Origin: Oscillospiraceae bacterium | Lineage (GTDB): Bacteria; Bacillota; Clostridia; Oscillospirales; Acutalibacteraceae | DNA: 64,000 nucleotides | Direction: 5' to 3' | NCBI GenBank assembly: GCA_015066445.1 | Contig: SVOK01000003.1 | Location: 1-64,000, forward strand | Shown here: in pieces, positions 1-64,000 of the stretch | Layout: each line of letters begins with the position of its first letter | How positions within the stretch are numbered: position 1 is the first letter of the stretch | Translations under genes and position numbers: made by a program | The notes under the pieces: model-generated | Told to the model about the DNA's origin: nothing | Database searches by the model: none | Seen by the model: the letters and a program-made list of their open reading frames with translations, nothing else

Positions 1-1
1 A

Positions 2-2023
2 GCAAATATGAACCGTTCCTTAAGCGTGGAAGAAATACAAGATATGGTAGAGGACCAGATTATGAATCAGCGCGCCTTTGATGTGGCCCGCCGTTACATT
101 ACCTACCGTTATACCCGTGCTTTGGTTCGTAAATCAAACACCACAGACGAGCAGATTTTAAGCCTTATTGAGTGCAATAATGAGGAAGTTAAGCAGGAGA
201 ACTCTAACAAGAATCCTACCGTTAACAGCGTTCAGCGTGACTATATGGCAGGTGAGGTTAGTAAGGATATTACCAAGCGTATTCTTTTAGAGCCTGATAT
301 TGTTGATGCTCACGAAAGAGGTCTTATCCATTTCCACGATGCTGACTATTTTGCTCAGCATATGCACAACTGCGACCTTGTTAATCTTGAGGATATGCTC
401 CAGAACGGTACTGTTATCAGCGGTACTTATATCGAAAAGCCTCATACATTTTCAACTGCTTGTAACATTGCAACCCAGATTATAGCTCAGGTTGCATCCT
501 GTCAGTACGGTGGACAGAGTATAAGCCTTGCTCACTTGGCGCCTTTTGTTGATATAAGCCGTAAAAAGCTTTATTTTGATGTTAAGGCTGAGCTTGACGG
601 TATTGAAGATATCAATGATGATATGATTAAGGAAATCGCTGAAAAGCGCCTTCGTGACGAAATCCGCAAGGGCGTTCAGACTATACAGTATCAGGTAGTT
701 ACCCTTATGACTACTAACGGTCAGGCACCTTTTGTTACTGTGTTTATGTACCTTAACGAGGCTAAGAACGAGCAAGAGAAAAAAGACCTTGCTATGATTA
801 TTGAAGAGGTATTAAAGCAACGTTATCAGGGAGTTAAGAACGAAAAAGGCGTTTGGATTACTCCTGCTTTCCCCAAGCTTATTTATGTGCTTGAGGAGGA
901 CAATATTAAAGAGGGAACAGAGTATTGGTATTTAACTCAGCTTGCAGCTAAGTGTACTGCTAAAAGAATGGTTCCTGATTATATTTCTGAGAAAATTATG
1001 CTCCAGAATAAAATCGATAAAAACGGTGAAGGCCATTGCTATACCTGTATGGGTTGCAGAAGCTTCCTTACTCCTTTTGTTGATGAGAACGGAAAGCCTA
1101 AGTATTACGGACGCTTTAATCAGGGCGTTGTAACTGTAAACCTTGTTGATATCGGTCTTTCAGCAGGTGGAAACGAAGAAAAATTCTGGCAGATATTTGA
1201 TGAAAGAATGGAGCTTTGCCACAGGGCATTGCAGGCTCGCCACGAGCGTCTTACAGGAACTCTTTCCGATGCTGCTCCAATTCTTTGGCAGTATGGTGCA
1301 TTGCTTCGTCTTAAGAAAGGCGAGACTATTGATAAATATCTCCATGGCGGTTATTCAACCCTTTCTCTCGGCTATGCAGGTCTTTGGGAATGCGTTTATG
1401 CTATGAACGGCAAAAAGCTTACCGAGCCTGAGGGTGAGGAATTCGGCTTAAAGGTTATGAAAAAGCTTAATGAATATACTGCAAAATGGAAGGCTGCCGA
1501 GAATATCGACTATTCTCTTTACGGCACTCCTCTTGAGAGCACGACCTATAAGTTTGCTAAATGCTTGCAGAAGCGTTTTGGTACTATTAAGGGCGTTACT
1601 GACAGAAACTATATCACAAACAGCTATCATGTTCACGTTGGTGAGGAAATCGATGCGTTTGATAAATTGGCTCTTGAAGCTAAGTTCCAGTTGCTTTCTC
1701 CGGGTGGCGCTATCTCCTATGTAGAAGTACCGAATATGCAGAACAATATTGATGCAGTTCTCTCGGTAATGCAGTTTATTTATGATAATATTATGTATGC
1801 CGAGCTTAATACCAAGAGTGACTACTGCCACAACTGCGGTTTTGACGGTGAAATCGGTATTGAGGAAGATGAACACGGTAAATTGGTTTGGACCTGTCCT
1901 AACTGCGGTAACACCGATCAGGACAGAATGAATGTTGCTCGCCGTACCTGTGGATACATTGGAACACAGTATTGGAATCAGGGCAGAACACAGGAAATTA
2001 AAGAAAGAGTATTGCACCTGTAA
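2..2023 (+). CDS. nrdD: Anaerobic ribonucleoside-triphosphate reductase, 5' end cut by window edge
   Basis: ORF begins inside an ATP-cone-like region (SLSVEEIQDMVEDQIM); C-terminal CHNCG...CPNCG zinc site and glycyl-radical motif RRTCGYIGTQYWNQGR; followed by nrdG. Confidence 0.97.
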   Translation, partial: ANMNRSLSVEEIQDMVEDQIMNQRAFDVARRYITYRYTRALVRKSNTTDEQILSLIECNNEEVKQENSNKNPTVNSVQRDYMAGEVSKDITKRILLEPDIVDAHERGLIHFHDADYFAQHMHNCDLVNLEDMLQNGTVISGTYIEKPHTFSTACNIATQIIAQVASCQYGGQSISLAHLAPFVDISRKKLYFDVKAELDGIEDINDDMIKEIAEKRLRDEIRKGVQTIQYQVVTLMTTNGQAPFVTVFMYLNEAKNEQEKKDLAMIIEEVLKQRYQGVKNEKGVWITPAFPKLIYVLEEDNIKEGTEYWYLTQLAAKCTAKRMVPDYISEKIMLQNKIDKNGEGHCYTCMGCRSFLTPFVDENGKPKYYGRFNQGVVTVNLVDIGLSAGGNEEKFWQIFDERMELCHRALQARHERLTGTLSDAAPILWQYGALLRLKKGETIDKYLHGGYSTLSLGYAGLWECVYAMNGKKLTEPEGEEFGLKVMKKLNEYTAKWKAAENIDYSLYGTPLESTTYKFAKCLQKRFGTIKGVTDRNYITNSYHVHVGEEIDAFDKLALEAKFQLLSPGGAISYVEVPNMQNNIDAVLSVMQFIYDNIMYAELNTKSDYCHNCGFDGEIGIEEDEHGKLVWTCPNCGNTDQDRMNVARRTCGYIGTQYWNQGRTQEIKERVLHL

Positions 2024-2036
2024 TTTTAAGTAATTA

Positions 2037-2067
2037 ACGGAGCGGCGGTGACCGTCGCTCCGTTTTT
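2037..2067 (+). terminator. Rho-independent terminator or attenuating hairpin after nrdD
   Basis: ACGGAGCGGCGG-TGA-CCGTCGCTCCGT followed by T7. Confidence 0.75.
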
Positions 2068-2082
2068 TTAAAGGAATGAGCT

Positions 2083-2649
2083 TTGCAGATGAATTATGCA
2101 ACTATTAAAAAATTCGATATTGCAAATGGTCCTGGAGTCAGGGTTTCGCTTTTTGTGAGCGGTTGCCGTCATAAATGCAAGAATTGCTTTAACAGTGAGG
2201 CTTGGGATTTTAATTACGGCAAGCCTTTTACTAAAGATGTAGCTGACGAAATTTTAAAAGCCTTGGAGCCAGAGTATATTGAAGGATTTTCCCTTTTGGG
2301 AGGCGAGCCGTTTGAGCCTGAAAATCAGGAAGCTTTAGCTGATTTTTTGAGTGTTCTTAAAGAGAAAATGCCTCAAAAGACGGTTTGGTGCTACACAGGT
2401 TTTGTTTTTGATAAACAACTGCTTGAAGGTACAGTTGGAAATATCAAAACCGTTATGCAGATGTTAGAAAATATTGATGTTTTAGTAGACGGCAAATTTG
2501 TGGAGGAGCTTAAAAGTCCCGACCTTCTTTTCAGGGGTTCTTCCAATCAAAGAATAATAGATGTCAAAAAGTCCTTAGAGCAGAATGAAACCGTTTGGTT
2601 AGATGGTGTATGGCAAAGAAAAATGGGCTCGGGAAACATATACGAATAG
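2083..2649 (+). CDS. nrdG: Anaerobic ribonucleotide reductase activating protein (radical SAM)
   Basis: CRHKCKNCFN radical-SAM cysteine motif, LLGGEPFEPEN, located after nrdD. Confidence 0.95.
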   Translation: MQMNYATIKKFDIANGPGVRVSLFVSGCRHKCKNCFNSEAWDFNYGKPFTKDVADEILKALEPEYIEGFSLLGGEPFEPENQEALADFLSVLKEKMPQKTVWCYTGFVFDKQLLEGTVGNIKTVMQMLENIDVLVDGKFVEELKSPDLLFRGSSNQRIIDVKKSLEQNETVWLDGVWQRKMGSGNIYE

Positions 2650-2660
2650 GAGAATTTATT

Positions 2661-3101
2661 ATGATAAAGGTGAATTTTAAAAAATTAAATGATAATGCTA
2701 TTAAGCCTACTTATGGCACAGAATTTGCCGCAGGTGCTGACCTTTATGCCTGTGAGGGTGGAGAGGTTACAATAGCTGCAGGGGAGACTAAGCTTATTCA
2801 TACAGGCTTGTCACTCGAAATTCCCGAGGGGTATGCAGGACTTATTTATGCCAGAAGCGGAATTGCTACTAAAAGAGGCTTAGCACCTGCTAATAAGGTT
2901 GGCGTAATTGATAGCGATTATCGTGGTGAAATTATGGTATCGCTCCACAATCATTCTACCGAAGCTCAGACTATTGCTGACGGCGAGCGCATAGCGCAGC
3001 TTGTAATCACTCCTTTTTTAAAGGTTGAATATACCGAAACTGACACTCTTTCTGATACTGTAAGGGGCGATGGAGGCTTCGGCTCAACAGGTAAAAAATA
3101 A
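2661..3101 (+). CDS. dut: dUTP diphosphatase
   Basis: GTEFAAGADLYA, ARSGIATKRGL, GVIDSDYRGEI, RIAQLVI, GDGGFGSTGK motifs; ATG at 2661 is a better start than 2595 in the ORF track. Confidence 0.95.
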   Translation: MIKVNFKKLNDNAIKPTYGTEFAAGADLYACEGGEVTIAAGETKLIHTGLSLEIPEGYAGLIYARSGIATKRGLAPANKVGVIDSDYRGEIMVSLHNHSTEAQTIADGERIAQLVITPFLKVEYTETDTLSDTVRGDGGFGSTGKK

Positions 3102-3115
3102 TATGATATAATTTT

Positions 3116-3156
3116 AAAGGATTGTCCCTATAAAAGAGGCAATCCTTTATTTTTTT
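3116..3156 (+). terminator. Rho-independent terminator after dut
   Basis: AAAGGATTG ... CAATCCTTT stem followed by a T-rich tract. Confidence 0.75.
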
Positions 3157-3174
3157 ATAAAATTTCAAATTATC

Positions 3175-3203
3175 TTGACAAGTAAAGCATAAAGTATTAG
3201 AAT
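3175..3203 (+). promoter_or_regulatory. Sigma-A-type promoter for the RpiR-family regulator gene
   Basis: TTGACA (3175-3180), 17 bp spacer, TAGAAT (3198-3203). Confidence 0.7.
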
Positions 3204-3254
3204 AAAATATCATAAATTGGATATGTTTTAGAATTTTATTCTAAGGAGGCTTTA

Positions 3255-4091
3255 ATGGTTACCGAGAGAATACATAAACAATATTACATATTAACTGCCG
3301 CAGAGAGAAAAGTAGCAGATTTTATTTTGTTGGCTCCCTATAAGGTGATTAATATGACTGTCAATACACTGTCAAGCGAAGCTAAGGTTGCGCCTTCTGC
3401 AGTTATAAGATTTTGTAAAACGGTGGGATTTGGCGGTTTTTCAGAGCTGAAAATCGCATTGGTGCAGGAGTCGGCGGCTTTTAAAGAGGAGACAGCCATG
3501 CCTGCTTTTAATCAGGGGGCAGAGGTTAAAACCACAGTGCATAAGGTTTTTGAAACAGGAATTAAAACCTTGCGTGATACTGAAAGTATTATTGATTTTA
3601 AAAAGATAGAAAAAATGACGGTGGCTTTAAGAAAGGCAAAGCGTATTTTTATATTTGCTGTTGGTACATCTTCTATTGTGGCAACAGATTTTCAGTACCG
3701 TTTATCTCAATTGGGATTTTGGGCAACTGCTTACACTGATGTACTGTTTATGAATGTTACAGCGGTGAATTTAACACTTGACGATGTTGTGCTTGCTGTT
3801 TCTCATAGCGGTAGAACAAAAGCAGTTGTGGATGCTGTGCGCCACGCTAAAAAGGCAGGAGCTACTACTATTGCGGTAACAAGCTTTTCGGATAGTATGC
3901 TATATAATGACAGCGATATTGCAGTATCCGTTTTTGCCGATGAAATTAATTATCCTGTTGAGGCGGTTTCAGCAAGACTGGCGCATATCTGCCTTTTAGA
4001 TGCGGTTACAATGGCCCTTGCAACCGGCATAGAGGAATTTCCAAGCAGGATAAAGGCAAGAAACAAAATATTAAAAGAAATAAGATATTAA
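3255..4091 (+). CDS. MurR/RpiR family transcriptional regulator (HTH + SIS domain)
   Basis: N-terminal HTH (TLSSEAKVAPSAVIRFCKTVGFGGFSELK) and SIS domain (FAVGTSSIVATDFQYRLSQLG, LAVSHSGRTKAVVDAVRHAKKAGATTIAVT). Confidence 0.92.
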   Translation: MVTERIHKQYYILTAAERKVADFILLAPYKVINMTVNTLSSEAKVAPSAVIRFCKTVGFGGFSELKIALVQESAAFKEETAMPAFNQGAEVKTTVHKVFETGIKTLRDTESIIDFKKIEKMTVALRKAKRIFIFAVGTSSIVATDFQYRLSQLGFWATAYTDVLFMNVTAVNLTLDDVVLAVSHSGRTKAVVDAVRHAKKAGATTIAVTSFSDSMLYNDSDIAVSVFADEINYPVEAVSARLAHICLLDAVTMALATGIEEFPSRIKARNKILKEIRY

Positions 4092-4105
4092 AAGAGGTAA
4101 TTTAA

Positions 4106-4879
4106 ATGAAAAAGGTAATTTTAATTTCTATTGACGGTATGCGCCCTGATGGTTTTTCCCTCTGCGGCAACCCATTTTGTCAGGAAATGATGAATATAGG
4201 CTCATATACTTTGGAGGGAAGAACGGTATTTCCATCGGTAACGCTTCCTTGTCATATGTCATTATTCCATAGCGTTCCTCCTGAAAGACACGGAATTACC
4301 ACCAATGTTTATATTCCGTTTGCCAGACCTATAAACGGTTTGTTTGAGCAGATAAAAAACAGCGGTGGCGTGAGCGCTATGTATTACGGTTGGGAACCGT
4401 TGAGAGATGTGTCAAGACCGGCCTCCTTAAAATATGCAGGGTATATAAATGCCTATACAGAGGACGCAACAGATGGACTTCTCACCGATATGGCGATAGA
4501 CAGAATAGAAAAAAGCAAGCCCGATTTTGTGTTTCTTTATATGGTTGAAACAGATGAAAAGGGCGGTCACGATAACGGTTGGATGAGCGACGGTTATCTT
4601 AATTACATAAATGCTGCAATTGAAAATGTCAAGCGCGTTTATGAGACTTATGGGAATGAATACACAATAATTGTAACTGCCGACCACGGCGGTCACGGAC
4701 GCTCTCACGGAAGCAATTTGCCCGAAGATATGACAATACCGATGTTTTTCATTGGTGATAGCTTTAAAGCAGGAGAAAAACTCGAAAATATCACTATTCT
4801 TGATATAGCGCCTACAGTAGCAGATATTATGTCTGTACCGAAAGCGCCTGAGTGGGAAGGAAGGTCAATAGTAAAATGA
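4106..4879 (+). CDS. Nucleotide pyrophosphatase/phosphodiesterase, alkaline-phosphatase superfamily
   Basis: ISIDGMRPDGF, RTVFPSVTLPCHMSLFHSVPPERHGI, TADHGGHGRSHG. Confidence 0.88.
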   Translation: MKKVILISIDGMRPDGFSLCGNPFCQEMMNIGSYTLEGRTVFPSVTLPCHMSLFHSVPPERHGITTNVYIPFARPINGLFEQIKNSGGVSAMYYGWEPLRDVSRPASLKYAGYINAYTEDATDGLLTDMAIDRIEKSKPDFVFLYMVETDEKGGHDNGWMSDGYLNYINAAIENVKRVYETYGNEYTIIVTADHGGHGRSHGSNLPEDMTIPMFFIGDSFKAGEKLENITILDIAPTVADIMSVPKAPEWEGRSIVK

Positions 4880-5823
4880 CAGTATTTTTATCAACACTTA
4901 ATCAAATGGCATTTTTAATGCTACTTATTGCAATAGGTTTTATTCTTTGCCGTTTTAAAATTATTCCGGATAATGCCTCGATGCTTCTTTCAAAGCTTGA
5001 AAACAATGTTTTTATTCCGGCTTTAGTTCTTGGAACATTTATGCAGAATTTCACAATTAAGAAGATGGGCACAGCGTGGCAGTATATCCTTTGCGGGCTT
5101 GTGGTAGTAGTAATCAGTATGCCTTTGGCAATAGGACTTTCTCATATTTCTTCAAAGGATAGCTATATCAGAAAAATATATACATACGGTTTATCCTTTT
5201 CAAACTTCGGTTTTATGGGAAATGCAGTTGTAAAAGCACTTTTCCCTGATATTTTTATGGAATACCTTATATTTGTTTTGCCTTTTTGGTTTTTTATTTA
5301 TGTGTGGGGTGTTCCGAGTCTTTTGATTTCCTCTGAAAACGGTAACAAAAGCTTCAAGAATAGCCTTAAAAATCTTATAAACCCTATGTTTGTTGCAATG
5401 TTTATCGGTATGATATTAGGTCTTTCGGATAAGATTAAAATACCCGAGTTTCTGGATTCTGCAGTAACCACCTTGGGGGACTGTATGTCACCTGTGGCTA
5501 TGCTTCTTACGGGTATTACCATAGCTAAAATTGATTTAATCAAAACCTTTAAAAACATATCTGTTTATTGGGTGTCTGTTATAAGACTCTTTATAATTCC
5601 CTTAGCGGCAGTAGGAGCGCTTACATTTTTGCCTTTGGATTACGGTCTTGCTCTTTGCACCGTTTGCTCTCTTGCAATGCCATTAGGACTTAATACGATT
5701 GTAGTCCCCAGCGCTTACGGTAAGGATACTTCGGTAGCAGCAGGTATGGCGCTTATTTCGCATTTAATGTCCTGTATTTCAATTCCGGTTGTGTTTATGA
5801 TATTTAATTCTGTTGTAAAATAG
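4876..5823 (+). CDS. AEC (auxin efflux carrier) family transporter
   Basis: ~10 hydrophobic segments, NFGFMGNAVVKALFP and central AMPLGLNTIVVPSAYG; ATG at 4876 overlaps the previous stop (ATGA). Confidence 0.85.
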   Translation: MTVFLSTLNQMAFLMLLIAIGFILCRFKIIPDNASMLLSKLENNVFIPALVLGTFMQNFTIKKMGTAWQYILCGLVVVVISMPLAIGLSHISSKDSYIRKIYTYGLSFSNFGFMGNAVVKALFPDIFMEYLIFVLPFWFFIYVWGVPSLLISSENGNKSFKNSLKNLINPMFVAMFIGMILGLSDKIKIPEFLDSAVTTLGDCMSPVAMLLTGITIAKIDLIKTFKNISVYWVSVIRLFIIPLAAVGALTFLPLDYGLALCTVCSLAMPLGLNTIVVPSAYGKDTSVAAGMALISHLMSCISIPVVFMIFNSVVK

Positions 5824-5930
5824 GATTTTTTCGATTTGCTTTATAAGGATTAAAAAAGGGGTAGAAAAACCAGAGATTATGTAGTATAATAAATAAGATT
5901 AAATGTTTTTATTGCCCTGAGGTGTAAAAA

Positions 5931-6701
5931 ATGAGAATTGTTATTAAAATAGGAACTTCAACCTTAGCTCACAGCACAGGCAGACTTAATATCCGCCGTG
6001 TGGAGGAGCTTTGCAAGGTTATGAGCGACCTTAAAAATGCAGGAAATGAAATTATATTGGTGTCTTCAGGCGCTATTGGTATGGGTGTGGGCAAGCTTTC
6101 ACTAAGTAGCAGACCTACTGATATTCCAACTAAGCAGGCGGCTGCGGCTGTGGGACAATGCGAGCTTATGTATATATACGATAAGCTTTTTTCTGAGTAT
6201 AACCACACAGTGGCGCAAATTCTCATAACCGGTGAGGATATTGAGCACATCGACCGCAGGGCTAATTTTGAAAACACAATGCGCCGTCTTTTAGAGCTTG
6301 GCGTACTTCCTATTGTTAATGAAAACGATTCTATTGCAACAGATGAAATTGTAATAGGCGATAATGATACCTTGGGCGCTATTGTTGCCACTACCTTAGG
6401 TGCAGATTTGTTGATAATTCTTTCTGATATTGACGGTCTTTTCACAGCCGACCCTCATAAGGATAAGGATGCTGTTTTGTTACATACAGTAAGCAAAATC
6501 ACTCCTGAAATTGAAGCTATGATAGGCGGAGCCGGAAGCAGTCTCGGTACAGGCGGTATGCTCACTAAAATAAAGGCGGCTAAAATGACCGTTGCCGCAG
6601 GCACAGATATGGTAATTGCAAACGGCAAGGACCCCGATATACTTTATGATATTGTAGACGGTAAGGACGTAGGCACACGATTTACTTCACGAAAGGTTTA
6701 A
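5931..6701 (+). CDS. proB: Glutamate 5-kinase
   Basis: VIKIGTSTL, VSSGAIGMGVGKL, NENDSIATDEI, GDNDTLGAIVA, LSDIDGLFTADP, GTGGMLTKIKAA; followed by proA. Confidence 0.96.
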   Translation: MRIVIKIGTSTLAHSTGRLNIRRVEELCKVMSDLKNAGNEIILVSSGAIGMGVGKLSLSSRPTDIPTKQAAAAVGQCELMYIYDKLFSEYNHTVAQILITGEDIEHIDRRANFENTMRRLLELGVLPIVNENDSIATDEIVIGDNDTLGAIVATTLGADLLIILSDIDGLFTADPHKDKDAVLLHTVSKITPEIEAMIGGAGSSLGTGGMLTKIKAAKMTVAAGTDMVIANGKDPDILYDIVDGKDVGTRFTSRKV

Positions 6702-6705
6702 AATA

Positions 6706-7953
6706 ATGATAACAACTAATGAGATTCTTTTAAGGGCTAAGGCGGTATCGCAGAATGCTCCGCTTAGCTGTGAAGTTAAAAACAAAGCTTTAAAAGCAAT
6801 GGCTGATGCACTTTTGCGTAACAGCGATGAGATTTTAAAAGCAAATGCTTTGGATATCAGTAAAGCCAAGGAAACGGTTTCTCAGGTGATGCTTGACCGC
6901 TTAAGATTAACAACCGACCGCATTGAGGGTATGGCAAAAGGGATATTAGAGGTTGCAGATTTACCTGACCCTGTTGGCAGAGTTGTTCAAAGCTCTGTGC
7001 ACAAAAACGGACTTTTAATAGAAAAAACCTCTGTGCCTTTCGGTGTTGTGGCTATTATTTACGAAAGTCGCCCCAATGTCACCTCTGATGCGGCGGCATT
7101 AAGCTTTAAAAGTGGAAATGTCTGCGTGCTTCGAGGCGGTAAGGAGGCTTATTCTAGCGCTTATGCCATAGTGAAAGCTTTAAAAGAGGGTCTCAGAGAA
7201 TGCGGAATTGACGAGAATTATATAAATCTTGTTGAGGATACTACAAGACAGAGCGCTAATGAGCTTATGACAGCGGTGGGTTTGGTTGATTTGCTGATAC
7301 CCCGAGGCGGCAAGGGTCTTATAAAGGCTTGCACAGATAACGCCAAGGTGCCCTGCATAGAAACAGGAACGGGAATTTGCCATATTTATGTTGATAAAGA
7401 GGCTGACCTAGAAAAAGCGCTTAAGATTATAGATAATGCCAAAACAAGCCGCCCTTCTGTTTGCAATGCGGCAGAGGTTTGCCTTGTTCATAAAAGCATA
7501 GCGCCTTTGTTTCTGCCAAAGCTTTATGATAGCTTTTATTCCTCTGATAGAGAAAATAAGGTTGAGCTTATGGGTGACAGCGAGGTTTTAAAGTATATAA
7601 ATGTTACCCCTGCAGGCGAAAACGATTTTGATACAGAATTCCTTGATTATAAAATGGCGGTAAAAATTGTAAACAGTGCCGAGGAAGCGGTAGCGCATAT
7701 AGCTGAGCACTCAACCCATCACAGTGAAAGCATTATAACCGAAGACGGCAGCACCGCCGATTATTTTACAGCAAGAGTTGATTCTGCCGCAGTTTACGTT
7801 AATGCCTCCACCCGTTTTACTGATGGCGGCGAGTTTGGACTTGGCTGTGAAATGGGAATTTCAACCCAAAAGCTTCACGCGCGAGGACCTATGGGTCTTA
7901 ACGAGTTAAACACATATAAATATATTATTAAAGGTAACGGTCAGATAAGATAG
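6706..7953 (+). CDS. proA: Glutamate-5-semialdehyde dehydrogenase
   Basis: PFGVVAIIYESRPNVTSDAAAL, IPRGGKGLI, RPSVCNAAE, FTDGGEFGLGCEMGISTQKLHARGPMGL. Confidence 0.97.
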   Translation: MITTNEILLRAKAVSQNAPLSCEVKNKALKAMADALLRNSDEILKANALDISKAKETVSQVMLDRLRLTTDRIEGMAKGILEVADLPDPVGRVVQSSVHKNGLLIEKTSVPFGVVAIIYESRPNVTSDAAALSFKSGNVCVLRGGKEAYSSAYAIVKALKEGLRECGIDENYINLVEDTTRQSANELMTAVGLVDLLIPRGGKGLIKACTDNAKVPCIETGTGICHIYVDKEADLEKALKIIDNAKTSRPSVCNAAEVCLVHKSIAPLFLPKLYDSFYSSDRENKVELMGDSEVLKYINVTPAGENDFDTEFLDYKMAVKIVNSAEEAVAHIAEHSTHHSESIITEDGSTADYFTARVDSAAVYVNASTRFTDGGEFGLGCEMGISTQKLHARGPMGLNELNTYKYIIKGNGQIR

Positions 7954-7985
7954 GTCGACTCTTGTTACCTTATAGGAGAAATGGT

Positions 7986-8795
7986 ATGTCAACTGTAAAA
8001 TTTGGTTTTATCGGAGCAGGCAATATGGGCGGTGCTTTGGCACGTGCAGTTTGTAAATCAGTAAATCCTAAAGAGGTTTTACTGTCGGATATGTCTGCAG
8101 TAAAGGCACAGTTATTAGCAAATGAACTCGGCTGTTCTTATGGTGATAATGTGGCAGTAGCCTCATCGGCAAGATTTATATTTTTAGGTGTTAAGCCTCA
8201 GGTTATGGATACTGCCCTGAAAAGCCTTATACCTTTGTTAGAAAAGCGTAACGACAGATTTGTTCTCGTTACTATGGCGGCTGGTATTAAAATAAGTGAA
8301 ATTACTGCAATGGCAGGAAAGAATTATCCTGTTATCAGAATTATGCCTAATACTCCCGTTTCTGTGGGGAAAGGTATGATACTTTATACCGCTTCTGAGG
8401 AAGTGTTTATGGACGAAATCGGTGAATTCTGCGATGCACTGAAGCAGGCGGGCAGGGTGGACCGTATTGAAGAAAAGCTTATCGATGCTGCAAGTGCAGT
8501 TTCGGGCTGCGGTCCTGCTTTTGTGTATATATTCTGTGAAGCCTTGGCAGATGCAGGTGTTGAATGCGGATTACCAAGAGCTAAGGCTCTTGAGTATGCC
8601 GCACAGACCCTTTCCGGTGCAGCAGAGCTGTTGCTCACTTCCGGCAAACACCCCGCTGTTTTAAAAGATGAGGTTTGCAGTCCCGGTGGCACTACAATAG
8701 CCGGAGTTCACGCCCTTGAGGAAAACGGATTCAGAGGGGCTACAATGTCGGCTGTGAAGTCTGCGTTTGATAAAACAAAAGCGTTGGGCAAATAA
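7986..8795 (+). CDS. proC: Pyrroline-5-carboxylate reductase
   Basis: FGFIGAGNMGGALARA, RIMPNTPVSVGKGM, AVSGCGPAFVYIF, VCSPGGTTIAGVHALEENGFRG; start moved to ATG 7986. Confidence 0.96.
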   Translation: MSTVKFGFIGAGNMGGALARAVCKSVNPKEVLLSDMSAVKAQLLANELGCSYGDNVAVASSARFIFLGVKPQVMDTALKSLIPLLEKRNDRFVLVTMAAGIKISEITAMAGKNYPVIRIMPNTPVSVGKGMILYTASEEVFMDEIGEFCDALKQAGRVDRIEEKLIDAASAVSGCGPAFVYIFCEALADAGVECGLPRAKALEYAAQTLSGAAELLLTSGKHPAVLKDEVCSPGGTTIAGVHALEENGFRGATMSAVKSAFDKTKALGK

Positions 8796-8819
8796 AATTT
8801 AAAAAATTTTGATTTAAAC

Positions 8820-8848
8820 TTGACAAATTGCACTTCAAGTGATATAAT
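8820..8848 (+). promoter_or_regulatory. Sigma-A-type promoter for the T-box operon
   Basis: TTGACA, 17 bp spacer, TATAAT. Confidence 0.75.
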
Positions 8849-8884
8849 TTTCGGGTAAAATGCGTTGAAGGAATTATTTCCTAT

Positions 8885-9130
8885 GCTTTAACTTCTTTAG
8901 AGAGTCGGCGGTTGGTGTAAGCCGATGAAGATGTGTAGGTTAAGTCTCATCCCTGAGCAGAACGGCTGAAATTTCAAGTAAGCTGTTACGGCGAGCTCCG
9001 TTATCATGGCTAAAGGCTTGTTTGAGTCTTGATGAGTGACCGTTGTGTAATACGGTAATCAGGGTGGTACCACGGATATTGTTTATTCGTCCCTGAGATT
9101 GCAAGGATGTGCAGTCTCAGGGCTTTTTTT
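8885..9130 (+). promoter_or_regulatory. T-box leader riboswitch (tRNA-sensing), including terminator
   Basis: Stem I-like AGAGAGTCGGCGGTTGGTGTAAGCCGA, conserved T-box AGGGTGGTACCACGG (9061-9075), terminator CCCTGAGA...TCTCAGGG + T7 (9091-9130). Confidence 0.93.
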
Positions 9131-9190
9131 ATAGCTTTCTGCACATAGTCTGGCAGAGCTGTCTGCCACATTAAGAAAGGAACGATTTTT

Positions 9191-10570
9191 ATGAAAAACA
9201 TCAAAATTACTGACATTACTTTATGCCGAAACAAAGCGCTCAGCTTTAAGGAGCGTATTGAAATTGCAAGACTTCTTGACCGACTTAATGTTGATACCAT
9301 AGAGATTCCACAAATTGATAATATTAAGAGTGATACTTTGCTTATCCGTACAATTTCTTCATTTGTTAAGGAGAGTAAATTATCTGTTTGCTGCGGATAT
9401 AATGCTGAGGGTGTTGAGCTTGCAGCAGCCGCTCTTAACAATACTAAAAATCCCGAAATCAGAGTAGAGCTCCCAATGAGCCCCGTAGGTATGGAGTATA
9501 CCTGCCATAAAAAGGCTCCTGCTATGATAGAGCTTATTAAGACATTGGTAACTTCAGCTAAGGAAAAATGCGAAAATGTTCAGTTCTGTGCAGTTGATGC
9601 TACCCGTGCAGAGGAGCAATTTTTGACAGAGGCTATTAATACTGCTATTGAAGCAGGTGCTAATTCTGTAACAGTTTGCGATACCACAGGCGAAATGTTG
9701 CCCGATGAATTTGCAAGGTTTGTTGAAAATATTAAGACTAATGTTAAGGAAACGGAATTTGCAGTTTCTATTGAGGATAAAAACGGTATGGCAACAGCGG
9801 CTTCCATCTTAGCTGTAAAGTCAGGTGCAGACGGCGTTAAAACTGCAGTTTCAGGCGGTGTTGCAAGCCTTGAAACCTTTGCGGGTCTTATCAAAAACTG
9901 CGGAAACACCTGCGGCTTCAGCTGTAATATCAAGTATACAGAAACAGGCAGAATTGTAAAGCAAATTGCAAGAATTACCGATTCTAATACCGCAACTGCC
10001 GCTCCTGCGGTGAGAAGCGAGGCTGAAAATGCTATTCATCTTGACAGTAATGATAGTGTTGAAGCTGTGGCTGTTGCAGTTCAGAGCCTTGGTTATGACC
10101 TTTCCGAAGATGATATTGCAAAGGTTTATGAGGAATTTGTCCACATTGCTTCTAAAAAGCGAGTTGGAGCTAAAGAGCTTGATGCTATTGTTGCGAGCAC
10201 CGCTTTGCAGGTTCCCCCCACATATAAACTTATAAGCTATGTAATAAACAACGGTAATATTATTTCTTCCTCTGCTCAACTGCGTCTTTCTAAGGGTGAC
10301 GAGGAGTTAGAGGGTATTTGCATCGGCGATGGTCCTGTTGATGCAGCTTTCAGGGCTATTGAGCAGATTATTGGAAGACATTATGAGCTTGATGATTTCC
10401 AGATTCAGACCGTTACCGAGGGTAGAGACTCTATGGGTTCTGCTTTGGTACGTCTTCGTGAGGGCGGTAAGCTCTATTCTGGCACAGGTATTTCTACCGA
10501 TATTTTAGGAGCCAGTATCCGTGCTTATATAAATGCACTTAATAAGATTGTTTACGAGGAGGCAAACTGA
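9191..10570 (+). CDS. 2-isopropylmalate synthase/HMGL-like protein with LeuA C-terminal (dimer/regulatory-type) domain; canonical metal and catalytic motifs absent
   Basis: HMGL-like TIM barrel followed by LeuA-dimer-type region (VPPTYKLISYVINNGN...AQLRL...GDGPVDAAFRAI...DALGAS-like IRAYINALNK); DTTLRDGEQ replaced by DITLCRNKA and HCHND replaced by SIEDK. Confidence 0.75.
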   Translation: MKNIKITDITLCRNKALSFKERIEIARLLDRLNVDTIEIPQIDNIKSDTLLIRTISSFVKESKLSVCCGYNAEGVELAAAALNNTKNPEIRVELPMSPVGMEYTCHKKAPAMIELIKTLVTSAKEKCENVQFCAVDATRAEEQFLTEAINTAIEAGANSVTVCDTTGEMLPDEFARFVENIKTNVKETEFAVSIEDKNGMATAASILAVKSGADGVKTAVSGGVASLETFAGLIKNCGNTCGFSCNIKYTETGRIVKQIARITDSNTATAAPAVRSEAENAIHLDSNDSVEAVAVAVQSLGYDLSEDDIAKVYEEFVHIASKKRVGAKELDAIVASTALQVPPTYKLISYVINNGNIISSSAQLRLSKGDEELEGICIGDGPVDAAFRAIEQIIGRHYELDDFQIQTVTEGRDSMGSALVRLREGGKLYSGTGISTDILGASIRAYINALNKIVYEEAN

Positions 10571-10571
10571 T

Positions 10572-13076
10572 ATGAAGCTGTCATTTTCTACTAAGGGTTG
10601 GCATAACAGCTCATTTGAGGATTTTTGCGCCATTGCTAAGGATTTAAAGTTTCAGGGAATAGAACTTCATAACATACATAACCGCCTTTTTACTGATAAG
10701 GACGGAGCTTTTCACGATTATACCGCCGCAGCAACGGTAAGAAAGCTTTATGAATTAAAGCTCAATATTCCCTGCATTGATTCTATATGTGACTGCGGTA
10801 AGACAAGCGAAAAGGAAGATACCATTACAGAAATTCGCACCTGTATCAGTATTGCTAAAAACCTTAAAATCCCCGCTGTAAGAGTGCGTGCAATAGGGGA
10901 CGGTGATACCGATGCTTCCTTTGCTTGTGCAGAAGATATAATCAGAACCTTGTTGCCTGAGGCTGAAAATGCCAATATTTCAATTCTGGTTGAGACTTCG
11001 GGTATTTTCTGTGATACTGCAAAGCTTTTGCAACTTCTTAACACCTTTGCTTGCGATAATCTGGCAGCTTTGTGGGATATGTATTCAACATATTTCATCG
11101 GTCATGAGGAAGCAGAGACCACCATTAAAAACTTAGGCGCTTATGTCCGCCATGTTCATATCAAAGATGCCGCTGAGGAAAACGGCGAGCTTAGCTTCTG
11201 CCTTATGGGCGAGGGTAAGCTTCCTATAGAAGAAATGATGCTGGCGCTTCGTTCTGTTAACTATGACGGTTTTGTATCTTTAGAATGGCACCCCGAATGG
11301 TGTGAAGAGCTTGACGATATGGAGATTATTTTCTCTCAGTTTGTGAGCTTTATGAAGCAGTTTGGAGATACCTCCAAAAATGAATCTGCTCTTTATTACA
11401 ACCGTGCTCATACAGGTAAATATGTCTGGGAAAAGGATTTGCTTATTGATGCTACTTTTTCAGATGTATTAGACCGTATGGTTGAGGAATTTCCTGACCA
11501 GTATGCCTTTAAATACACTACACTTGATTATACAAGAACTTATAGCGAATTCCGTGACGATGTGGATACCTTTGCACGCTCTCTTATAGCTCTTGGTGTA
11601 AAGGCAGGAACACATGTAGCTGTTTGGGCTTCAAATGTGCCTCAGTGGTATATTGCTTTCTGGGCAACTGTTAAAATAGGCGCAGTTTTGGTAACTGTTA
11701 ATACCGCTTATAAAATTCACGAAATAGAATATCTTTTAAGACAGTCGGATACACATACAATTATTATGACCGAGGGCGCTAAGGATATAGCTTACGGTGA
11801 AATTGTGGCAGAGCTTTGTCCTGAGCTTGAAACACTTAAGGCCGGCTCACCCTTACACGCAAAGCGTTTACCCTTCCTTAGAAATTGCATAACAGTTGGC
11901 TTTAAGCAAAAGGGTTGTCTTACTTGGGACGATGCTATTGACCGTGCCGCTCAGGTACCTGTAAGCGAGGTTTACAGAATGGCAGCTCAGGTTGATAAAG
12001 ACGATGTATGTAATATGCAGTATACTTCGGGTACAACGGGCTTCCCCAAGGGCGTTATGCTTACTCACTATAACGTTGTTAACAACGGTAAATATATAGG
12101 CGACCATATGGAGCTTTCAACTGCGGACAGAATGATGATTCAGGTGCCTATGTTCCACTGCTTCGGAATGGTGCTTTCTATGACAGCATCTATGACTCAC
12201 GGTGCTACAATGTATCCTATGCCATACTTCTCACCAAAGCCTTCCTTGGCTTGCGTTCATAATGAGCATATCACCGCCTTTAACGGTGTGCCTACTATGT
12301 TTATTGCTATGATGCAGCACGCTGATTTTGCTAAAACAGACTTTTCTTATATGCGTGTTGGAATTATGGCAGGTGCTAACTGTCCTGCTGACCTTATGAA
12401 AAAGGCAACTGAGGTTATGAATATGAAGGAAATCGTATCTGTTTACGGTCAGACCGAGGCTAGCCCCGGATGTACAATGAGCAGCTACTATGATTCCTTA
12501 GAGGTTCGTACAGAAACAGTAGGCTCTGCTTTTGCAAATGTTGAATGTAAAATTGTTGACCCTGAGACAGGTCTTGACTGTCCTGACGGTGTGAACGGTG
12601 AGTTTGTAGCAAGAGGCTATAATATTATGAAGGGCTATTATAAAATGCCTAAGGCCACAGCAGAGGCTATCGATAAGGACGGCTGGCTTCACACAGGCGA
12701 CCTTGCTTGCAGAGACGCTGACGGTAACTACCGCATTACAGGCAGACTTAAGGATATGATTATCAGAGGTGGAGAAAATATCTACCCAAAGGAAATAGAG
12801 GAATTTATTTATACCTGTCCTAAGGTTCGTGATGTTCAGGTTATCGGTGTTCCCGATGAGCAATACGGTGAGGAAATTATGGCTTGCATTATCCTTAAAA
12901 AGGGTGAGGAAATGACTGCCGACGAAATGAAGCAGTATATTGCGGCTCATATGGCTCGTCATAAGGTGCCACGCTATATTGATTTTGTAAACGAATTCCC
13001 GATGAATGCGGCAGGTAAAATTCTTAAATATAAAATGCGTGAGGATGCCGCAGAAAAGTTAGGACTGAAAAAGTAA
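10572..13076 (+). CDS. Fusion protein: N-terminal sugar-phosphate isomerase/epimerase-type TIM barrel + C-terminal AMP-dependent acyl-CoA synthetase
   Basis: N-term MKLSFSTKGWHNSSFEDFCAIAKDLKFQGIELH...VRHVHIKDA...VSLEWHPEW; C-term YTSGTTGFPKGVMLTH, YGQTEASPG, GWLHTGDLA, GRLKDMIIRGGENIYPKEIEEF; SD GAGGAGG before ATG 10572. Confidence 0.9.
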   Translation: MKLSFSTKGWHNSSFEDFCAIAKDLKFQGIELHNIHNRLFTDKDGAFHDYTAAATVRKLYELKLNIPCIDSICDCGKTSEKEDTITEIRTCISIAKNLKIPAVRVRAIGDGDTDASFACAEDIIRTLLPEAENANISILVETSGIFCDTAKLLQLLNTFACDNLAALWDMYSTYFIGHEEAETTIKNLGAYVRHVHIKDAAEENGELSFCLMGEGKLPIEEMMLALRSVNYDGFVSLEWHPEWCEELDDMEIIFSQFVSFMKQFGDTSKNESALYYNRAHTGKYVWEKDLLIDATFSDVLDRMVEEFPDQYAFKYTTLDYTRTYSEFRDDVDTFARSLIALGVKAGTHVAVWASNVPQWYIAFWATVKIGAVLVTVNTAYKIHEIEYLLRQSDTHTIIMTEGAKDIAYGEIVAELCPELETLKAGSPLHAKRLPFLRNCITVGFKQKGCLTWDDAIDRAAQVPVSEVYRMAAQVDKDDVCNMQYTSGTTGFPKGVMLTHYNVVNNGKYIGDHMELSTADRMMIQVPMFHCFGMVLSMTASMTHGATMYPMPYFSPKPSLACVHNEHITAFNGVPTMFIAMMQHADFAKTDFSYMRVGIMAGANCPADLMKKATEVMNMKEIVSVYGQTEASPGCTMSSYYDSLEVRTETVGSAFANVECKIVDPETGLDCPDGVNGEFVARGYNIMKGYYKMPKATAEAIDKDGWLHTGDLACRDADGNYRITGRLKDMIIRGGENIYPKEIEEFIYTCPKVRDVQVIGVPDEQYGEEIMACIILKKGEEMTADEMKQYIAAHMARHKVPRYIDFVNEFPMNAAGKILKYKMREDAAEKLGLKK

Positions 13077-13883
13077 ATGGTTAACGGTATTTATACAATA
13101 GATGCACATTGCCATATTTATCCCGAAAAAATAGCCGCAAAGGCCGTTGCAGGTACCGATAATTTTTACGGTGAAAATTCTGTTGGTAAAGGTACGGTTG
13201 AAGACCTTATTGAGCGAGGCGATAGGGCAGGGATAGACTGTTTTATTGTTCAGTCGGTGGCAACAACTCCCCGACAGGTGGCAAGTATAAATAATTTTAT
13301 AGCCACCTCGGTTGCGGCTAATCCTGAAAGGCTTGTGGGTCTCGGCACACTTCACCCTGAAAGCGAGGATATTAAGGGCGACATAGAGCAGATAATTGCT
13401 TTAGGTCTTAAAGGAGTAAAGCTTCACCCTGATATACAGGCATTTAAAATAGACGACTACAGATGCCTTAAAATTTATGAGCTTTGCGAAGAAAATGGAT
13501 TGCCGATCCTAATGCACACGGGCGATAACAGATATGATTATTCAAATCCTAACCGACTCTTACCCATTCTTGATATCTATAAAAATCTTACCGTAATAGG
13601 AGCTCATTTGGGTGGTTGGTCAATTTGGGAGGAAGCAGTTTCAAAGTATAAGGATTGTAAGAATTTTTATGTTGACTGTTCTTCAAGCTTTAATTATATT
13701 GACAAAGAAACGGCAAAGCGTATTATAAGAGCGTATGGTGCAGATAAGGTCCTGTTTGGAACGGATTACCCGATGTGGTCGCATAAGAGCGAGCTTGAAT
13801 ATTTTTTCTCGCTCGGACTTGACGAACAGGAAATTATGAGTATACTAAATATAAACGCAAAAAAACTTTTTAATTTGGAGTGA
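13077..13883 (+). CDS. Amidohydrolase family protein (amidohydrolase-2 type)
   Basis: IDAHCHIYPE, GLKGVKLHPDIQ, LPILMHTGDN, VIGAHLGG, KVLFGTDYPMW. Confidence 0.88.
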   Translation: MVNGIYTIDAHCHIYPEKIAAKAVAGTDNFYGENSVGKGTVEDLIERGDRAGIDCFIVQSVATTPRQVASINNFIATSVAANPERLVGLGTLHPESEDIKGDIEQIIALGLKGVKLHPDIQAFKIDDYRCLKIYELCEENGLPILMHTGDNRYDYSNPNRLLPILDIYKNLTVIGAHLGGWSIWEEAVSKYKDCKNFYVDCSSSFNYIDKETAKRIIRAYGADKVLFGTDYPMWSHKSELEYFFSLGLDEQEIMSILNINAKKLFNLE

Positions 13884-13888
13884 CCGAA

Positions 13889-15163
13889 ATGAAAATAGGT
13901 ACTAAATGTGTTCAGGGCGGCTATACACCCGGCAACGGCGATCCGAGACAAATCCCAATAATTCAGAGCACAACCTTTAAATATGCCACAAGTGAGGATA
14001 TGGGCAAGCTTTTTGACCTTGAAGCCAGCGGATATTTTTATTCACGCCTTCAGAATCCCACTTGTGATACTGTAGCAGCTAAAATTTGCGAGCTTGAGGG
14101 CGGTACTGCCGCAATGCTCACCTCGTCAGGTCAGGCAGCTTCGTTCTATTCAATTTTTAATATTGCTTCTTGCGGTGACCATATTGTTTCTTCTTCAACA
14201 ATTTACGGCGGAACATATAACCTTTTCGCTGTTACTATGAAGAGAATGGGTATTGAGTTTACCTTTGTATCACCCGACTGTACAGAGGAAGAGCTTAATG
14301 CTGCATTTAAGGAGAATACAAAGGCGGTATTTGGTGAGACTATTGCAAACCCTGCTCTTAATGTGCTTGATATTGAAAAGTTTGCAAATGCAGCTCACAG
14401 CCACGGTGTTCCCCTTATTATTGATAACACATTTGCTACACCCGTTAATTGCAGACCTTTTGAGTGGGGCGCAGATATTGTAACCCATTCCACCACTAAG
14501 TATATGGACGGTCACGGCTCGGGCGTTGGCGGTTGTATTGTTGATTCTGGTAAGTTTGACTGGACTAAGTATTCCGATAAATTTCCTGGACTCTGCACCC
14601 CTGATGACAGTTATCACGGTGTAACTTATACTGAGCGTTTCGGCCTCGAGGGCGCTTATATTACCAAGGCTACAGCACAGTTAATGCGTGACTTTGGCTC
14701 AATTCAGTCACCACAGAATGCTTTTCTCATTAATTTAGGTTTAGAGAGTCTCCATCTTAGAATGAAGAGACATTGTGAAAACGGTTTGGCTGTTGCCAAG
14801 GCTTTAGAGGCTGACAGCAGAGTATCCTGGGTAAATTACCCTGGTCTTGAGTCAAGTAGAGATTATGCTTTGGCTCAGAAGTATCTGCCAAACGGTAGCT
14901 GCGGTGTTGTAAGCTTTGGTGTTAAGGGTGGCAGAGCTGCTGCTGAGAAGTTTATGAAAAATCTCAAAATCGGAGCAATTGAAACCCATGTTGCTGATGC
15001 CCGTTCTTGCTGCTTGCACCCTGCAAGTGCAACTCATAGACAGATGAATGAGGATGAGCTTATTGCGGCAGGTATTTCAGGTGACCTTATCCGTTTCTCT
15101 TGCGGAATTGAGGATGCTGAGGACCTTATTGCTGATATTAAGCAAGCACTTGATAATATTTAA
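13889..15163 (+). CDS. O-acetylhomoserine aminocarboxypropyltransferase/sulfhydrylase, PLP-dependent Cys/Met metabolism enzyme
   Basis: [63 protein letters not shown]. Confidence 0.93.
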
Positions 15164-15172
15164 TTTCAAAAC

Positions 15173-15204
15173 AAAAACCTTCCTCTTGAAAAGGGAAGGT
15201 TTTT
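15173..15204 (+). terminator. Rho-independent terminator
   Basis: AAAAACCTTCC...GGAAGGTTTTT hairpin between the sulfhydrylase gene and metA. Confidence 0.75.
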
Positions 15205-15246
15205 ATGTTATTCTATAATAAAATTATATTAATCGGGGTACAGTTT

Positions 15247-16167
15247 ATGCCTATTAAAATTCCAAATGATTTACCCGCAGTAAAAACGCTTAACGACGAA
15301 AATATATTTGTTATGACCGAAACAAGGGCAATAACACAGGATATTCGTCCGCTTAAAATATTGCTTTTAAATTTAATGCCTAAAAAAATTGAGACCGAAA
15401 CTCAGCTTTCCCGCTTACTAGGTAACTCACCGTTGCAGGTGGATTTAGAGCTTATTCATACTAAAAGTCATAAGTCTAAAAACACTTCTGCAGAGCATCT
15501 TTTAGCCTTTTATAAAACCTTTGACGATGTTAAAGACCGTACCTTTGACGGTATGATTATCACAGGTGCCCCTGTTGAACAGATGGAATTTGAAGAGGTT
15601 GAGTATTGGGAAGAGCTTTGCGAAATTATGGAATGGACCAAAACTCACGTGCACAGCACTTTCCATATTTGTTGGGGCGCTCAGGCAGGGCTTTATTACC
15701 ATTTCGGTATAAATAAAAAACCGTTAGATAAAAAGATGTTCGGAGTATTCCCGCATAAGGTGGATTATAAAAAATCCATTCTTTTCAGGGGGTTCGACGA
15801 TGTATTTATGGTGCCTCATTCAAGACACACCACAGTTGATGTTGACGATGTTAAAAAGATTAAGAATTTAAAAGTTCTTTCAACCTCTAAGGAAGCAGGT
15901 CTTTACGCTGTATCAACAAAGAACGGAAAGCAGATTTTTATTACTGGTCATTCTGAATATGATGCAGATACTCTTATGAATGAATATTTAAGAGATGTTT
16001 CACAGGGGCTTCCTATCGAAATGCCTAAAAATTATTTCAAGGATAATGACCCAAAAAAAGGCCCCGTTGTTTCTTGGCGTTCACACGCAAATCTGCTTTA
16101 TTCAAATTGGCTTAACTATTTTGTTTACCAGACAACGCCTTACGATATTGAAAAAATCAAAAAATAA
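15247..16167 (+). CDS. metA: Homoserine O-acetyl/succinyltransferase (MetA family)
   Basis: [97 protein letters not shown]. Confidence 0.96.
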
Positions 16168-16175
16168 TAATTCTT

Positions 16176-16206
16176 AAAAGCTTCGGCAAATGCGCTGAAG
16201 CTTTTT
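16176..16206 (+). terminator. Terminator after metA
   Basis: AAAAGCTTCGGC-AAAT-GCGCTGAAGCTTTTT. Confidence 0.65.
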
Positions 16207-16230
16207 GGATTTTGGAATAACTAAGTAAAA

Positions 16231-16267
16231 AAGCAAAAAAGTCCGATTAAATCGGACTTTTTTGCTT
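16231..16267. terminator. Bidirectional terminator between metA and a convergent small ORF
   Basis: Perfect 18-bp inverted repeat AAGCAAAAAAGTCCGATT-A-AATCGGACTTTTTTGCTT with T-runs on both strands. Confidence 0.85.
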
Positions 16268-16280
16268 TTTGCCTTATGGA

Positions 16281-16418
16281 TTAGCAACCGCAGTTATTGT
16301 CGCAACCACAGCCACAACCGTTGTTGTAGGAACCATTGTTGCCGCAACCGCCACAGCAGAAGATGATGAGGATAAGGATTATAATCCAAGAGCAATTATT
16401 ACCACCAAAGTTACACAT
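16281..16418 (-). CDS. 45-aa Cys/Gly-rich small protein with one hydrophobic segment
   Basis: Minus-strand ORF MCNFGGNNCSWIIILILIIFCCGGCGNNGSYNNGCGCGCDNNCGC*, preceded by AAAGGAGG; followed by terminator 16231-16267; absent from supplied ORF track. Confidence 0.8.
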   Translation of the reverse strand: MCNFGGNNCSWIIILILIIFCCGGCGNNGSYNNGCGCGCDNNCGC

Positions 16419-16605
16419 TTAAGAAAACCTCCTTTTTTGTTTTCATCACATACTATGCAAAAAACAGAAAGGGTGTTACAGAAAATTGATTTTTAAAAAA
16501 AGCTCTATTAGTATAATTGATATATACCGCAGCAAATTTAATCTATTTGACTGTCGGGGTAGAAACCAAGAAATTATCCAAAGTATAGGCGTGATAAAAA
16601 AAGAA

Positions 16606-16655
16606 CTTGACTTTTCCTGACTTTCGTGTATAATAAAAGTCAGGGAAAGTCAAAA
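16606..16655 (+). promoter_or_regulatory. ctsR promoter with two inverted CtsR-like operators
   Basis: TTGACT (16607-16612), 16 bp, TATAAT (16629-16634); CtsR-like heptad repeats TTGACTTTTCCTGACTT upstream and AAGTCAGGGAAAGTCAAA downstream of the -10. Confidence 0.82.
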
Positions 16656-16670
16656 AAGAGGTGCTTAAAA

Positions 16671-17123
16671 ATGAGAATGAGTGATTTAATAACAAGGGAA
16701 ATAATAAGAATGCTTAATGAATCCGAGGAGAATACCGCCGAAATTCAGCGTAACGAATTTGCAGGGCTTATAGGCTGTGCGCCAAGTCAGATTAATTATG
16801 TGCTTTCGTCCAGATTTACTCCTGAGCACGGTTATATTATCGAAAGCAGGAGAGGCGGCGGGGGATATATCAGAATTAAAAGAGTTATGCTTAATTCCTC
16901 GTCGGCTTTTATGCACATAATAAATTCAATTGGGGATAGTATAGATTCTATGAGCACCAGAATTGTAATAGAAAACTGTCTTGAGGCAGGACTTATTTCG
17001 TCAGAAATTGCCCGTATTATGGCGGCGGCAGTATCTAATTCTGTTATGCAAACAGTGCCGCCGATGCTTAAAGATAATTTAAGGGCCACCATACTAAAGC
17101 AGATGCTTTTGACCCAAATCTAA
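16671..17123 (+). CDS. ctsR: CtsR family transcriptional repressor
   Basis: MSDLITREIIRMLNESEENTAEIQRNEFAGLIGCAPSQINYVLSSRFTPEHGYIIESRRGGGGYIRI; followed by mcsA-mcsB-clpC. Confidence 0.95.
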   Translation: MRMSDLITREIIRMLNESEENTAEIQRNEFAGLIGCAPSQINYVLSSRFTPEHGYIIESRRGGGGYIRIKRVMLNSSSAFMHIINSIGDSIDSMSTRIVIENCLEAGLISSEIARIMAAAVSNSVMQTVPPMLKDNLRATILKQMLLTQI

Positions 17124-17136
17124 AGGAGTGATTTAT

Positions 17137-17634
17137 ATGCTGTGTGAAAAATGCGGAAAAAATAATGCTACTACACATATCCGCTCGGTAGTTAACGGAG
17201 TTGTGAAGGAGCTTAATCTATGTAGCCATTGTGCGGCATTAGAAGGATATACAGGTATATCTCATAACAGTCTTGCAGGTATGTTAGCTTCAATGCTCGG
17301 TGATGTTACAGAGCACAGAACAATTGCGGAAAAGGTTAAATGCCCTGTTTGCGGAGCTGATTTTCATACTATTGCTGAAAGCGGCAAGGTTGGTTGCGCA
17401 GAGTGCTATAAAACCTTCAGAAAAGAGCTGTTGCCTTATCTTAAAAGGGTACATGGAAGCACTCATCATGCAGGAAAGGTGCCTAACAGCGCACCGCTTG
17501 CGGTAGTGCCACAAAAGGAAACCGTTGAAGATTTGAGGTTTGAGCTTAACCGTCTTGTTAGTGAGGAAAAATACGAACAAGCGGCAGTTATAAGAGATAA
17601 AATTAAGAAAATGGAGGCGGAAAATAATGAGTAG
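17137..17634 (+). CDS. mcsA: McsA, activator of protein arginine kinase (Cys clusters + UVR motif)
   Basis: CEKCGKNNAT, NLCSHCA, CPVCGADF, GCAECYKTF, UVR-like RFELNRLVSEEKYEQAAVIRDKIKKME. Confidence 0.93.
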   Translation: MLCEKCGKNNATTHIRSVVNGVVKELNLCSHCAALEGYTGISHNSLAGMLASMLGDVTEHRTIAEKVKCPVCGADFHTIAESGKVGCAECYKTFRKELLPYLKRVHGSTHHAGKVPNSAPLAVVPQKETVEDLRFELNRLVSEEKYEQAAVIRDKIKKMEAENNE

Positions 17635-18640
17635 TTGGTATAATAACCGAGAGACTCAAAGCGATGTTGTTTTAAGCACAAGAGTCCGTCTTGCCAGAAA
17701 TCTTGAGGGTATTCCTTTTCCGTCAAGAATGACTGATACCCAAAAGCAGGAGTTAAAGGAAAAGGTTAAGCAGGCTATTGCTGACAGTAATACTCCCTTT
17801 TCTAAAACTCTCAAATATATTGATATGCAGACCATTCCTCAGAACGAGATAAACGCTATGGTTGAGCGTCACGTGATAAGTCCCGAATTTGCAAAGAATA
17901 CAGACGGTAGGGCTATCATACTTTCAGGTGACGAAAGCATAAGTATTATGATAGGTGAGGAGGACCATATACGAATTCAGGTTATATTGGGCGGTTTTCA
18001 GCTTGAAGAGGCTTATGATATTGCAGAGAGAATTGACACTCTTCTTTATAGCAAGCTGCATTTTGCCTTTGATTCGGAATTAGGTTTTTTAACCGAATGT
18101 CCCACAAATCTTGGAACAGGTCTCAGAGCATCGCTTATGCTTCATTTGCCTGTTATTGAATCAAGAGGCGAGATCGCCGCTCTTGGAGATACTGTGAGTA
18201 AAATTGGCTTTACTGTACGAGGAATGTATGGTGAGGGCTCAAAGGCAGTAGCATCTATTTATCAGGTTTCAAATCAGATAACCTTGGGCATAAGCGAGAA
18301 AAATGCTATTGATAATCTTAAAATAATAGCAACCCAGTTAATCGAAAAGGAACGCTCTGCTGCAAAGGAGCTTGATTCTTTGAAGCTTGAGGATATGACC
18401 TACAGAGCCTTAGGAACACTTAAATACTCCAGAATAATTACAAGTGAGGAAGCTATGAAATTACTTTCACGGATTAAATTAGGGCAGAGTGTGGGCATAC
18501 TTAAAGAGAATATTAATCCGGTTGAACTGTTAATAAACTGTCAGCCGTATATGCTTATGCGAAAATATGGCGAAATGGAGCCTTACGAAAGAGATATTTC
18601 AAGAGCAGAATATTTAAGAGAAGCATTAAAAGATTATTGA
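17627..18640 (+). CDS. mcsB: Protein arginine kinase
   Basis: VVLSTRVRLARNLEGIPFP, GDESISIMIGEEDHIRIQ, FLTECPTNLGTGLRASLMLHLP. Confidence 0.95.
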   Translation: MSSWYNNRETQSDVVLSTRVRLARNLEGIPFPSRMTDTQKQELKEKVKQAIADSNTPFSKTLKYIDMQTIPQNEINAMVERHVISPEFAKNTDGRAIILSGDESISIMIGEEDHIRIQVILGGFQLEEAYDIAERIDTLLYSKLHFAFDSELGFLTECPTNLGTGLRASLMLHLPVIESRGEIAALGDTVSKIGFTVRGMYGEGSKAVASIYQVSNQITLGISEKNAIDNLKIIATQLIEKERSAAKELDSLKLEDMTYRALGTLKYSRIITSEEAMKLLSRIKLGQSVGILKENINPVELLINCQPYMLMRKYGEMEPYERDISRAEYLREALKDY

Positions 18641-18676
18641 CACGGCATTAAATCGCCGTGAGGGAGGTAAAACAAT

Positions 18677-21109
18677 ATGAAATATAATTTTAACGGATTT
18701 ACTTCAAAGGCTAACGATGCCTTGAATCAGGCGATAAGCTCAGCTGAAAAATTAGGTCATACCTATGTTGGAAGTGAGCATTTACTTTTGGGATTGCTTA
18801 AAATCGGCGGCGGTGTTGCTGCTGCGGTGCTTAATAAAAAGGGGATAACAGCCGAAAAAATTGAGGAGCTTATCAGGGCTCAGATAGGCTGCGGTACACC
18901 CACAAAGCTTTCTCCAGATTATTTCACGCCGAGAGCCAAAAGGGTTATTGAAACCGCAATGAGCGGCTGTAATAGTATGGGCAAAAAGTTTGTTGGAACA
19001 GAGCATCTGTTAATCGGTATTTTAAGCGAAGGTGATAATTACGCTATACGCTTTATAAACGCTTTGGGCGTGGATGTGGCATTCCTCACGAATGAGGCGC
19101 TTTCGGCATCGGGAATTGATCCTAATACCGCTTCACCAAAGGAGCAAGGCGGCGCTAAAGAAGTGAAAACCGAAAATCTTTCAAAATTCGGTATCGATTT
19201 AACAGAAGAAGCAAAAAAAGGAAAGCTTGACCCTGTTATCGGCAGGGAAAAAGAGATAGAGCGTGTGATTCAGATTCTTTGCCGCAGAACAAAAAACAAC
19301 CCTTGCCTTATAGGCGAGCCGGGTGTTGGCAAAACCGCTGTGGTTGAGGGCTTGGCACAAAAAATAGCTGACGGCAATGTTCCTGATATTTTAATTAACA
19401 AAAAGCTTTTCACCCTTAATCTTACGGGTATGGTTGCAGGTACTAAATACCGTGGTGATTTTGAAGAACGCATAAAAAATGTAATCGATGAGGTTACAAA
19501 ATCGGGTAATATAATTCTTTTTATAGACGAGGTTCACACTATCATAGGTGCAGGCTCTGCAGAGGGAGCTACCGATGCGGCTAATATTTTAAAGCCTGCA
19601 TTAGCCCGTGGGGAATTTCAGCTTGTGGGTGCTACCACAATTTCGGAGTACCGCAAAAACATTGAAAAGGATTCTGCTCTTGAAAGACGTTTTCAGCCTG
19701 TAAATGTTGGCGAGCCCACGGAAGAAGATGCAGTTTTAATTCTTAAAGGCTTAAAGGACAAATACGAGGCACACCACAAGGTTAAAATTTCAGATGAGGC
19801 ATTAACTGCGGCTGTAAAGCTTTCGGCAAGATATATCACCGACCGCTTCTTGCCCGATAAAGCAATAGACCTTGTAGATGAGGCGGCTTCAAGAGTTCGA
19901 TTAAAGATTTCTGCAGCTCCGCCCGAATTTAAAGAGCTTGAGGAAAAAATTGCCGATATTGAGGACGAAAAAAATGAGGCTATATCTTCGCAGGATTTTG
20001 AACGGGCTGCAAATCTCAGAGACAATGAGAACAAATTAAAGCAGCAGCTTCGTGAGGAAAAGGAAAAATGGCAGGATAAAAACGGTCATTTAAACGGAGA
20101 GGTAACAGCAGAGGATATCGCAGATATTCTATCTGGCTGGACGGGCGTGCCGGTGTCTCAGCTCACCGAGGAGGAAAGCGCAAGACTTCTTCGTCTTGAA
20201 GAGGAGCTTCATAACAGAATTATCGGTCAGAACGAGGCGGTTACAGCAATAGCCAAGGCTATTCGCCGAGGAAGAGTGGGACTTAAAGACCCTAAAAGAC
20301 CAATAGGCTCGTTTATCTTTTCGGGTCCTACAGGTGTCGGTAAAACCGAGCTTTGCAAAGCACTTGCAGAATCGCTTTTCGGAAGCGAAAATATGATGAT
20401 AAGGCTTGATATGTCGGAATATATGGAAAAGCACACGGTTTCCCGTCTTGTGGGCTCGCCTCCGGGATACGTTGGTTTTGAGGAGGGCGGTCAGCTTACA
20501 GAAAAGGTAAGGCGTAACCCTTATTCGGTACTGCTTTTTGATGAGATAGAAAAAGCTCACCCTGATGTATTTAATATGCTGCTGCAAATTTTAGAGGACG
20601 GTATTTTAACCGATTCTCAAGGCCGAAAGGTTGACTTTAAGAATACGGTAATAATTATGACCTCCAATGTGGGAGCCAGAAAAATCACCGATAAGAAAAT
20701 AAGCTTCGGCTTTGTTGAAGCTGATGACGGCGGCAACAGTGATATAAAAGCTTCGGTTTTAGAGGAGCTTAAAAACACATTCCGACCCGAGTTTTTAAAC
20801 CGTGTTGACGATATTATAGTCTTCTCAAAGCTGAGTAGCACTGAAATAGAGGAAATTGCCGAGAAAATGCTTATCGGTCTTGCTAAAAGGCTTGAAAACC
20901 TTAATATCACGCTGAAATGGGAGCCGAGCGTTACAAAAGCATTGAGTCTTAAAGGCTTTGATGAGGTTTACGGCGCAAGACCATTAAGACGTGAAATACA
21001 AAGCAAAATTGAAGATGCTTTAAGTGAAAAAATTCTTGAAGGCAGTATCAAAAACGGTGATACTGTTATATGCGCTTTCGAGGAAGAAGAATTCAAATTT
21101 AATAATTAA
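18677..21109 (+). CDS. clpC: ATP-dependent Clp protease ATP-binding subunit ClpC
   Basis: Clp N domain (TYVGSEHLLLGLL), two AAA modules (GEPGVGKTAVVEGLA; GPTGVGKTELCKALAE), UVR-like linker, GSPPGYVGFEEGGQLTEKVRRNPYSV. Confidence 0.97.
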   Translation: MKYNFNGFTSKANDALNQAISSAEKLGHTYVGSEHLLLGLLKIGGGVAAAVLNKKGITAEKIEELIRAQIGCGTPTKLSPDYFTPRAKRVIETAMSGCNSMGKKFVGTEHLLIGILSEGDNYAIRFINALGVDVAFLTNEALSASGIDPNTASPKEQGGAKEVKTENLSKFGIDLTEEAKKGKLDPVIGREKEIERVIQILCRRTKNNPCLIGEPGVGKTAVVEGLAQKIADGNVPDILINKKLFTLNLTGMVAGTKYRGDFEERIKNVIDEVTKSGNIILFIDEVHTIIGAGSAEGATDAANILKPALARGEFQLVGATTISEYRKNIEKDSALERRFQPVNVGEPTEEDAVLILKGLKDKYEAHHKVKISDEALTAAVKLSARYITDRFLPDKAIDLVDEAASRVRLKISAAPPEFKELEEKIADIEDEKNEAISSQDFERAANLRDNENKLKQQLREEKEKWQDKNGHLNGEVTAEDIADILSGWTGVPVSQLTEEESARLLRLEEELHNRIIGQNEAVTAIAKAIRRGRVGLKDPKRPIGSFIFSGPTGVGKTELCKALAESLFGSENMMIRLDMSEYMEKHTVSRLVGSPPGYVGFEEGGQLTEKVRRNPYSVLLFDEIEKAHPDVFNMLLQILEDGILTDSQGRKVDFKNTVIIMTSNVGARKITDKKISFGFVEADDGGNSDIKASVLEELKNTFRPEFLNRVDDIIVFSKLSSTEIEEIAEKMLIGLAKRLENLNITLKWEPSVTKALSLKGFDEVYGARPLRREIQSKIEDALSEKILEGSIKNGDTVICAFEEEEFKFNN

Positions 21110-21111
21110 AG

Positions 21112-21147
21112 AAAAAATCGACAGGTTAGGCCTGTCGATTTTTTCTT
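21112..21147 (+). terminator. Terminator after clpC
   Basis: AAAAAATCGACAGG-TTAGG-CCTGTCGATTTTTT. Confidence 0.88.
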
Positions 21148-21221
21148 TGCTATGTTTAATGTAATATTATTTTGATTTTTATATAGATTTCTTTTATGTT
21201 AAGAAACTATAAAGTTATTAA

Positions 21222-21640
21222 TTAAAGATTATAATACTTATCAAATTCAGCAGGATGGGGAATAGCTGCAAACTGTGCGCATTCTGCACGTTTGGTTTTA
21301 ATGAAATTGCGGATAAGCTCATCAGGGAAAACTCCACCCTCGGTCAGATCCGTGACCCTCGCTGTCGGAATTCCAATAAGACTGCTTGGCGTCTACAGTA
21401 GCACCTATATATCTGCCGTCAACATTCCAGCTAACATCGTCAAAAAGATAAAACTCAAATTCCGGAAGAATTATCATTTCATCAGCAACACCGCTGTTTT
21501 TCATATATTCAACAGCTGCCTTGATGATATTTCGGGGATACTGTGCTAAGGGTCGGTTCTCCGGAGTGTCAATTATCATTGCATTACCCGTCATAATGAT
21601 TATAGAATGTCGAAACATTAAAAAGTGTTTCGACAAGCCG
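21222..21640 (-). pseudogene. Glutamine synthetase remnant (internal deletion + frame change)
   Basis: Minus strand gives IIDTPENRPLAQYPRNIIKAAVEYMKNSGVADEMIILPEFEFYLFDDVSWNVDGRYIGATVDAKQSYWNSDS joined in another frame to VTDLTEGGVFPDELIRNFIKTKRAECAQFAAIPHPAEFDKYYNL*. Confidence 0.85.
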
Positions 21641-21655
21641 ATTAAATCGGCTTTA

Positions 21656-21688
21656 GCAAAATTAAATTTGTGAAAATTTAATTTTGCC
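21656..21688. repeat. AT-rich inverted repeat
   Basis: GCAAAATTAAATTT-GTGA-AAATTTAATTTTGC, 14-bp arms. Confidence 0.7.
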
Positions 21689-21864
21689 TATATTCATTGC
21701 AATGGGCATAGACGAATTTTCATAGAAAATTTGTGACCAAATCTTTGATTTTTTGAAATTGTAATTTATAAATTATATGGCAAATTATAATTTTATTTTG
21801 TATTGATTTATAAAGCCAATTTTGATATTATTTTATAAATTGATTTATTTAGTGGGTGAGGCTT

Positions 21865-24252
21865 ATGTCTGAAAGATTTTCAAGATTTCTTTATCAACCT
21901 TGTATTCCGTTGGGTAAAGACGGCAGATGTGCTACTGCGTGCGAAGAGCATATAGAGCTGTCTCGTAAAGCTGCGGCTGACGGAATGATTTTACTTAAAA
22001 ACAGTGATAATGTTTTGCCTCTTAAAAAAGGAGAGCGTGTAGCGCTTTTCGGCAAAAGTGCTGTCGATTATTTTAAAGGTGGCGGCGGCAGCGGAGATGT
22101 GTATACAAAATATGTAAGAAATATTCTCGATGGTTTGCGTATTAAAGAAAAAGAGGGAAAGCTTTCTCTGTTTGAGCCACTAAATGAGTTTTATGAAAAT
22201 CACGTAGCAAAGGAGCGCGAATGGATAAACAGGGAAGCGCCTATTGCACAAAATTTTGTTAATAATGAAATTCCAAGAACTGACGCTGTTCGCAGAAGCT
22301 TAGCGCTTACAGAGGTTAATTTTAAATATCAGGTGAGTGAGCCTCACATCCCTGATGATTTGCTTTTAAGCGCTGCTCAAGACACGGATACTGCAATAAT
22401 TGTAATAGGCAGATTTTCGGGCGAGGGCTGGGACAGAAGCGGCCGTAAGGATATAAGAGATTTTTATTTAAACGATGACGAAAAGTGCTTGGTAAAAGAT
22501 GTAACTGAGCATTTTGGAAAAGTTATTGTAGTGCTTAATGTCGGCGGAATGGTAGATACTGAATGGTTTAAGGATAACAGTAAAATTTCTGCGTCCCTTT
22601 TAGCCTGGCAGGGCGGTACCGAAGGCGGACTTGCTACTGCAGATGTGCTTTGCGGTGATGTTAATCCTTCGGGTAAGCTTACAGATACCTTTGCATCGTC
22701 TTTTGACGATTACCCATCGTCATATAATTTTAACGAATCCTACGATTATGTTGATTATACAGAGGATATATATGTAGGCTACCGTTATTTTGAAACCGTA
22801 CCTAAGGCTAAAGAAAAGGTAAATTACCCGTTTGGCTTTGGGCTTTCGTATACCAATTTTAAGCTATCGGATATTAAGGCGCAGGACGACGGACAGAATA
22901 TTACAGTAAGCCTTAAGATTACAAATACAGGTGAACTTAGCGGTAAAGAGGTTGTTCAGGTTTATTACAGTGCGCCTCAGGGTGTTTTGGGTAAGCCTCA
23001 AAAAGCGCTTGCTGGCTTTAAAAAGACAAAACTTTTAAAAAGCGGCGAGAGTGAGGATATTACAATAACCTTTGCCATTAATGATATGGCAAGCTATGAT
23101 GATGTCGGTAAACTTCAAAAATCTGCTTATTTATTAGAGCAGGGCAAATATAAAATATATGTGGGAACATCGGTAAGGGATGTTACCGAAACAGAGTATA
23201 GCTATACTGTAAAAGATCCGTTTAGAGTAACAGAGCAGTTGGTTTCAAGATGCGCTCCAAAAGAGCTTTCTGAAAGAATGATAAGCGATGGAAACTATGA
23301 GGCTTTAGAATGTGTGCCGTATGAGTGTGTAATTACACATCGGCCTGAAATGACTTCTGCACCTGAAGATATTTGCAAATTGGAGGATGTAGGCGAAAAG
23401 GCTACACTTGATGAATTTGTAGCCCAAATGACAGACGGGGAGTTAATCTCCCTGCTTGGGGGCTATAAAAATATTGGTGTAGTTAATACTGGCTGTTTTG
23501 CGCCGCTTGAGCGTTTGGGCGTGCCGCCTGTTCCTACAGCTGACGGCCCTGCAGGTGTGCGTCTTTTCAAGGATACAGGTATTTCTACAACGGCTTGGCC
23601 TGTAGCAACAGCCCTTGCAAGCACTTGGGATACGGAGTTACTTTATGAAATAGGTGTTGCGGGCGGTACAGAGATTAAAGAAAATAATATTGGTATCTGG
23701 CTTATGCCGGGCATCAATATTCACCGAAGTCCGCTTTGCGGAAGAAACTTTGAATATTTTTCTGAGGACCCGTATTTGTCAGGTATGATGTCTGCCGCAA
23801 TCGTTAACGGTGTTCAGTCTGTAAAGGTTGCATGTTCACTAAAGCATTTTGTATGTAATAATAAAGAGGTAAACAGGCGTTTTTGCGATTCGAGGGTTTC
23901 AGAGCGTGCGTTGAGAGAAATATATCTTAAAGGCTTTGAAATTTGCGTTAAAAAGGCTCAGCCTTGGACGGTAATGTCCTCTTATAATCTTATGAACGGT
24001 GTTTACACCTCTGCTAATCCTGAGCTTATTACGGGAATACTCCGCGAAGAGTGGGGCTTTGAGGGCTTAGTTGTATCTGATTGGTTTAACCGAGCTGTTC
24101 ATTCCGATGAGGTTTTGGCAGGTAATGATATAAAAATGCCAGACGGTAATCCCGAGGAACTTAAAACTGCACTTGAAAGCGGAAAAATCACGCGTGGCGA
24201 TTTACAGGCTTGCGTGAAAAGATATATTCAGTTAATACTTAAATTTGATTAA
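21865..24252 (+). CDS. Glycoside hydrolase family 3 (beta-glucosidase-like) with circularly permuted domain order
   Basis: alpha/beta sandwich first (AAADGMILLKNSDNVLPLKKGERVALFG), FnIII-like middle, TIM barrel last (LERLGVPPVPTADGPAGVR, VKVACSLKHFVCNN, WGFEGLVVSDWFN). Confidence 0.92.
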   Translation: MSERFSRFLYQPCIPLGKDGRCATACEEHIELSRKAAADGMILLKNSDNVLPLKKGERVALFGKSAVDYFKGGGGSGDVYTKYVRNILDGLRIKEKEGKLSLFEPLNEFYENHVAKEREWINREAPIAQNFVNNEIPRTDAVRRSLALTEVNFKYQVSEPHIPDDLLLSAAQDTDTAIIVIGRFSGEGWDRSGRKDIRDFYLNDDEKCLVKDVTEHFGKVIVVLNVGGMVDTEWFKDNSKISASLLAWQGGTEGGLATADVLCGDVNPSGKLTDTFASSFDDYPSSYNFNESYDYVDYTEDIYVGYRYFETVPKAKEKVNYPFGFGLSYTNFKLSDIKAQDDGQNITVSLKITNTGELSGKEVVQVYYSAPQGVLGKPQKALAGFKKTKLLKSGESEDITITFAINDMASYDDVGKLQKSAYLLEQGKYKIYVGTSVRDVTETEYSYTVKDPFRVTEQLVSRCAPKELSERMISDGNYEALECVPYECVITHRPEMTSAPEDICKLEDVGEKATLDEFVAQMTDGELISLLGGYKNIGVVNTGCFAPLERLGVPPVPTADGPAGVRLFKDTGISTTAWPVATALASTWDTELLYEIGVAGGTEIKENNIGIWLMPGINIHRSPLCGRNFEYFSEDPYLSGMMSAAIVNGVQSVKVACSLKHFVCNNKEVNRRFCDSRVSERALREIYLKGFEICVKKAQPWTVMSSYNLMNGVYTSANPELITGILREEWGFEGLVVSDWFNRAVHSDEVLAGNDIKMPDGNPEELKTALESGKITRGDLQACVKRYIQLILKFD

Positions 24253-24334
24253 ATACAAAAGATGATGTCTTAGATTGCACTGCCCCAATTTGTGCGGACA
24301 GTACAAAAAAGAGCCTAAAGGAACTAACAAAAAT

Positions 24335-24369
24335 ATGCACCCCAAAAGAGTCTGACTTTTGGGGTGCAT
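24335..24369. repeat. 14-bp inverted repeat, intergenic hairpin
   Basis: ATGCACCCCAAAAG-AGTCTGA-CTTTTGGGGTGCAT. Confidence 0.7.
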
Positions 24370-24437
24370 ATCATAAGTAATCGGTTTATTTAAACGATAT
24401 TTTGGCTAACCGTTTATCGTGGTTTTCGTTATACAGT

Positions 24438-24468
24438 AAAAACTCCACCAATATGCGGTGGAGTTTTT
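24438..24468. terminator. Bidirectional terminator between GH3 and YitT-family gene
   Basis: AAAAACTCCACC...GGTGGAGTTTTT. Confidence 0.8.
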
Positions 24469-24482
24469 GTTATGTCAGGATA

Positions 24483-25322
24483 TTATACACTTCTGAAGCC
24501 TCTGCCTAAAATTTCACTGCTTGTTGTAATAATTATAAACGCATTAGGGTCTAAGGCTTTTATTTTTTCTCTTAGTCTAATAGCTTCTATTCGCTTGCAT
24601 ACTGTATGTACCATAGTTCGGTCTGAATGTGTGTATTCGCCTACTGCAATATGCGAGGTAACACCGTGATGAAGCTCTTTAATTATATAATCTGAAATTT
24701 CCTTTGGCTTAGAGGTAATAACCACAAAATATTTACAGGTATTAAGGCTTTCAATAACGCTGTCCACAATAAAGGCTTTTGCAAACAAACCAAGCAGAGA
24801 AAAGAGTCCAGTCTCGATATCGAAAACAATAAATGCGCTTGATGCTACTACAAAATCTACACATAAAAGGGCTTTGCCGACATCCATTTTAAAATACTTT
24901 TTCAGAATAAGGGCAACAATATCTGTTCCGCCTGAGGAAGCATTGGCATTAAAAATCATCGCTGAGCCTATGGAGGTTAAAAGCATAGCGTAGATAAGCT
25001 CCAAAAAGGGTTGATCGGAAAGAGGTGTTTTTAAAGGGATAAAGAACTCGAAAACATATATCAGCGCCGAATACATCATACTGCAATATACTGTTTTAGC
25101 GCCTGTACCCTTACCGAAAAAGATAAAGCTGAGTATCAGCAGAGCAATATTTAATATCCATATCCAAGCACTTGAGCTAATAGGCGTAAGGTTTCCTAAA
25201 ATTGTTCCTATACCCGTAACTCCGCCCGTTGTAAAGCCGTTTGGAATTTTGAAAAAATAAACGCCGACAGACAGCAAAATAATTCCCATATGAAACATAA
25301 AAAATGCTTTGACCTTACTCAT
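24483..25322 (-). CDS. YitT family membrane protein
   Basis: Multi-TM N-terminus with GGVTGIGTIL, SGGTDIVALILKKYF, and C-terminal soluble domain VVITSKPKEISDYIIKELHHGVT. Confidence 0.88.
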   Translation of the reverse strand: MSKVKAFFMFHMGIILLSVGVYFFKIPNGFTTGGVTGIGTILGNLTPISSSAWIWILNIALLILSFIFFGKGTGAKTVYCSMMYSALIYVFEFFIPLKTPLSDQPFLELIYAMLLTSIGSAMIFNANASSGGTDIVALILKKYFKMDVGKALLCVDFVVASSAFIVFDIETGLFSLLGLFAKAFIVDSVIESLNTCKYFVVITSKPKEISDYIIKELHHGVTSHIAVGEYTHSDRTMVHTVCKRIEAIRLREKIKALDPNAFIIITTSSEILGRGFRSV

Positions 25323-26689
25323 AAACGGACTCCTCTTTTATTTTTATTGTAGGTTATTATGTATAAAATAAATTCTGCTAAAAAGGTGATAATCCAGGAA
25401 ATCGGGTAGGATAAATAAAGGCATTGCGGAGTGTGGAACTCAGGAATACGGAATACGGTAAGTGTCCATAATATTCTAAAACCGCATACGCTGATTAGTG
25501 AGATTAGCATTGAGGAAAAGGAAACGCCTAAGCCGCGTATACTGCCTGTGGTTACATCCATTTGTCCCATGATAATAAGAGGAACAAAAATAAACATTAT
25601 TCTGACTGTTCCCCAGGTAGTTGCCACAGGGTCGTTTTCTATATAAAAGCCTAAAAGCTGTCTTGAAAATGTACAAACAACTAAAGAAACCGCTGCAATA
25701 AACACAGCCGACATAGCGCTGTTGTAGATATACACCTTTTTAACTCGGTCATATTTATTTGCACCCATATTTTGTCCCGTAAAGTTAATGGATACCTGAT
25801 AAAATGTGCCTGTAATAATATTAGCAAAATTCTCTATACTTGTAGCGGCGGCGTTGCCTGTAATGAAACCATTCAGATAAGAAAGGGAATTTATAGACGA
25901 CTGAATTATTACACTTGAAAGCGAAAAGGTTGCAGACTGTATTCCCGAGGGAATACCTAACCGTAAAATGTTTATAAGCGGTTTTTTGTAGAATTTTAAT
26001 TCCTTTAATATAAGCCTGCAAGCATCGTTTCTTTTTATAAGTGTTATTATTACAAGCATGGCAGATATAGCCTGAGAACAGGTGGTAGCAAGTGCAAGTC
26101 CTGCAACATCAAAATTTAAAACGGAAACAAATAAAAAAGTTAAAATAAGCTTTATCGGGCCTGAAATCAACAAAAAATACATAGGCTTTTTAGCTTCGCC
26201 CACAGCACGTAGAATTGCCGCACCGAAATTATAAACCATATAAGGTATCATACCTAAAAAATAGGTTCTTAAATATGTAGTAGAAAGACCGATAATACTG
26301 TCAGGAGTGGACATTATTGTTAGTATCTGCTTTGAAATTATTACACCAACAACTGTCAGCACCGAGCCTAATGTTATTGCAAGTAAGATTGCAGTGTGTA
26401 TGGCATTCTTTATGGATTCCTTATCCTTAGAGCCAACAGCGTAAGAAACCGTTACTGCGCTTCCTGTTGAACAGCCTATGAAGAAATTTATCATTAGTGA
26501 TGTAATTGCTGTGGTAGAGCCTACTGCGGCTACAGCATCGTTACCGCTTGTTCCTAAATGACCTGCAAGGATTACATCCAATGTATTAAAAAGTTGCTGC
26601 AATAAGCCTGTAAGCATAACGGGTATTGCATATCTTATCATATTTATTAGAAGGGGACCTTCGCACATATTGATATTTGTTTTTTTCAT
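25319..26689 (-). CDS. MATE family efflux transporter
   Basis: 12-TM pattern; IRYAIPVMLTGLLQQLFNTLDVILAGHLG, NFFIGCSTGSAVTVSYAVGSKD, FTGQNMGANKYDRVKK. Confidence 0.92.
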   Translation of the reverse strand: MKKTNINMCEGPLLINMIRYAIPVMLTGLLQQLFNTLDVILAGHLGTSGNDAVAAVGSTTAITSLMINFFIGCSTGSAVTVSYAVGSKDKESIKNAIHTAILLAITLGSVLTVVGVIISKQILTIMSTPDSIIGLSTTYLRTYFLGMIPYMVYNFGAAILRAVGEAKKPMYFLLISGPIKLILTFLFVSVLNFDVAGLALATTCSQAISAMLVIITLIKRNDACRLILKELKFYKKPLINILRLGIPSGIQSATFSLSSVIIQSSINSLSYLNGFITGNAAATSIENFANIITGTFYQVSINFTGQNMGANKYDRVKKVYIYNSAMSAVFIAAVSLVVCTFSRQLLGFYIENDPVATTWGTVRIMFIFVPLIIMGQMDVTTGSIRGLGVSFSSMLISLISVCGFRILWTLTVFRIPEFHTPQCLYLSYPISWIITFLAEFILYIITYNKNKRGVRL

Positions 26690-26761
26690 ACCAAATAACC
26701 TCGGCTTTATTTAGAGCGAATAATCTGACTGTAAGTTATAGTTCAAATTATTCGCTCTTTT

Positions 26762-27598
26762 TTAATTACTGTTCTGTCGGCGGAATTTGGCGGGAGAAAT
26801 ACCTATGATACGTTTGAATACGGTGGAAAAATAGTTACTGTCCTGAAAGCCGCAGGCATTAGAGATTTCTGCAAGAGATAAATCACTATTAATCAGTAAC
26901 TGCTGAGCACGTCCCACGCGTGCAAAAATCACATAGTTTTTAAAGTTAGTTCCAACAACAGATTTAAATTTTCTTGAAAAATAGCTGGGATTCAGGGCGG
27001 CATATTGCGCTACCGATTCAAGAGATAGTTCCTCACCTAAATGCTCGGTAATATATACTAATGAATCCTTAATAATGTTATCTGTAGTAATTGTATTTAT
27101 TTCCTCGCGTGTTCTTAATCGGTTAAGCAGAGTCAATAAAATTATTATATAGTTCCTGATAAGCAAATCCGAATCAGGGCGTTTATGGGTAAATTCCTTT
27201 AAAAGAGTTTTAAAAATCACATCAAACTGAGTTGACAGCTCTGACGGTATGGTATAAAAATGCTTTTCAAAGCACTTTGTGAGTTGAGAAATATCCTTTT
27301 GCGAAAAATAATTTCTGCCAAAGTAGATATTAATTCTGCTCAGGTTTGTAATTGTGCTTGATTTATGCGGTATACCCGGTGGAATAAGCATAATGTTTTT
27401 TGGTTCTAAATGGAAAATTTCATCACCTATAGTGTAATTGGAGTTGCCGTTTATAAGATAATAAATCTCATAATGATTATGTATATGCGGAGAGGACATT
27501 CCCTCGTTTGCAAGATTGTTTGCTTTTTCAACCAATATTCCGTGATAATTCTTGCGTAAAATTTCATCGGCATTGTAAAACAAAATTTTACCCTCCAT
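26762..27598 (-). CDS. AraC family transcriptional regulator (cupin + HTH)
   Basis: cupin HIHNHYEIYYLINGNSNYTIGDE, C-terminal HTH NPSYFSRKFKSVVGTNFKNYV...ISNACGFQDSNYFSTVFKRIIGISPAKFRR. Confidence 0.93.
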   Translation of the reverse strand: MEGKILFYNADEILRKNYHGILVEKANNLANEGMSSPHIHNHYEIYYLINGNSNYTIGDEIFHLEPKNIMLIPPGIPHKSSTITNLSRINIYFGRNYFSQKDISQLTKCFEKHFYTIPSELSTQFDVIFKTLLKEFTHKRPDSDLLIRNYIIILLTLLNRLRTREEINTITTDNIIKDSLVYITEHLGEELSLESVAQYAALNPSYFSRKFKSVVGTNFKNYVIFARVGRAQQLLINSDLSLAEISNACGFQDSNYFSTVFKRIIGISPAKFRRQNSN

Positions 27599-27790
27599 TT
27601 TAAATAAAATTGTTCTGGTTCAATTCCTATTATATATTTTTTGCCAAAAAAGTAAAGAAAAAACAGGATTTACCAAGTAAAGATATCTAAGTTTAACAAA
27701 AGGAGTAAAAAAATTAAGGAAAAGAGCTATATGGCTGATATAAAATAAAGAAAAATAAGAAAAAGATACTTTGAAGGAGTGTTTTTGTAA

Positions 27791-29185
27791 ATGACACTTG
27801 TAGATAACGAAAATGTTAAGGATATAAAGATAGGCTTTATTGGCGGTGGCTCCCGTTACTGGGCACAGGACTTTATGTGTGACCTTGCTAAAGCTAATAA
27901 TATCAGTGGTAAGGTTTACCTTTATGATATAGATAAGCACGCAGCTAAATGTAATGAAACAATAGGTAACGGTATAAGAAACCATTACGAAAATGCTGAT
28001 AATTTTGATTACATAGCGGTTGATACATACGAGGAAGCTTTGTCTGGCGCTGATGCGGTTGTGATTTCAATTTTACCCGGCACATTCGATGAAATGGAAG
28101 TGGATGTCCACGCGGCTGAGGAATACGGTATTGTACAGTCGGTAGGAGACACTACAGGCATTGGCGGAATAATAAGAGCACTCAGAACACTTCCAATGTT
28201 CTTTGAATTTGGCGAACAGATTAAAAAATACTGTCCTGATGCATTTGTAATTAACTATACAAACCCAATGGCGCTTTGCACAGGCGCATTATATAAGGTG
28301 TTCCCAGAAATCAAGTGCTTTGGCTGCTGTCACGAGGTTTTCTCTTCTCAATCCTTACTTAAAAAAATTCTTGAGGAAAAGCTTGGTCTTACGGATATTA
28401 AAAGAGAGGATATTAAGATAAATGTAATCGGTGTAAACCATTTTACCTGGATTACCGAGGCGTATTACCATAATATTGATTTATTCCCACTTTACCGTGA
28501 ATATTGCCTTGAGCATATAGAAAAGGGCGTTCCTATTACATATGAAATAACCGAGCTTAATAAGCATTTTGTACATAATGAAAAGGTTAAAATGGATTTG
28601 TTCCTGCGCTTTGGGTTTATGGCTGCTGCAGGCGACCGTCATTTAGCAGAGTTTTGTCCCCGTAGCTGGTATTTAAAGGATAAAGAAACTGTTGAAAATT
28701 ACGGCTTTGCTTTAACACCCGTTTCTTGGAGAAAGAGTCACTTGGTTGAAAGGCTTGAAAAGCGAGACAGACTTCTTTCAGGTGAAGAAATCTTTGAAAT
28801 GAAAGAGACAGGTGAGGAGGGTGTAAGACAGCTAAGCGCACTCTTCGGTCTTGATGATTTTGTAACAAATGTAAATCTTCCTAATATGGGACAGATTCCA
28901 AATCTTCCATTAGGAGCAATAGTTGAAACCAATGCAAGATTCAGCGCCGGTTCTGTAAGACCTGTTTTTGCAGGAAATATTCCTAAAGAGCTAAAGGCAC
29001 TCATTGATAAGACTGTGGATATACAGGAGCTTATAATGGAGGCGGCATACGAGCGTGACCTTGATAAAGCCTTTATCGCCTTTATTTCAGAAGAGCAGAA
29101 TACACTTGACCTTAAGCAGTCAAGAGAGCTGTTTGATAAAATGATCGAGGGTACTAAAGAGTACCTTAAAGATTATTTCAAATAA
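27791..29185 (+). CDS. Glycoside hydrolase family 4, alpha-galacturonidase (LplD)-like
   Basis: IGFIGGGSRYWAQDFMCDLA NAD-binding, VINYTNPMAL, CHEVF, GVNHFTWI. Confidence 0.85.
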   Translation: MTLVDNENVKDIKIGFIGGGSRYWAQDFMCDLAKANNISGKVYLYDIDKHAAKCNETIGNGIRNHYENADNFDYIAVDTYEEALSGADAVVISILPGTFDEMEVDVHAAEEYGIVQSVGDTTGIGGIIRALRTLPMFFEFGEQIKKYCPDAFVINYTNPMALCTGALYKVFPEIKCFGCCHEVFSSQSLLKKILEEKLGLTDIKREDIKINVIGVNHFTWITEAYYHNIDLFPLYREYCLEHIEKGVPITYEITELNKHFVHNEKVKMDLFLRFGFMAAAGDRHLAEFCPRSWYLKDKETVENYGFALTPVSWRKSHLVERLEKRDRLLSGEEIFEMKETGEEGVRQLSALFGLDDFVTNVNLPNMGQIPNLPLGAIVETNARFSAGSVRPVFAGNIPKELKALIDKTVDIQELIMEAAYERDLDKAFIAFISEEQNTLDLKQSRELFDKMIEGTKEYLKDYFK

Positions 29186-29200
29186 GAAGGAGGAGTAACA

Positions 29201-30349
29201 TTGTTATCTAAAAAAGGAAAGCTTATAACGATTATTTCGTCTGTTGTCAGTTTAGTACTTTGTTTAGTAATAGTACTTTTGACAGTAACCTCGTGCAGTG
29301 ATAATAAGGACGGCGGAAAGACCGTTAAAAGGGTAGTTAAGAAGAAAATCATTGTTGTAGAAGAACCCGAAGGTGAGTCTAAGGGGGATATGACCATTTA
29401 TGATGTTGTCGATGAGGAGTATGACGGACCTGAAGAGGTTGTTGATACTGTTGTTGTGCCCGAGTATGAGGTAGAGCTTGAGGGTGAAAAGAAAACACCG
29501 CTGGAAAGTAAAATTGCTATCGGCTTTTATGCTTACAATTGGGGACAGTGGGAAGAACAGTTCGGTGAAAAGTTTGGAAAAGAGAGTGAATTTCTCACCG
29601 TTGGTAATGTTGGAACCATTGAAAAAGCTAAATGGGCAAAGGAACGCGGAGTTTCCGGTTTTATAACACCCCTTACAAGTAAGAGCGCATTTGTAAGTAA
29701 CGATAGCTCAGTTTTAAGTGAAAGCTGGAAAGAAAATGTATTATCCACAGCAGAGGCCTTTCAGGTTGCAGGGCTTTGGGATGTTGTTGAGGGTTATCAT
29801 TTTGACGAGCCTCTTTTAAAGCTTTCGGGCGAGCAGTTCAGAGAAATGACCAAATTCTTGGCAGAGACATTCCCCGATAAGCGTATTTTCCCCGTTCACT
29901 GTAATTATGAGATTAACGGTACTTCAATGAGCGGCAGTGTGTTTGATACCATAAGCTATGATACCTCTGCTTACTGTACCGATATAGGTTATGATAACTA
30001 TCACTCGATTGATATAGAGTATCAAAGGGAAATGATAGAAAAAATCAAAGAAATGGCAGGCAGAAAGGATATTCGTATCTGGCTGTTCCCTACAACCTTT
30101 GTTCACAATAGTTATGATGAAGAATATATGCTAGCTCACCTTAATATGTATTACAAGCTTCTTATGGAGCAGGAAAATCCGGGCGGACTTTATCTTTACT
30201 CCTGGAAGACCTATGGCGAGATGACAGGCTTTGCTCAGCTTACTGACCCTAACCTTGAATGGAAGTATAACCGACTTTTAAACCGTGTAGTTGAAATCGG
30301 TAAAGAGCTTAAAAATGCTGAGTACAACTACAAAACTACTAAAAATTAA
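29201..30349 (+). CDS. Lipoprotein with C-terminal uncharacterised glycosidase-like (predicted TIM-barrel) domain, paralogue of 30403-34038 C-term and 38128-39048
   Basis: TTG start; signal/lipobox-like VLLTVTSCS; domain ~29509-30330 with LWDVVEGYHFDEPLLKLS, CTDIGYDNYHSIDIEY, ENPGGLYLYSWKTY. Confidence 0.7.
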   Translation: MLSKKGKLITIISSVVSLVLCLVIVLLTVTSCSDNKDGGKTVKRVVKKKIIVVEEPEGESKGDMTIYDVVDEEYDGPEEVVDTVVVPEYEVELEGEKKTPLESKIAIGFYAYNWGQWEEQFGEKFGKESEFLTVGNVGTIEKAKWAKERGVSGFITPLTSKSAFVSNDSSVLSESWKENVLSTAEAFQVAGLWDVVEGYHFDEPLLKLSGEQFREMTKFLAETFPDKRIFPVHCNYEINGTSMSGSVFDTISYDTSAYCTDIGYDNYHSIDIEYQREMIEKIKEMAGRKDIRIWLFPTTFVHNSYDEEYMLAHLNMYYKLLMEQENPGGLYLYSWKTYGEMTGFAQLTDPNLEWKYNRLLNRVVEIGKELKNAEYNYKTTKN

Positions 30350-30402
30350 AGCAGTAGAAAAGAAGCTGCTTGAATTTAATAAAAAATAATGGAGGAAATT
30401 TT

Positions 30403-33400
30403 ATGAAAACTAAAAAGCTTTTCAAAAGTTTACTTTCCCTGGCACTTGCTGTGATACTTACAGCATCGGTTTGTGTTTGTGGCTTTTCAGTAGCTGCAAC
30501 CGAAACCACAGATGTTACCGTTAATGTTATTGACGGTACAGTAGCCGCTCCCTATACAGGCGGCGGAAACCACCTGACGGCAAAGGCTGGAATTACAGGC
30601 GTTTTAGAGGGTAAAACCGTAGCTCGTCTTATTCCTCAGTACGCTTATGACGGCAGAAGACAGATTTCAGTTGATGCACGCACTATCACCGAGGGTGAAA
30701 TTGATTATGCCAATGCTAAAACCATTTCACTTTATATCAAGAATGACTTGGGCGACAGCATTAAATGGCGTATGAGCGATTATGCTGATACAGATAAAGA
30801 AACCGGTATTACATACCATGCTACCAACTTTAGCGCAGGTACTGCTTATTGGATGGTAGATACAGTAAAAAACACCGCAAAGAAATATATCTACTCCATA
30901 GTTGCAAATTATATCTATATTCCTAAAGACTTTGAGGGTTATATCATTTACGATTTAACAACCTGTACAGAAGAAATGCTTTCTGCTTTCTTGGGCTGTA
31001 ATTTTGACCACATTTTCTTCTGGATGGACGGCTTTAATGAGAATACCATCGGTAATCCTTTCTACTACGGTGATATGAATATCAGCACCGTTAAGGCTGA
31101 AACTATGGTGGACACTCTTGTTCCTACCGCAGTAGAAGAATATGTAACAACCAATCCTTTAACCGACCTTAATTCTTCTAAGGTTGCTTTAGATTATCAG
31201 CCCTGCTATGCAAGCTATGTTGATAATGATCATATCGGTCAGTCATTAGACTTTGCTTATAAATCAGCAAATCCTGCTGTATATAATGAAATATTCACAG
31301 CTACTGCAGACCACAAGAATGTTACAGCTTTAGTATTTAAGCTCAAGCTTGAAGAGGGCGCATCATTCCCGCTCATAAGAATTACATCTAATAAAAATAA
31401 TTCTAATTATGGTTACGGTTATTTAAAGACAGACTGGGTGACAATAAATCTTCTTGATAACAAGGTGCGTCAGTACATTGATGTTAATACCGATAAGGTT
31501 TCTGTAAGTAAAGAGGCTTTTGAGGGCTATGTTATAGCATATATAAATGATGAGACTACAGTTGCCTGCACCTCTTTGGCAGAGGGTTATACCTCACCGC
31601 TTAGCTGGAACGATTTTATTGATTATTACACCGGCTATAAGGTTAATTACCGTTTTAGTATCAACTCTACCAATTTATCCCAAACTGATTGCCTTATCAA
31701 TTTAGGTGAAGTTTCCTATGTATATGATGCTGAAAGCTTTATGGCACAGGTACTTCCAAATGAAAAGGTTATACTTGACCCCAAAAGAGACAATGTATAT
31801 GATTCTGAAATTAACGGTACTAATACTAATTACAGAACTGTTGTAGACGGCGGCGAGGTACTCGGTAACGCTTTCAAGTTTACTATTAGTGAAGAAAACG
31901 ACAAAAAATCATATTTATTCCGTCCTACTTTCTTCTATGGTGATCCTATTTTATTGGATCAGGAAGCCTTGGTTTACAGAGTTAAAGTAACAAACGGCGC
32001 ATATACACAGTTGTTCTTTAAGCTGCTCGGTACAAACGGATATGTTACTGCTACATACTCAACTATAAATACCCTTAACGGCATGGTTAGAAATTATGAT
32101 AACGCTACCTCTTATGCTAAAATTGAAGATGAAGAATTTGAGGGCTATGTTATAATTAATCTTACAGGCGCTACCATTTCGGGTTATGAGGATTGGAACG
32201 GATTAGTTAATTCAAGATATGATAACTTTGTTGATGTTTGTCTTAACGGCTCAGCTTCTACTACTGAGGCAAGCGCTGCAGGTAAGCTTAACAACCTTAT
32301 GATAGGCGAATGCTCTATCGTTAAAGACCTTGATGCCTTTATGGCAGAGCTTTTCCCCACAGAGGAAACCGATCCTAATGAAATAGTAATATCTGACCCT
32401 GAAACAAATGGTTTTAATGATTTTGAATTAGGTAATGAAAATTATCACTCTGCTGTAGATGTAATAGATGGCGGCGAAGTTTTAGGAAGCGCTTTCAAAT
32501 TCACAGTTGATGAAAGCTTTGATAAAGATAGATTCTATTTCCAGCCTGTACTTTGCAATGCAGATGAAAGTCTTTTAGATAAAGATGCTTTAGTTTACAG
32601 ATTTAAGATAACAGGTGGAGCTTTTAAGAGCTTTTCTATTAAGATGTATGATATGTGGTGGTATGTTACTGCACCGTATACCACAATAAATACCCTTAAC
32701 GGCGCTGTAAGAAATTATGATGCAGCAAACGAAATTAAAATCGAAGACGACGAGTTCGAAGGTTATGTTATCTTAGATATTGATAATATGATAATCAAGC
32801 ATGCTGATTATGAAGGTATGTCTTGGAATGATATGATAAATAAAAAGCTTGCTGCTGATAATAAGAGAATTCTTGCTTGGTTCTTCCAGTCTGCCTCTGA
32901 AACCAATACAGTAGCAGGAAAGCTCAATAATTTCCTTTGGGGTGAAACCTCTGTTGTTGATAACAAGAATGAGTTTATTAAAAAGGTTACTGCTTCTACC
33001 TTAGCGGGTGACGCTAACGAGGACGGTAAGGTTGATATTCTTGACCTTGTTCGTATGAAGAAGTATATTGCAGGTATTAAAGATACTGAAATTAATCCCT
33101 TTAATGTTAAATTGGCTGATGACGGTGCAGGTCTTGGCGGTACAGACCTTACTATTGTAAGAAAAATGCTTACTGTAGAGGGTTGGAAGCCTGTTACCAA
33201 TGATATTGGTATGGCAATTTGGGGTCTTTCCGATTTTGATGCTTGGGATAGCAAATACGGTGCAACCTATGGTTACGCAGAGGATTTGTTCAACTATGCA
33301 GGTGCTGCTAATATCGAAACAATGCGTGTTACTGATGCCGCAGGCTCTGTAGGCTGGATTAAGCTTACCGACCCATTTGCTGATAACACTACCACAGAAA

Positions 33401-34038
33401 TGACCGAAAGTGCTCTTACTCAGCTTGACAGAAGAATTGAAGGCTACAAAAAGGTTGGTCTTTGGGACAGCATTGTTGGTTTCCACAGTGAAGAAATCAG
33501 ACTCCAAAACAATATGAGTGATGAACAGTACAAAATCTTCACTAAGTATTTAAGCGAAAAATATCCCGGCAAGCGTATTATGGCAGTTCTTTCTATTGAG
33601 GAAGTAATCGGTAGTGAGACTTTCGGCTCAGACAGAACCATAACTCCTGCCAATTATGACACCTATCAGTATACTACCGATATTTGCTATGATATTTATA
33701 CATCAATTGATAAAGCAAAGTATCAAGGCTATAACGAAACCTTAAAGACAAATCTTGCAGGTCTTGATTATAAGATGTGGTATATGCCTAAGACCTTCTG
33801 GTGGAATAAGGCAGAATATGATACCGAGGAGTTTATGCTTAATCACCTTAATCTTTTGTATGAGCTTTTACAGGAAGAAACCAATCCGGGCGGTTTATGG
33901 TGCTACGGTTGGAACAGCTATCTTGATGAAGAAGGTAATGGCACTGTAGGTCTTGGCAATATTACTACAAAGGGCGATTATTCAAATCTTTTAGCACGCA
34001 TAGCTGAAATTGCTAAAGAAATAAGAGCTAAGAATTAA
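30403..34038 (+). CDS. Large secreted modular protein: signal peptide, four beta-sandwich-like modules, internal type I dockerin, C-terminal glycosidase-like domain
   Basis: Signal MKTKKLFKSLLSLALAVILTASVCVCGFSVAA; repeated F-E-G-Y-V-I modules; dockerin GDANEDGKVDILDLVRMKKYIAG; C-term GLWDSIVGFHSEEI...NPGGLWCYGWNSY; ATG 30403 after GGAGG. Confidence 0.78.
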   Translation: MKTKKLFKSLLSLALAVILTASVCVCGFSVAATETTDVTVNVIDGTVAAPYTGGGNHLTAKAGITGVLEGKTVARLIPQYAYDGRRQISVDARTITEGEIDYANAKTISLYIKNDLGDSIKWRMSDYADTDKETGITYHATNFSAGTAYWMVDTVKNTAKKYIYSIVANYIYIPKDFEGYIIYDLTTCTEEMLSAFLGCNFDHIFFWMDGFNENTIGNPFYYGDMNISTVKAETMVDTLVPTAVEEYVTTNPLTDLNSSKVALDYQPCYASYVDNDHIGQSLDFAYKSANPAVYNEIFTATADHKNVTALVFKLKLEEGASFPLIRITSNKNNSNYGYGYLKTDWVTINLLDNKVRQYIDVNTDKVSVSKEAFEGYVIAYINDETTVACTSLAEGYTSPLSWNDFIDYYTGYKVNYRFSINSTNLSQTDCLINLGEVSYVYDAESFMAQVLPNEKVILDPKRDNVYDSEINGTNTNYRTVVDGGEVLGNAFKFTISEENDKKSYLFRPTFFYGDPILLDQEALVYRVKVTNGAYTQLFFKLLGTNGYVTATYSTINTLNGMVRNYDNATSYAKIEDEEFEGYVIINLTGATISGYEDWNGLVNSRYDNFVDVCLNGSASTTEASAAGKLNNLMIGECSIVKDLDAFMAELFPTEETDPNEIVISDPETNGFNDFELGNENYHSAVDVIDGGEVLGSAFKFTVDESFDKDRFYFQPVLCNADESLLDKDALVYRFKITGGAFKSFSIKMYDMWWYVTAPYTTINTLNGAVRNYDAANEIKIEDDEFEGYVILDIDNMIIKHADYEGMSWNDMINKKLAADNKRILAWFFQSASETNTVAGKLNNFLWGETSVVDNKNEFIKKVTASTLAGDANEDGKVDILDLVRMKKYIAGIKDTEINPFNVKLADDGAGLGGTDLTIVRKMLTVEGWKPVTNDIGMAIWGLSDFDAWDSKYGATYGYAEDLFNYAGAANIETMRVTDAAGSVGWIKLTDPFADNTTTEMTESALTQLDRRIEGYKKVGLWDSIVGFHSEEIRLQNNMSDEQYKIFTKYLSEKYPGKRIMAVLSIEEVIGSETFGSDRTITPANYDTYQYTTDICYDIYTSIDKAKYQGYNETLKTNLAGLDYKMWYMPKTFWWNKAEYDTEEFMLNHLNLLYELLQEETNPGGLWCYGWNSYLDEEGNGTVGLGNITTKGDYSNLLARIAEIAKEIRAKN
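33001..33180 (+). other. Type I dockerin domain (internal position)
   Basis: GDANEDGKVDILDLVRMKKYIAGIKDTEINPFNVKLADDGAGLGGTDLTIVRKMLTVEG: two F-hand-like repeats, second degenerate. Confidence 0.82.
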
Positions 34039-34073
34039 TAAGTCTCCTTTTTGTTAGAGTCTTTCACTTGGCA

Positions 34074-34099
34074 GGGAAGCCCCCCTCAAGGGGCTTCCC
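34074..34099. repeat. Strong GC-rich inverted repeat in intercistronic gap
   Basis: GGGAAGCCCC-CCTCAA-GGGGCTTCCC, not followed by a T-tract. Confidence 0.75.
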
Positions 34100-34211
34100 A
34101 AAGCCGAACCGCCTAAAAAAGCTTATTTGCTGAAAAATTGGTTTCTTTAAGCCGTTTGGTTTTAAAATATAAATATTATGCTTTAAACTAAAAAAATCAG
34201 GAGGTAAATTT

Positions 34212-37200
34212 ATGAAAAATGTTTTAAAGCTTCGCGTTAATAAAAGAGTGATAGCAATTTTTACCGCTCTTATTCTTTTATTCTCGACTCTGCATATCGG
34301 TCTTGTATCCTTTGCGGAAGACCATAAAACCGTAGTCCATGCAGACGGTACGAGCATCGGTTGGTTTTATGCAGGCGACCATGCAATAACAACTAATGTT
34401 TCGGGTGTTTCACCTGACGGAGGCTGTGTATCGGTAAGAGTTATAAATCCTAAGTCGGGCAATTCTTACAACTACTTCTCCACAAAGGCTTTTGATATTG
34501 CTACTGCGGGACTTCCGTATAATGAAGTAAATTCAATCTGGATGTGGATGTATGTTCCTGAGGAGCATGGCGATATGCCTTTCAGATATAGTAGATACGG
34601 TGACGACTGGGTAGGTGTTCATCTTAAAACACCTAATATTTGGCTTATTGATACCAATACCGGTACATCCACTGCTGTTGCTCCTGATAAGGATGATTAT
34701 ATTACCGTACCTGCAGGCTTTAAGGGCTATATAGTTTATGATATGGAAGCCTCTGCCAATAAGGATAAGCTTGTTTCTTATAAGTATACAGGTATGTATT
34801 TGTGGTATAAATCACAGACAAACGCTAAAAATACGACTTGGTATTATGATACTGTTACTTTCAGTACAAAGAAAGCAACCGCTGTTGTGGATGAGTTTGT
34901 TAACTATGTTCCACAGCCTGTTCCAAGCTACAGCGCTAAAACCGTTTTACCCGGTCAGGAGATAACCTTTAAGACAGAAAGCGAAAATATTGCGGTTTAC
35001 TATACTACAGACGGCTCTAAGCCTGACATAAATTCGACCAAGTTCGATGTCAATAATCCAATAGTAATAACCTCTGATACAACTGTTAAGGCTGTTTCTT
35101 ACAGAGCGGGTATTTATAGTGACATTTTAACTCTTGACTATGTAGTTTACGATGAAAACGATTATAAAAATGAAATTTTGGCTGACGGCTCTGCCAAAGG
35201 ATGGACATATTGGTCAAGCAAGCAGGATGTTATAACTAAGGTTAAGGGAGTTTCTGCTGACGACTGTTGTGTTCAGGTGAAATTAAAGGGTTCTATAGGA
35301 ACAAGCTATGCCTGGACTTATGCTAAAACAAAGGCTTTAGCTGATGTTGATATTACTCCTGATGAGCTTAAAACAATACACGTTTGGGTTAAAAATCCCA
35401 AGGGTAACGGTCAGATTCAGTTTAAGGTTAATTATTATAATAACCAATCAACCAACTTCTCTCCCTGCGATTATTACTTAGTTAATGCTTTGGACGGAAC
35501 TTACACAAAGTATAATCAGACAGATGCTTATCTTCCTATTGCTGACGGCTTCGAGGGTTGGCTTGTGTATGATTTGACCACATCCTCGAACCGTGGAAAT
35601 CTTATTACCAAAAAATATGACAATTTAGCGGTTTCTTATAAGCTTCCAAATATGACTACAGGCGATTATTTCTATTATGATAATATTTGTGCAAGCACAG
35701 AGGATGCAGAATTCCTTTCTTACCGTTTAGCGGATAAAATTATAGCTGCTCCGAAAATTGATTCCTTTACCACCTATGTAAAGGCTGGCGAAAAGGTGAA
35801 TCTATCCGCACCTGAGGGTGATATTTACTACACTCTTGACGGCAGTGAGCCTACAACAGAGTCTACAAAATTTGATGCAGCTAATCCAATCATTATTAAT
35901 GAGAGCTTAACTATTAGGACTATTGCAGTAGTAAACGGTGAGAGCAGCTTGGTTGCTGAATACGATTATGAAACTATTGATCCAAATGCGCCTAACAATA
36001 CCATTGTTAATGACGGTACAGATGAGTCACTTTTTGCAACTACAACAGGTGCTACTATATCTACAATAGAACATGTTTCTCCTGACGGTATGGCTTACAA
36101 TACATTTGGTATGGCTTCAAGCGATACAGGCAGACACACAATTAAGTTTAATGATGTAAACAGCGGTCTTGTGCTTGCTAAGGATGCGTTTGTAATGTGG
36201 GTTAAGGTACCCGAGGGTGAGCAATTCACCTTTAAGCCTTCCTTTAATAATGCAGGCGATACCTTCGAGGGTACCATTGCTACATTTGATACAGATAACG
36301 GAAAGCTCGAAACTAAAGCTAAGGCTTCGGAGATTGTGCTTGAAGGCTTTGAGGGCTATGTAATGCTTCTTCTTGATGATGATGCAAAAATAGCTGCAAT
36401 GAAGTGGTACGATTATGTTTTAGAATACGGTATGAAGAGTCTTATGCTTTCGGTGAAAAATTCCGAAACAAAGAATGTTGATGTTGCGTTTGACAGCTTA
36501 GGCTTTGTAACCGATTTTGAAAAATTTCAGACAGAGCTTAATCCCGCTGCTATAAGACCTGATGCTCCTTATGCAGAGTTTACTTCGGGTATAATTCAGG
36601 AGGGTACAAACCTTGGTCTGTTCAGCGGTGATAATACTGATATTTACTATACTTTAGATGGCTCTGTTCCTACTACCTCAAGCACTAAATATCAGCTTTT
36701 AGGTATGGGTGCCGCAGGTGATATTTCACCAATTGAGGTCATAGCGGATGTTGTTATAAGAGCTATTGCTGTAAGAGATGGTATTTCAAGCGGTGTTGCA
36801 ACCTATACCTACACAGTAGAGGCTAAATATGACGGTCCTAACGCTGTTATGGTTAATGACTGCTCGGGCGAAGGTGATAATGTAACTTCCTGGGTTTCCA
36901 AAACCTATTTTAAGTCAGAAAATGTTGATGATGTGTCACCTTACGGTACGGCATATAAATTCAGCCGAGCAGAAACAAATACCAAAAACTTTAGCTCGGG
37001 TATAAGCTTTAAGCTTAATCCTAATCTTGAAAAGGTTTCACAGATTAAGGCATTCAGCGTTTATGTTAAAATTCCTGCCGCCGCTAAGGGTACTACAATT
37101 AATCTTCGCCCCAGTGGTGAAGGTAACGGCGTAAGAGGTACGGTTTACGCTATCGGTAATGACGGTACCGTAAAGGTTTCTAAAAACTCAGCAACAGTTA

Positions 37201-38075
37201 AAGATTTTGAAGGTGTTCTCCTGTTTGTTATAGGTGAGGAAATAGGCGCAGGTGTTAACTACAGCTCCTATGAGCTTTCTTGGCCTGATTTTGTAAAGGA
37301 AATCGGCTTTAAGTCTATGTCAGTTTACTGTCAGAATGTTCGTGAGGAAATGAGCGAAATTATAATTGATGATATTACTGCATATTACGATGCCGAAGAA
37401 ACCCTGAAGCAGTTTGATATTGAAGGCTTGCTCGCAGATTACGGTATTTCTACATACGAAAACATTAATATGATGGTTTCAAATGACTGTAGCGGTGCTA
37501 AAATAAACGGTGGTTTAACCGCTTTCTCTGATACACTTACAATAGAAAAGTCAACCATTTCTAAGGATGACCGCAATATTGCTGTAAAATTCGGTAATGG
37601 TGAAGCATTTATCGAGTTCCCCAACAACTGTAAGTCTGAAAATGCTGTTATAGGTGACGGCGCGGCTTATTGGGTACAGCTACCTAAGGGAAGCGGCAAA
37701 ACAAAAATGAGTTTTGCTATTAATGAGGCTGATAAGGAACAGTTTGTTTATAGCGAAAAACAGCATCATTATCTTATAGATGTTGACGGTGTTATCAGTA
37801 AGCATGAGGGTGTTATCGAATTACCTGACGGCTTCAGAGGTTGGATAGTAATTCCAAAGGCAAGTATGATTTGTGATGTGGAAAAAAGCTCGGAAATTAC
37901 AGATGCTAAGATTAATTACGAATCGGTTTCAACTACAACATTAACCTTCCTGAATAAGGATAATAAGCTTAACGGTAAAACAGTTTATGTTGATGATATA
38001 AGCTGGTATACTGACTTTACAATGCTTGTAAAGAGTCGTGCTTACCGTTGGGAAGGTCAGGTTTTTGAAAATTAA
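34212..38075 (+). CDS. Large secreted binding-type protein: five beta-sandwich-like modules interleaved with three chitobiase/beta-hexosaminidase C-terminal-like domains; no recognisable catalytic domain
   Basis: Signal peptide; three repeats of the type DIYYTLDGSEPTTESTKFDAANPIIINESLTIRTIAVVNG; five repeats with G-F-x-G-Y/W-x-V/I; SD AGGAGG. Confidence 0.75.
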   Translation: MKNVLKLRVNKRVIAIFTALILLFSTLHIGLVSFAEDHKTVVHADGTSIGWFYAGDHAITTNVSGVSPDGGCVSVRVINPKSGNSYNYFSTKAFDIATAGLPYNEVNSIWMWMYVPEEHGDMPFRYSRYGDDWVGVHLKTPNIWLIDTNTGTSTAVAPDKDDYITVPAGFKGYIVYDMEASANKDKLVSYKYTGMYLWYKSQTNAKNTTWYYDTVTFSTKKATAVVDEFVNYVPQPVPSYSAKTVLPGQEITFKTESENIAVYYTTDGSKPDINSTKFDVNNPIVITSDTTVKAVSYRAGIYSDILTLDYVVYDENDYKNEILADGSAKGWTYWSSKQDVITKVKGVSADDCCVQVKLKGSIGTSYAWTYAKTKALADVDITPDELKTIHVWVKNPKGNGQIQFKVNYYNNQSTNFSPCDYYLVNALDGTYTKYNQTDAYLPIADGFEGWLVYDLTTSSNRGNLITKKYDNLAVSYKLPNMTTGDYFYYDNICASTEDAEFLSYRLADKIIAAPKIDSFTTYVKAGEKVNLSAPEGDIYYTLDGSEPTTESTKFDAANPIIINESLTIRTIAVVNGESSLVAEYDYETIDPNAPNNTIVNDGTDESLFATTTGATISTIEHVSPDGMAYNTFGMASSDTGRHTIKFNDVNSGLVLAKDAFVMWVKVPEGEQFTFKPSFNNAGDTFEGTIATFDTDNGKLETKAKASEIVLEGFEGYVMLLLDDDAKIAAMKWYDYVLEYGMKSLMLSVKNSETKNVDVAFDSLGFVTDFEKFQTELNPAAIRPDAPYAEFTSGIIQEGTNLGLFSGDNTDIYYTLDGSVPTTSSTKYQLLGMGAAGDISPIEVIADVVIRAIAVRDGISSGVATYTYTVEAKYDGPNAVMVNDCSGEGDNVTSWVSKTYFKSENVDDVSPYGTAYKFSRAETNTKNFSSGISFKLNPNLEKVSQIKAFSVYVKIPAAAKGTTINLRPSGEGNGVRGTVYAIGNDGTVKVSKNSATVKDFEGVLLFVIGEEIGAGVNYSSYELSWPDFVKEIGFKSMSVYCQNVREEMSEIIIDDITAYYDAEETLKQFDIEGLLADYGISTYENINMMVSNDCSGAKINGGLTAFSDTLTIEKSTISKDDRNIAVKFGNGEAFIEFPNNCKSENAVIGDGAAYWVQLPKGSGKTKMSFAINEADKEQFVYSEKQHHYLIDVDGVISKHEGVIELPDGFRGWIVIPKASMICDVEKSSEITDAKINYESVSTTTLTFLNKDNKLNGKTVYVDDISWYTDFTMLVKSRAYRWEGQVFEN

Positions 38076-38127
38076 TATATTGAGAGAGGCTGTAAAAAGC
38101 TTCTCTCGTAAATAGGGAGCAATACTT

Positions 38128-39048
38128 GTGAAGCTTAACAGTGATTTAACAGCTAATGAGGCGCAGGGTTTTGAAATTTATCATTTTGCCCGAGAGGGTA
38201 TGCAGGGTTATAATTTGCAGGAAAAGTACCGCGAAATGGGCTTTATTAATGTTTATAAATATTATGACCACAATGATGTGAATGAATATGCTATGCAACG
38301 CGAAATGGGAAAAAAGGGCGCTCGTTTCTGGGTTTACGGTCATTTCGGGTTTGAGGTTATTAAAACTGATGACGGCAGACGATTAGAACGCCTTACTGAT
38401 GATTGGCAGGAGCAGATTGAAAAGCAGGTTGCAGCACTTAAGGAACAGGGGCTTTGGGATTATGTTTTAGGCTTTGATTTTGATGAGCCGATGCTGCATG
38501 TTTCCAATGATAAGTTCTTTAAGGTATCGGAATATCTTTCAAGATACGGCAAGCGTCAGAGAGCTATTTTTTCAAGCTATGAAATTTTTGAAGGCGCGCA
38601 TCCGCGTTCTACAGACCCTGAATTCGGTATGGAAGCTCATCTTATTGATAAGGAAAGCTGTAAGTATTTAACCGATATAGGCTGGGACGAATATTGGAGT
38701 TTAGATTATGATGTCCGTAAAAACGCTTATGACGAAATGAAACGGCGTATCGGCAGGGACGATGTTTATATCTGGTATGTGCCTTGCACTTGGGCATTTT
38801 TTGGTAACCGTTTAGGTCAGGAGCATTGTGTTAAGCATCTTAATCTGTGTTACCAAATGCTTTGTGAGGAAAAGAACCCCGGCGGTCTTACCTGTTATAA
38901 CTGGTATTCCTTTAAAGACGGCGGTGCAGAGGGCGAAAGCCTTGACTGGAAATTTGCCGAGGAAAATAAAAGCCGTTGGTATACTCTTGAAAACCGAATG
39001 GTAGAAATCGGTAATGAAATAATCAAAAAACCTCTTAATAGGTTTTAG
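38128..39048 (+). CDS. Signal-less glycosidase-like domain protein, paralogue of 29201-30349
   Basis: GTG start; GLWDYVLGFDFDEPMLHVS, LTDIGWDEYWSLDYD, KNPGGLTCYNWYSF, ENRMVEIGNEIIKK; no signal peptide. Confidence 0.7.
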   Translation: MKLNSDLTANEAQGFEIYHFAREGMQGYNLQEKYREMGFINVYKYYDHNDVNEYAMQREMGKKGARFWVYGHFGFEVIKTDDGRRLERLTDDWQEQIEKQVAALKEQGLWDYVLGFDFDEPMLHVSNDKFFKVSEYLSRYGKRQRAIFSSYEIFEGAHPRSTDPEFGMEAHLIDKESCKYLTDIGWDEYWSLDYDVRKNAYDEMKRRIGRDDVYIWYVPCTWAFFGNRLGQEHCVKHLNLCYQMLCEEKNPGGLTCYNWYSFKDGGAEGESLDWKFAEENKSRWYTLENRMVEIGNEIIKKPLNRF

Positions 39049-39078
39049 ATATAATTTAAATTAAGAAAGGTGAAAAAA

Positions 39079-40797
39079 ATGACAAAAAGAATTTTAGCAT
39101 TGCTTTTAGCTATCGCTATGATTACAACTGTTTTTGCAGGCTGTAAAAAGGAACCCACAAATAACGAAGATAACGTTTCAGTAATTTACGAAACCGAGTA
39201 TGAGTATGTTAAGGGTGACGGTAGCTCAAATAGCAACGAGGACGGCACAACTAATGGTGGTACAACCTCCGGTGATAAGAATAACAGCGGAAATAAGGAC
39301 AATACCTCAAAGGCTCCTACGATTGCTCAGAACAGTAATACAAACAAAACCGGCTTTCCTATAGTTAAAAAGCAGGAAACTATTTCTGTTTTAACTCAGT
39401 TTACAGCGGGTCTTGGCGATATTGCAAACTCACAGTTCACAAAGGACTATGAGAAAATGACCAATATGAAAATCAAGTGGAATCTTACCCCTCAGAGTGA
39501 AATTAAATCTGCTGTAGCATTGGCTTTTCAGTCAGGTAATCTACCTGATATTATTACAGGTACTACTATAGATCATGACGATATGCTTCAGTACAGTCAG
39601 GAAGGTATCTTTGTTGAGATTACCAAAGACCTTCTTAAGGAATGGGCTCCCAATATTTATGCTACATACAACGAAAATCCCGAGGCTTGGAAGAAAACCG
39701 TTACATCTGACGGTAAAATGTATGCTCTTGCAGGTTTTTCTAAGGACTGGAACTATGCACAGCACTATTTATGGGTGCGTACAAGCTGGCTTAATAAATT
39801 GGGTATTTCCAAGCCTAAGACAATGGATCAGTTCTATGAAATGCTCGTTGCATTCAAGAACAGTGATCCCAACGGTAACGGTCAGCATGATGAAATTCCT
39901 TACGCTACCTGGTCAAGTACAGGCTTCCTCTTTAATCCATGGGGCTTTACAAGCACTATCAGTGTTTCAAAAAGCGGTAAGGTTACTAATATGTACAACA
40001 CCTCTAATATGAAAAACTGTGTAAGCTATTGGGCAAAGATTTACAAGGAAGGTCTTGTAGATAAGGGTACAATCAATAACTATACAGGCGGTGCTACTAC
40101 TCAGCTTAAATCACTTCTTAAGGGTGGTAAGGTTGGCTGCTTCTTTATGGGTTATCCTGATGAGGATTTAGGTATCTTAAAAGAATATGAAATACTCGAA
40201 TACCCTACAGCAGGCAATAACGGTGATTTCCCCTCTGTAGCAATTAATACTAACCCTGTTACCAACCGTGGTCGTATAATTATAACCACGGCTTGCAAGA
40301 ATGTTACTGCAGCAATTCGTTGGGTTGATTATCTTTACAGCAACGACGGTTATATGCTTAGAAAATATGGTTCCGTAGGTGACTATTATAATAAGTCCTC
40401 TGATACAACATATACCCTTACAGGCAATCCATTTCCTAAGGATCCCGGTCCTTCTTGGGCACTTATGGCTAAGGACTATCTTTCAAACGCTAAATTCACT
40501 AACAAAACACCTACTTATGTAGATACTCAAAGAGCTAAAATTGACTCTTGGTGTGAATCTACATTAAAGACCAACGGTCAGAACTTAATGCCCGATACCT
40601 GGAAGAATAAGGCTGAAATCAATGCTGAAAAGCTATATACCAGCTATTGGAGTGAGGTTAAAGATATGTATTGGCAGTTTATTCAGGGTAAAAAGAATAT
40701 GGGCTCCGATTGGACTACTCTTGTAAATGAAATGAAGAATAAGGGTATGGATAAATATATCAGTGAGCTGCAGGAATATTACGATCGTTGTAATTAA
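39079..40797 (+). CDS. ABC transporter extracellular solute-binding lipoprotein (carbohydrate type)
   Basis: Lipobox VFAGCKKE; SGNLPDIITG, GKMYALAGFSKDWNYAQHYLWVRTSWLNKLG. Confidence 0.9.
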   Translation: MTKRILALLLAIAMITTVFAGCKKEPTNNEDNVSVIYETEYEYVKGDGSSNSNEDGTTNGGTTSGDKNNSGNKDNTSKAPTIAQNSNTNKTGFPIVKKQETISVLTQFTAGLGDIANSQFTKDYEKMTNMKIKWNLTPQSEIKSAVALAFQSGNLPDIITGTTIDHDDMLQYSQEGIFVEITKDLLKEWAPNIYATYNENPEAWKKTVTSDGKMYALAGFSKDWNYAQHYLWVRTSWLNKLGISKPKTMDQFYEMLVAFKNSDPNGNGQHDEIPYATWSSTGFLFNPWGFTSTISVSKSGKVTNMYNTSNMKNCVSYWAKIYKEGLVDKGTINNYTGGATTQLKSLLKGGKVGCFFMGYPDEDLGILKEYEILEYPTAGNNGDFPSVAINTNPVTNRGRIIITTACKNVTAAIRWVDYLYSNDGYMLRKYGSVGDYYNKSSDTTYTLTGNPFPKDPGPSWALMAKDYLSNAKFTNKTPTYVDTQRAKIDSWCESTLKTNGQNLMPDTWKNKAEINAEKLYTSYWSEVKDMYWQFIQGKKNMGSDWTTLVNEMKNKGMDKYISELQEYYDRCN

Positions 40798-40817
40798 TTT
40801 AGATAGATATTAAAATA

Positions 40818-40842
40818 TGGGCTGTCTGTTAAAAGGACAGCC
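40818..40842. repeat. Intercistronic hairpin
   Basis: GGGCTGTC-TGTTAAAAG-GACAGCCC. Confidence 0.65.
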
Positions 40843-40862
40843 CACTTCTAAAGGTGATAAAA

Positions 40863-41876
40863 ATGAAAAATGTAAACAGCCATATTTTTGAGTATGAAAA
40901 TTTAAAAGCAACAACACCGTTACTACACTTCAACGAAAACAACGACTATAATGAATGGAAACAAAATGTGCGCAATAAGCTAGAGGAGTTATTGGGCTTA
41001 CCTTTAGAAAAATGCGACGCTGATTTTGAGCTTGAAGCGCAGACAAAATGTGACGGTTATATTAACTACCGTTTTACTGTGCAAACAGAAAAGGGATATT
41101 ATGTTCCTTGTCACTTATTAGTTCCCGACACAGGCAAGGATAAATATCCTATGACTATCTGCCTTAGCGGTCACGGCACGGGTATGCATATTGCATTAGG
41201 TGTAGCTAAAACCGAAGGTGACCAAAAAGACCTTGATTCCTGGCCGCATAGAGCTATGGGCCTTAGAGCTATTAAGGATGGTCGCGCCGCACTTGTTATT
41301 GAAGCTCGAAACTTCGGTGAAAGCAGTCTTGAAGGATACGGTATAAGCTGTACAGAAGCAGGTAAGATTGCTATTCTTATGGGTAGAACTATTATAGGCG
41401 AGCGTGTTTGGGATGCTATGCGTATTTTAGATGTTATCCCCGAGCAGTTCCCACAGATTGATATGGAAAACATTGTTTGTACAGGTAATTCAGGTGGCGG
41501 AACAGCTACATATTATCTCGCTTGCTTTGAAGAGCGTATAAAATATGTTGCACCTTCTTGCGCAATTTGTACTTATGAGGATTCTATTGCCGCAATGCCT
41601 CACTGTTTATGCAACCATGTTCCGTATATCAGAAAATATTTTGAAATGAGCGATTTAGCCTGCCTTATAGCACCGAGAACGCTTGTAATTGCAGCGGGTG
41701 AAAAGGATAGGATATTCCCGATTGACGGCACAAAACGCAATTTTGAAGAAATAAAGCGTATATATAAGGCTGCGGGTGCAGAGGATAACTGTGCTCTTGT
41801 AGTAGGTAGCGGCGGACATTTAAATTACGCCGACCATATTTGGGAAAAGCTTAGTGAGATGGGACTTAAGAGTTAA
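40863..41876 (+). CDS. Alpha/beta hydrolase, carbohydrate-esterase-like
   Basis: YYVPCHLLVPDTGKDKYPMTICLSGHG, nucleophile elbow CTGNSGGGTATYY, APRTLVIAAGEKDRIFP, GGHLNY. Confidence 0.8.
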   Translation: MKNVNSHIFEYENLKATTPLLHFNENNDYNEWKQNVRNKLEELLGLPLEKCDADFELEAQTKCDGYINYRFTVQTEKGYYVPCHLLVPDTGKDKYPMTICLSGHGTGMHIALGVAKTEGDQKDLDSWPHRAMGLRAIKDGRAALVIEARNFGESSLEGYGISCTEAGKIAILMGRTIIGERVWDAMRILDVIPEQFPQIDMENIVCTGNSGGGTATYYLACFEERIKYVAPSCAICTYEDSIAAMPHCLCNHVPYIRKYFEMSDLACLIAPRTLVIAAGEKDRIFPIDGTKRNFEEIKRIYKAAGAEDNCALVVGSGGHLNYADHIWEKLSEMGLKS

Positions 41877-41880
41877 ATAG

Positions 41881-42821
41881 ATGATATTTTTAGCTTATTT
41901 ATTTACTGTATTAAAAAATATTATTTATGGTACATCTATATTTTTTACAGACTCGTTGAGTGAGAATGTCGATATATTGGATATATTGGCACTAAGGTTT
42001 TTATTAAGCTTTTTGGTATTATATTTACTTAAAACCTTTAAGATTATAAAAATTAATGTGGGCGTTATAGATTTAATAGGTAAAACCGAACGTTCTAAAT
42101 ATGCGAAGTCCTTACTTTTAGCAGCAATTTTTGAGCCTGTTATGTATATGCTATTTGAAACCTTGGGAGTTTCTATGACAACAGGAATAACTGCAGGAGT
42201 AATACTCTCTTTGATACCTATAAGCAGTTGTATTTGTGAGTCTGTAATACTTAAAGAAAAAACAACTGCTTTGCAAAAGCTTTTTTAGGTCTGGGTATAA
42301 TTGGCGTTATATACATAGCGGTGAATACTAATACGAGCGAAGGTAAGGATACAGTAGCAGGTATTGCTTTTTTAATCTTAGCTGTTATATCGGGCTCGTT
42401 GTTTATGGTGTTTTCACGCAAATCCTCCTCGCATTTTAAAACTATGGAAATAACTTATATTTCGGCAATGCTCGGTATGGTTACATTTAATATTATTAAT
42501 ATTATCCGTCATATCATACACAATGATTTAAACGAATATTTTGCTCCGTTTTTCAATCTTAAAAATATAATAGGTTTTGTTTTTCTAGCAATAATATCTA
42601 CTGTAATAGCAACGGGAATGAATAATTACGCCCTTTCAAAAATTCAGACATCAACCTCATCTGCCTTTAGCGGATTATCGACTATAGTTACAATTACAAT
42701 AGGTGTTTTTATAGGTAATGAAAAGCTTTATCCTTTCCATTTTATAGGCATAACCCTTATTATCATAAGAATGATAGGAGTTAGCTATATTGCAATAAAA
42801 AAGGATAGATTAAAAAACTAA
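41881..42821 (+). pseudogene. EamA/DMT family transporter interrupted by a single-base frameshift (or sequence error)
   Basis: ORFs 41881-42288 and 42321-42821 are two halves of one transporter; adding one T to T6 run 42281-42286 restores ...ALQKLFLGLGIIGVIYIAV... Confidence 0.8.
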
Positions 42822-42831
42822 AACATTTAAA

Positions 42832-42873
42832 AATTAAAAGGACTTGGAGAAATTTCTCCAAGCCCTTTTAATT
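42832..42873. terminator. Bidirectional terminator between convergent genes
   Basis: AATTAAAAGGACTTGGAGAA-AT-TTCTCCAAGCCCTTTTAATT. Confidence 0.8.
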
Positions 42874-42893
42874 ATATTATCAGTCAATAACAT

Positions 42894-43715
42894 TTACATT
42901 TTCTTGGTTTTTTCTAATGTTCGGTATTCTTTAGGTGTCATACCCGTAAGCAAATGAAACTGCTTTGAAAAGTAATGCGATTCCTTGTAACCCAGCCTTT
43001 CGGCAATCTGCTTAATATTAAGAGCTGTGTTTGTAAGCAGTACCTTTGCCATATCTATGCGCTTATTTAAATAATAGGTGTAGGGCGGTATTTCGTAATA
43101 TTTGCGAAATACCTTGTTTGTGTAGTCGTTTGAACGGTAGATAAGGGAAGAAAGCTCGTCCATTGAAATATCCTCTGAAAGATGACTTTCAATATAATCC
43201 TTAAGAATTCTTACTTCTTCAGGTATCTCTTTGTTTTCTTCAATTTTTCTAGTAAGCCGCATTAGCAATTTATGAAGCAACATACAGCATTCTTCCATTA
43301 TTGTATCTGTGGGGAGATTTTCCTTTGTCTTTTTAAAGATTTCCACAAATATTGGATAAAGGGACTCGCAATTATTAAAAAGTATTTGATTATTAAGCTT
43401 ATAGGCTTTAATAAAAGAGGGAATAGCCGTACCCTGCAGATTAACAAATATCTTCTCCCAAGGGTCATCCGCACTACTGGAATATTTCTGATGACTGCCA
43501 AGAGGGAGGATATACATATCTCCGGCTTTGGGGGTGAATTTCTTTCCGTCAAGCTCTAAGCTGCCGCTACCTTTAATTATATATTCAAGTACACAGGTTT
43601 CGGCACAGGGGCGGTCCATAGAATAGGTGCCGTCACAATAGGATTTTCCACTCATCCAAACCCAAAAGGTTGGAGATTCAGTAGGGGATACAAATATGTT
43701 TAAGTCCTCGTGCAA
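42894..43715 (-). CDS. AraC family transcriptional regulator (cupin + HTH)
   Basis: KAGDMYILPLGSHQKYSS cupin; C-terminal IKQIAERLGYKESHYFSKQFHLLTGMTPKEYR. Confidence 0.93.
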   Translation of the reverse strand: MHEDLNIFVSPTESPTFWVWMSGKSYCDGTYSMDRPCAETCVLEYIIKGSGSLELDGKKFTPKAGDMYILPLGSHQKYSSSADDPWEKIFVNLQGTAIPSFIKAYKLNNQILFNNCESLYPIFVEIFKKTKENLPTDTIMEECCMLLHKLLMRLTRKIEENKEIPEEVRILKDYIESHLSEDISMDELSSLIYRSNDYTNKVFRKYYEIPPYTYYLNKRIDMAKVLLTNTALNIKQIAERLGYKESHYFSKQFHLLTGMTPKEYRTLEKTKKM

Positions 43716-44001
43716 AGCTGTTCACCTCGAAAAAGAATGGATTTCTTTGTAAATAATGATGTTTTTTGGCTGAATTAAAGAATTAATTTTATTAGGTTTT
43801 GAGTAAAACCAAATAAAAGATTATCTTTTTCTATATATTAGCACAATAGTAATTAAAATGCAAAAACAAAATTGTATTGTTAACTTTTTCAATTGTATGT
43901 GGCATTGAATATAGTAATTAACTATGAGATAATAGAATTGCCAAAGTGGACTTTCTTTGGTTGTTTCTTATTGTATATTTTTCACTAAAGGGGAAAAAGC
44001 T

Positions 44002-45471
44002 ATGAAAAAAAGTTTATTAAGAGTTATTTCGGCTATTATGGCAATTGCTATGATAGTAACAGTTTTCGCTGGCTGCGGTGACAAGGCTGACGGCGGTGCT
44101 AATGGAGAAGTGAAAACAATAAGCCTTCTTGTTCCTACCGATATGGCAGAGGAAACAGAGGCTGCTGTTAAGGCATTTCACGAGAAGCACAAGAACATTA
44201 AGGTAGAGATAGTTGCAAGCTCGGGCGATGCAGGTACTACACCTACAGAAATCAGTAAGCTTGCGGCTTCTAAGAAAATGCCTGAGGTTGCATTCGGTGT
44301 TGAGGATTTCGGTTATATTTTAAGCCAAGGTCTTGCTTATCCGCTTGACAATCTTTTTGAAGCTGATCCCGATAAGGGGGATGCGCTTGATGCCGGTATT
44401 AATAATTATACATATTTTGACCACCTTTATGCGCTTCCTTACCGTGTTCAGTTTAACGGTATAATGGTTAATCTTGACCTTATTGAAACAAAGAATCTTG
44501 ATGAGCCTGACTATAGCTGGACTATTGATGAGTTTGTTGACCTTGCTAAAAAAGCAACCGACAATAAGTATTCTGGTATTAATATCATTGTAGATAGCAG
44601 CGACCCGACCCATAACCTGGATACAAAGCTTATGGGTGGCTTGCTTAATGCTCCTTTACAGATGTACGGCTATGATATGGGTAATCACAAGTTTAATTTT
44701 ACCAACGGAGCTTGGGCAAAAGCTAAGGCTTATGTTGAGGAATTAAAGGCAGTTCCCGGTCTTATCTCTGATAACCTTAAGGAATGGGATAAGAGAAATA
44801 ACGGTGTTCCCGATGCTTATGACCAGAAGTTCGGCGGTAGCGGTGATGCTTTAAAATCGGGTAAGGTTTTATTCGGTAACCACAACTCTTGGGAAGTTCA
44901 TTGGATGAATAAGGGCTTTAATTTCGAGTGGGACCTTTATCCTGTTCCCCATGCTGAGGGTGTGGAGGAAAGAATACAGACACACGTTGACTATGTATTC
45001 CTTACTTCTGCTGTAACAGAGGACAACTGCAAGGAAGCTTACGAGCTTGCTAAGTTCTTGAGCTATGATAAGGACGGTTGTATTGCCCGTATGGATTGGG
45101 GTAAGGATAATCTTGAAAACTTTGCGATTTATACTCCTGCAACCGAGAATAAAGAAGTTATCAAAAACTATAACAAGCGTGATTATATACCTGACGGTAT
45201 GAAATATATGCTTGAAACAATTATAGAAGACCCTGAGACCATTTTCATTGCAGATGCAAATAAAATTATTCCTAACTTCTGGAACGATTTGACCGATTAC
45301 AGAAAACAGGTTGAAGAACAGATTAAAAACGGTAGCGACCCATATGCTCTTGCAGCTGATTATGAGAAAAAGGTAAATGCTGCAGTTGAGGCTTCATGGT
45401 CAACCTTTGTTAAGAAGCTTGAAAAAAATCTTGAAGCATTTTACGAAAGCCATCCTTACGAAAAGAAATAA
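44002..45471 (+). CDS. ABC transporter extracellular solute-binding lipoprotein (family 1)
   Basis: Lipobox VFAGCGDK; AAVKAFHEKHKNIKVEIVASSG, FLTSAVTEDNCKEAYELAKFLS. Confidence 0.9.
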   Translation: MKKSLLRVISAIMAIAMIVTVFAGCGDKADGGANGEVKTISLLVPTDMAEETEAAVKAFHEKHKNIKVEIVASSGDAGTTPTEISKLAASKKMPEVAFGVEDFGYILSQGLAYPLDNLFEADPDKGDALDAGINNYTYFDHLYALPYRVQFNGIMVNLDLIETKNLDEPDYSWTIDEFVDLAKKATDNKYSGINIIVDSSDPTHNLDTKLMGGLLNAPLQMYGYDMGNHKFNFTNGAWAKAKAYVEELKAVPGLISDNLKEWDKRNNGVPDAYDQKFGGSGDALKSGKVLFGNHNSWEVHWMNKGFNFEWDLYPVPHAEGVEERIQTHVDYVFLTSAVTEDNCKEAYELAKFLSYDKDGCIARMDWGKDNLENFAIYTPATENKEVIKNYNKRDYIPDGMKYMLETIIEDPETIFIADANKIIPNFWNDLTDYRKQVEEQIKNGSDPYALAADYEKKVNAAVEASWSTFVKKLEKNLEAFYESHPYEKK

Positions 45472-45502
45472 TTAATCTTTTTAGAATTAGGAGGTGTAGG
45501 AA

Positions 45503-47014
45503 ATGCGAATGCGTTTAATAAGCGGCATACTTGCCTGTTTATTAATCACAGCAACCGCTTGCTCTTGTAAAGCTAAACCGACGGACACGAGCTCCGATGC
45601 TGCTACAGAAACAAAGCTCCGCTATACGTTTAGTGAAGAAGTGCTTGCTTTTGTTTCTGACGGTGAGCAGAAATTCAAGCTACAGGACAAGGGGTATGTT
45701 AAGATTTACGATAAATCCAAGCTTGATGAAAGCACAGGAACAATTATAAATATAGACCCCAAAAAAACATATCATAAAATTGACGGTATCGGCGCTTCTT
45801 TTACCGAAACATCTGCTTATCTTATGACACAGATGTCCGAAGAAATGCGCAACGATGTAATGATAAAGCTTTTTGACAGCGAAAAGGGAATAGGCTTAAA
45901 GATGCTCAGAAATACTATCGCACCCTCTGACTATACTCCTTACGAGTATGCAAGCTATGACGATATGCCTGAGGGTGAAGAGGACTTCGAGCTTGAGTAT
46001 TTTGATATGTCTGCTGCAAAGGACCAGATAGAAATAACTAAAAAGGCATTTGAAATGAATCCTGATATTAAGTTGTTTTTGTCTCCTTGGACAGCACCTT
46101 TATGGATGAAAACAGAGCGGGATTGGTTAGCAGTAGAGCAACCAAAGCTTCGCCGAGACTGTTACGATGTTTATGCCCGTTATCTTGTAAAGTGCATACA
46201 GGGCTACGAAGAAAAGGGTGTGCCTGTTTTTGCAATTACTGCGCAGAACGAGCCCTTTACAGTCAGAACTTGGCCCGGTATGTATTGGACTTGGAACGAT
46301 TTGGCAAACTTTACTAACGATAATTTCCGTCCCGCTCTTGACGATGCAGGTCTCAAAACCGAGATTTATAATCTTGATTATAACTGGAGTAACAGTGAAG
46401 CAGCCGATAACATAATGGCAACCACTATGAATACCACACAGGGTATTGCATATCACTGGTATTCAGGTGATCCCGAGGTTATGGCAAAATCCAAGGAATA
46501 TTTCCCCGATAAGACTATATATGTAACAGAGGCGGCAGGCGGTACACCTTCAGGTACAGCGCAGTTGCTTAACATATCCTCTAAGATTTGTCGTTCTTTC
46601 AGAAGCGGAGCTAGCGGATATATTCTTTGGAATATGGTGCTCAACCCCGTGGGCGGACCTTCTGTTCCAAACCGCTTTGGACAGAGTATGGATACCCAAT
46701 GCGCGGCGCTTGTAACCTATGATGAAGATTTAAAAACGATAAGCTATCCTAACGATTACTATGCTTGCGCACATTACAGTAAGTACATACTAAAGGATGC
46801 TGTGCTTGTTGATTCTACCGATACGGGTGAGAACAGTGAATACAAGCTCGTAAACAGCGTATCACTTAATCCCAACGGCAGTATGGTGATTAATGCTGTA
46901 AACAGCGATTCTTCTTCCGATGTTGTGCTTAAGTTTGTTATGGGTGATAAGGTAATGGAAATTACCTTGCCTCGGAGAAGTGTTGTTACACTTACCTGGG
47001 ATGCTAATATATAA
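45503..47014 (+). CDS. Glycoside hydrolase family 30 lipoprotein
   Basis: Lipobox TATACSCK; KIDGIGASFTETSAYLM, LSPWTAPLWMK, AITAQNEPFT (acid/base), IYVTEAAGG (nucleophile), YHWYSGD. Confidence 0.92.
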   Translation: MRMRLISGILACLLITATACSCKAKPTDTSSDAATETKLRYTFSEEVLAFVSDGEQKFKLQDKGYVKIYDKSKLDESTGTIINIDPKKTYHKIDGIGASFTETSAYLMTQMSEEMRNDVMIKLFDSEKGIGLKMLRNTIAPSDYTPYEYASYDDMPEGEEDFELEYFDMSAAKDQIEITKKAFEMNPDIKLFLSPWTAPLWMKTERDWLAVEQPKLRRDCYDVYARYLVKCIQGYEEKGVPVFAITAQNEPFTVRTWPGMYWTWNDLANFTNDNFRPALDDAGLKTEIYNLDYNWSNSEAADNIMATTMNTTQGIAYHWYSGDPEVMAKSKEYFPDKTIYVTEAAGGTPSGTAQLLNISSKICRSFRSGASGYILWNMVLNPVGGPSVPNRFGQSMDTQCAALVTYDEDLKTISYPNDYYACAHYSKYILKDAVLVDSTDTGENSEYKLVNSVSLNPNGSMVINAVNSDSSSDVVLKFVMGDKVMEITLPRRSVVTLTWDANI

Positions 47015-47071
47015 GTTTGAAAATCGGGTGAGCCGAGCTAAAAAATAAAATCTATTATGAGGTGAAAAATT

Positions 47072-49930
47072 GTGAAAATGAAAAAAATTCTCGCATTACT
47101 TCTTTCCCTTGCACTTCTTGTAGGAATGATTCCTGCAAGCTACGCTGTATCTGCTGAAGATACCGTAACACCCCTTACAGGTACTATTAATGCCAATACT
47201 ACAAATGCTGGTTATTTTACACTTAACCGTTATGCAGCTGATGCAAGTAAGCTTGCATCAAACAGCCAAGGTGATATGCGTTGGGATTATCCCAGTATGT
47301 ATGATGAGTTTGCCGGCATCAGCAATGCAAGATGGCCTTATATTGCTTTTAAGGTAAATGCTGAGGTTGACGGTGACTATAGCATTTCCTCTTATATTGA
47401 GCCAAATGGTTCAAATACAAGTAGTGCGGTTGCTATGATAGTAGACGGTCTTGTGCATAAGGTTCCGGTTACTCCGCTTACAGGCAAGCAGACCGTTACA
47501 GGTGATGTTTATTTAAATAAGGGTGAGCATATTGTTATATTTACCCTTCCTATGGCTGAATATGAAACACAGGCTGTAAAGAGCAGCTCTACAGTTTATC
47601 CTTGGTGTAATTATTTTAGCTTTACTTTAAGTGACGGTCTTTCAATGGTTGCACCTCCTACTACCGAAGAGGTAAGCGTTTCAGTAACAGGCAGACGCGT
47701 TCAGGCGGGCGATACAACACTTGTTAACTACAATATATACGCATCAAAAGGTACAATGGCAGGCGATGCATGGAATAGCACTATTAAGCAGACCTACACA
47801 GACCTCGAAAACGGTTATTTTGACAAGACTAAAATCCCTTATATCGAGTATACTGTTGAAGCTCCTGCAGACGGTAAATACAATATCCGTATTGGCTCTA
47901 AGGTAGGCGGCAGTGACGGAACAAATCTTCCTTTTGTGGCTGTACTTGTAAATGACAATGTTTACAAAGCACAGTATGACGCAACCTTTGATACATCAAG
48001 TGGCGATGGTGCCGCTTTCGACCATGTAAATCTTACGGTTGATATGAAAAAGGGTCTTAACTTAATTAAGGTTACTTCAATCACTACCGACCAGACCGCT
48101 TACGGCAAAGACTGGATAGATCACGATTATATTGATCTTCCCACAAGTCTTACAGCAGTTGCTCCGAATGCATCTGCCGCTATTTCTGCAGATGACCTTT
48201 CAAGCAAGGTTTTAGCAAATAACTATACTATCGCTGACGGTGCTATCGGCTCTGCGGTTCAGGGCGATTTGAGATATGACAAAATCTCAATCGAGGATGC
48301 GCACCTTAAAGCTCCCGTACGTCTTAAGAAGTGGTCATTTGTTGCTTTAAAGGTTACAGCCGCTAAGGACGGTTACTATGAATTTACAATAGGCGCAAGT
48401 ATGAAAGCAACTACAACTTCTGAAAATCTCGCTATGTTTGTAGACGGTGCCCTTCAGGCTGCTAAGTTTACAAAGGGAGGCTCTGCTAATATTGATGCAT
48501 CTCTTTACCTTACAGCAGGTACTCATATTATAGCTATTACTTCTCCTATCCCCGCAACAAAAGCCGAGGCTGCAGCAGCCACCGATGTTTCTGTTGCTTA
48601 TCCTTGGTTTAACTTTAATTCCTTTGCACTTTCTTCTGGTCTTACCGTTGAAAATGCACCTACTTTAGCTGAAGTTACAGCTACTGTATCTACCACCATT
48701 CAGGCTGAAGATGTAAAGCATCACATTTATGATGCAACTGAAAACGGTGGTAGCGGAACAGTTGTAGGCGGTGTTTCAAAGTCGGAAATTACACACACCT
48801 ATGACGAGGTTGCTACCTATATCGATAAAGCTTCTACAGGTACACCTTATGTTGAGTATATTGTTGAAGCTCCCGCAGACGGCGATTATGCTATATCTGT
48901 CGGATTTGTAGTAGGTACTACAGGCGATACATCTGCTCTTACCAAGCCCTTTGCCGCAGTTCTTGTAAACGATACTGCTTACAAGGCAAAGTTTGACGGT
49001 TCTTGGGGCAAATTGGACGAAAGCGAGCTTGTTGTTACACTTAAAAAGGGTATCAACCTTATAAAGGTGACTTCACTTACTACAGAGCAGAACGCATTTA
49101 CAGCCACCACTTGGATAAATCAGGATTATCTTATTGTTGACAATGCTCTTACAGTTCTCGACAATGCAGGCGATACTGTAACAGCCTCGGCTTCAAACAG
49201 AAACCACATGGCGTATAACGGATATACTGTTGGAACCGACGATAAGGGCGAGGCTATTTTAGGTAACAGTAATAACGGCGATATGCGTTATTACAATATG
49301 TCTCTTGAAAGCCTTAATATCCATGACGGTAGCAAGATTATTCCTTACACATTTATGAAGGTTAACGCTCCTAAGGACGGTTACTATGATATGACCCTAA
49401 AGGTTGGCGTTGCGACAGATGTAACCTCTAAGCAAATCGGTATGATTCTTGACGGCGAGATGAATGTTGTTAAGTTTGCTACTAAACCAAATTATCGCAG
49501 CTTTATTGATGTTTCAGTTTACCTTACAGAGGGTGAGCACGAAATATACTTCACTGCACCTATGCCTGAAACAGATGCTGACGCTTTGGCACTTACCGCA
49601 GGTCTTGATACCGAGGCAGAGGATTATGAGAATACAGTAAATTCAATCAAAACCAAAGCTTATCCTTGGATGAATGTTTATTATGTAGAGCTTAATGGCT
49701 TAGAGCTTCTTGATGCAGGTGCAAACCTTGGTATTGCAGGTGACCTTGATAATAACAATGGTGTAAATGCTATCGACCTTAGCTTATTAAGAAAGCTTTT
49801 AATAGGTATTACAGTTGATAATATTATTGCTGAAAACGGTGATATTCATCGTGACGGAAATATAGACATTCTTGACCTTGTAGCTCTTAAAAAAGCAATA
49901 GTTAACGGTAATTCCGTAAATTTTCAGTAG
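47072..49930 (+). CDS. Secreted modular protein: five CBM6/35-like modules + C-terminal dockerin; probably the 5' part of a frameshifted CBM-dockerin-GH30 gene
   Basis: Signal peptide; alternating module types (GDMRWDYPS...PYIAFKVNA... and EAEDVKHHIYDATENGGSGTVVGGV...); dockerin GDLDNNNGVNAIDLSLLRKLLIG / NGDIHRDGNIDILDLVALKKAIV. Confidence 0.82.
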   Translation: MKMKKILALLLSLALLVGMIPASYAVSAEDTVTPLTGTINANTTNAGYFTLNRYAADASKLASNSQGDMRWDYPSMYDEFAGISNARWPYIAFKVNAEVDGDYSISSYIEPNGSNTSSAVAMIVDGLVHKVPVTPLTGKQTVTGDVYLNKGEHIVIFTLPMAEYETQAVKSSSTVYPWCNYFSFTLSDGLSMVAPPTTEEVSVSVTGRRVQAGDTTLVNYNIYASKGTMAGDAWNSTIKQTYTDLENGYFDKTKIPYIEYTVEAPADGKYNIRIGSKVGGSDGTNLPFVAVLVNDNVYKAQYDATFDTSSGDGAAFDHVNLTVDMKKGLNLIKVTSITTDQTAYGKDWIDHDYIDLPTSLTAVAPNASAAISADDLSSKVLANNYTIADGAIGSAVQGDLRYDKISIEDAHLKAPVRLKKWSFVALKVTAAKDGYYEFTIGASMKATTTSENLAMFVDGALQAAKFTKGGSANIDASLYLTAGTHIIAITSPIPATKAEAAAATDVSVAYPWFNFNSFALSSGLTVENAPTLAEVTATVSTTIQAEDVKHHIYDATENGGSGTVVGGVSKSEITHTYDEVATYIDKASTGTPYVEYIVEAPADGDYAISVGFVVGTTGDTSALTKPFAAVLVNDTAYKAKFDGSWGKLDESELVVTLKKGINLIKVTSLTTEQNAFTATTWINQDYLIVDNALTVLDNAGDTVTASASNRNHMAYNGYTVGTDDKGEAILGNSNNGDMRYYNMSLESLNIHDGSKIIPYTFMKVNAPKDGYYDMTLKVGVATDVTSKQIGMILDGEMNVVKFATKPNYRSFIDVSVYLTEGEHEIYFTAPMPETDADALALTAGLDTEAEDYENTVNSIKTKAYPWMNVYYVELNGLELLDAGANLGIAGDLDNNNGVNAIDLSLLRKLLIGITVDNIIAENGDIHRDGNIDILDLVALKKAIVNGNSVNFQ
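49730..49927 (+). other. Type I dockerin domain
   Basis: GDLDNNNGVNAIDLSLLRKLLIGITVDNIIAENGDIHRDGNIDILDLVALKKAIVNG, two Ca-binding-type repeats. Confidence 0.87.
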
Positions 49931-51297
49931 GGGAAGCGCCTTTAGCTGTACTTTCTAATTCCGATGTAAAGCTTACAGGACTTAGCGGTAGTGCAGTTAA
50001 ATCATATTCTGTTACAGAGCTTGACGAAAGCGAAGGCAATGTAATTGAAATCGGCGCCGAAAAGCAGGCTGTTAACGGCTTCGGTGCTTCCTTTACAGAA
50101 ACATCAGCCTATGTTATGTCTAATATGTCCGAGTATACTCTTAATGATACAATGACCAGACTTTTCGATAAGAAGAACGGTATCGGTATCAGTATGCTGA
50201 GAAATACAATCGGAGCTTCTGACTTTTCTATAGAGTATTCGACCTATAATGATATAGAATACGGTTCAACCGACTATAATCTTGAGAAGTTTGATATGTC
50301 ATCTGCTGCCAAGCAGATGGCACTTACCAAGAAGGCAATGGAGTTGAACTCCGATATTAAGCTTTTCCTATCACCTTGGTCAGCTCCTTTGTGGATGAAA
50401 AAGTATAATACTTGGGGTTCATATTATTACAGTGTTTTGCCAAACACCTTAAAAACCGAGTGTTATGATGTTTATGCAAAGTACTTAACAAAAGCTGTTG
50501 AAGGCTATATAGCTGAGGGTATGGACGTTTATGCTATCACTCCTCAGAATGAGCCTTTTACAAAGCAGACATATCCAAGTATGTATTGGGATAAGTCAGG
50601 CGATACATTAGCAAAATTTGTTAATGAAAATCTCCGTCCCACACTTACAGCGGCAGGACTTGAAACCAAGATTTTAAATCTTGATTATAACTATAATGAA
50701 GATAATATTGAGCGCGCTCATAATATTATGGATAAAACTCTTGATACTGCTGACGGTATTGGTTATCACTGGTATTCGGGTGAGCCTGAAAATATGGCAG
50801 CAACCAGAGAATTGTATCCTGATAAGCTTATCTATGTGACAGAAGCTTCGAGCGGAAATTCCTCGGGTATTAAGCTTATGCTCAACCTCACTCAGAAGAT
50901 GGGTAGATCTATTCGCAGCGGTGCTAACGGCTATATTACTTGGAATATAGCTCTTGATACCGAGGGTGGTCCTACATATAACAATGTAAATAATCATTGT
51001 ACTGCTCTTGTGCATTATGATGCTGACACCGATGATGTTATTTACGGCGGCGATTATTACGCACTTGGTCACTTCAGCAAATATATTAAGTCGGGCGCTG
51101 TTATGCTTGAGTCTACCGACACAGGTGCTGACAGCGAATATGCGCTTGTTAATACTGTATTCCAGAATACTGACGGCAGTAAAGTTGCTGTTGTTACAAA
51201 CACCACAAGCTTAAATTCTGTATTCAAATTTGTTGACGGCAATATTGTCAGAGAAATCACAGTTCCTGCAAGAGGAATTATCACATTAGTTTGGTAA
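49930..51297 (+). CDS. Glycoside hydrolase family 30 catalytic domain, in-frame coding begins at/near 49930 directly after the dockerin ORF stop
   Basis: Frame reads VGEAPLAVLSNSDVKLTG...AVNGFGASFTETSAYVMSNMSEYT...; AITPQNEPFT, IYVTEASSG; ORF-track start at 50116 is internal to the domain. Confidence 0.85.
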   Translation, partial: GEAPLAVLSNSDVKLTGLSGSAVKSYSVTELDESEGNVIEIGAEKQAVNGFGASFTETSAYVMSNMSEYTLNDTMTRLFDKKNGIGISMLRNTIGASDFSIEYSTYNDIEYGSTDYNLEKFDMSSAAKQMALTKKAMELNSDIKLFLSPWSAPLWMKKYNTWGSYYYSVLPNTLKTECYDVYAKYLTKAVEGYIAEGMDVYAITPQNEPFTKQTYPSMYWDKSGDTLAKFVNENLRPTLTAAGLETKILNLDYNYNEDNIERAHNIMDKTLDTADGIGYHWYSGEPENMAATRELYPDKLIYVTEASSGNSSGIKLMLNLTQKMGRSIRSGANGYITWNIALDTEGGPTYNNVNNHCTALVHYDADTDDVIYGGDYYALGHFSKYIKSGAVMLESTDTGADSEYALVNTVFQNTDGSKVAVVTNTTSLNSVFKFVDGNIVREITVPARGIITLVW

Positions 51298-51309
51298 AGT
51301 TTTAATTTA

Positions 51310-51342
51310 ACAGAGGAATTGCGGAAAACCGCAATTCTTCTG
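51310..51342. repeat. Intercistronic hairpin
   Basis: ACAGAGGAATTGCGG-AAAA-CCGCAATTCTTCTGT, no T-tract. Confidence 0.7.
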
Positions 51343-51405
51343 TACCAAAGCTTTTAAAATATTTATTATCATTTGTACTGATAAATATAGAAAGGAATTA
51401 ATAAA

Positions 51406-54400
51406 ATGAAAATTAAAAAATTAGTAGCAATTCTTTTGACCTTTGCTATCTTGGCGTTAAGCGCCTCATTATATATTCCCGCTACAGCCACGGGGCTTGA
51501 ATTTATCAGTGCTGATAATAGTGAATATTTTACAAATAACCGTTACAATGTCAAGAATGACTCTCCAAACGGGTTGCGTTTTACTGTAGGTAATCTGGGT
51601 GACCTTCGTTGGGATAGAGTAACTATTTATGACAGTCCTACAGGTGTTTATAATAAAAGATGGCCTTATATAGCCTTTAAGGTTAATGCCGCAACAGACG
51701 GTGAATACACAATAACAACAAAGCTTGGCACCAATACAGCTACTAAAGCTAAAAGCTTTAATATGATAGTTGACGGTATTTCTAATGCTGTAAGGTTTAC
51801 TCTTGACAGTAAGGGTATTGCAGAGCCTGTAGCTACTCTGAATTTAACTGCCGGCGAGCATATAATTGTTGTAACTTCACCTATCCCTGAGTATGAGTCT
51901 GTTAGCTTTTCGGGTAGCAATGATACCCTTGCGTTCCCTTGGTGCGATTTTTACAGCTTTAAGTTCAGCAATGGCTTAACCGCCACCACTGCTCCTACTG
52001 TAGAAGAAATTAACAGTAAGGTTGCTACACGTGTTGAGGCAGAGGATGTAAGCAGTGTGCTTTATAACCTTGGCTACAGCGCAAACGGCAATTTGGCAAA
52101 GGGTGCAAATAGAGCGGATGTTAAGCAGTCCTTTGCCGATTTGGAAGCAGGACTTCTTGATAAAACAAAAATGCCCTATATTGAGTACCGTATAAGTGCT
52201 CCAAAGAGCGGCAAATACAATATCCGTTTAGGCTCTCAGATAGGCGGAAGCGATAATACAAATATTCCTTTTGCCACTGTTATTGTGAACGGAAAGGCTT
52301 ACAAGGCTCAGTATGACTGTAGCTTTACTTCGGGTCAAAAAGCTTATGACCATGTGAATCTTACTGTGGAATTAAACGAGGGAATTAATATTCTGAGAGT
52401 TACTACTATTACAAACGATCAGGCATCCTTTGAGGCTAATTATATCAATCACGATTATCTCGAACTTGAAAGCGGTCTTACCGCAGTAAATGTTGTTAAT
52501 AAGATTGAGGCAGAGAACACAGAATACGCTACTTGGAATATCTATAATAAATCAGAGAAAGGCGGTAGCGGTACAGTTGTAGGCGGTGTTACAAAAGGAA
52601 ATATAAAGCAAACTTATGAGGATTTGGGTAATTATCTTGATAAGAAGACAACGCCTTACATTCAGTATATTGTTGAAGCTCCTGAGGATGGAGAATATGT
52701 TATTGTACCCGCTTACTTAGCAAATACAAACGGTAACAAGGATAAGCTTGAAAAGCCCTTTGCTACTGTTATTGTAAACGGTGACAAAACCTATAAGGCA
52801 CAGTTTACAACTGATTGGAATACAGTCTGCAACGCTACACTCAGCGTCGAGCTTAAAAAGGGTATTAATGTGATAAGAGTAACCACTATTACACCCGACC
52901 AGAATGCTTTTACAGCTTCTACCTGGATAAATCAGGATTATATTCTTTTGGATTCTAACCTTACACCTGTTAAAAACAGCGAAGCTGCAATTGTTAATTT
53001 TACTGATGATAAGATAACACATAATATTTATACCGTTAAGGACGATAAAAACGGTCTGCGCCTTGGCGGACTTTCGGGTAATTATCTTGGCGACGGTAAG
53101 CTTTATACTAATACCATATCTAATGCAGATTTAACAAGAGTACCCTATGCCGCATTTAAGGTAACCGCTCTAAAAGACGGTTATTATGATATGACCTTTA
53201 ATGTTACCTCAAAGGCAACCGACGGCAGAACTCAATGCGTGACATTGTTTGCTGACGGTGAGTCTAAGGCGCTTAAATTCAGAGCTGTAGGTGCTTCAAA
53301 GTTAGATGCATCGCTCTATTTAACCTCGGGCGAGCATATTATAGTTGCAACTCCGCCTATGCCTGAAAGTGCCGACTCGGCAACAGGTGTTGACGGTGAT
53401 GATTTCCCGTGGTTTGACTATTGTACTTTGGAATTAGGTACAGGTCTTGCAATGGGCGAAGCTCCCACAGAGGAAGAGGTTTTATGCGAATTTAAAATCA
53501 GAAATATTGCTGATGAAAATAAGGTGCTTATCAACAGATTTACCGATAACGGTGATACCTTAGGAAACGCTGTGCTTGGCGATATGCGTTGGGACAGAGT
53601 ATCTGTAGAATCACTTACAACCTATAATTTGGACAGAATGCCTTATGCGGCTTTAAGGATTAATGCAGCAGAGGACGGCGAGTATACCGTTAAGCTTTCT
53701 GTTAATGTAAATCCAAATGCTACCTCAAATAATATTGCAGTTGTGGTTGACGGTAAAGAGAATTATGCCGCTCCTATTATCGGTAAAGAAGCTTCGGCTA
53801 AAATTAAGCTTACTAAGGGCGAGCATATTATCGTATTTACCTCTTCAATGCCGCTCACATCGGCTGAGGCTATGGAATTGAAGCGTGACGATGCAAATGC
53901 ATATCCTTGGTTTGATATGAATAAGCTATTCCTTGCAAACGGACTTGAAATAGGTGAAAAGCCTACTAAAATGCAGGTAGAAACTCCGCTTATAGCTTAC
54001 GATGACGCATATACCAGAATTGAGGCTGAAAATGCCGATTATGCTGTTTATAAGGGTTATGACGCTAACGGTGAGAAGAACACCTCTGCTTCTGAGGGTG
54101 TTGTTGTCGGTGGTGTTAAAAAGTGGATGATCGAACAGTCGTTTGATGACCTTGGGGTTTGGGTAGACGGTAGTAACGGTCATATAGCTTATGTTGAATA
54201 TGTTGTAGAAGCTCCCGCTGACGGTGAATACGATATTCGAGTAGGCTTAGTGGCAGATGCTTCTAAAAGAGAGGGCGTTCCCAAGCCATACGGCGCTGTA
54301 ATTGTAAACGAAACTGTATACAAGGCTCAATATAACAATGTCTGGGCAAAATCCGAGGGCGTTAAGCTTACTGTAAAGCTTAACAAGGGTAGAAATATCA

Positions 54401-55845
54401 TCCGTTCTACAGGTCTTACCGATGAACAGGATATTTATAAGACCGGTTATTGGATTAATCAGGACTTTATTGATATTGATAAGCGTCTTACACCTGTAAA
54501 GCGTTCCTCTGTTACAGCCGAGGCTGAAAAGAGTGAATATACCAATCTTTTAAAAATTCAGGACGGCGAAGCAGACGAAAAGGCATCCGGCGGTAAGGTT
54601 TTAGGCGGAGCTAATACAAAACGTCTTGCAGCAACCGAAATGACTCTTGACAAGCTTACAGCGGCAGATATCAGAATTATGCCTTATTTCTCATACACAA
54701 TTGATGTTCCTGTAGACGGTTATTACAATATGGGTGTATTGTTTGCAGGTGACGGCAGACTTTCAAAAAGTCAGTTTGCTCTTATTGTAGATAATGAGGT
54801 TAAGGGAATAAAATACAGCCGTAACGGTAAAGAGACCGCTTTGAATGAGACTACAGGAGTAGTATACCTTACTAAGGGTACACATACTGTAACGGTTACT
54901 TCTCCTATCCCTGCAGATAAGAATGAAAAAGCGGTATACAGTTATAGATGGATTAATTTTGACTGTATAAAATTCTATGACGGAATTACCGTTTCTAAAG
55001 TGCAGAAGGCTCCTACCGATATTCCTGACTTTGTAAAATTCGAGGCAGAGGAATACGGTTTACCTAACCTTACAAGGTATGTTGAAAGTAAGAGCGCTTC
55101 AGGTGGACAAATGATAGGCAGCGCCTTTTACGGTAGAACTCAAAGCGCAAATGAAATAAAGCTTAACGGCGTTAATCTTGATACAATGCCGGCAGTTCAG
55201 TATACAGTTACCGCAAAAGAGGCAGGGGAGTATACCTTCTTTTTCTCTCAAAACAGCGGTATATCAAAGCCTATAGATACTGTTAAGAATGTTTCTGTAG
55301 CAATCGAATGTAACGGAAATGTACAGATATTTACAGGCGAGGTTAATCCTAATGTTACAACAAGCCGTCTTATTTGCGCAAAACTTAATTTAAAAGCTGG
55401 TGTGAATAATATTATTATTACTCATTCTACACGTGACAGCTATACTACTGAGGGCTACGCTTGGGTTGACTATGACTATATCGAAATTAACAGTGCAGAG
55501 GCCGAAAAGCTTACTTTTAGAAAAATTACAGGTTTTGTAGAGGCTGAAAAGTCTGAGTATGAAGGATATACTACTGTAGAAAATGCGGGCGCCTCTGGCG
55601 GAAAATATTTAGGTAAGGGCACATACGGTCCCGTTGACCTTAATCAAATCACCTACGATAAGTTTAATCCTAAGGATGCCGGTGAAATGCCAAGAGTTAT
55701 TTATACCGTTAATGCCATAAAAGAGGGCGACTATGAAATTGCGGTACAGTTCAGTGGCGGTAGTGTTACATATACCTTTGATGAGCTTATAAAGAAGGGT
55801 GAAATCGGTTTCGCAGTTGCAGTTAACGGTGAAACAAGCAGTTAA
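51406..55845 (+). CDS. Giant secreted CBM6/35-like multi-module protein, 5' part of a frameshifted gene continuing to 56270
   Basis: Signal peptide MKIKKLVAILLTFAILALSASLYIPATA; about nine modules of two types; no catalytic domain recognised; frame continues at 55833 in another phase. Confidence 0.78.
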   Translation: MKIKKLVAILLTFAILALSASLYIPATATGLEFISADNSEYFTNNRYNVKNDSPNGLRFTVGNLGDLRWDRVTIYDSPTGVYNKRWPYIAFKVNAATDGEYTITTKLGTNTATKAKSFNMIVDGISNAVRFTLDSKGIAEPVATLNLTAGEHIIVVTSPIPEYESVSFSGSNDTLAFPWCDFYSFKFSNGLTATTAPTVEEINSKVATRVEAEDVSSVLYNLGYSANGNLAKGANRADVKQSFADLEAGLLDKTKMPYIEYRISAPKSGKYNIRLGSQIGGSDNTNIPFATVIVNGKAYKAQYDCSFTSGQKAYDHVNLTVELNEGINILRVTTITNDQASFEANYINHDYLELESGLTAVNVVNKIEAENTEYATWNIYNKSEKGGSGTVVGGVTKGNIKQTYEDLGNYLDKKTTPYIQYIVEAPEDGEYVIVPAYLANTNGNKDKLEKPFATVIVNGDKTYKAQFTTDWNTVCNATLSVELKKGINVIRVTTITPDQNAFTASTWINQDYILLDSNLTPVKNSEAAIVNFTDDKITHNIYTVKDDKNGLRLGGLSGNYLGDGKLYTNTISNADLTRVPYAAFKVTALKDGYYDMTFNVTSKATDGRTQCVTLFADGESKALKFRAVGASKLDASLYLTSGEHIIVATPPMPESADSATGVDGDDFPWFDYCTLELGTGLAMGEAPTEEEVLCEFKIRNIADENKVLINRFTDNGDTLGNAVLGDMRWDRVSVESLTTYNLDRMPYAALRINAAEDGEYTVKLSVNVNPNATSNNIAVVVDGKENYAAPIIGKEASAKIKLTKGEHIIVFTSSMPLTSAEAMELKRDDANAYPWFDMNKLFLANGLEIGEKPTKMQVETPLIAYDDAYTRIEAENADYAVYKGYDANGEKNTSASEGVVVGGVKKWMIEQSFDDLGVWVDGSNGHIAYVEYVVEAPADGEYDIRVGLVADASKREGVPKPYGAVIVNETVYKAQYNNVWAKSEGVKLTVKLNKGRNIIRSTGLTDEQDIYKTGYWINQDFIDIDKRLTPVKRSSVTAEAEKSEYTNLLKIQDGEADEKASGGKVLGGANTKRLAATEMTLDKLTAADIRIMPYFSYTIDVPVDGYYNMGVLFAGDGRLSKSQFALIVDNEVKGIKYSRNGKETALNETTGVVYLTKGTHTVTVTSPIPADKNEKAVYSYRWINFDCIKFYDGITVSKVQKAPTDIPDFVKFEAEEYGLPNLTRYVESKSASGGQMIGSAFYGRTQSANEIKLNGVNLDTMPAVQYTVTAKEAGEYTFFFSQNSGISKPIDTVKNVSVAIECNGNVQIFTGEVNPNVTTSRLICAKLNLKAGVNNIIITHSTRDSYTTEGYAWVDYDYIEINSAEAEKLTFRKITGFVEAEKSEYEGYTTVENAGASGGKYLGKGTYGPVDLNQITYDKFNPKDAGEMPRVIYTVNAIKEGDYEIAVQFSGGSVTYTFDELIKKGEIGFAVAVNGETSS

Positions 55846-56270
55846 TCGAATTCTGCCCCGGTAACGCAAGCAAGATTTTGACAAGAATAGTAAAGGTACA
55901 TCTTAAAGAAGGTCCTAACGAAATTCTTGTTACCGCTCCTTTTGCAGAATATATGAGCGGTGTAAGCCCCAGAGTTGAAGAAAACTACAAGCTTTATTGG
56001 ATGGATCAGGATGCCATTATTTTAACCGAGGGACTATCTCTCGATGATGAAAAAGAGCTTCCCGGTATCGAGGATTCTGACATCAACTATGCTCAGCTTA
56101 CTGTTAAAAAGGCGAGCAATTCTGTTGACAGTAACAATTCCGTAAAGGTAGAGGGAAAGAGCCATTTATGGTATGTTATAGGTGTAATATCCTTAGCTGT
56201 AATAGTTATAGCTGCGGGAATGGTTGCTTTCATTATAGTATTTAAGAAAAAAGCAAAAAGTAATAATTAA
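55833..56270 (+). CDS. C-terminal continuation of 51406-55845: last half-module + transmembrane anchor
   Basis: Frame reads NKQLIEFCPGNASKILTRIVKVHLKEGPNEILVTAPFAEY...HLWYVIGVISLAVIVIAAGMVAFIIVFKKKAKSNN*. Confidence 0.78.
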   Translation, partial: NKQLIEFCPGNASKILTRIVKVHLKEGPNEILVTAPFAEYMSGVSPRVEENYKLYWMDQDAIILTEGLSLDDEKELPGIEDSDINYAQLTVKKASNSVDSNNSVKVEGKSHLWYVIGVISLAVIVIAAGMVAFIIVFKKKAKSNN

Positions 56271-56277
56271 ATATTAA

Positions 56278-56308
56278 GCAAAAACGGGTATAAAATACCC
56301 GTTTTTGC
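56278..56308 (+). terminator. Terminator-like hairpin
   Basis: GCAAAAACGGGTAT-AAA-ATACCCGTTTTTGC. Confidence 0.7.
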
Positions 56309-56342
56309 CGTTGTTAATATGTTAGGCGAAAGGGAAAATTTT

Positions 56343-57227
56343 ATGTTTATGCCAAAAATTTCAAATCCAATAGACGATGGACATTATGCTGATCCGGAAT
56401 CCCGTTTTTATGAAGGAAAGTATTGGATTTATGTTACTGAATCAAAGGCTTTTAAGGATCAAAAAAATCTTACTGTCTTTTCCTCCTCTGATATGGAAAA
56501 TTGGGAAAAACACGAAAATATTGTTGATATGAGCGATTTCCCTTGGATTTGGGGCGCAGTATGGGCGCCGACAGTTATTGAAAAAAACGGTAAATATTAT
56601 CTTATATTTGCTTCAAACGATATACACGCTGATGAGGATGACGGCGGACTTGAAATTGCCTGGTCCGATTCGCCTGCTGGCCCGTTTAAAAGCCTGTTAG
56701 GTAAAACTCTTGTGGATGATATTTACAATAATGCTCAGCCGATAGATGCTCACCTTTTTAAGGATGACGATGGCACAGTTTACCTTTATTACGGCGGTTG
56801 GGGACATTGTATAGTAGCTATTATGAATGACGATATGACAGGGCTAAAACCATTCCCCGACGGTACCTACAGAAAAGAAATCACACCTGAGAACTATGTA
56901 GAAGGTCCCTGTATGATAAAAAGAGGGGATGACTATTATTTCCTGTGGTCATCAGGTAAATGGAATAAGAGTGATTACTGCGTTTATTACGGCAAATCAA
57001 AGTCACCCTTAGGTCCTTTTGAAAAAGAGGGCACGGTTCTTATATCCGACGAAACCATTGCGCGTGCTCCCGGTCATAATGGATTTTTCTACATTCCCCA
57101 AAGTGACGAGTATTTTATTACATATCACAGACGCTCTATTTTAGACACAGAGCGAGATGCAAGAAAGCTTTGCATAGATAAAATGATATTCGATGGCAAT
57201 AAGATTAGAACCGTAAAAATGACCTGA
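56343..57227 (+). CDS. Glycoside hydrolase family 43-like (five-bladed propeller)
   Basis: ISNPIDDGHYADPESRFYEGKYWIYVTES, DFPWIWGAVWAPTVIEKNGKYYLIFAS, PIDAHLFKDDDGTVYLYYGG, VEGPCMIKRGDDYYFLWSSG. Confidence 0.9.
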   Translation: MFMPKISNPIDDGHYADPESRFYEGKYWIYVTESKAFKDQKNLTVFSSSDMENWEKHENIVDMSDFPWIWGAVWAPTVIEKNGKYYLIFASNDIHADEDDGGLEIAWSDSPAGPFKSLLGKTLVDDIYNNAQPIDAHLFKDDDGTVYLYYGGWGHCIVAIMNDDMTGLKPFPDGTYRKEITPENYVEGPCMIKRGDDYYFLWSSGKWNKSDYCVYYGKSKSPLGPFEKEGTVLISDETIARAPGHNGFFYIPQSDEYFITYHRRSILDTERDARKLCIDKMIFDGNKIRTVKMT

Positions 57228-57274
57228 TTTTGGATTTGTTCAAATTAATTTTAATTGGGAGAAGATGAGAAAAT

Positions 57275-60187
57275 ATGCGTAAGATCAAGAAAAGTCTTAT
57301 CCGTATTATAGCGATAATTTCTTCTATAGCTTTATTAGTCGGTGCTGTTTCAGTTCCGCTGATTGATGCCGTAGCAGCCTCTAATAATTGGAAAATCGAG
57401 CGCCCTGCAAGAGCCAAAACCGATACCTCCTTTAAAAATTGGATTACTATACCCGAAGAGGATATATTGGGAAAAGCTACTATAGAGGGCGAACAGCTTA
57501 TTGAAATTGACAAGTACAAAGATTTCGAGCTAACCGCCAAAGAAAAAGGCAAATATTTTGTAGCAATTTCTTACAAGCCTAAAGAAAGCGTAATGCTTGA
57601 CAGCGATTGTAGGGTAGAGCATATTTCTGCTGATAACACGGTTATTAAATCGTTTATTGCTCCTGTTTACAGTCTTTGGCAGGACAGCTCTAAGGATTAT
57701 CAGCTTGACCGTTACGGTAATGAGGTAACACCCTCTCAAAAGGATTTAGGTTGCTATATAACCGATTATCTGCGTGATTCGGCTTCAGTTGATGCTTCTC
57801 CCGTAGTATTTGAGTTTGATAGCGGAGTTCAGAAGCTACGTATAACAGCGGTTGATGCACAGATATATATAAAAGAAGTATTTCTTATAAAATATTCCGA
57901 AGCTATAAGCTATGAGGAATATAAATCAGTAAATAATGCAGCTACCTATAACGGTAATGAAATAATTATTGAGGGTGAGGATTACGCTGTAAAGTCAGAC
58001 TCTTTTATAAGAAGTAAAGCAGGTAACAGCTCAGCGGTTTATCCATTTAACCCTTATTATAAGTGGTTAGCTTCGGTTGACGGTTCATCCTGGGGAACAG
58101 TAGGTCAGCGTATTGTGTGGAATTTTACAGTACCTGAGGACGGCTATTACAATATTACCTTCCATTATTCGCAGTCTTATAAGGAGGGTCAGGATTCCTG
58201 CCGTACAATAGAAGTTGATGGTGCTGTGCCTTATAAGGAATTAATAGAAACCAAATTCCCCTATACGGGCGGCGACTTTGACTATAAACAGACTGAGGGT
58301 AAGGTTTATCTTACCAAGGGCGAGCATACCTTAGGTCTTTTAATTGAAATTCCGCATATGTCCGAATATATTGACAGGGTAAATGCGATAATTGAGCAAT
58401 TAAAGGATTTAGGACTAAGCCTCCAGCAGGTTGCAGGCAGTGAAGCCGACCAGACAAGAACCTGGGATATTGAATCATATATTCCCGGAATTACTGAGAA
58501 CCTTGAAAATATTAAAGAAGAGTTAGCTGAAATTTATAAGCAGATGGAGGATGCCTACGGCGATGTTCCTGCAGGAAGTCTTAATTTACAGCTGTCGGCT
58601 GATATTCTTACACAAATACTCGAAAAGCCCGAAAAGCTGCCTACAAGAACAGAGGAAATAAGTATAGGCTCGGGCTCGGTTACTAACCTGTTAGCAGAGC
58701 TTATTAACGGATGGAAAAGTCAGGGATTAACGGTTGACCGTATTTATCTTACAGGCGACGGCGAAAAGCTACCCAATGCTAACGGCGCTTTCCTTACTAA
58801 TATTTCTGACGGTGTTAAAAGCTTTTTCTTTGCGCTTACTTCAAGAAATCAGAACTATAGCACAGGTACTCTTTCAGACGATGCACTCAATGTCTGGGTT
58901 AACCGTTCTGTACCTTATGTTGAGACTATTCAGATGCTTTCTGACTCAAGATATAAGGGCTATACCGATGAAAACGGTAAAACCGTTAAGGTGAATTTCT
59001 CTATTATGCCGGATGAAAGCAAGCTGCTTTTGGCTAATGCATCGGGTACTTGCCCTGATTTAGCACTTGGTGTTACGGGTGACAGACCTTATCAGCTCGG
59101 TATCCGTAATGCAGTATCGCCCTTTACACAATTTGAAGATTTCAAAGAATACGTAAGCGATAAATTCGGTAACAAATATTTTGAAAGCTATATTTATGAC
59201 GGTGAAATTTACGCTTTGCCTGAAACTCAGCAGTTCTATGTAATGATGTACCGTAAGGATATACTTGAAAAGTTAGAGTTAGAAGTTCCAAGGACTTGGG
59301 ATGAGGTTGCAGAAATAATGCCTACCTTAAGGCGCAACGGTATGAATTTCTATCTGCCGTTATCCGCTCATACAGGTACGAAACCCCTTGGAACAGTAGT
59401 ACCGTTTTTGTATCAGGCGGCATCTGCAGCAGGGGAGAATCCCGACTACAGCCTTTGGACAAAGGACGGTATGTCAACCGCTATTAATAACGAAATTAAT
59501 ATTTCTGCTTTTGAAAAGCTTACAGACCTTTATTTGCTTTACGGTGTACAGAACAATATGCCAAGCTTTTATAATAATTTCCGTTACGGTGTTTCGCCTA
59601 TAGGTGTGGGCGGTTTTGGAGATTATATTAAAATGCTTTATGCCGCTCCCGAAATTGCAGACGATTGGGCTATAGCAGAGGTTCCCGGCTTTGAGGACGA
59701 AAACGGCGTTATACATAATCAGATGCCAACTGCCGAACGTGCTATAGTTATGTTTGAAAGTAGCAATAAAAAGGAAGCTTCCTGGGATTTTGTGAAATGG
59801 TGGTTAGAGGATGAAACTCAAATAGAGTTTTCTACTACCCTACAGGCAAAATTCGGTTCGGTATTCGTATGGAACAGCGCAAACAGAAACGCTTTTGCAA
59901 AGCTTGCTATTCCCGAGAAGGACAAGAAAATAATTATTGAGCAATGGGAAAATGCGCAGAATATCCGCCAAACTCCTGCTAACTATATGCTTGAGCGTTC
60001 ACTTAGTAATGCTTGGTATGATGTAGTACAGAATCATATAAATGTAAGAAGTGCACTTAATACCGCTGCGGCTGATATTCAGCAGGAATTTGAGCTAAAG
60101 CTGCACGAATTCGGCTATATTGATGCTAACGGCAAGCTTATTAAGAATTACGATATGAGCTCTTTTGAAGATATAATATCTAAGTAA
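57275..60187 (+). CDS. Chimeric protein: signal peptide, CBM-like N-terminal modules, helical linker, C-terminal ABC solute-binding domain
   Basis: N-term IIEGEDYAVKSDSFIRSKAGNSSAVYP...VPEDGYYNITFHY...; C-term YDGEIYALPETQQFYVMMYRKDILEKLELEVPRTWDEVAEIMPTLRRNG; followed by two permeases. Confidence 0.85.
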   Translation: MRKIKKSLIRIIAIISSIALLVGAVSVPLIDAVAASNNWKIERPARAKTDTSFKNWITIPEEDILGKATIEGEQLIEIDKYKDFELTAKEKGKYFVAISYKPKESVMLDSDCRVEHISADNTVIKSFIAPVYSLWQDSSKDYQLDRYGNEVTPSQKDLGCYITDYLRDSASVDASPVVFEFDSGVQKLRITAVDAQIYIKEVFLIKYSEAISYEEYKSVNNAATYNGNEIIIEGEDYAVKSDSFIRSKAGNSSAVYPFNPYYKWLASVDGSSWGTVGQRIVWNFTVPEDGYYNITFHYSQSYKEGQDSCRTIEVDGAVPYKELIETKFPYTGGDFDYKQTEGKVYLTKGEHTLGLLIEIPHMSEYIDRVNAIIEQLKDLGLSLQQVAGSEADQTRTWDIESYIPGITENLENIKEELAEIYKQMEDAYGDVPAGSLNLQLSADILTQILEKPEKLPTRTEEISIGSGSVTNLLAELINGWKSQGLTVDRIYLTGDGEKLPNANGAFLTNISDGVKSFFFALTSRNQNYSTGTLSDDALNVWVNRSVPYVETIQMLSDSRYKGYTDENGKTVKVNFSIMPDESKLLLANASGTCPDLALGVTGDRPYQLGIRNAVSPFTQFEDFKEYVSDKFGNKYFESYIYDGEIYALPETQQFYVMMYRKDILEKLELEVPRTWDEVAEIMPTLRRNGMNFYLPLSAHTGTKPLGTVVPFLYQAASAAGENPDYSLWTKDGMSTAINNEINISAFEKLTDLYLLYGVQNNMPSFYNNFRYGVSPIGVGGFGDYIKMLYAAPEIADDWAIAEVPGFEDENGVIHNQMPTAERAIVMFESSNKKEASWDFVKWWLEDETQIEFSTTLQAKFGSVFVWNSANRNAFAKLAIPEKDKKIIIEQWENAQNIRQTPANYMLERSLSNAWYDVVQNHINVRSALNTAAADIQQEFELKLHEFGYIDANGKLIKNYDMSSFEDIISK

Positions 60188-60211
60188 AATACCAATGGGG
60201 AGGAAAAATTT

Positions 60212-61144
60212 ATGAGCACAGCAAATTTGGCTGTTAAAGCCTCTAAAAACAGAAGAATAGAAAATCCGTTAATAAAATACTCCCATTGGGTTATGATTTT
60301 ACCTTTTCTTGTTCTGTTTTTAATATTTATTATTCTACCTATAATTTTTGCAATTGGTCTTTCCTTTACAAACTTTAACGCAGTAGAAACACCTGAATTT
60401 GTACTTTTTGAAAATTACTCAAGAATTTTTTCAAAAGATGCAGTTTTTATGCAAAAAATCTTACCTAATACCATTCTTTATGCGGTAATTGTAGGTCCTG
60501 GCGGATATGTGCTTGCATTTATTATGGCGTGGCTTCTGTCTCAGTTACCTAAGCTGCAGAGAACGATTTTAGCAGTATTGCTTTATCTTCCTTCGATGAC
60601 AGCAGGTACTACAATTTCTACCGTTTGGGCAGTGCTGTTTTCGGGTGACAGAACAGGTTATCTTAATAGTGTTTTCTTAAGACTTGGTCTTATTCAGAAA
60701 CCTATAACCTGGTTACAGGGCGAGGATACCCTTATGCCGATTATGATTTTGGTAGCCTTATGGTCAAGCCTTGGTATAGGCTTCTTGTCCATACTTTCAG
60801 GTATTCTTGATGTTAACCCCGAGCTTTATGAGGCTGCCCGTCTTGACGGCGTTAAAAACAGGGTACAGGAAGCTATTTATGTTACAGTGCCTTCTATCAG
60901 ACCTCAAATGCTGTTCGGCGCAGTTATGGCGGTAGTTAATACCTTTAACTCTGCAGGACTCGGTGTACAGCTCTCAGGCTCAAACCCAACGCCGAATTAC
61001 GCCGGTTCGCTAATTGTAAACCATGTTGATGACTACGGATTTATCCGTTATGAAATGGGTTATGCAGCGGCGCTTTCAGTTATATTACTTATAATTATTT
61101 CACTGGCAAGCAAGCTGGCCTACAGGCTTTTCGGTGATAATTAG
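60212..61144 (+). CDS. Carbohydrate ABC transporter permease (MalF/UgpA type)
   Basis: Six TM pattern; EAARLDGVKNRVQEAIYVTVPSIRP EAA motif. Confidence 0.92.
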   Translation: MSTANLAVKASKNRRIENPLIKYSHWVMILPFLVLFLIFIILPIIFAIGLSFTNFNAVETPEFVLFENYSRIFSKDAVFMQKILPNTILYAVIVGPGGYVLAFIMAWLLSQLPKLQRTILAVLLYLPSMTAGTTISTVWAVLFSGDRTGYLNSVFLRLGLIQKPITWLQGEDTLMPIMILVALWSSLGIGFLSILSGILDVNPELYEAARLDGVKNRVQEAIYVTVPSIRPQMLFGAVMAVVNTFNSAGLGVQLSGSNPTPNYAGSLIVNHVDDYGFIRYEMGYAAALSVILLIIISLASKLAYRLFGDN

Positions 61145-61173
61145 TTTTAAAAAATAAAATTACTGAATATCGG

Positions 61174-62058
61174 GTGAGTTTTTTGAAAACAAAACATAAA
61201 TATGCGATTAAAAGAATTATCAGGACAGAGCGCTCCAATATAGTGGTTTATTTAATGCTGTTGCCTATGGTTGTATTGGCGGTTTTGCCTATCCTATACA
61301 TAGTATTCACCGCATTTAAGCCTATGGGCGAGTTATTTGCCTATCCACCTAAATTTATAACCACAAGACCTACATTTGATAACTTTACAAAGCTGTTTGA
61401 AGCTTCGGAAAATACAGTTTTCCCACTTTCTATGTATTTGTTCAACAGTATAGTTTCTACTGTTTCTGTTGTGGTACTTGGTATGTTTATTTCACTTTCG
61501 GCGGCATTTGTTCTGTCAAAGAAAAGATTCAGGGGTAGACAGCTTATATTTAAATTGAACACCCTTTCTATGATGTTCGTTGCTACAGCTGTTAGTATTC
61601 CACGATACCTTATTGTAAAAGAGGTAGGCTTGCTTGATACTTTTTTTGCAAATATTATACCGCTTTTGGCAGCTCCAATTTCGGTATTCTTGCTTAAACA
61701 GTTTGTGGATCAGTTACCTGATGCACTTATCGAGTCGGCAAGAATAGACGGAGCAAATGATTATCAGATTTTGTTTAAAATTATAATGCCGCTCGTAAAA
61801 TCTGCATTGGCAACGGTGGCTATACTGCTTTTCCAGAATTCGTGGAACAGTATGGAAGCTTCTAATCTGTTTATTACTACAGAATCCTATAAGACCTTTG
61901 CATTTTATATGCACAGTCTTTCTGCCGCAGGTAACGGTGTTGCAGGAGCAGGTATGTCAGCCGCGGCGGCGCTTTTGATGTTTGTTCCCAATGTTGTACT
62001 TTTTGTAAGTATGCAGTCACGCGTAATGAGTACTATGGCTCATTCAGGTCTTAAATAA
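61174..62058 (+). CDS. Carbohydrate ABC transporter permease (MalG/UgpE type)
   Basis: LPILYIVFTAFKPMGELF, ESARIDGANDYQILFKIIMPLVKSALATVAI EAA motif; GTG start. Confidence 0.92.
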   Translation: MSFLKTKHKYAIKRIIRTERSNIVVYLMLLPMVVLAVLPILYIVFTAFKPMGELFAYPPKFITTRPTFDNFTKLFEASENTVFPLSMYLFNSIVSTVSVVVLGMFISLSAAFVLSKKRFRGRQLIFKLNTLSMMFVATAVSIPRYLIVKEVGLLDTFFANIIPLLAAPISVFLLKQFVDQLPDALIESARIDGANDYQILFKIIMPLVKSALATVAILLFQNSWNSMEASNLFITTESYKTFAFYMHSLSAAGNGVAGAGMSAAAALLMFVPNVVLFVSMQSRVMSTMAHSGLK

Positions 62059-62071
62059 AGGAGAGGGAGAA

Positions 62072-64000
62072 ATGCTAAAAACCAGAGCAATCTTAAAAAG
62101 GCTTTTTTTGATTTTTGCAGTAGTCTGTCTTATGATTACCCCCTCTTTTACCGCTTTTGCCGAAAGTGCATCCTCTTATACATATACCCCGTCTGTAGAG
62201 GACGGATGGATTACTACACAGGATGCCTATCAGGTAGGAAGCGTAATTCTGCAGGAGTTAGAGCTAAACGCTCCTCAGGATATATTTGTTAAAGACGGAA
62301 AGCTTTATGTGGCAGATACGGGAAATGTAAGAATTGTTGTATATGATTTAAAAACACAAAATCATTATGAAATAAAGAATGAAAAGTTCAAAACCCCCTC
62401 GGGAATTTTTGTAAACAATGAGGGAACGGTTTATATTGCAGATAAGGATGCCGCTACAGTTTTTGTTGTAAACAGTAATGGCGAGCTTATCGGCGAATAC
62501 GGACACCCCACAACCGCAACCTTTGGTAAAAGTGCGGTATACCGCCCCTCCAAGGTTGTAGTTAATAATTCGGGTGTAATGTATATTGTATCCGATGGCG
62601 CGTTTGACGGTATGGTTCAGATTGATAAAAACGGCGAGTTTCTCGGATATTTTGGCTATAATAACAGCACCTTTACTCTTTGGGACTATATTGTTGAAAA
62701 CTTTTTTACTGATGCTATGAAGGAAAGGCTTTCAAATAAAGTGCCTTTCTCGTTCAAAAATGCGGATATTGATAAAAAGGGACTTATATATTCCGTAACA
62801 CAGGCGGCAAAGGGAAATGCTCTTAAAAAGCATGATGCCGCAGGTATTAACCTTATGCCTACGGAAATGGTGGATGAGGTTGATTTTACAGATGTTTGCG
62901 TAGGTGCCCGTAACAATGTATATGCCGTTACCTCTACAGGACTTATATTTGAGTATGATATGAACGGCGAGCTGTTATTCACCTTTGGCGGAAGAGCTAT
63001 TTCAACTGAAAAATACGGTGTGTTTACTAATGTTTCTGCAATTTGCTGTGATGAGGATAATAAGCTCTATGCTCTTGATTTCGAAAGAGGCATAGTTCAT
63101 ATAATGCATCCTACCGATTTTGCGCAGACCTATCATAAAGCTATCGAGCTTTATAATTCAGGTAAGTATAATGACAGCGCTGATTTGTGGAAGCATATTG
63201 CCGCTGTTGGCGGTTCAAGCTATTATGCTGAAAACAGTTTGGCTCAATGCCTTTTTGAAGCAAAGGATTATAAAACCGCATTAGAGCATTATAAAATTGC
63301 CGGTAACAGAGAAGGTTATTCCGATTGCTATTGGCAGATAAGAAATGGCCAGATTTCAAAGGCAGTACCTTATGTAATAGTTGTTTTGGCAGTATTGCTG
63401 ATAGCAGGCTTTATATTTAAAAGAATTAATAAGGATAAAATTGATAAGCGTTTTAGCAAATCTATAATAAAAGATGATTTTATGCTTATATTCAAGGTGC
63501 TTCGTCACCCTATTGACAGCTTTTACGGTATAAGACGAGAGGGCAAGGGACATATTGGAACGGCTATCGGTCTTTATATTGTAGAATATCTTATAACAAT
63601 AGCGTATTTCACCTTATCGGGCTTTGCGCTTATCGGTAATGCCGATAATGTTTCAGTCCTGCTTATGAGCCTTATTTTCTGGGGAGTTATAGGCTTGTTT
63701 GTAGCGTGTAACTATCTTGTAAGCGCTGTGGGTGAGGGTGAAGCCAGATTCAGGGACGTATTCATAGCGACTCCTTATGTGCTTTCTCCCGTTACGGTTT
63801 TAATGCCCTTTGTTATTCTTATCTCTCACATAGTAACACAGAACGAATTAAGACTTTTAGAGCTTGCTGTTATTGCAATTTTACTTTGGGTGTTAGTTTG
63901 TCTGTTTATTGCAACCCGTGAAATTCACGCTTACGAGCCAAAATCAGTTATAAGTAATTTGCTTATAACCGTATTCCTTATGGCGGTGGTTGTATTGGCG
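62072..64000 (+). CDS. NHL-repeat/TPR-like extracellular domain + YIP1-like polytopic C-terminus, 3' end cut by window
   Basis: Open frame from ATG 62072 to window end, not in ORF track: MLKTRAILKRLFLIFAVVCLMITPSFTAFAE..., LNAPQDIFVKDGKLYVADTGNVRIVVYD, FKTPSGIFVNNEGTVYIADKD, multi-TM tail. Confidence 0.8.
   Translation, partial: MLKTRAILKRLFLIFAVVCLMITPSFTAFAESASSYTYTPSVEDGWITTQDAYQVGSVILQELELNAPQDIFVKDGKLYVADTGNVRIVVYDLKTQNHYEIKNEKFKTPSGIFVNNEGTVYIADKDAATVFVVNSNGELIGEYGHPTTATFGKSAVYRPSKVVVNNSGVMYIVSDGAFDGMVQIDKNGEFLGYFGYNNSTFTLWDYIVENFFTDAMKERLSNKVPFSFKNADIDKKGLIYSVTQAAKGNALKKHDAAGINLMPTEMVDEVDFTDVCVGARNNVYAVTSTGLIFEYDMNGELLFTFGGRAISTEKYGVFTNVSAICCDEDNKLYALDFERGIVHIMHPTDFAQTYHKAIELYNSGKYNDSADLWKHIAAVGGSSYYAENSLAQCLFEAKDYKTALEHYKIAGNREGYSDCYWQIRNGQISKAVPYVIVVLAVLLIAGFIFKRINKDKIDKRFSKSIIKDDFMLIFKVLRHPIDSFYGIRREGKGHIGTAIGLYIVEYLITIAYFTLSGFALIGNADNVSVLLMSLIFWGVIGLFVACNYLVSAVGEGEARFRDVFIATPYVLSPVTVLMPFVILISHIVTQNELRLLELAVIAILLWVLVCLFIATREIHAYEPKSVISNLLITVFLMAVVVLA

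Follow-up and report, generated by a model that had tools for sequence, protein, structure and literature searches.

A catalytically degenerate LeuA relative under leucine T-box control as a candidate leucine sensor of a proposed isovalerate-to-leucine route in gut Clostridia

LeuA, the isopropylmalate synthase (IPMS), is the first leucine-making enzyme and the committed enzyme of the LeuABCD pathway, and in the M. tuberculosis enzyme R80/D81, H285 and H287 are presumably active-site residues. The replacement R80A alone abolishes the activity of M. tuberculosis IPMS (PMC10464499). In the rumen, labelling work since the 1960s has established that isovalerate is carboxylated to leucine (references in PMC7356843). 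The characterised ligase MbcS activates isobutyrate and 2-methylbutyrate, the precursors of valine and isoleucine, and acts poorly on isovalerate (PMC10026030). For T-box leaders, which act by uncharged-tRNA antitermination, the specifiers agreed with the amino acid of known regulated genes (PMC2494555). The literature searched yielded no description of the 459-aa LeuA relative presented here (pseudo-LeuA), no leucine-sensing protein of this type or dedicated ligase fusion for the isovalerate route, and no paper giving a gene set for the isovalerate-to-leucine route with its own control.

The pseudo-LeuA is a widespread gut-bacterial relative of LeuA, found here in the window, which is the whole 64,000-nucleotide stretch of DNA analysed (Table 1). 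Its open reading frame, placed at 9191-10570 (+, 459 aa) by an earlier note made from the sequence alone, is real. The protein matches HMGL-like at residues 13-238 (E 7.6e-34) and LeuA_dimer (PF08502) at residues 326-453 (E 9.9e-31, 106.8 bits against a gathering score of 24.9) in Pfam, each well above its cut-off, and is an IPMS (LeuA) fold followed by a C-terminal LeuA_dimer domain; the latter, described in the earlier note as well preserved, is indeed the most conserved part of the family. The protein scores far under all the NCBIfam cut-offs for IPMS, CimA and homocitrate synthase, the best being 272 against 532 bits, with 240 against 598.7 bits for leuA_bact (TIGR00973). In the AF2 model (mean pLDDT 87) the barrel is retained and superposes on the IPMS barrel 3ewb at 1.7 Å over 270 columns, with a low-confidence linker at residues 267-279; the domain arrangement is not readable from the model because its pTM is only 0.59.

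Table 1. Coordinates of the features of the pseudo-LeuA locus in the window.
Feature	Position	Strand	Basis
T-box leader (uncharged-tRNA antitermination)	8856..9097	+	RF00230; precedes almost every relative with sufficient upstream DNA
Specifier codon CUC (Leu)	8946..8948	+	Rfam alignment position
T-box motif GGTGGTACC (tRNA acceptor-end contact)	9063..9071	+	Sequence and Rfam alignment
LeuA-derived pseudoenzyme, 459 aa	9191..10570	+	Pfam HMGL-like and LeuA_dimer; catalytic residues lost across 81 relatives; AF2
LCRN, residues 11-14, in place of LRDG (catalytic Arg, metal Asp)	9221..9232	+	Alignment with 30 intact LeuA
SIEDK, residues 193-197, in place of HCHND (two metal His)	9767..9781	+	Alignment
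SGGVASL, residues 220-226, in place of NGIGERAGN (metal Asn), with deletion	9848..9868	+	Alignment
Junction of the deletion removing most of catalytic subdomain II	9989..10018	+	Alignment; AF2 linker
LeuA_dimer (leucine allosteric) domain, residues 326-453	10166..10549	+	Pfam; best-conserved part of the family
AP_endonuc_2 / xylose-isomerase-like TIM barrel, N-terminal part of the fusion	10572..11411	+	Pfam; AF2 pLDDT 89; PDB fold matches
Intact AMP-forming acyl-CoA ligase, C-terminal part of the fusion; proposed isovaleryl-CoA ligase	11412..13076	+	Pfam AMP-binding, E 2.8e-92
Amidohydro_2 / TatD-like hydrolase	13077..13883	+	Pfam; in about 51 loci a homologue is clustered with the cassette
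O-acetylhomoserine sulfhydrylase MetY	13880..15163	+	NCBIfam TIGR01326 over cut-off; here only in close relatives
Homoserine O-acetyltransferase MetA	15205..16167	+	NCBIfam NF047918 over cut-off; here only in close relatives

The catalytic positions were read from an alignment of 81 family members from Clostridia (the window protein and 80 from genome contigs) with 30 intact LeuA of the same order. In the 459-aa protein, the change of LRDG to LCRN replaces the catalytic Arg by Cys and the metal Asp by Arg; in the family, the catalytic Arg is substituted in 74 of the 81 relatives, the metal Asp and the first metal His in 81/81, and the second metal His in 79/81. The GERAGN loop has a deletion of 4-6 residues in the 459-aa protein and is deleted or replaced family-wide, together with replacement of the metal Asn. 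Also, the SGIH catalytic histidine is absent in all relatives, and about 26-30 canonical residues of subdomain II, a loss on which the earlier note had not remarked, are deleted in nearly all of them. The altered motifs were quoted there as they stand in the protein (LCRN, SIEDK and SGGVASL for LRDG, HCHND and the GERAGN-type loop). The possibility, also raised there, that the metal ligands are preserved at shifted positions finds no match in the alignment, in which no other conserved H, H or N lies close by, and with 30 intact LeuA and 81 relatives a mere shift by misalignment is ruled out. With Arg, metal ligands and subdomain II gone in essentially all of the 81 relatives, standard aldol chemistry appears as improbable as had been supposed; the 459-aa protein is very probably not an IPMS, and its status as a pseudoenzyme seems near certain.

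In the tree, the family forms one clade (support 100/99) beside true LeuA, on a long stem, and its 81 open frames encode 427-474 aa, the shortest ending at a contig end. Three intermediate matches considered as missing links (G051, G183 and G169) exceed the LeuA cut-off and proved to be intact LeuA; the two whose motifs were read (G051 and G169) have them of the DTTLRDGEQ or DTTMRDGEQ type. At the loci of these two (L118 and L120), a CimA-like paralog comes after the intact LeuA, and neither genome has a LeuB over cut-off, which leaves a partial pathway.

Conservation in the family is inverted relative to LeuA, with a relaxed barrel (mean pairwise identity of 0.47, against 0.68 in LeuA) and a tightened leucine-binding domain (0.71 against 0.52). 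The dN/dS in related pairs, which indicates purifying selection, is 0.04-0.16 for the barrel and 0-0.08 for the regulatory domain, in which the canonical GxGP, TxG and GxGxSTD motifs are retained. Furthermore, 32 residues are conserved in the pseudo-LeuA family and absent from LeuA; since some of these are within the barrel, it may act as a binding surface. The family-specific invariant barrel residues include P95, H106, K108, C163 and K217, and D8, S97, D136, R139 and D164 are retained; given invariant residues such as P95, K108 and K217, the barrel is not a mere relic and may bind something. Together with the retained fold and the low barrel dN/dS, these residues would also suit an active enzyme repurposed for a new metal-free barrel chemistry and regulated by its leucine domain. 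This is unlikely, however, as all metal ligands, the catalytic Arg and subdomain II are lost, the barrel is far less conserved than the regulatory domain, and positions 193-197 and 220-226, in the former active site, vary from one family member to another, as would not be expected of a working active site. Between the two readings offered in the earlier note, a repurposed enzyme and a regulatory pseudoenzyme (effector sensor), the latter is the better supported, catalysis being lost family-wide and the leucine domain being the most conserved part.

Just 5' of the pseudo-LeuA gene, the T-box that had been expected to control it scores 122.7 bits with RF00230 (gathering score of 93 bits, E 1e-26). 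The genes proB, proA and proC are found at 5931-8795, immediately 5' of this T-box. Of the 91 leaders of pseudo-LeuA, 82 have CUC as the specifier and 3 have CUG, a synonymous change because both are leucine codons, and a leucine codon is present in at least 85; the specifiers of two loci (L111 and L043) are CTC by eye, where the automatic parse had ATC and CAT. An isoleucine specifier (AUC overlapping CUC) was discarded, as the specifier reads CUC in the Rfam register and the next base varies across the family. Methionine control, considered for the metY and metA genes downstream, was likewise discarded, both genes being in that position only in close relatives. Of the three candidate effectors listed previously (Leu, Ile or Met), leucine is the probable one, judging by both the specifier codon and the retained domain.

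The pseudo-LeuA gene heads a tRNA-regulated operon, as the earlier note had it, with the leucine T-box on its 5' side and the TIM-ligase fusion starting one base after its stop codon. The fusion adjoins pseudo-LeuA almost always (in every locus with enough sequence), and its adenylation motifs are invariant in 68-69 of 69 relatives. In about half of the fusion family, its TIM barrel has lost the metal ligands D169 and E238, which makes it the second degenerate barrel of the same operon in those members; the metal site is intact in the window. The Amidohydro_2/TatD-like gene is sometimes found upstream of the cassette, and not downstream. Only in the window and in some dozen close relatives are MetY and MetA (13880-16167) part of the apparent leucine-T-box operon; in the window, neither an S-box nor a further T-box was detected between the leucine T-box and those genes.

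Additionally, a VorA-type subunit of a 2-oxoacid:ferredoxin oxidoreductase (VOR) was found in 25 and the transaminase IlvE in 26 of the examined pseudo-LeuA loci, usually along with an HTH-cupin-ligase and a MinD-like ATPase. A single CUC T-box heads VOR, IlvE, pseudo-LeuA and the ligase in L008 and L009. Four loci (L081, L082, L084 and L124) have, downstream of the cassette, a NifJ-type pyruvate:ferredoxin oxidoreductase instead of VOR. The genome of the window has its VOR-IlvE operon on the same contig (C37, locus L131) at about 76.2-82.8 kb, beyond the window; this operon has a T-box of its own, which carries a Val codon. VorB (540 against a cut-off of 399) and IlvE (482 against 307) are encoded there in one operon, and the locus (74-88 kb) comprises an HTH-cupin-MbcS-like ligase fusion, a MinD-like ATPase, VorB, VorA, VorC and IlvE. 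Across loci, the HTH-ligase/VOR leaders have the Ile codon AUC in 8 cases and the Val codon GUA in 7.

A profile search of the same genome (87% completeness) gave no LeuA or LeuB over cut-off, and no LeuC was found, so that the separate intact leuA for which the earlier note had proposed a search did not appear. Other HMGL-like genes of the genome were rejected as intact LeuA, since their sequences and neighbours read as three other types, probably a Re-citrate-synthase-like gene (beside aconitase), an oxaloacetate-decarboxylase alpha chain and a 4-hydroxy-2-oxovalerate-aldolase-like gene. The first of these shares one cluster (L001, contig C30) with a GntR-type regulator, aconitase and an isocitrate-dehydrogenase-type gene; this aconitase-family gene, within the citrate cluster, and this Iso_dh gene are the only ones of their kinds found in the genome. 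Because no intact LeuA, LeuB or LeuC could be found, the pseudo-LeuA would not be the partner of a normal LeuA.

The same pattern is present in two congeners of the window's organism with 99% completeness, and it extends to a sample of 197 genomes of the order, 40 of them with pseudo-LeuA (25 genera) and 157 without. LeuB over cut-off was found in 2 of the 40 genomes with pseudo-LeuA against 118 of the 157 without it (p 9e-17, a value that ignores kinship), LeuA_bact in 0/40 against 56/157, and IlvC in 4/40 against 99/157, whereas VorB was present in 36/40 against 84/157 (p 1e-5, also ignoring shared ancestry). A class sample of 196 genomes, partly independent, a few genomes being common to both, had LeuB in 4/20 genomes with pseudo-LeuA against 119/176 without (p 5e-5, likewise ignoring kinship). 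Both pseudo-LeuA and LeuB are present together in six genomes (G082, G154, G220, G228, G265 and G298).

The gene linkage and the replacement pattern also bear on the possibility that pseudo-LeuA senses leucine and regulates a ligase for a non-leucine product, such as branched-chain lipid primers. More than half of the loci have no adjoining VOR and IlvE, partly since contigs end, and the MbcS of S. aureus channels branched acids into fatty acids (PMC10026030). However, a Leu T-box induces upon leucine starvation, the replacement pattern against LeuA and LeuB is strong, and VOR, IlvE or a NifJ-type oxidoreductase are linked in separate lineages, all of which makes such a product improbable. A structural subunit or scaffold of a ligase complex, without leucine sensing, would explain the near-constant adjacency of the TIM-ligase, its 1-base spacing in the window, and the degenerate TIM domain in half of the fusion family, which fits an interface role; it is nonetheless quite unlikely, as the leucine-effector domain, with its canonical motifs, is the most constrained part of the protein. 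A decaying leuA pseudogene, to which the lost catalytic residues could be ascribed, has practically no chance of being correct and is refuted by the selection analysis, with 81 open frames in one clade and dN/dS far below 1.

Here it is proposed, with a rough probability of 0.55, that the pseudo-LeuA is a dead IPMS descendant serving as the leucine sensor of an isovalerate route that replaces LeuABCD, most likely by shutting down the ligase. Uncharged tRNA-Leu would turn the operon on through the T-box; isovalerate would be converted to isovaleryl-CoA by the TIM-barrel/acyl-CoA-ligase fusion, isovaleryl-CoA would be carboxylated to 2-oxoisocaproate by VOR, and 2-oxoisocaproate would be transaminated to leucine by IlvE. 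When plentiful, leucine would bind the pseudo-LeuA dimer and the ligase would be shut down, most likely by direct contact, for which the extra TIM barrel of the ligase is a plausible docking site. Against the proposal stand the ability of VOR enzymes to work in the oxidative direction as well, the six genomes that have pseudo-LeuA together with LeuB, and the family-specific invariant residues of the barrel.

The catalytic site is lost, the leucine domain is kept under selective constraint, and the gene is in a leucine-controlled operon linked to route-like genes, in genomes largely lacking LeuA and LeuB; for these reasons the pseudo-LeuA is probably the leucine sensor of an isovalerate route. 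There is a good likelihood that it is part of a leucine-responsive isovalerate route, and a role as a leucine-binding sensor is fairly likely; isovalerate as the ligase substrate, the carboxylating direction of VOR and the binding of leucine are inferred. Direct control of the ligase is put forward only tentatively, the contact between the two proteins being the most speculative element of the model. It is accordingly conceivable, short of probable, that the dead committed enzyme of the lost LeuABCD pathway now feedback-controls, by contact, an unrelated ligase heading an isovalerate-to-leucine route. The isovalerate route accounts for every named part, the amidohydrolase and met genes stand outside the model, and the sugar-isomerase-like barrel has no definite part in it.

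For gut Clostridia, the module offers a set of genes open to testing, and the combination of pseudo-LeuA, Leu T-box and TIM-ligase can serve as a genetic marker; its carriers probably need branched-chain fatty acids. Since pseudo-LeuA resembles IPMS by homology, genome-based models could wrongly credit its carriers with the standard leucine pathway. If the proposal is true, a feedback sensor has outlived its own enzyme activity and has been reassigned to another pathway, with end-product inhibition transferred.

Compared with known systems, pseudo-LeuA is like LeuA (leuA_bact, TIGR00973), its sister clade, in fold, domain order and leucine-effector domain, and differs from it by the lack of the catalytic Arg, metal site and subdomain II and by carrier genomes largely without LeuA and LeuB. 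The rumen carboxylation of isovalerate (cited in PMC7356843) is the proposed pathway and is known from labelling; in the loci examined here, acyl-CoA ligase, VOR and IlvE genes are linked under branched-chain amino acid T-boxes. MbcS is an AMP-forming ligase for branched short acids and the nearest match of the HTH-cupin-ligase in the VOR operon, while the TIM-barrel-fused ligase beside pseudo-LeuA belongs to a different AMP-ligase subfamily. As MbcS is poor on isovalerate, a separate isovalerate ligase would be needed, and a division of labour may exist, with the MbcS-like ligase for Val and Ile and the TIM-ligase for Leu. Similarly to pseudo-LeuA, the trypanosome AdoMetDC prozyme (PMC5201418) is a dead paralog for which control of a live enzyme has been proposed; unlike it, pseudo-LeuA has kept its effector-binding domain, and its proposed target is an unrelated ligase and not its own live paralog.
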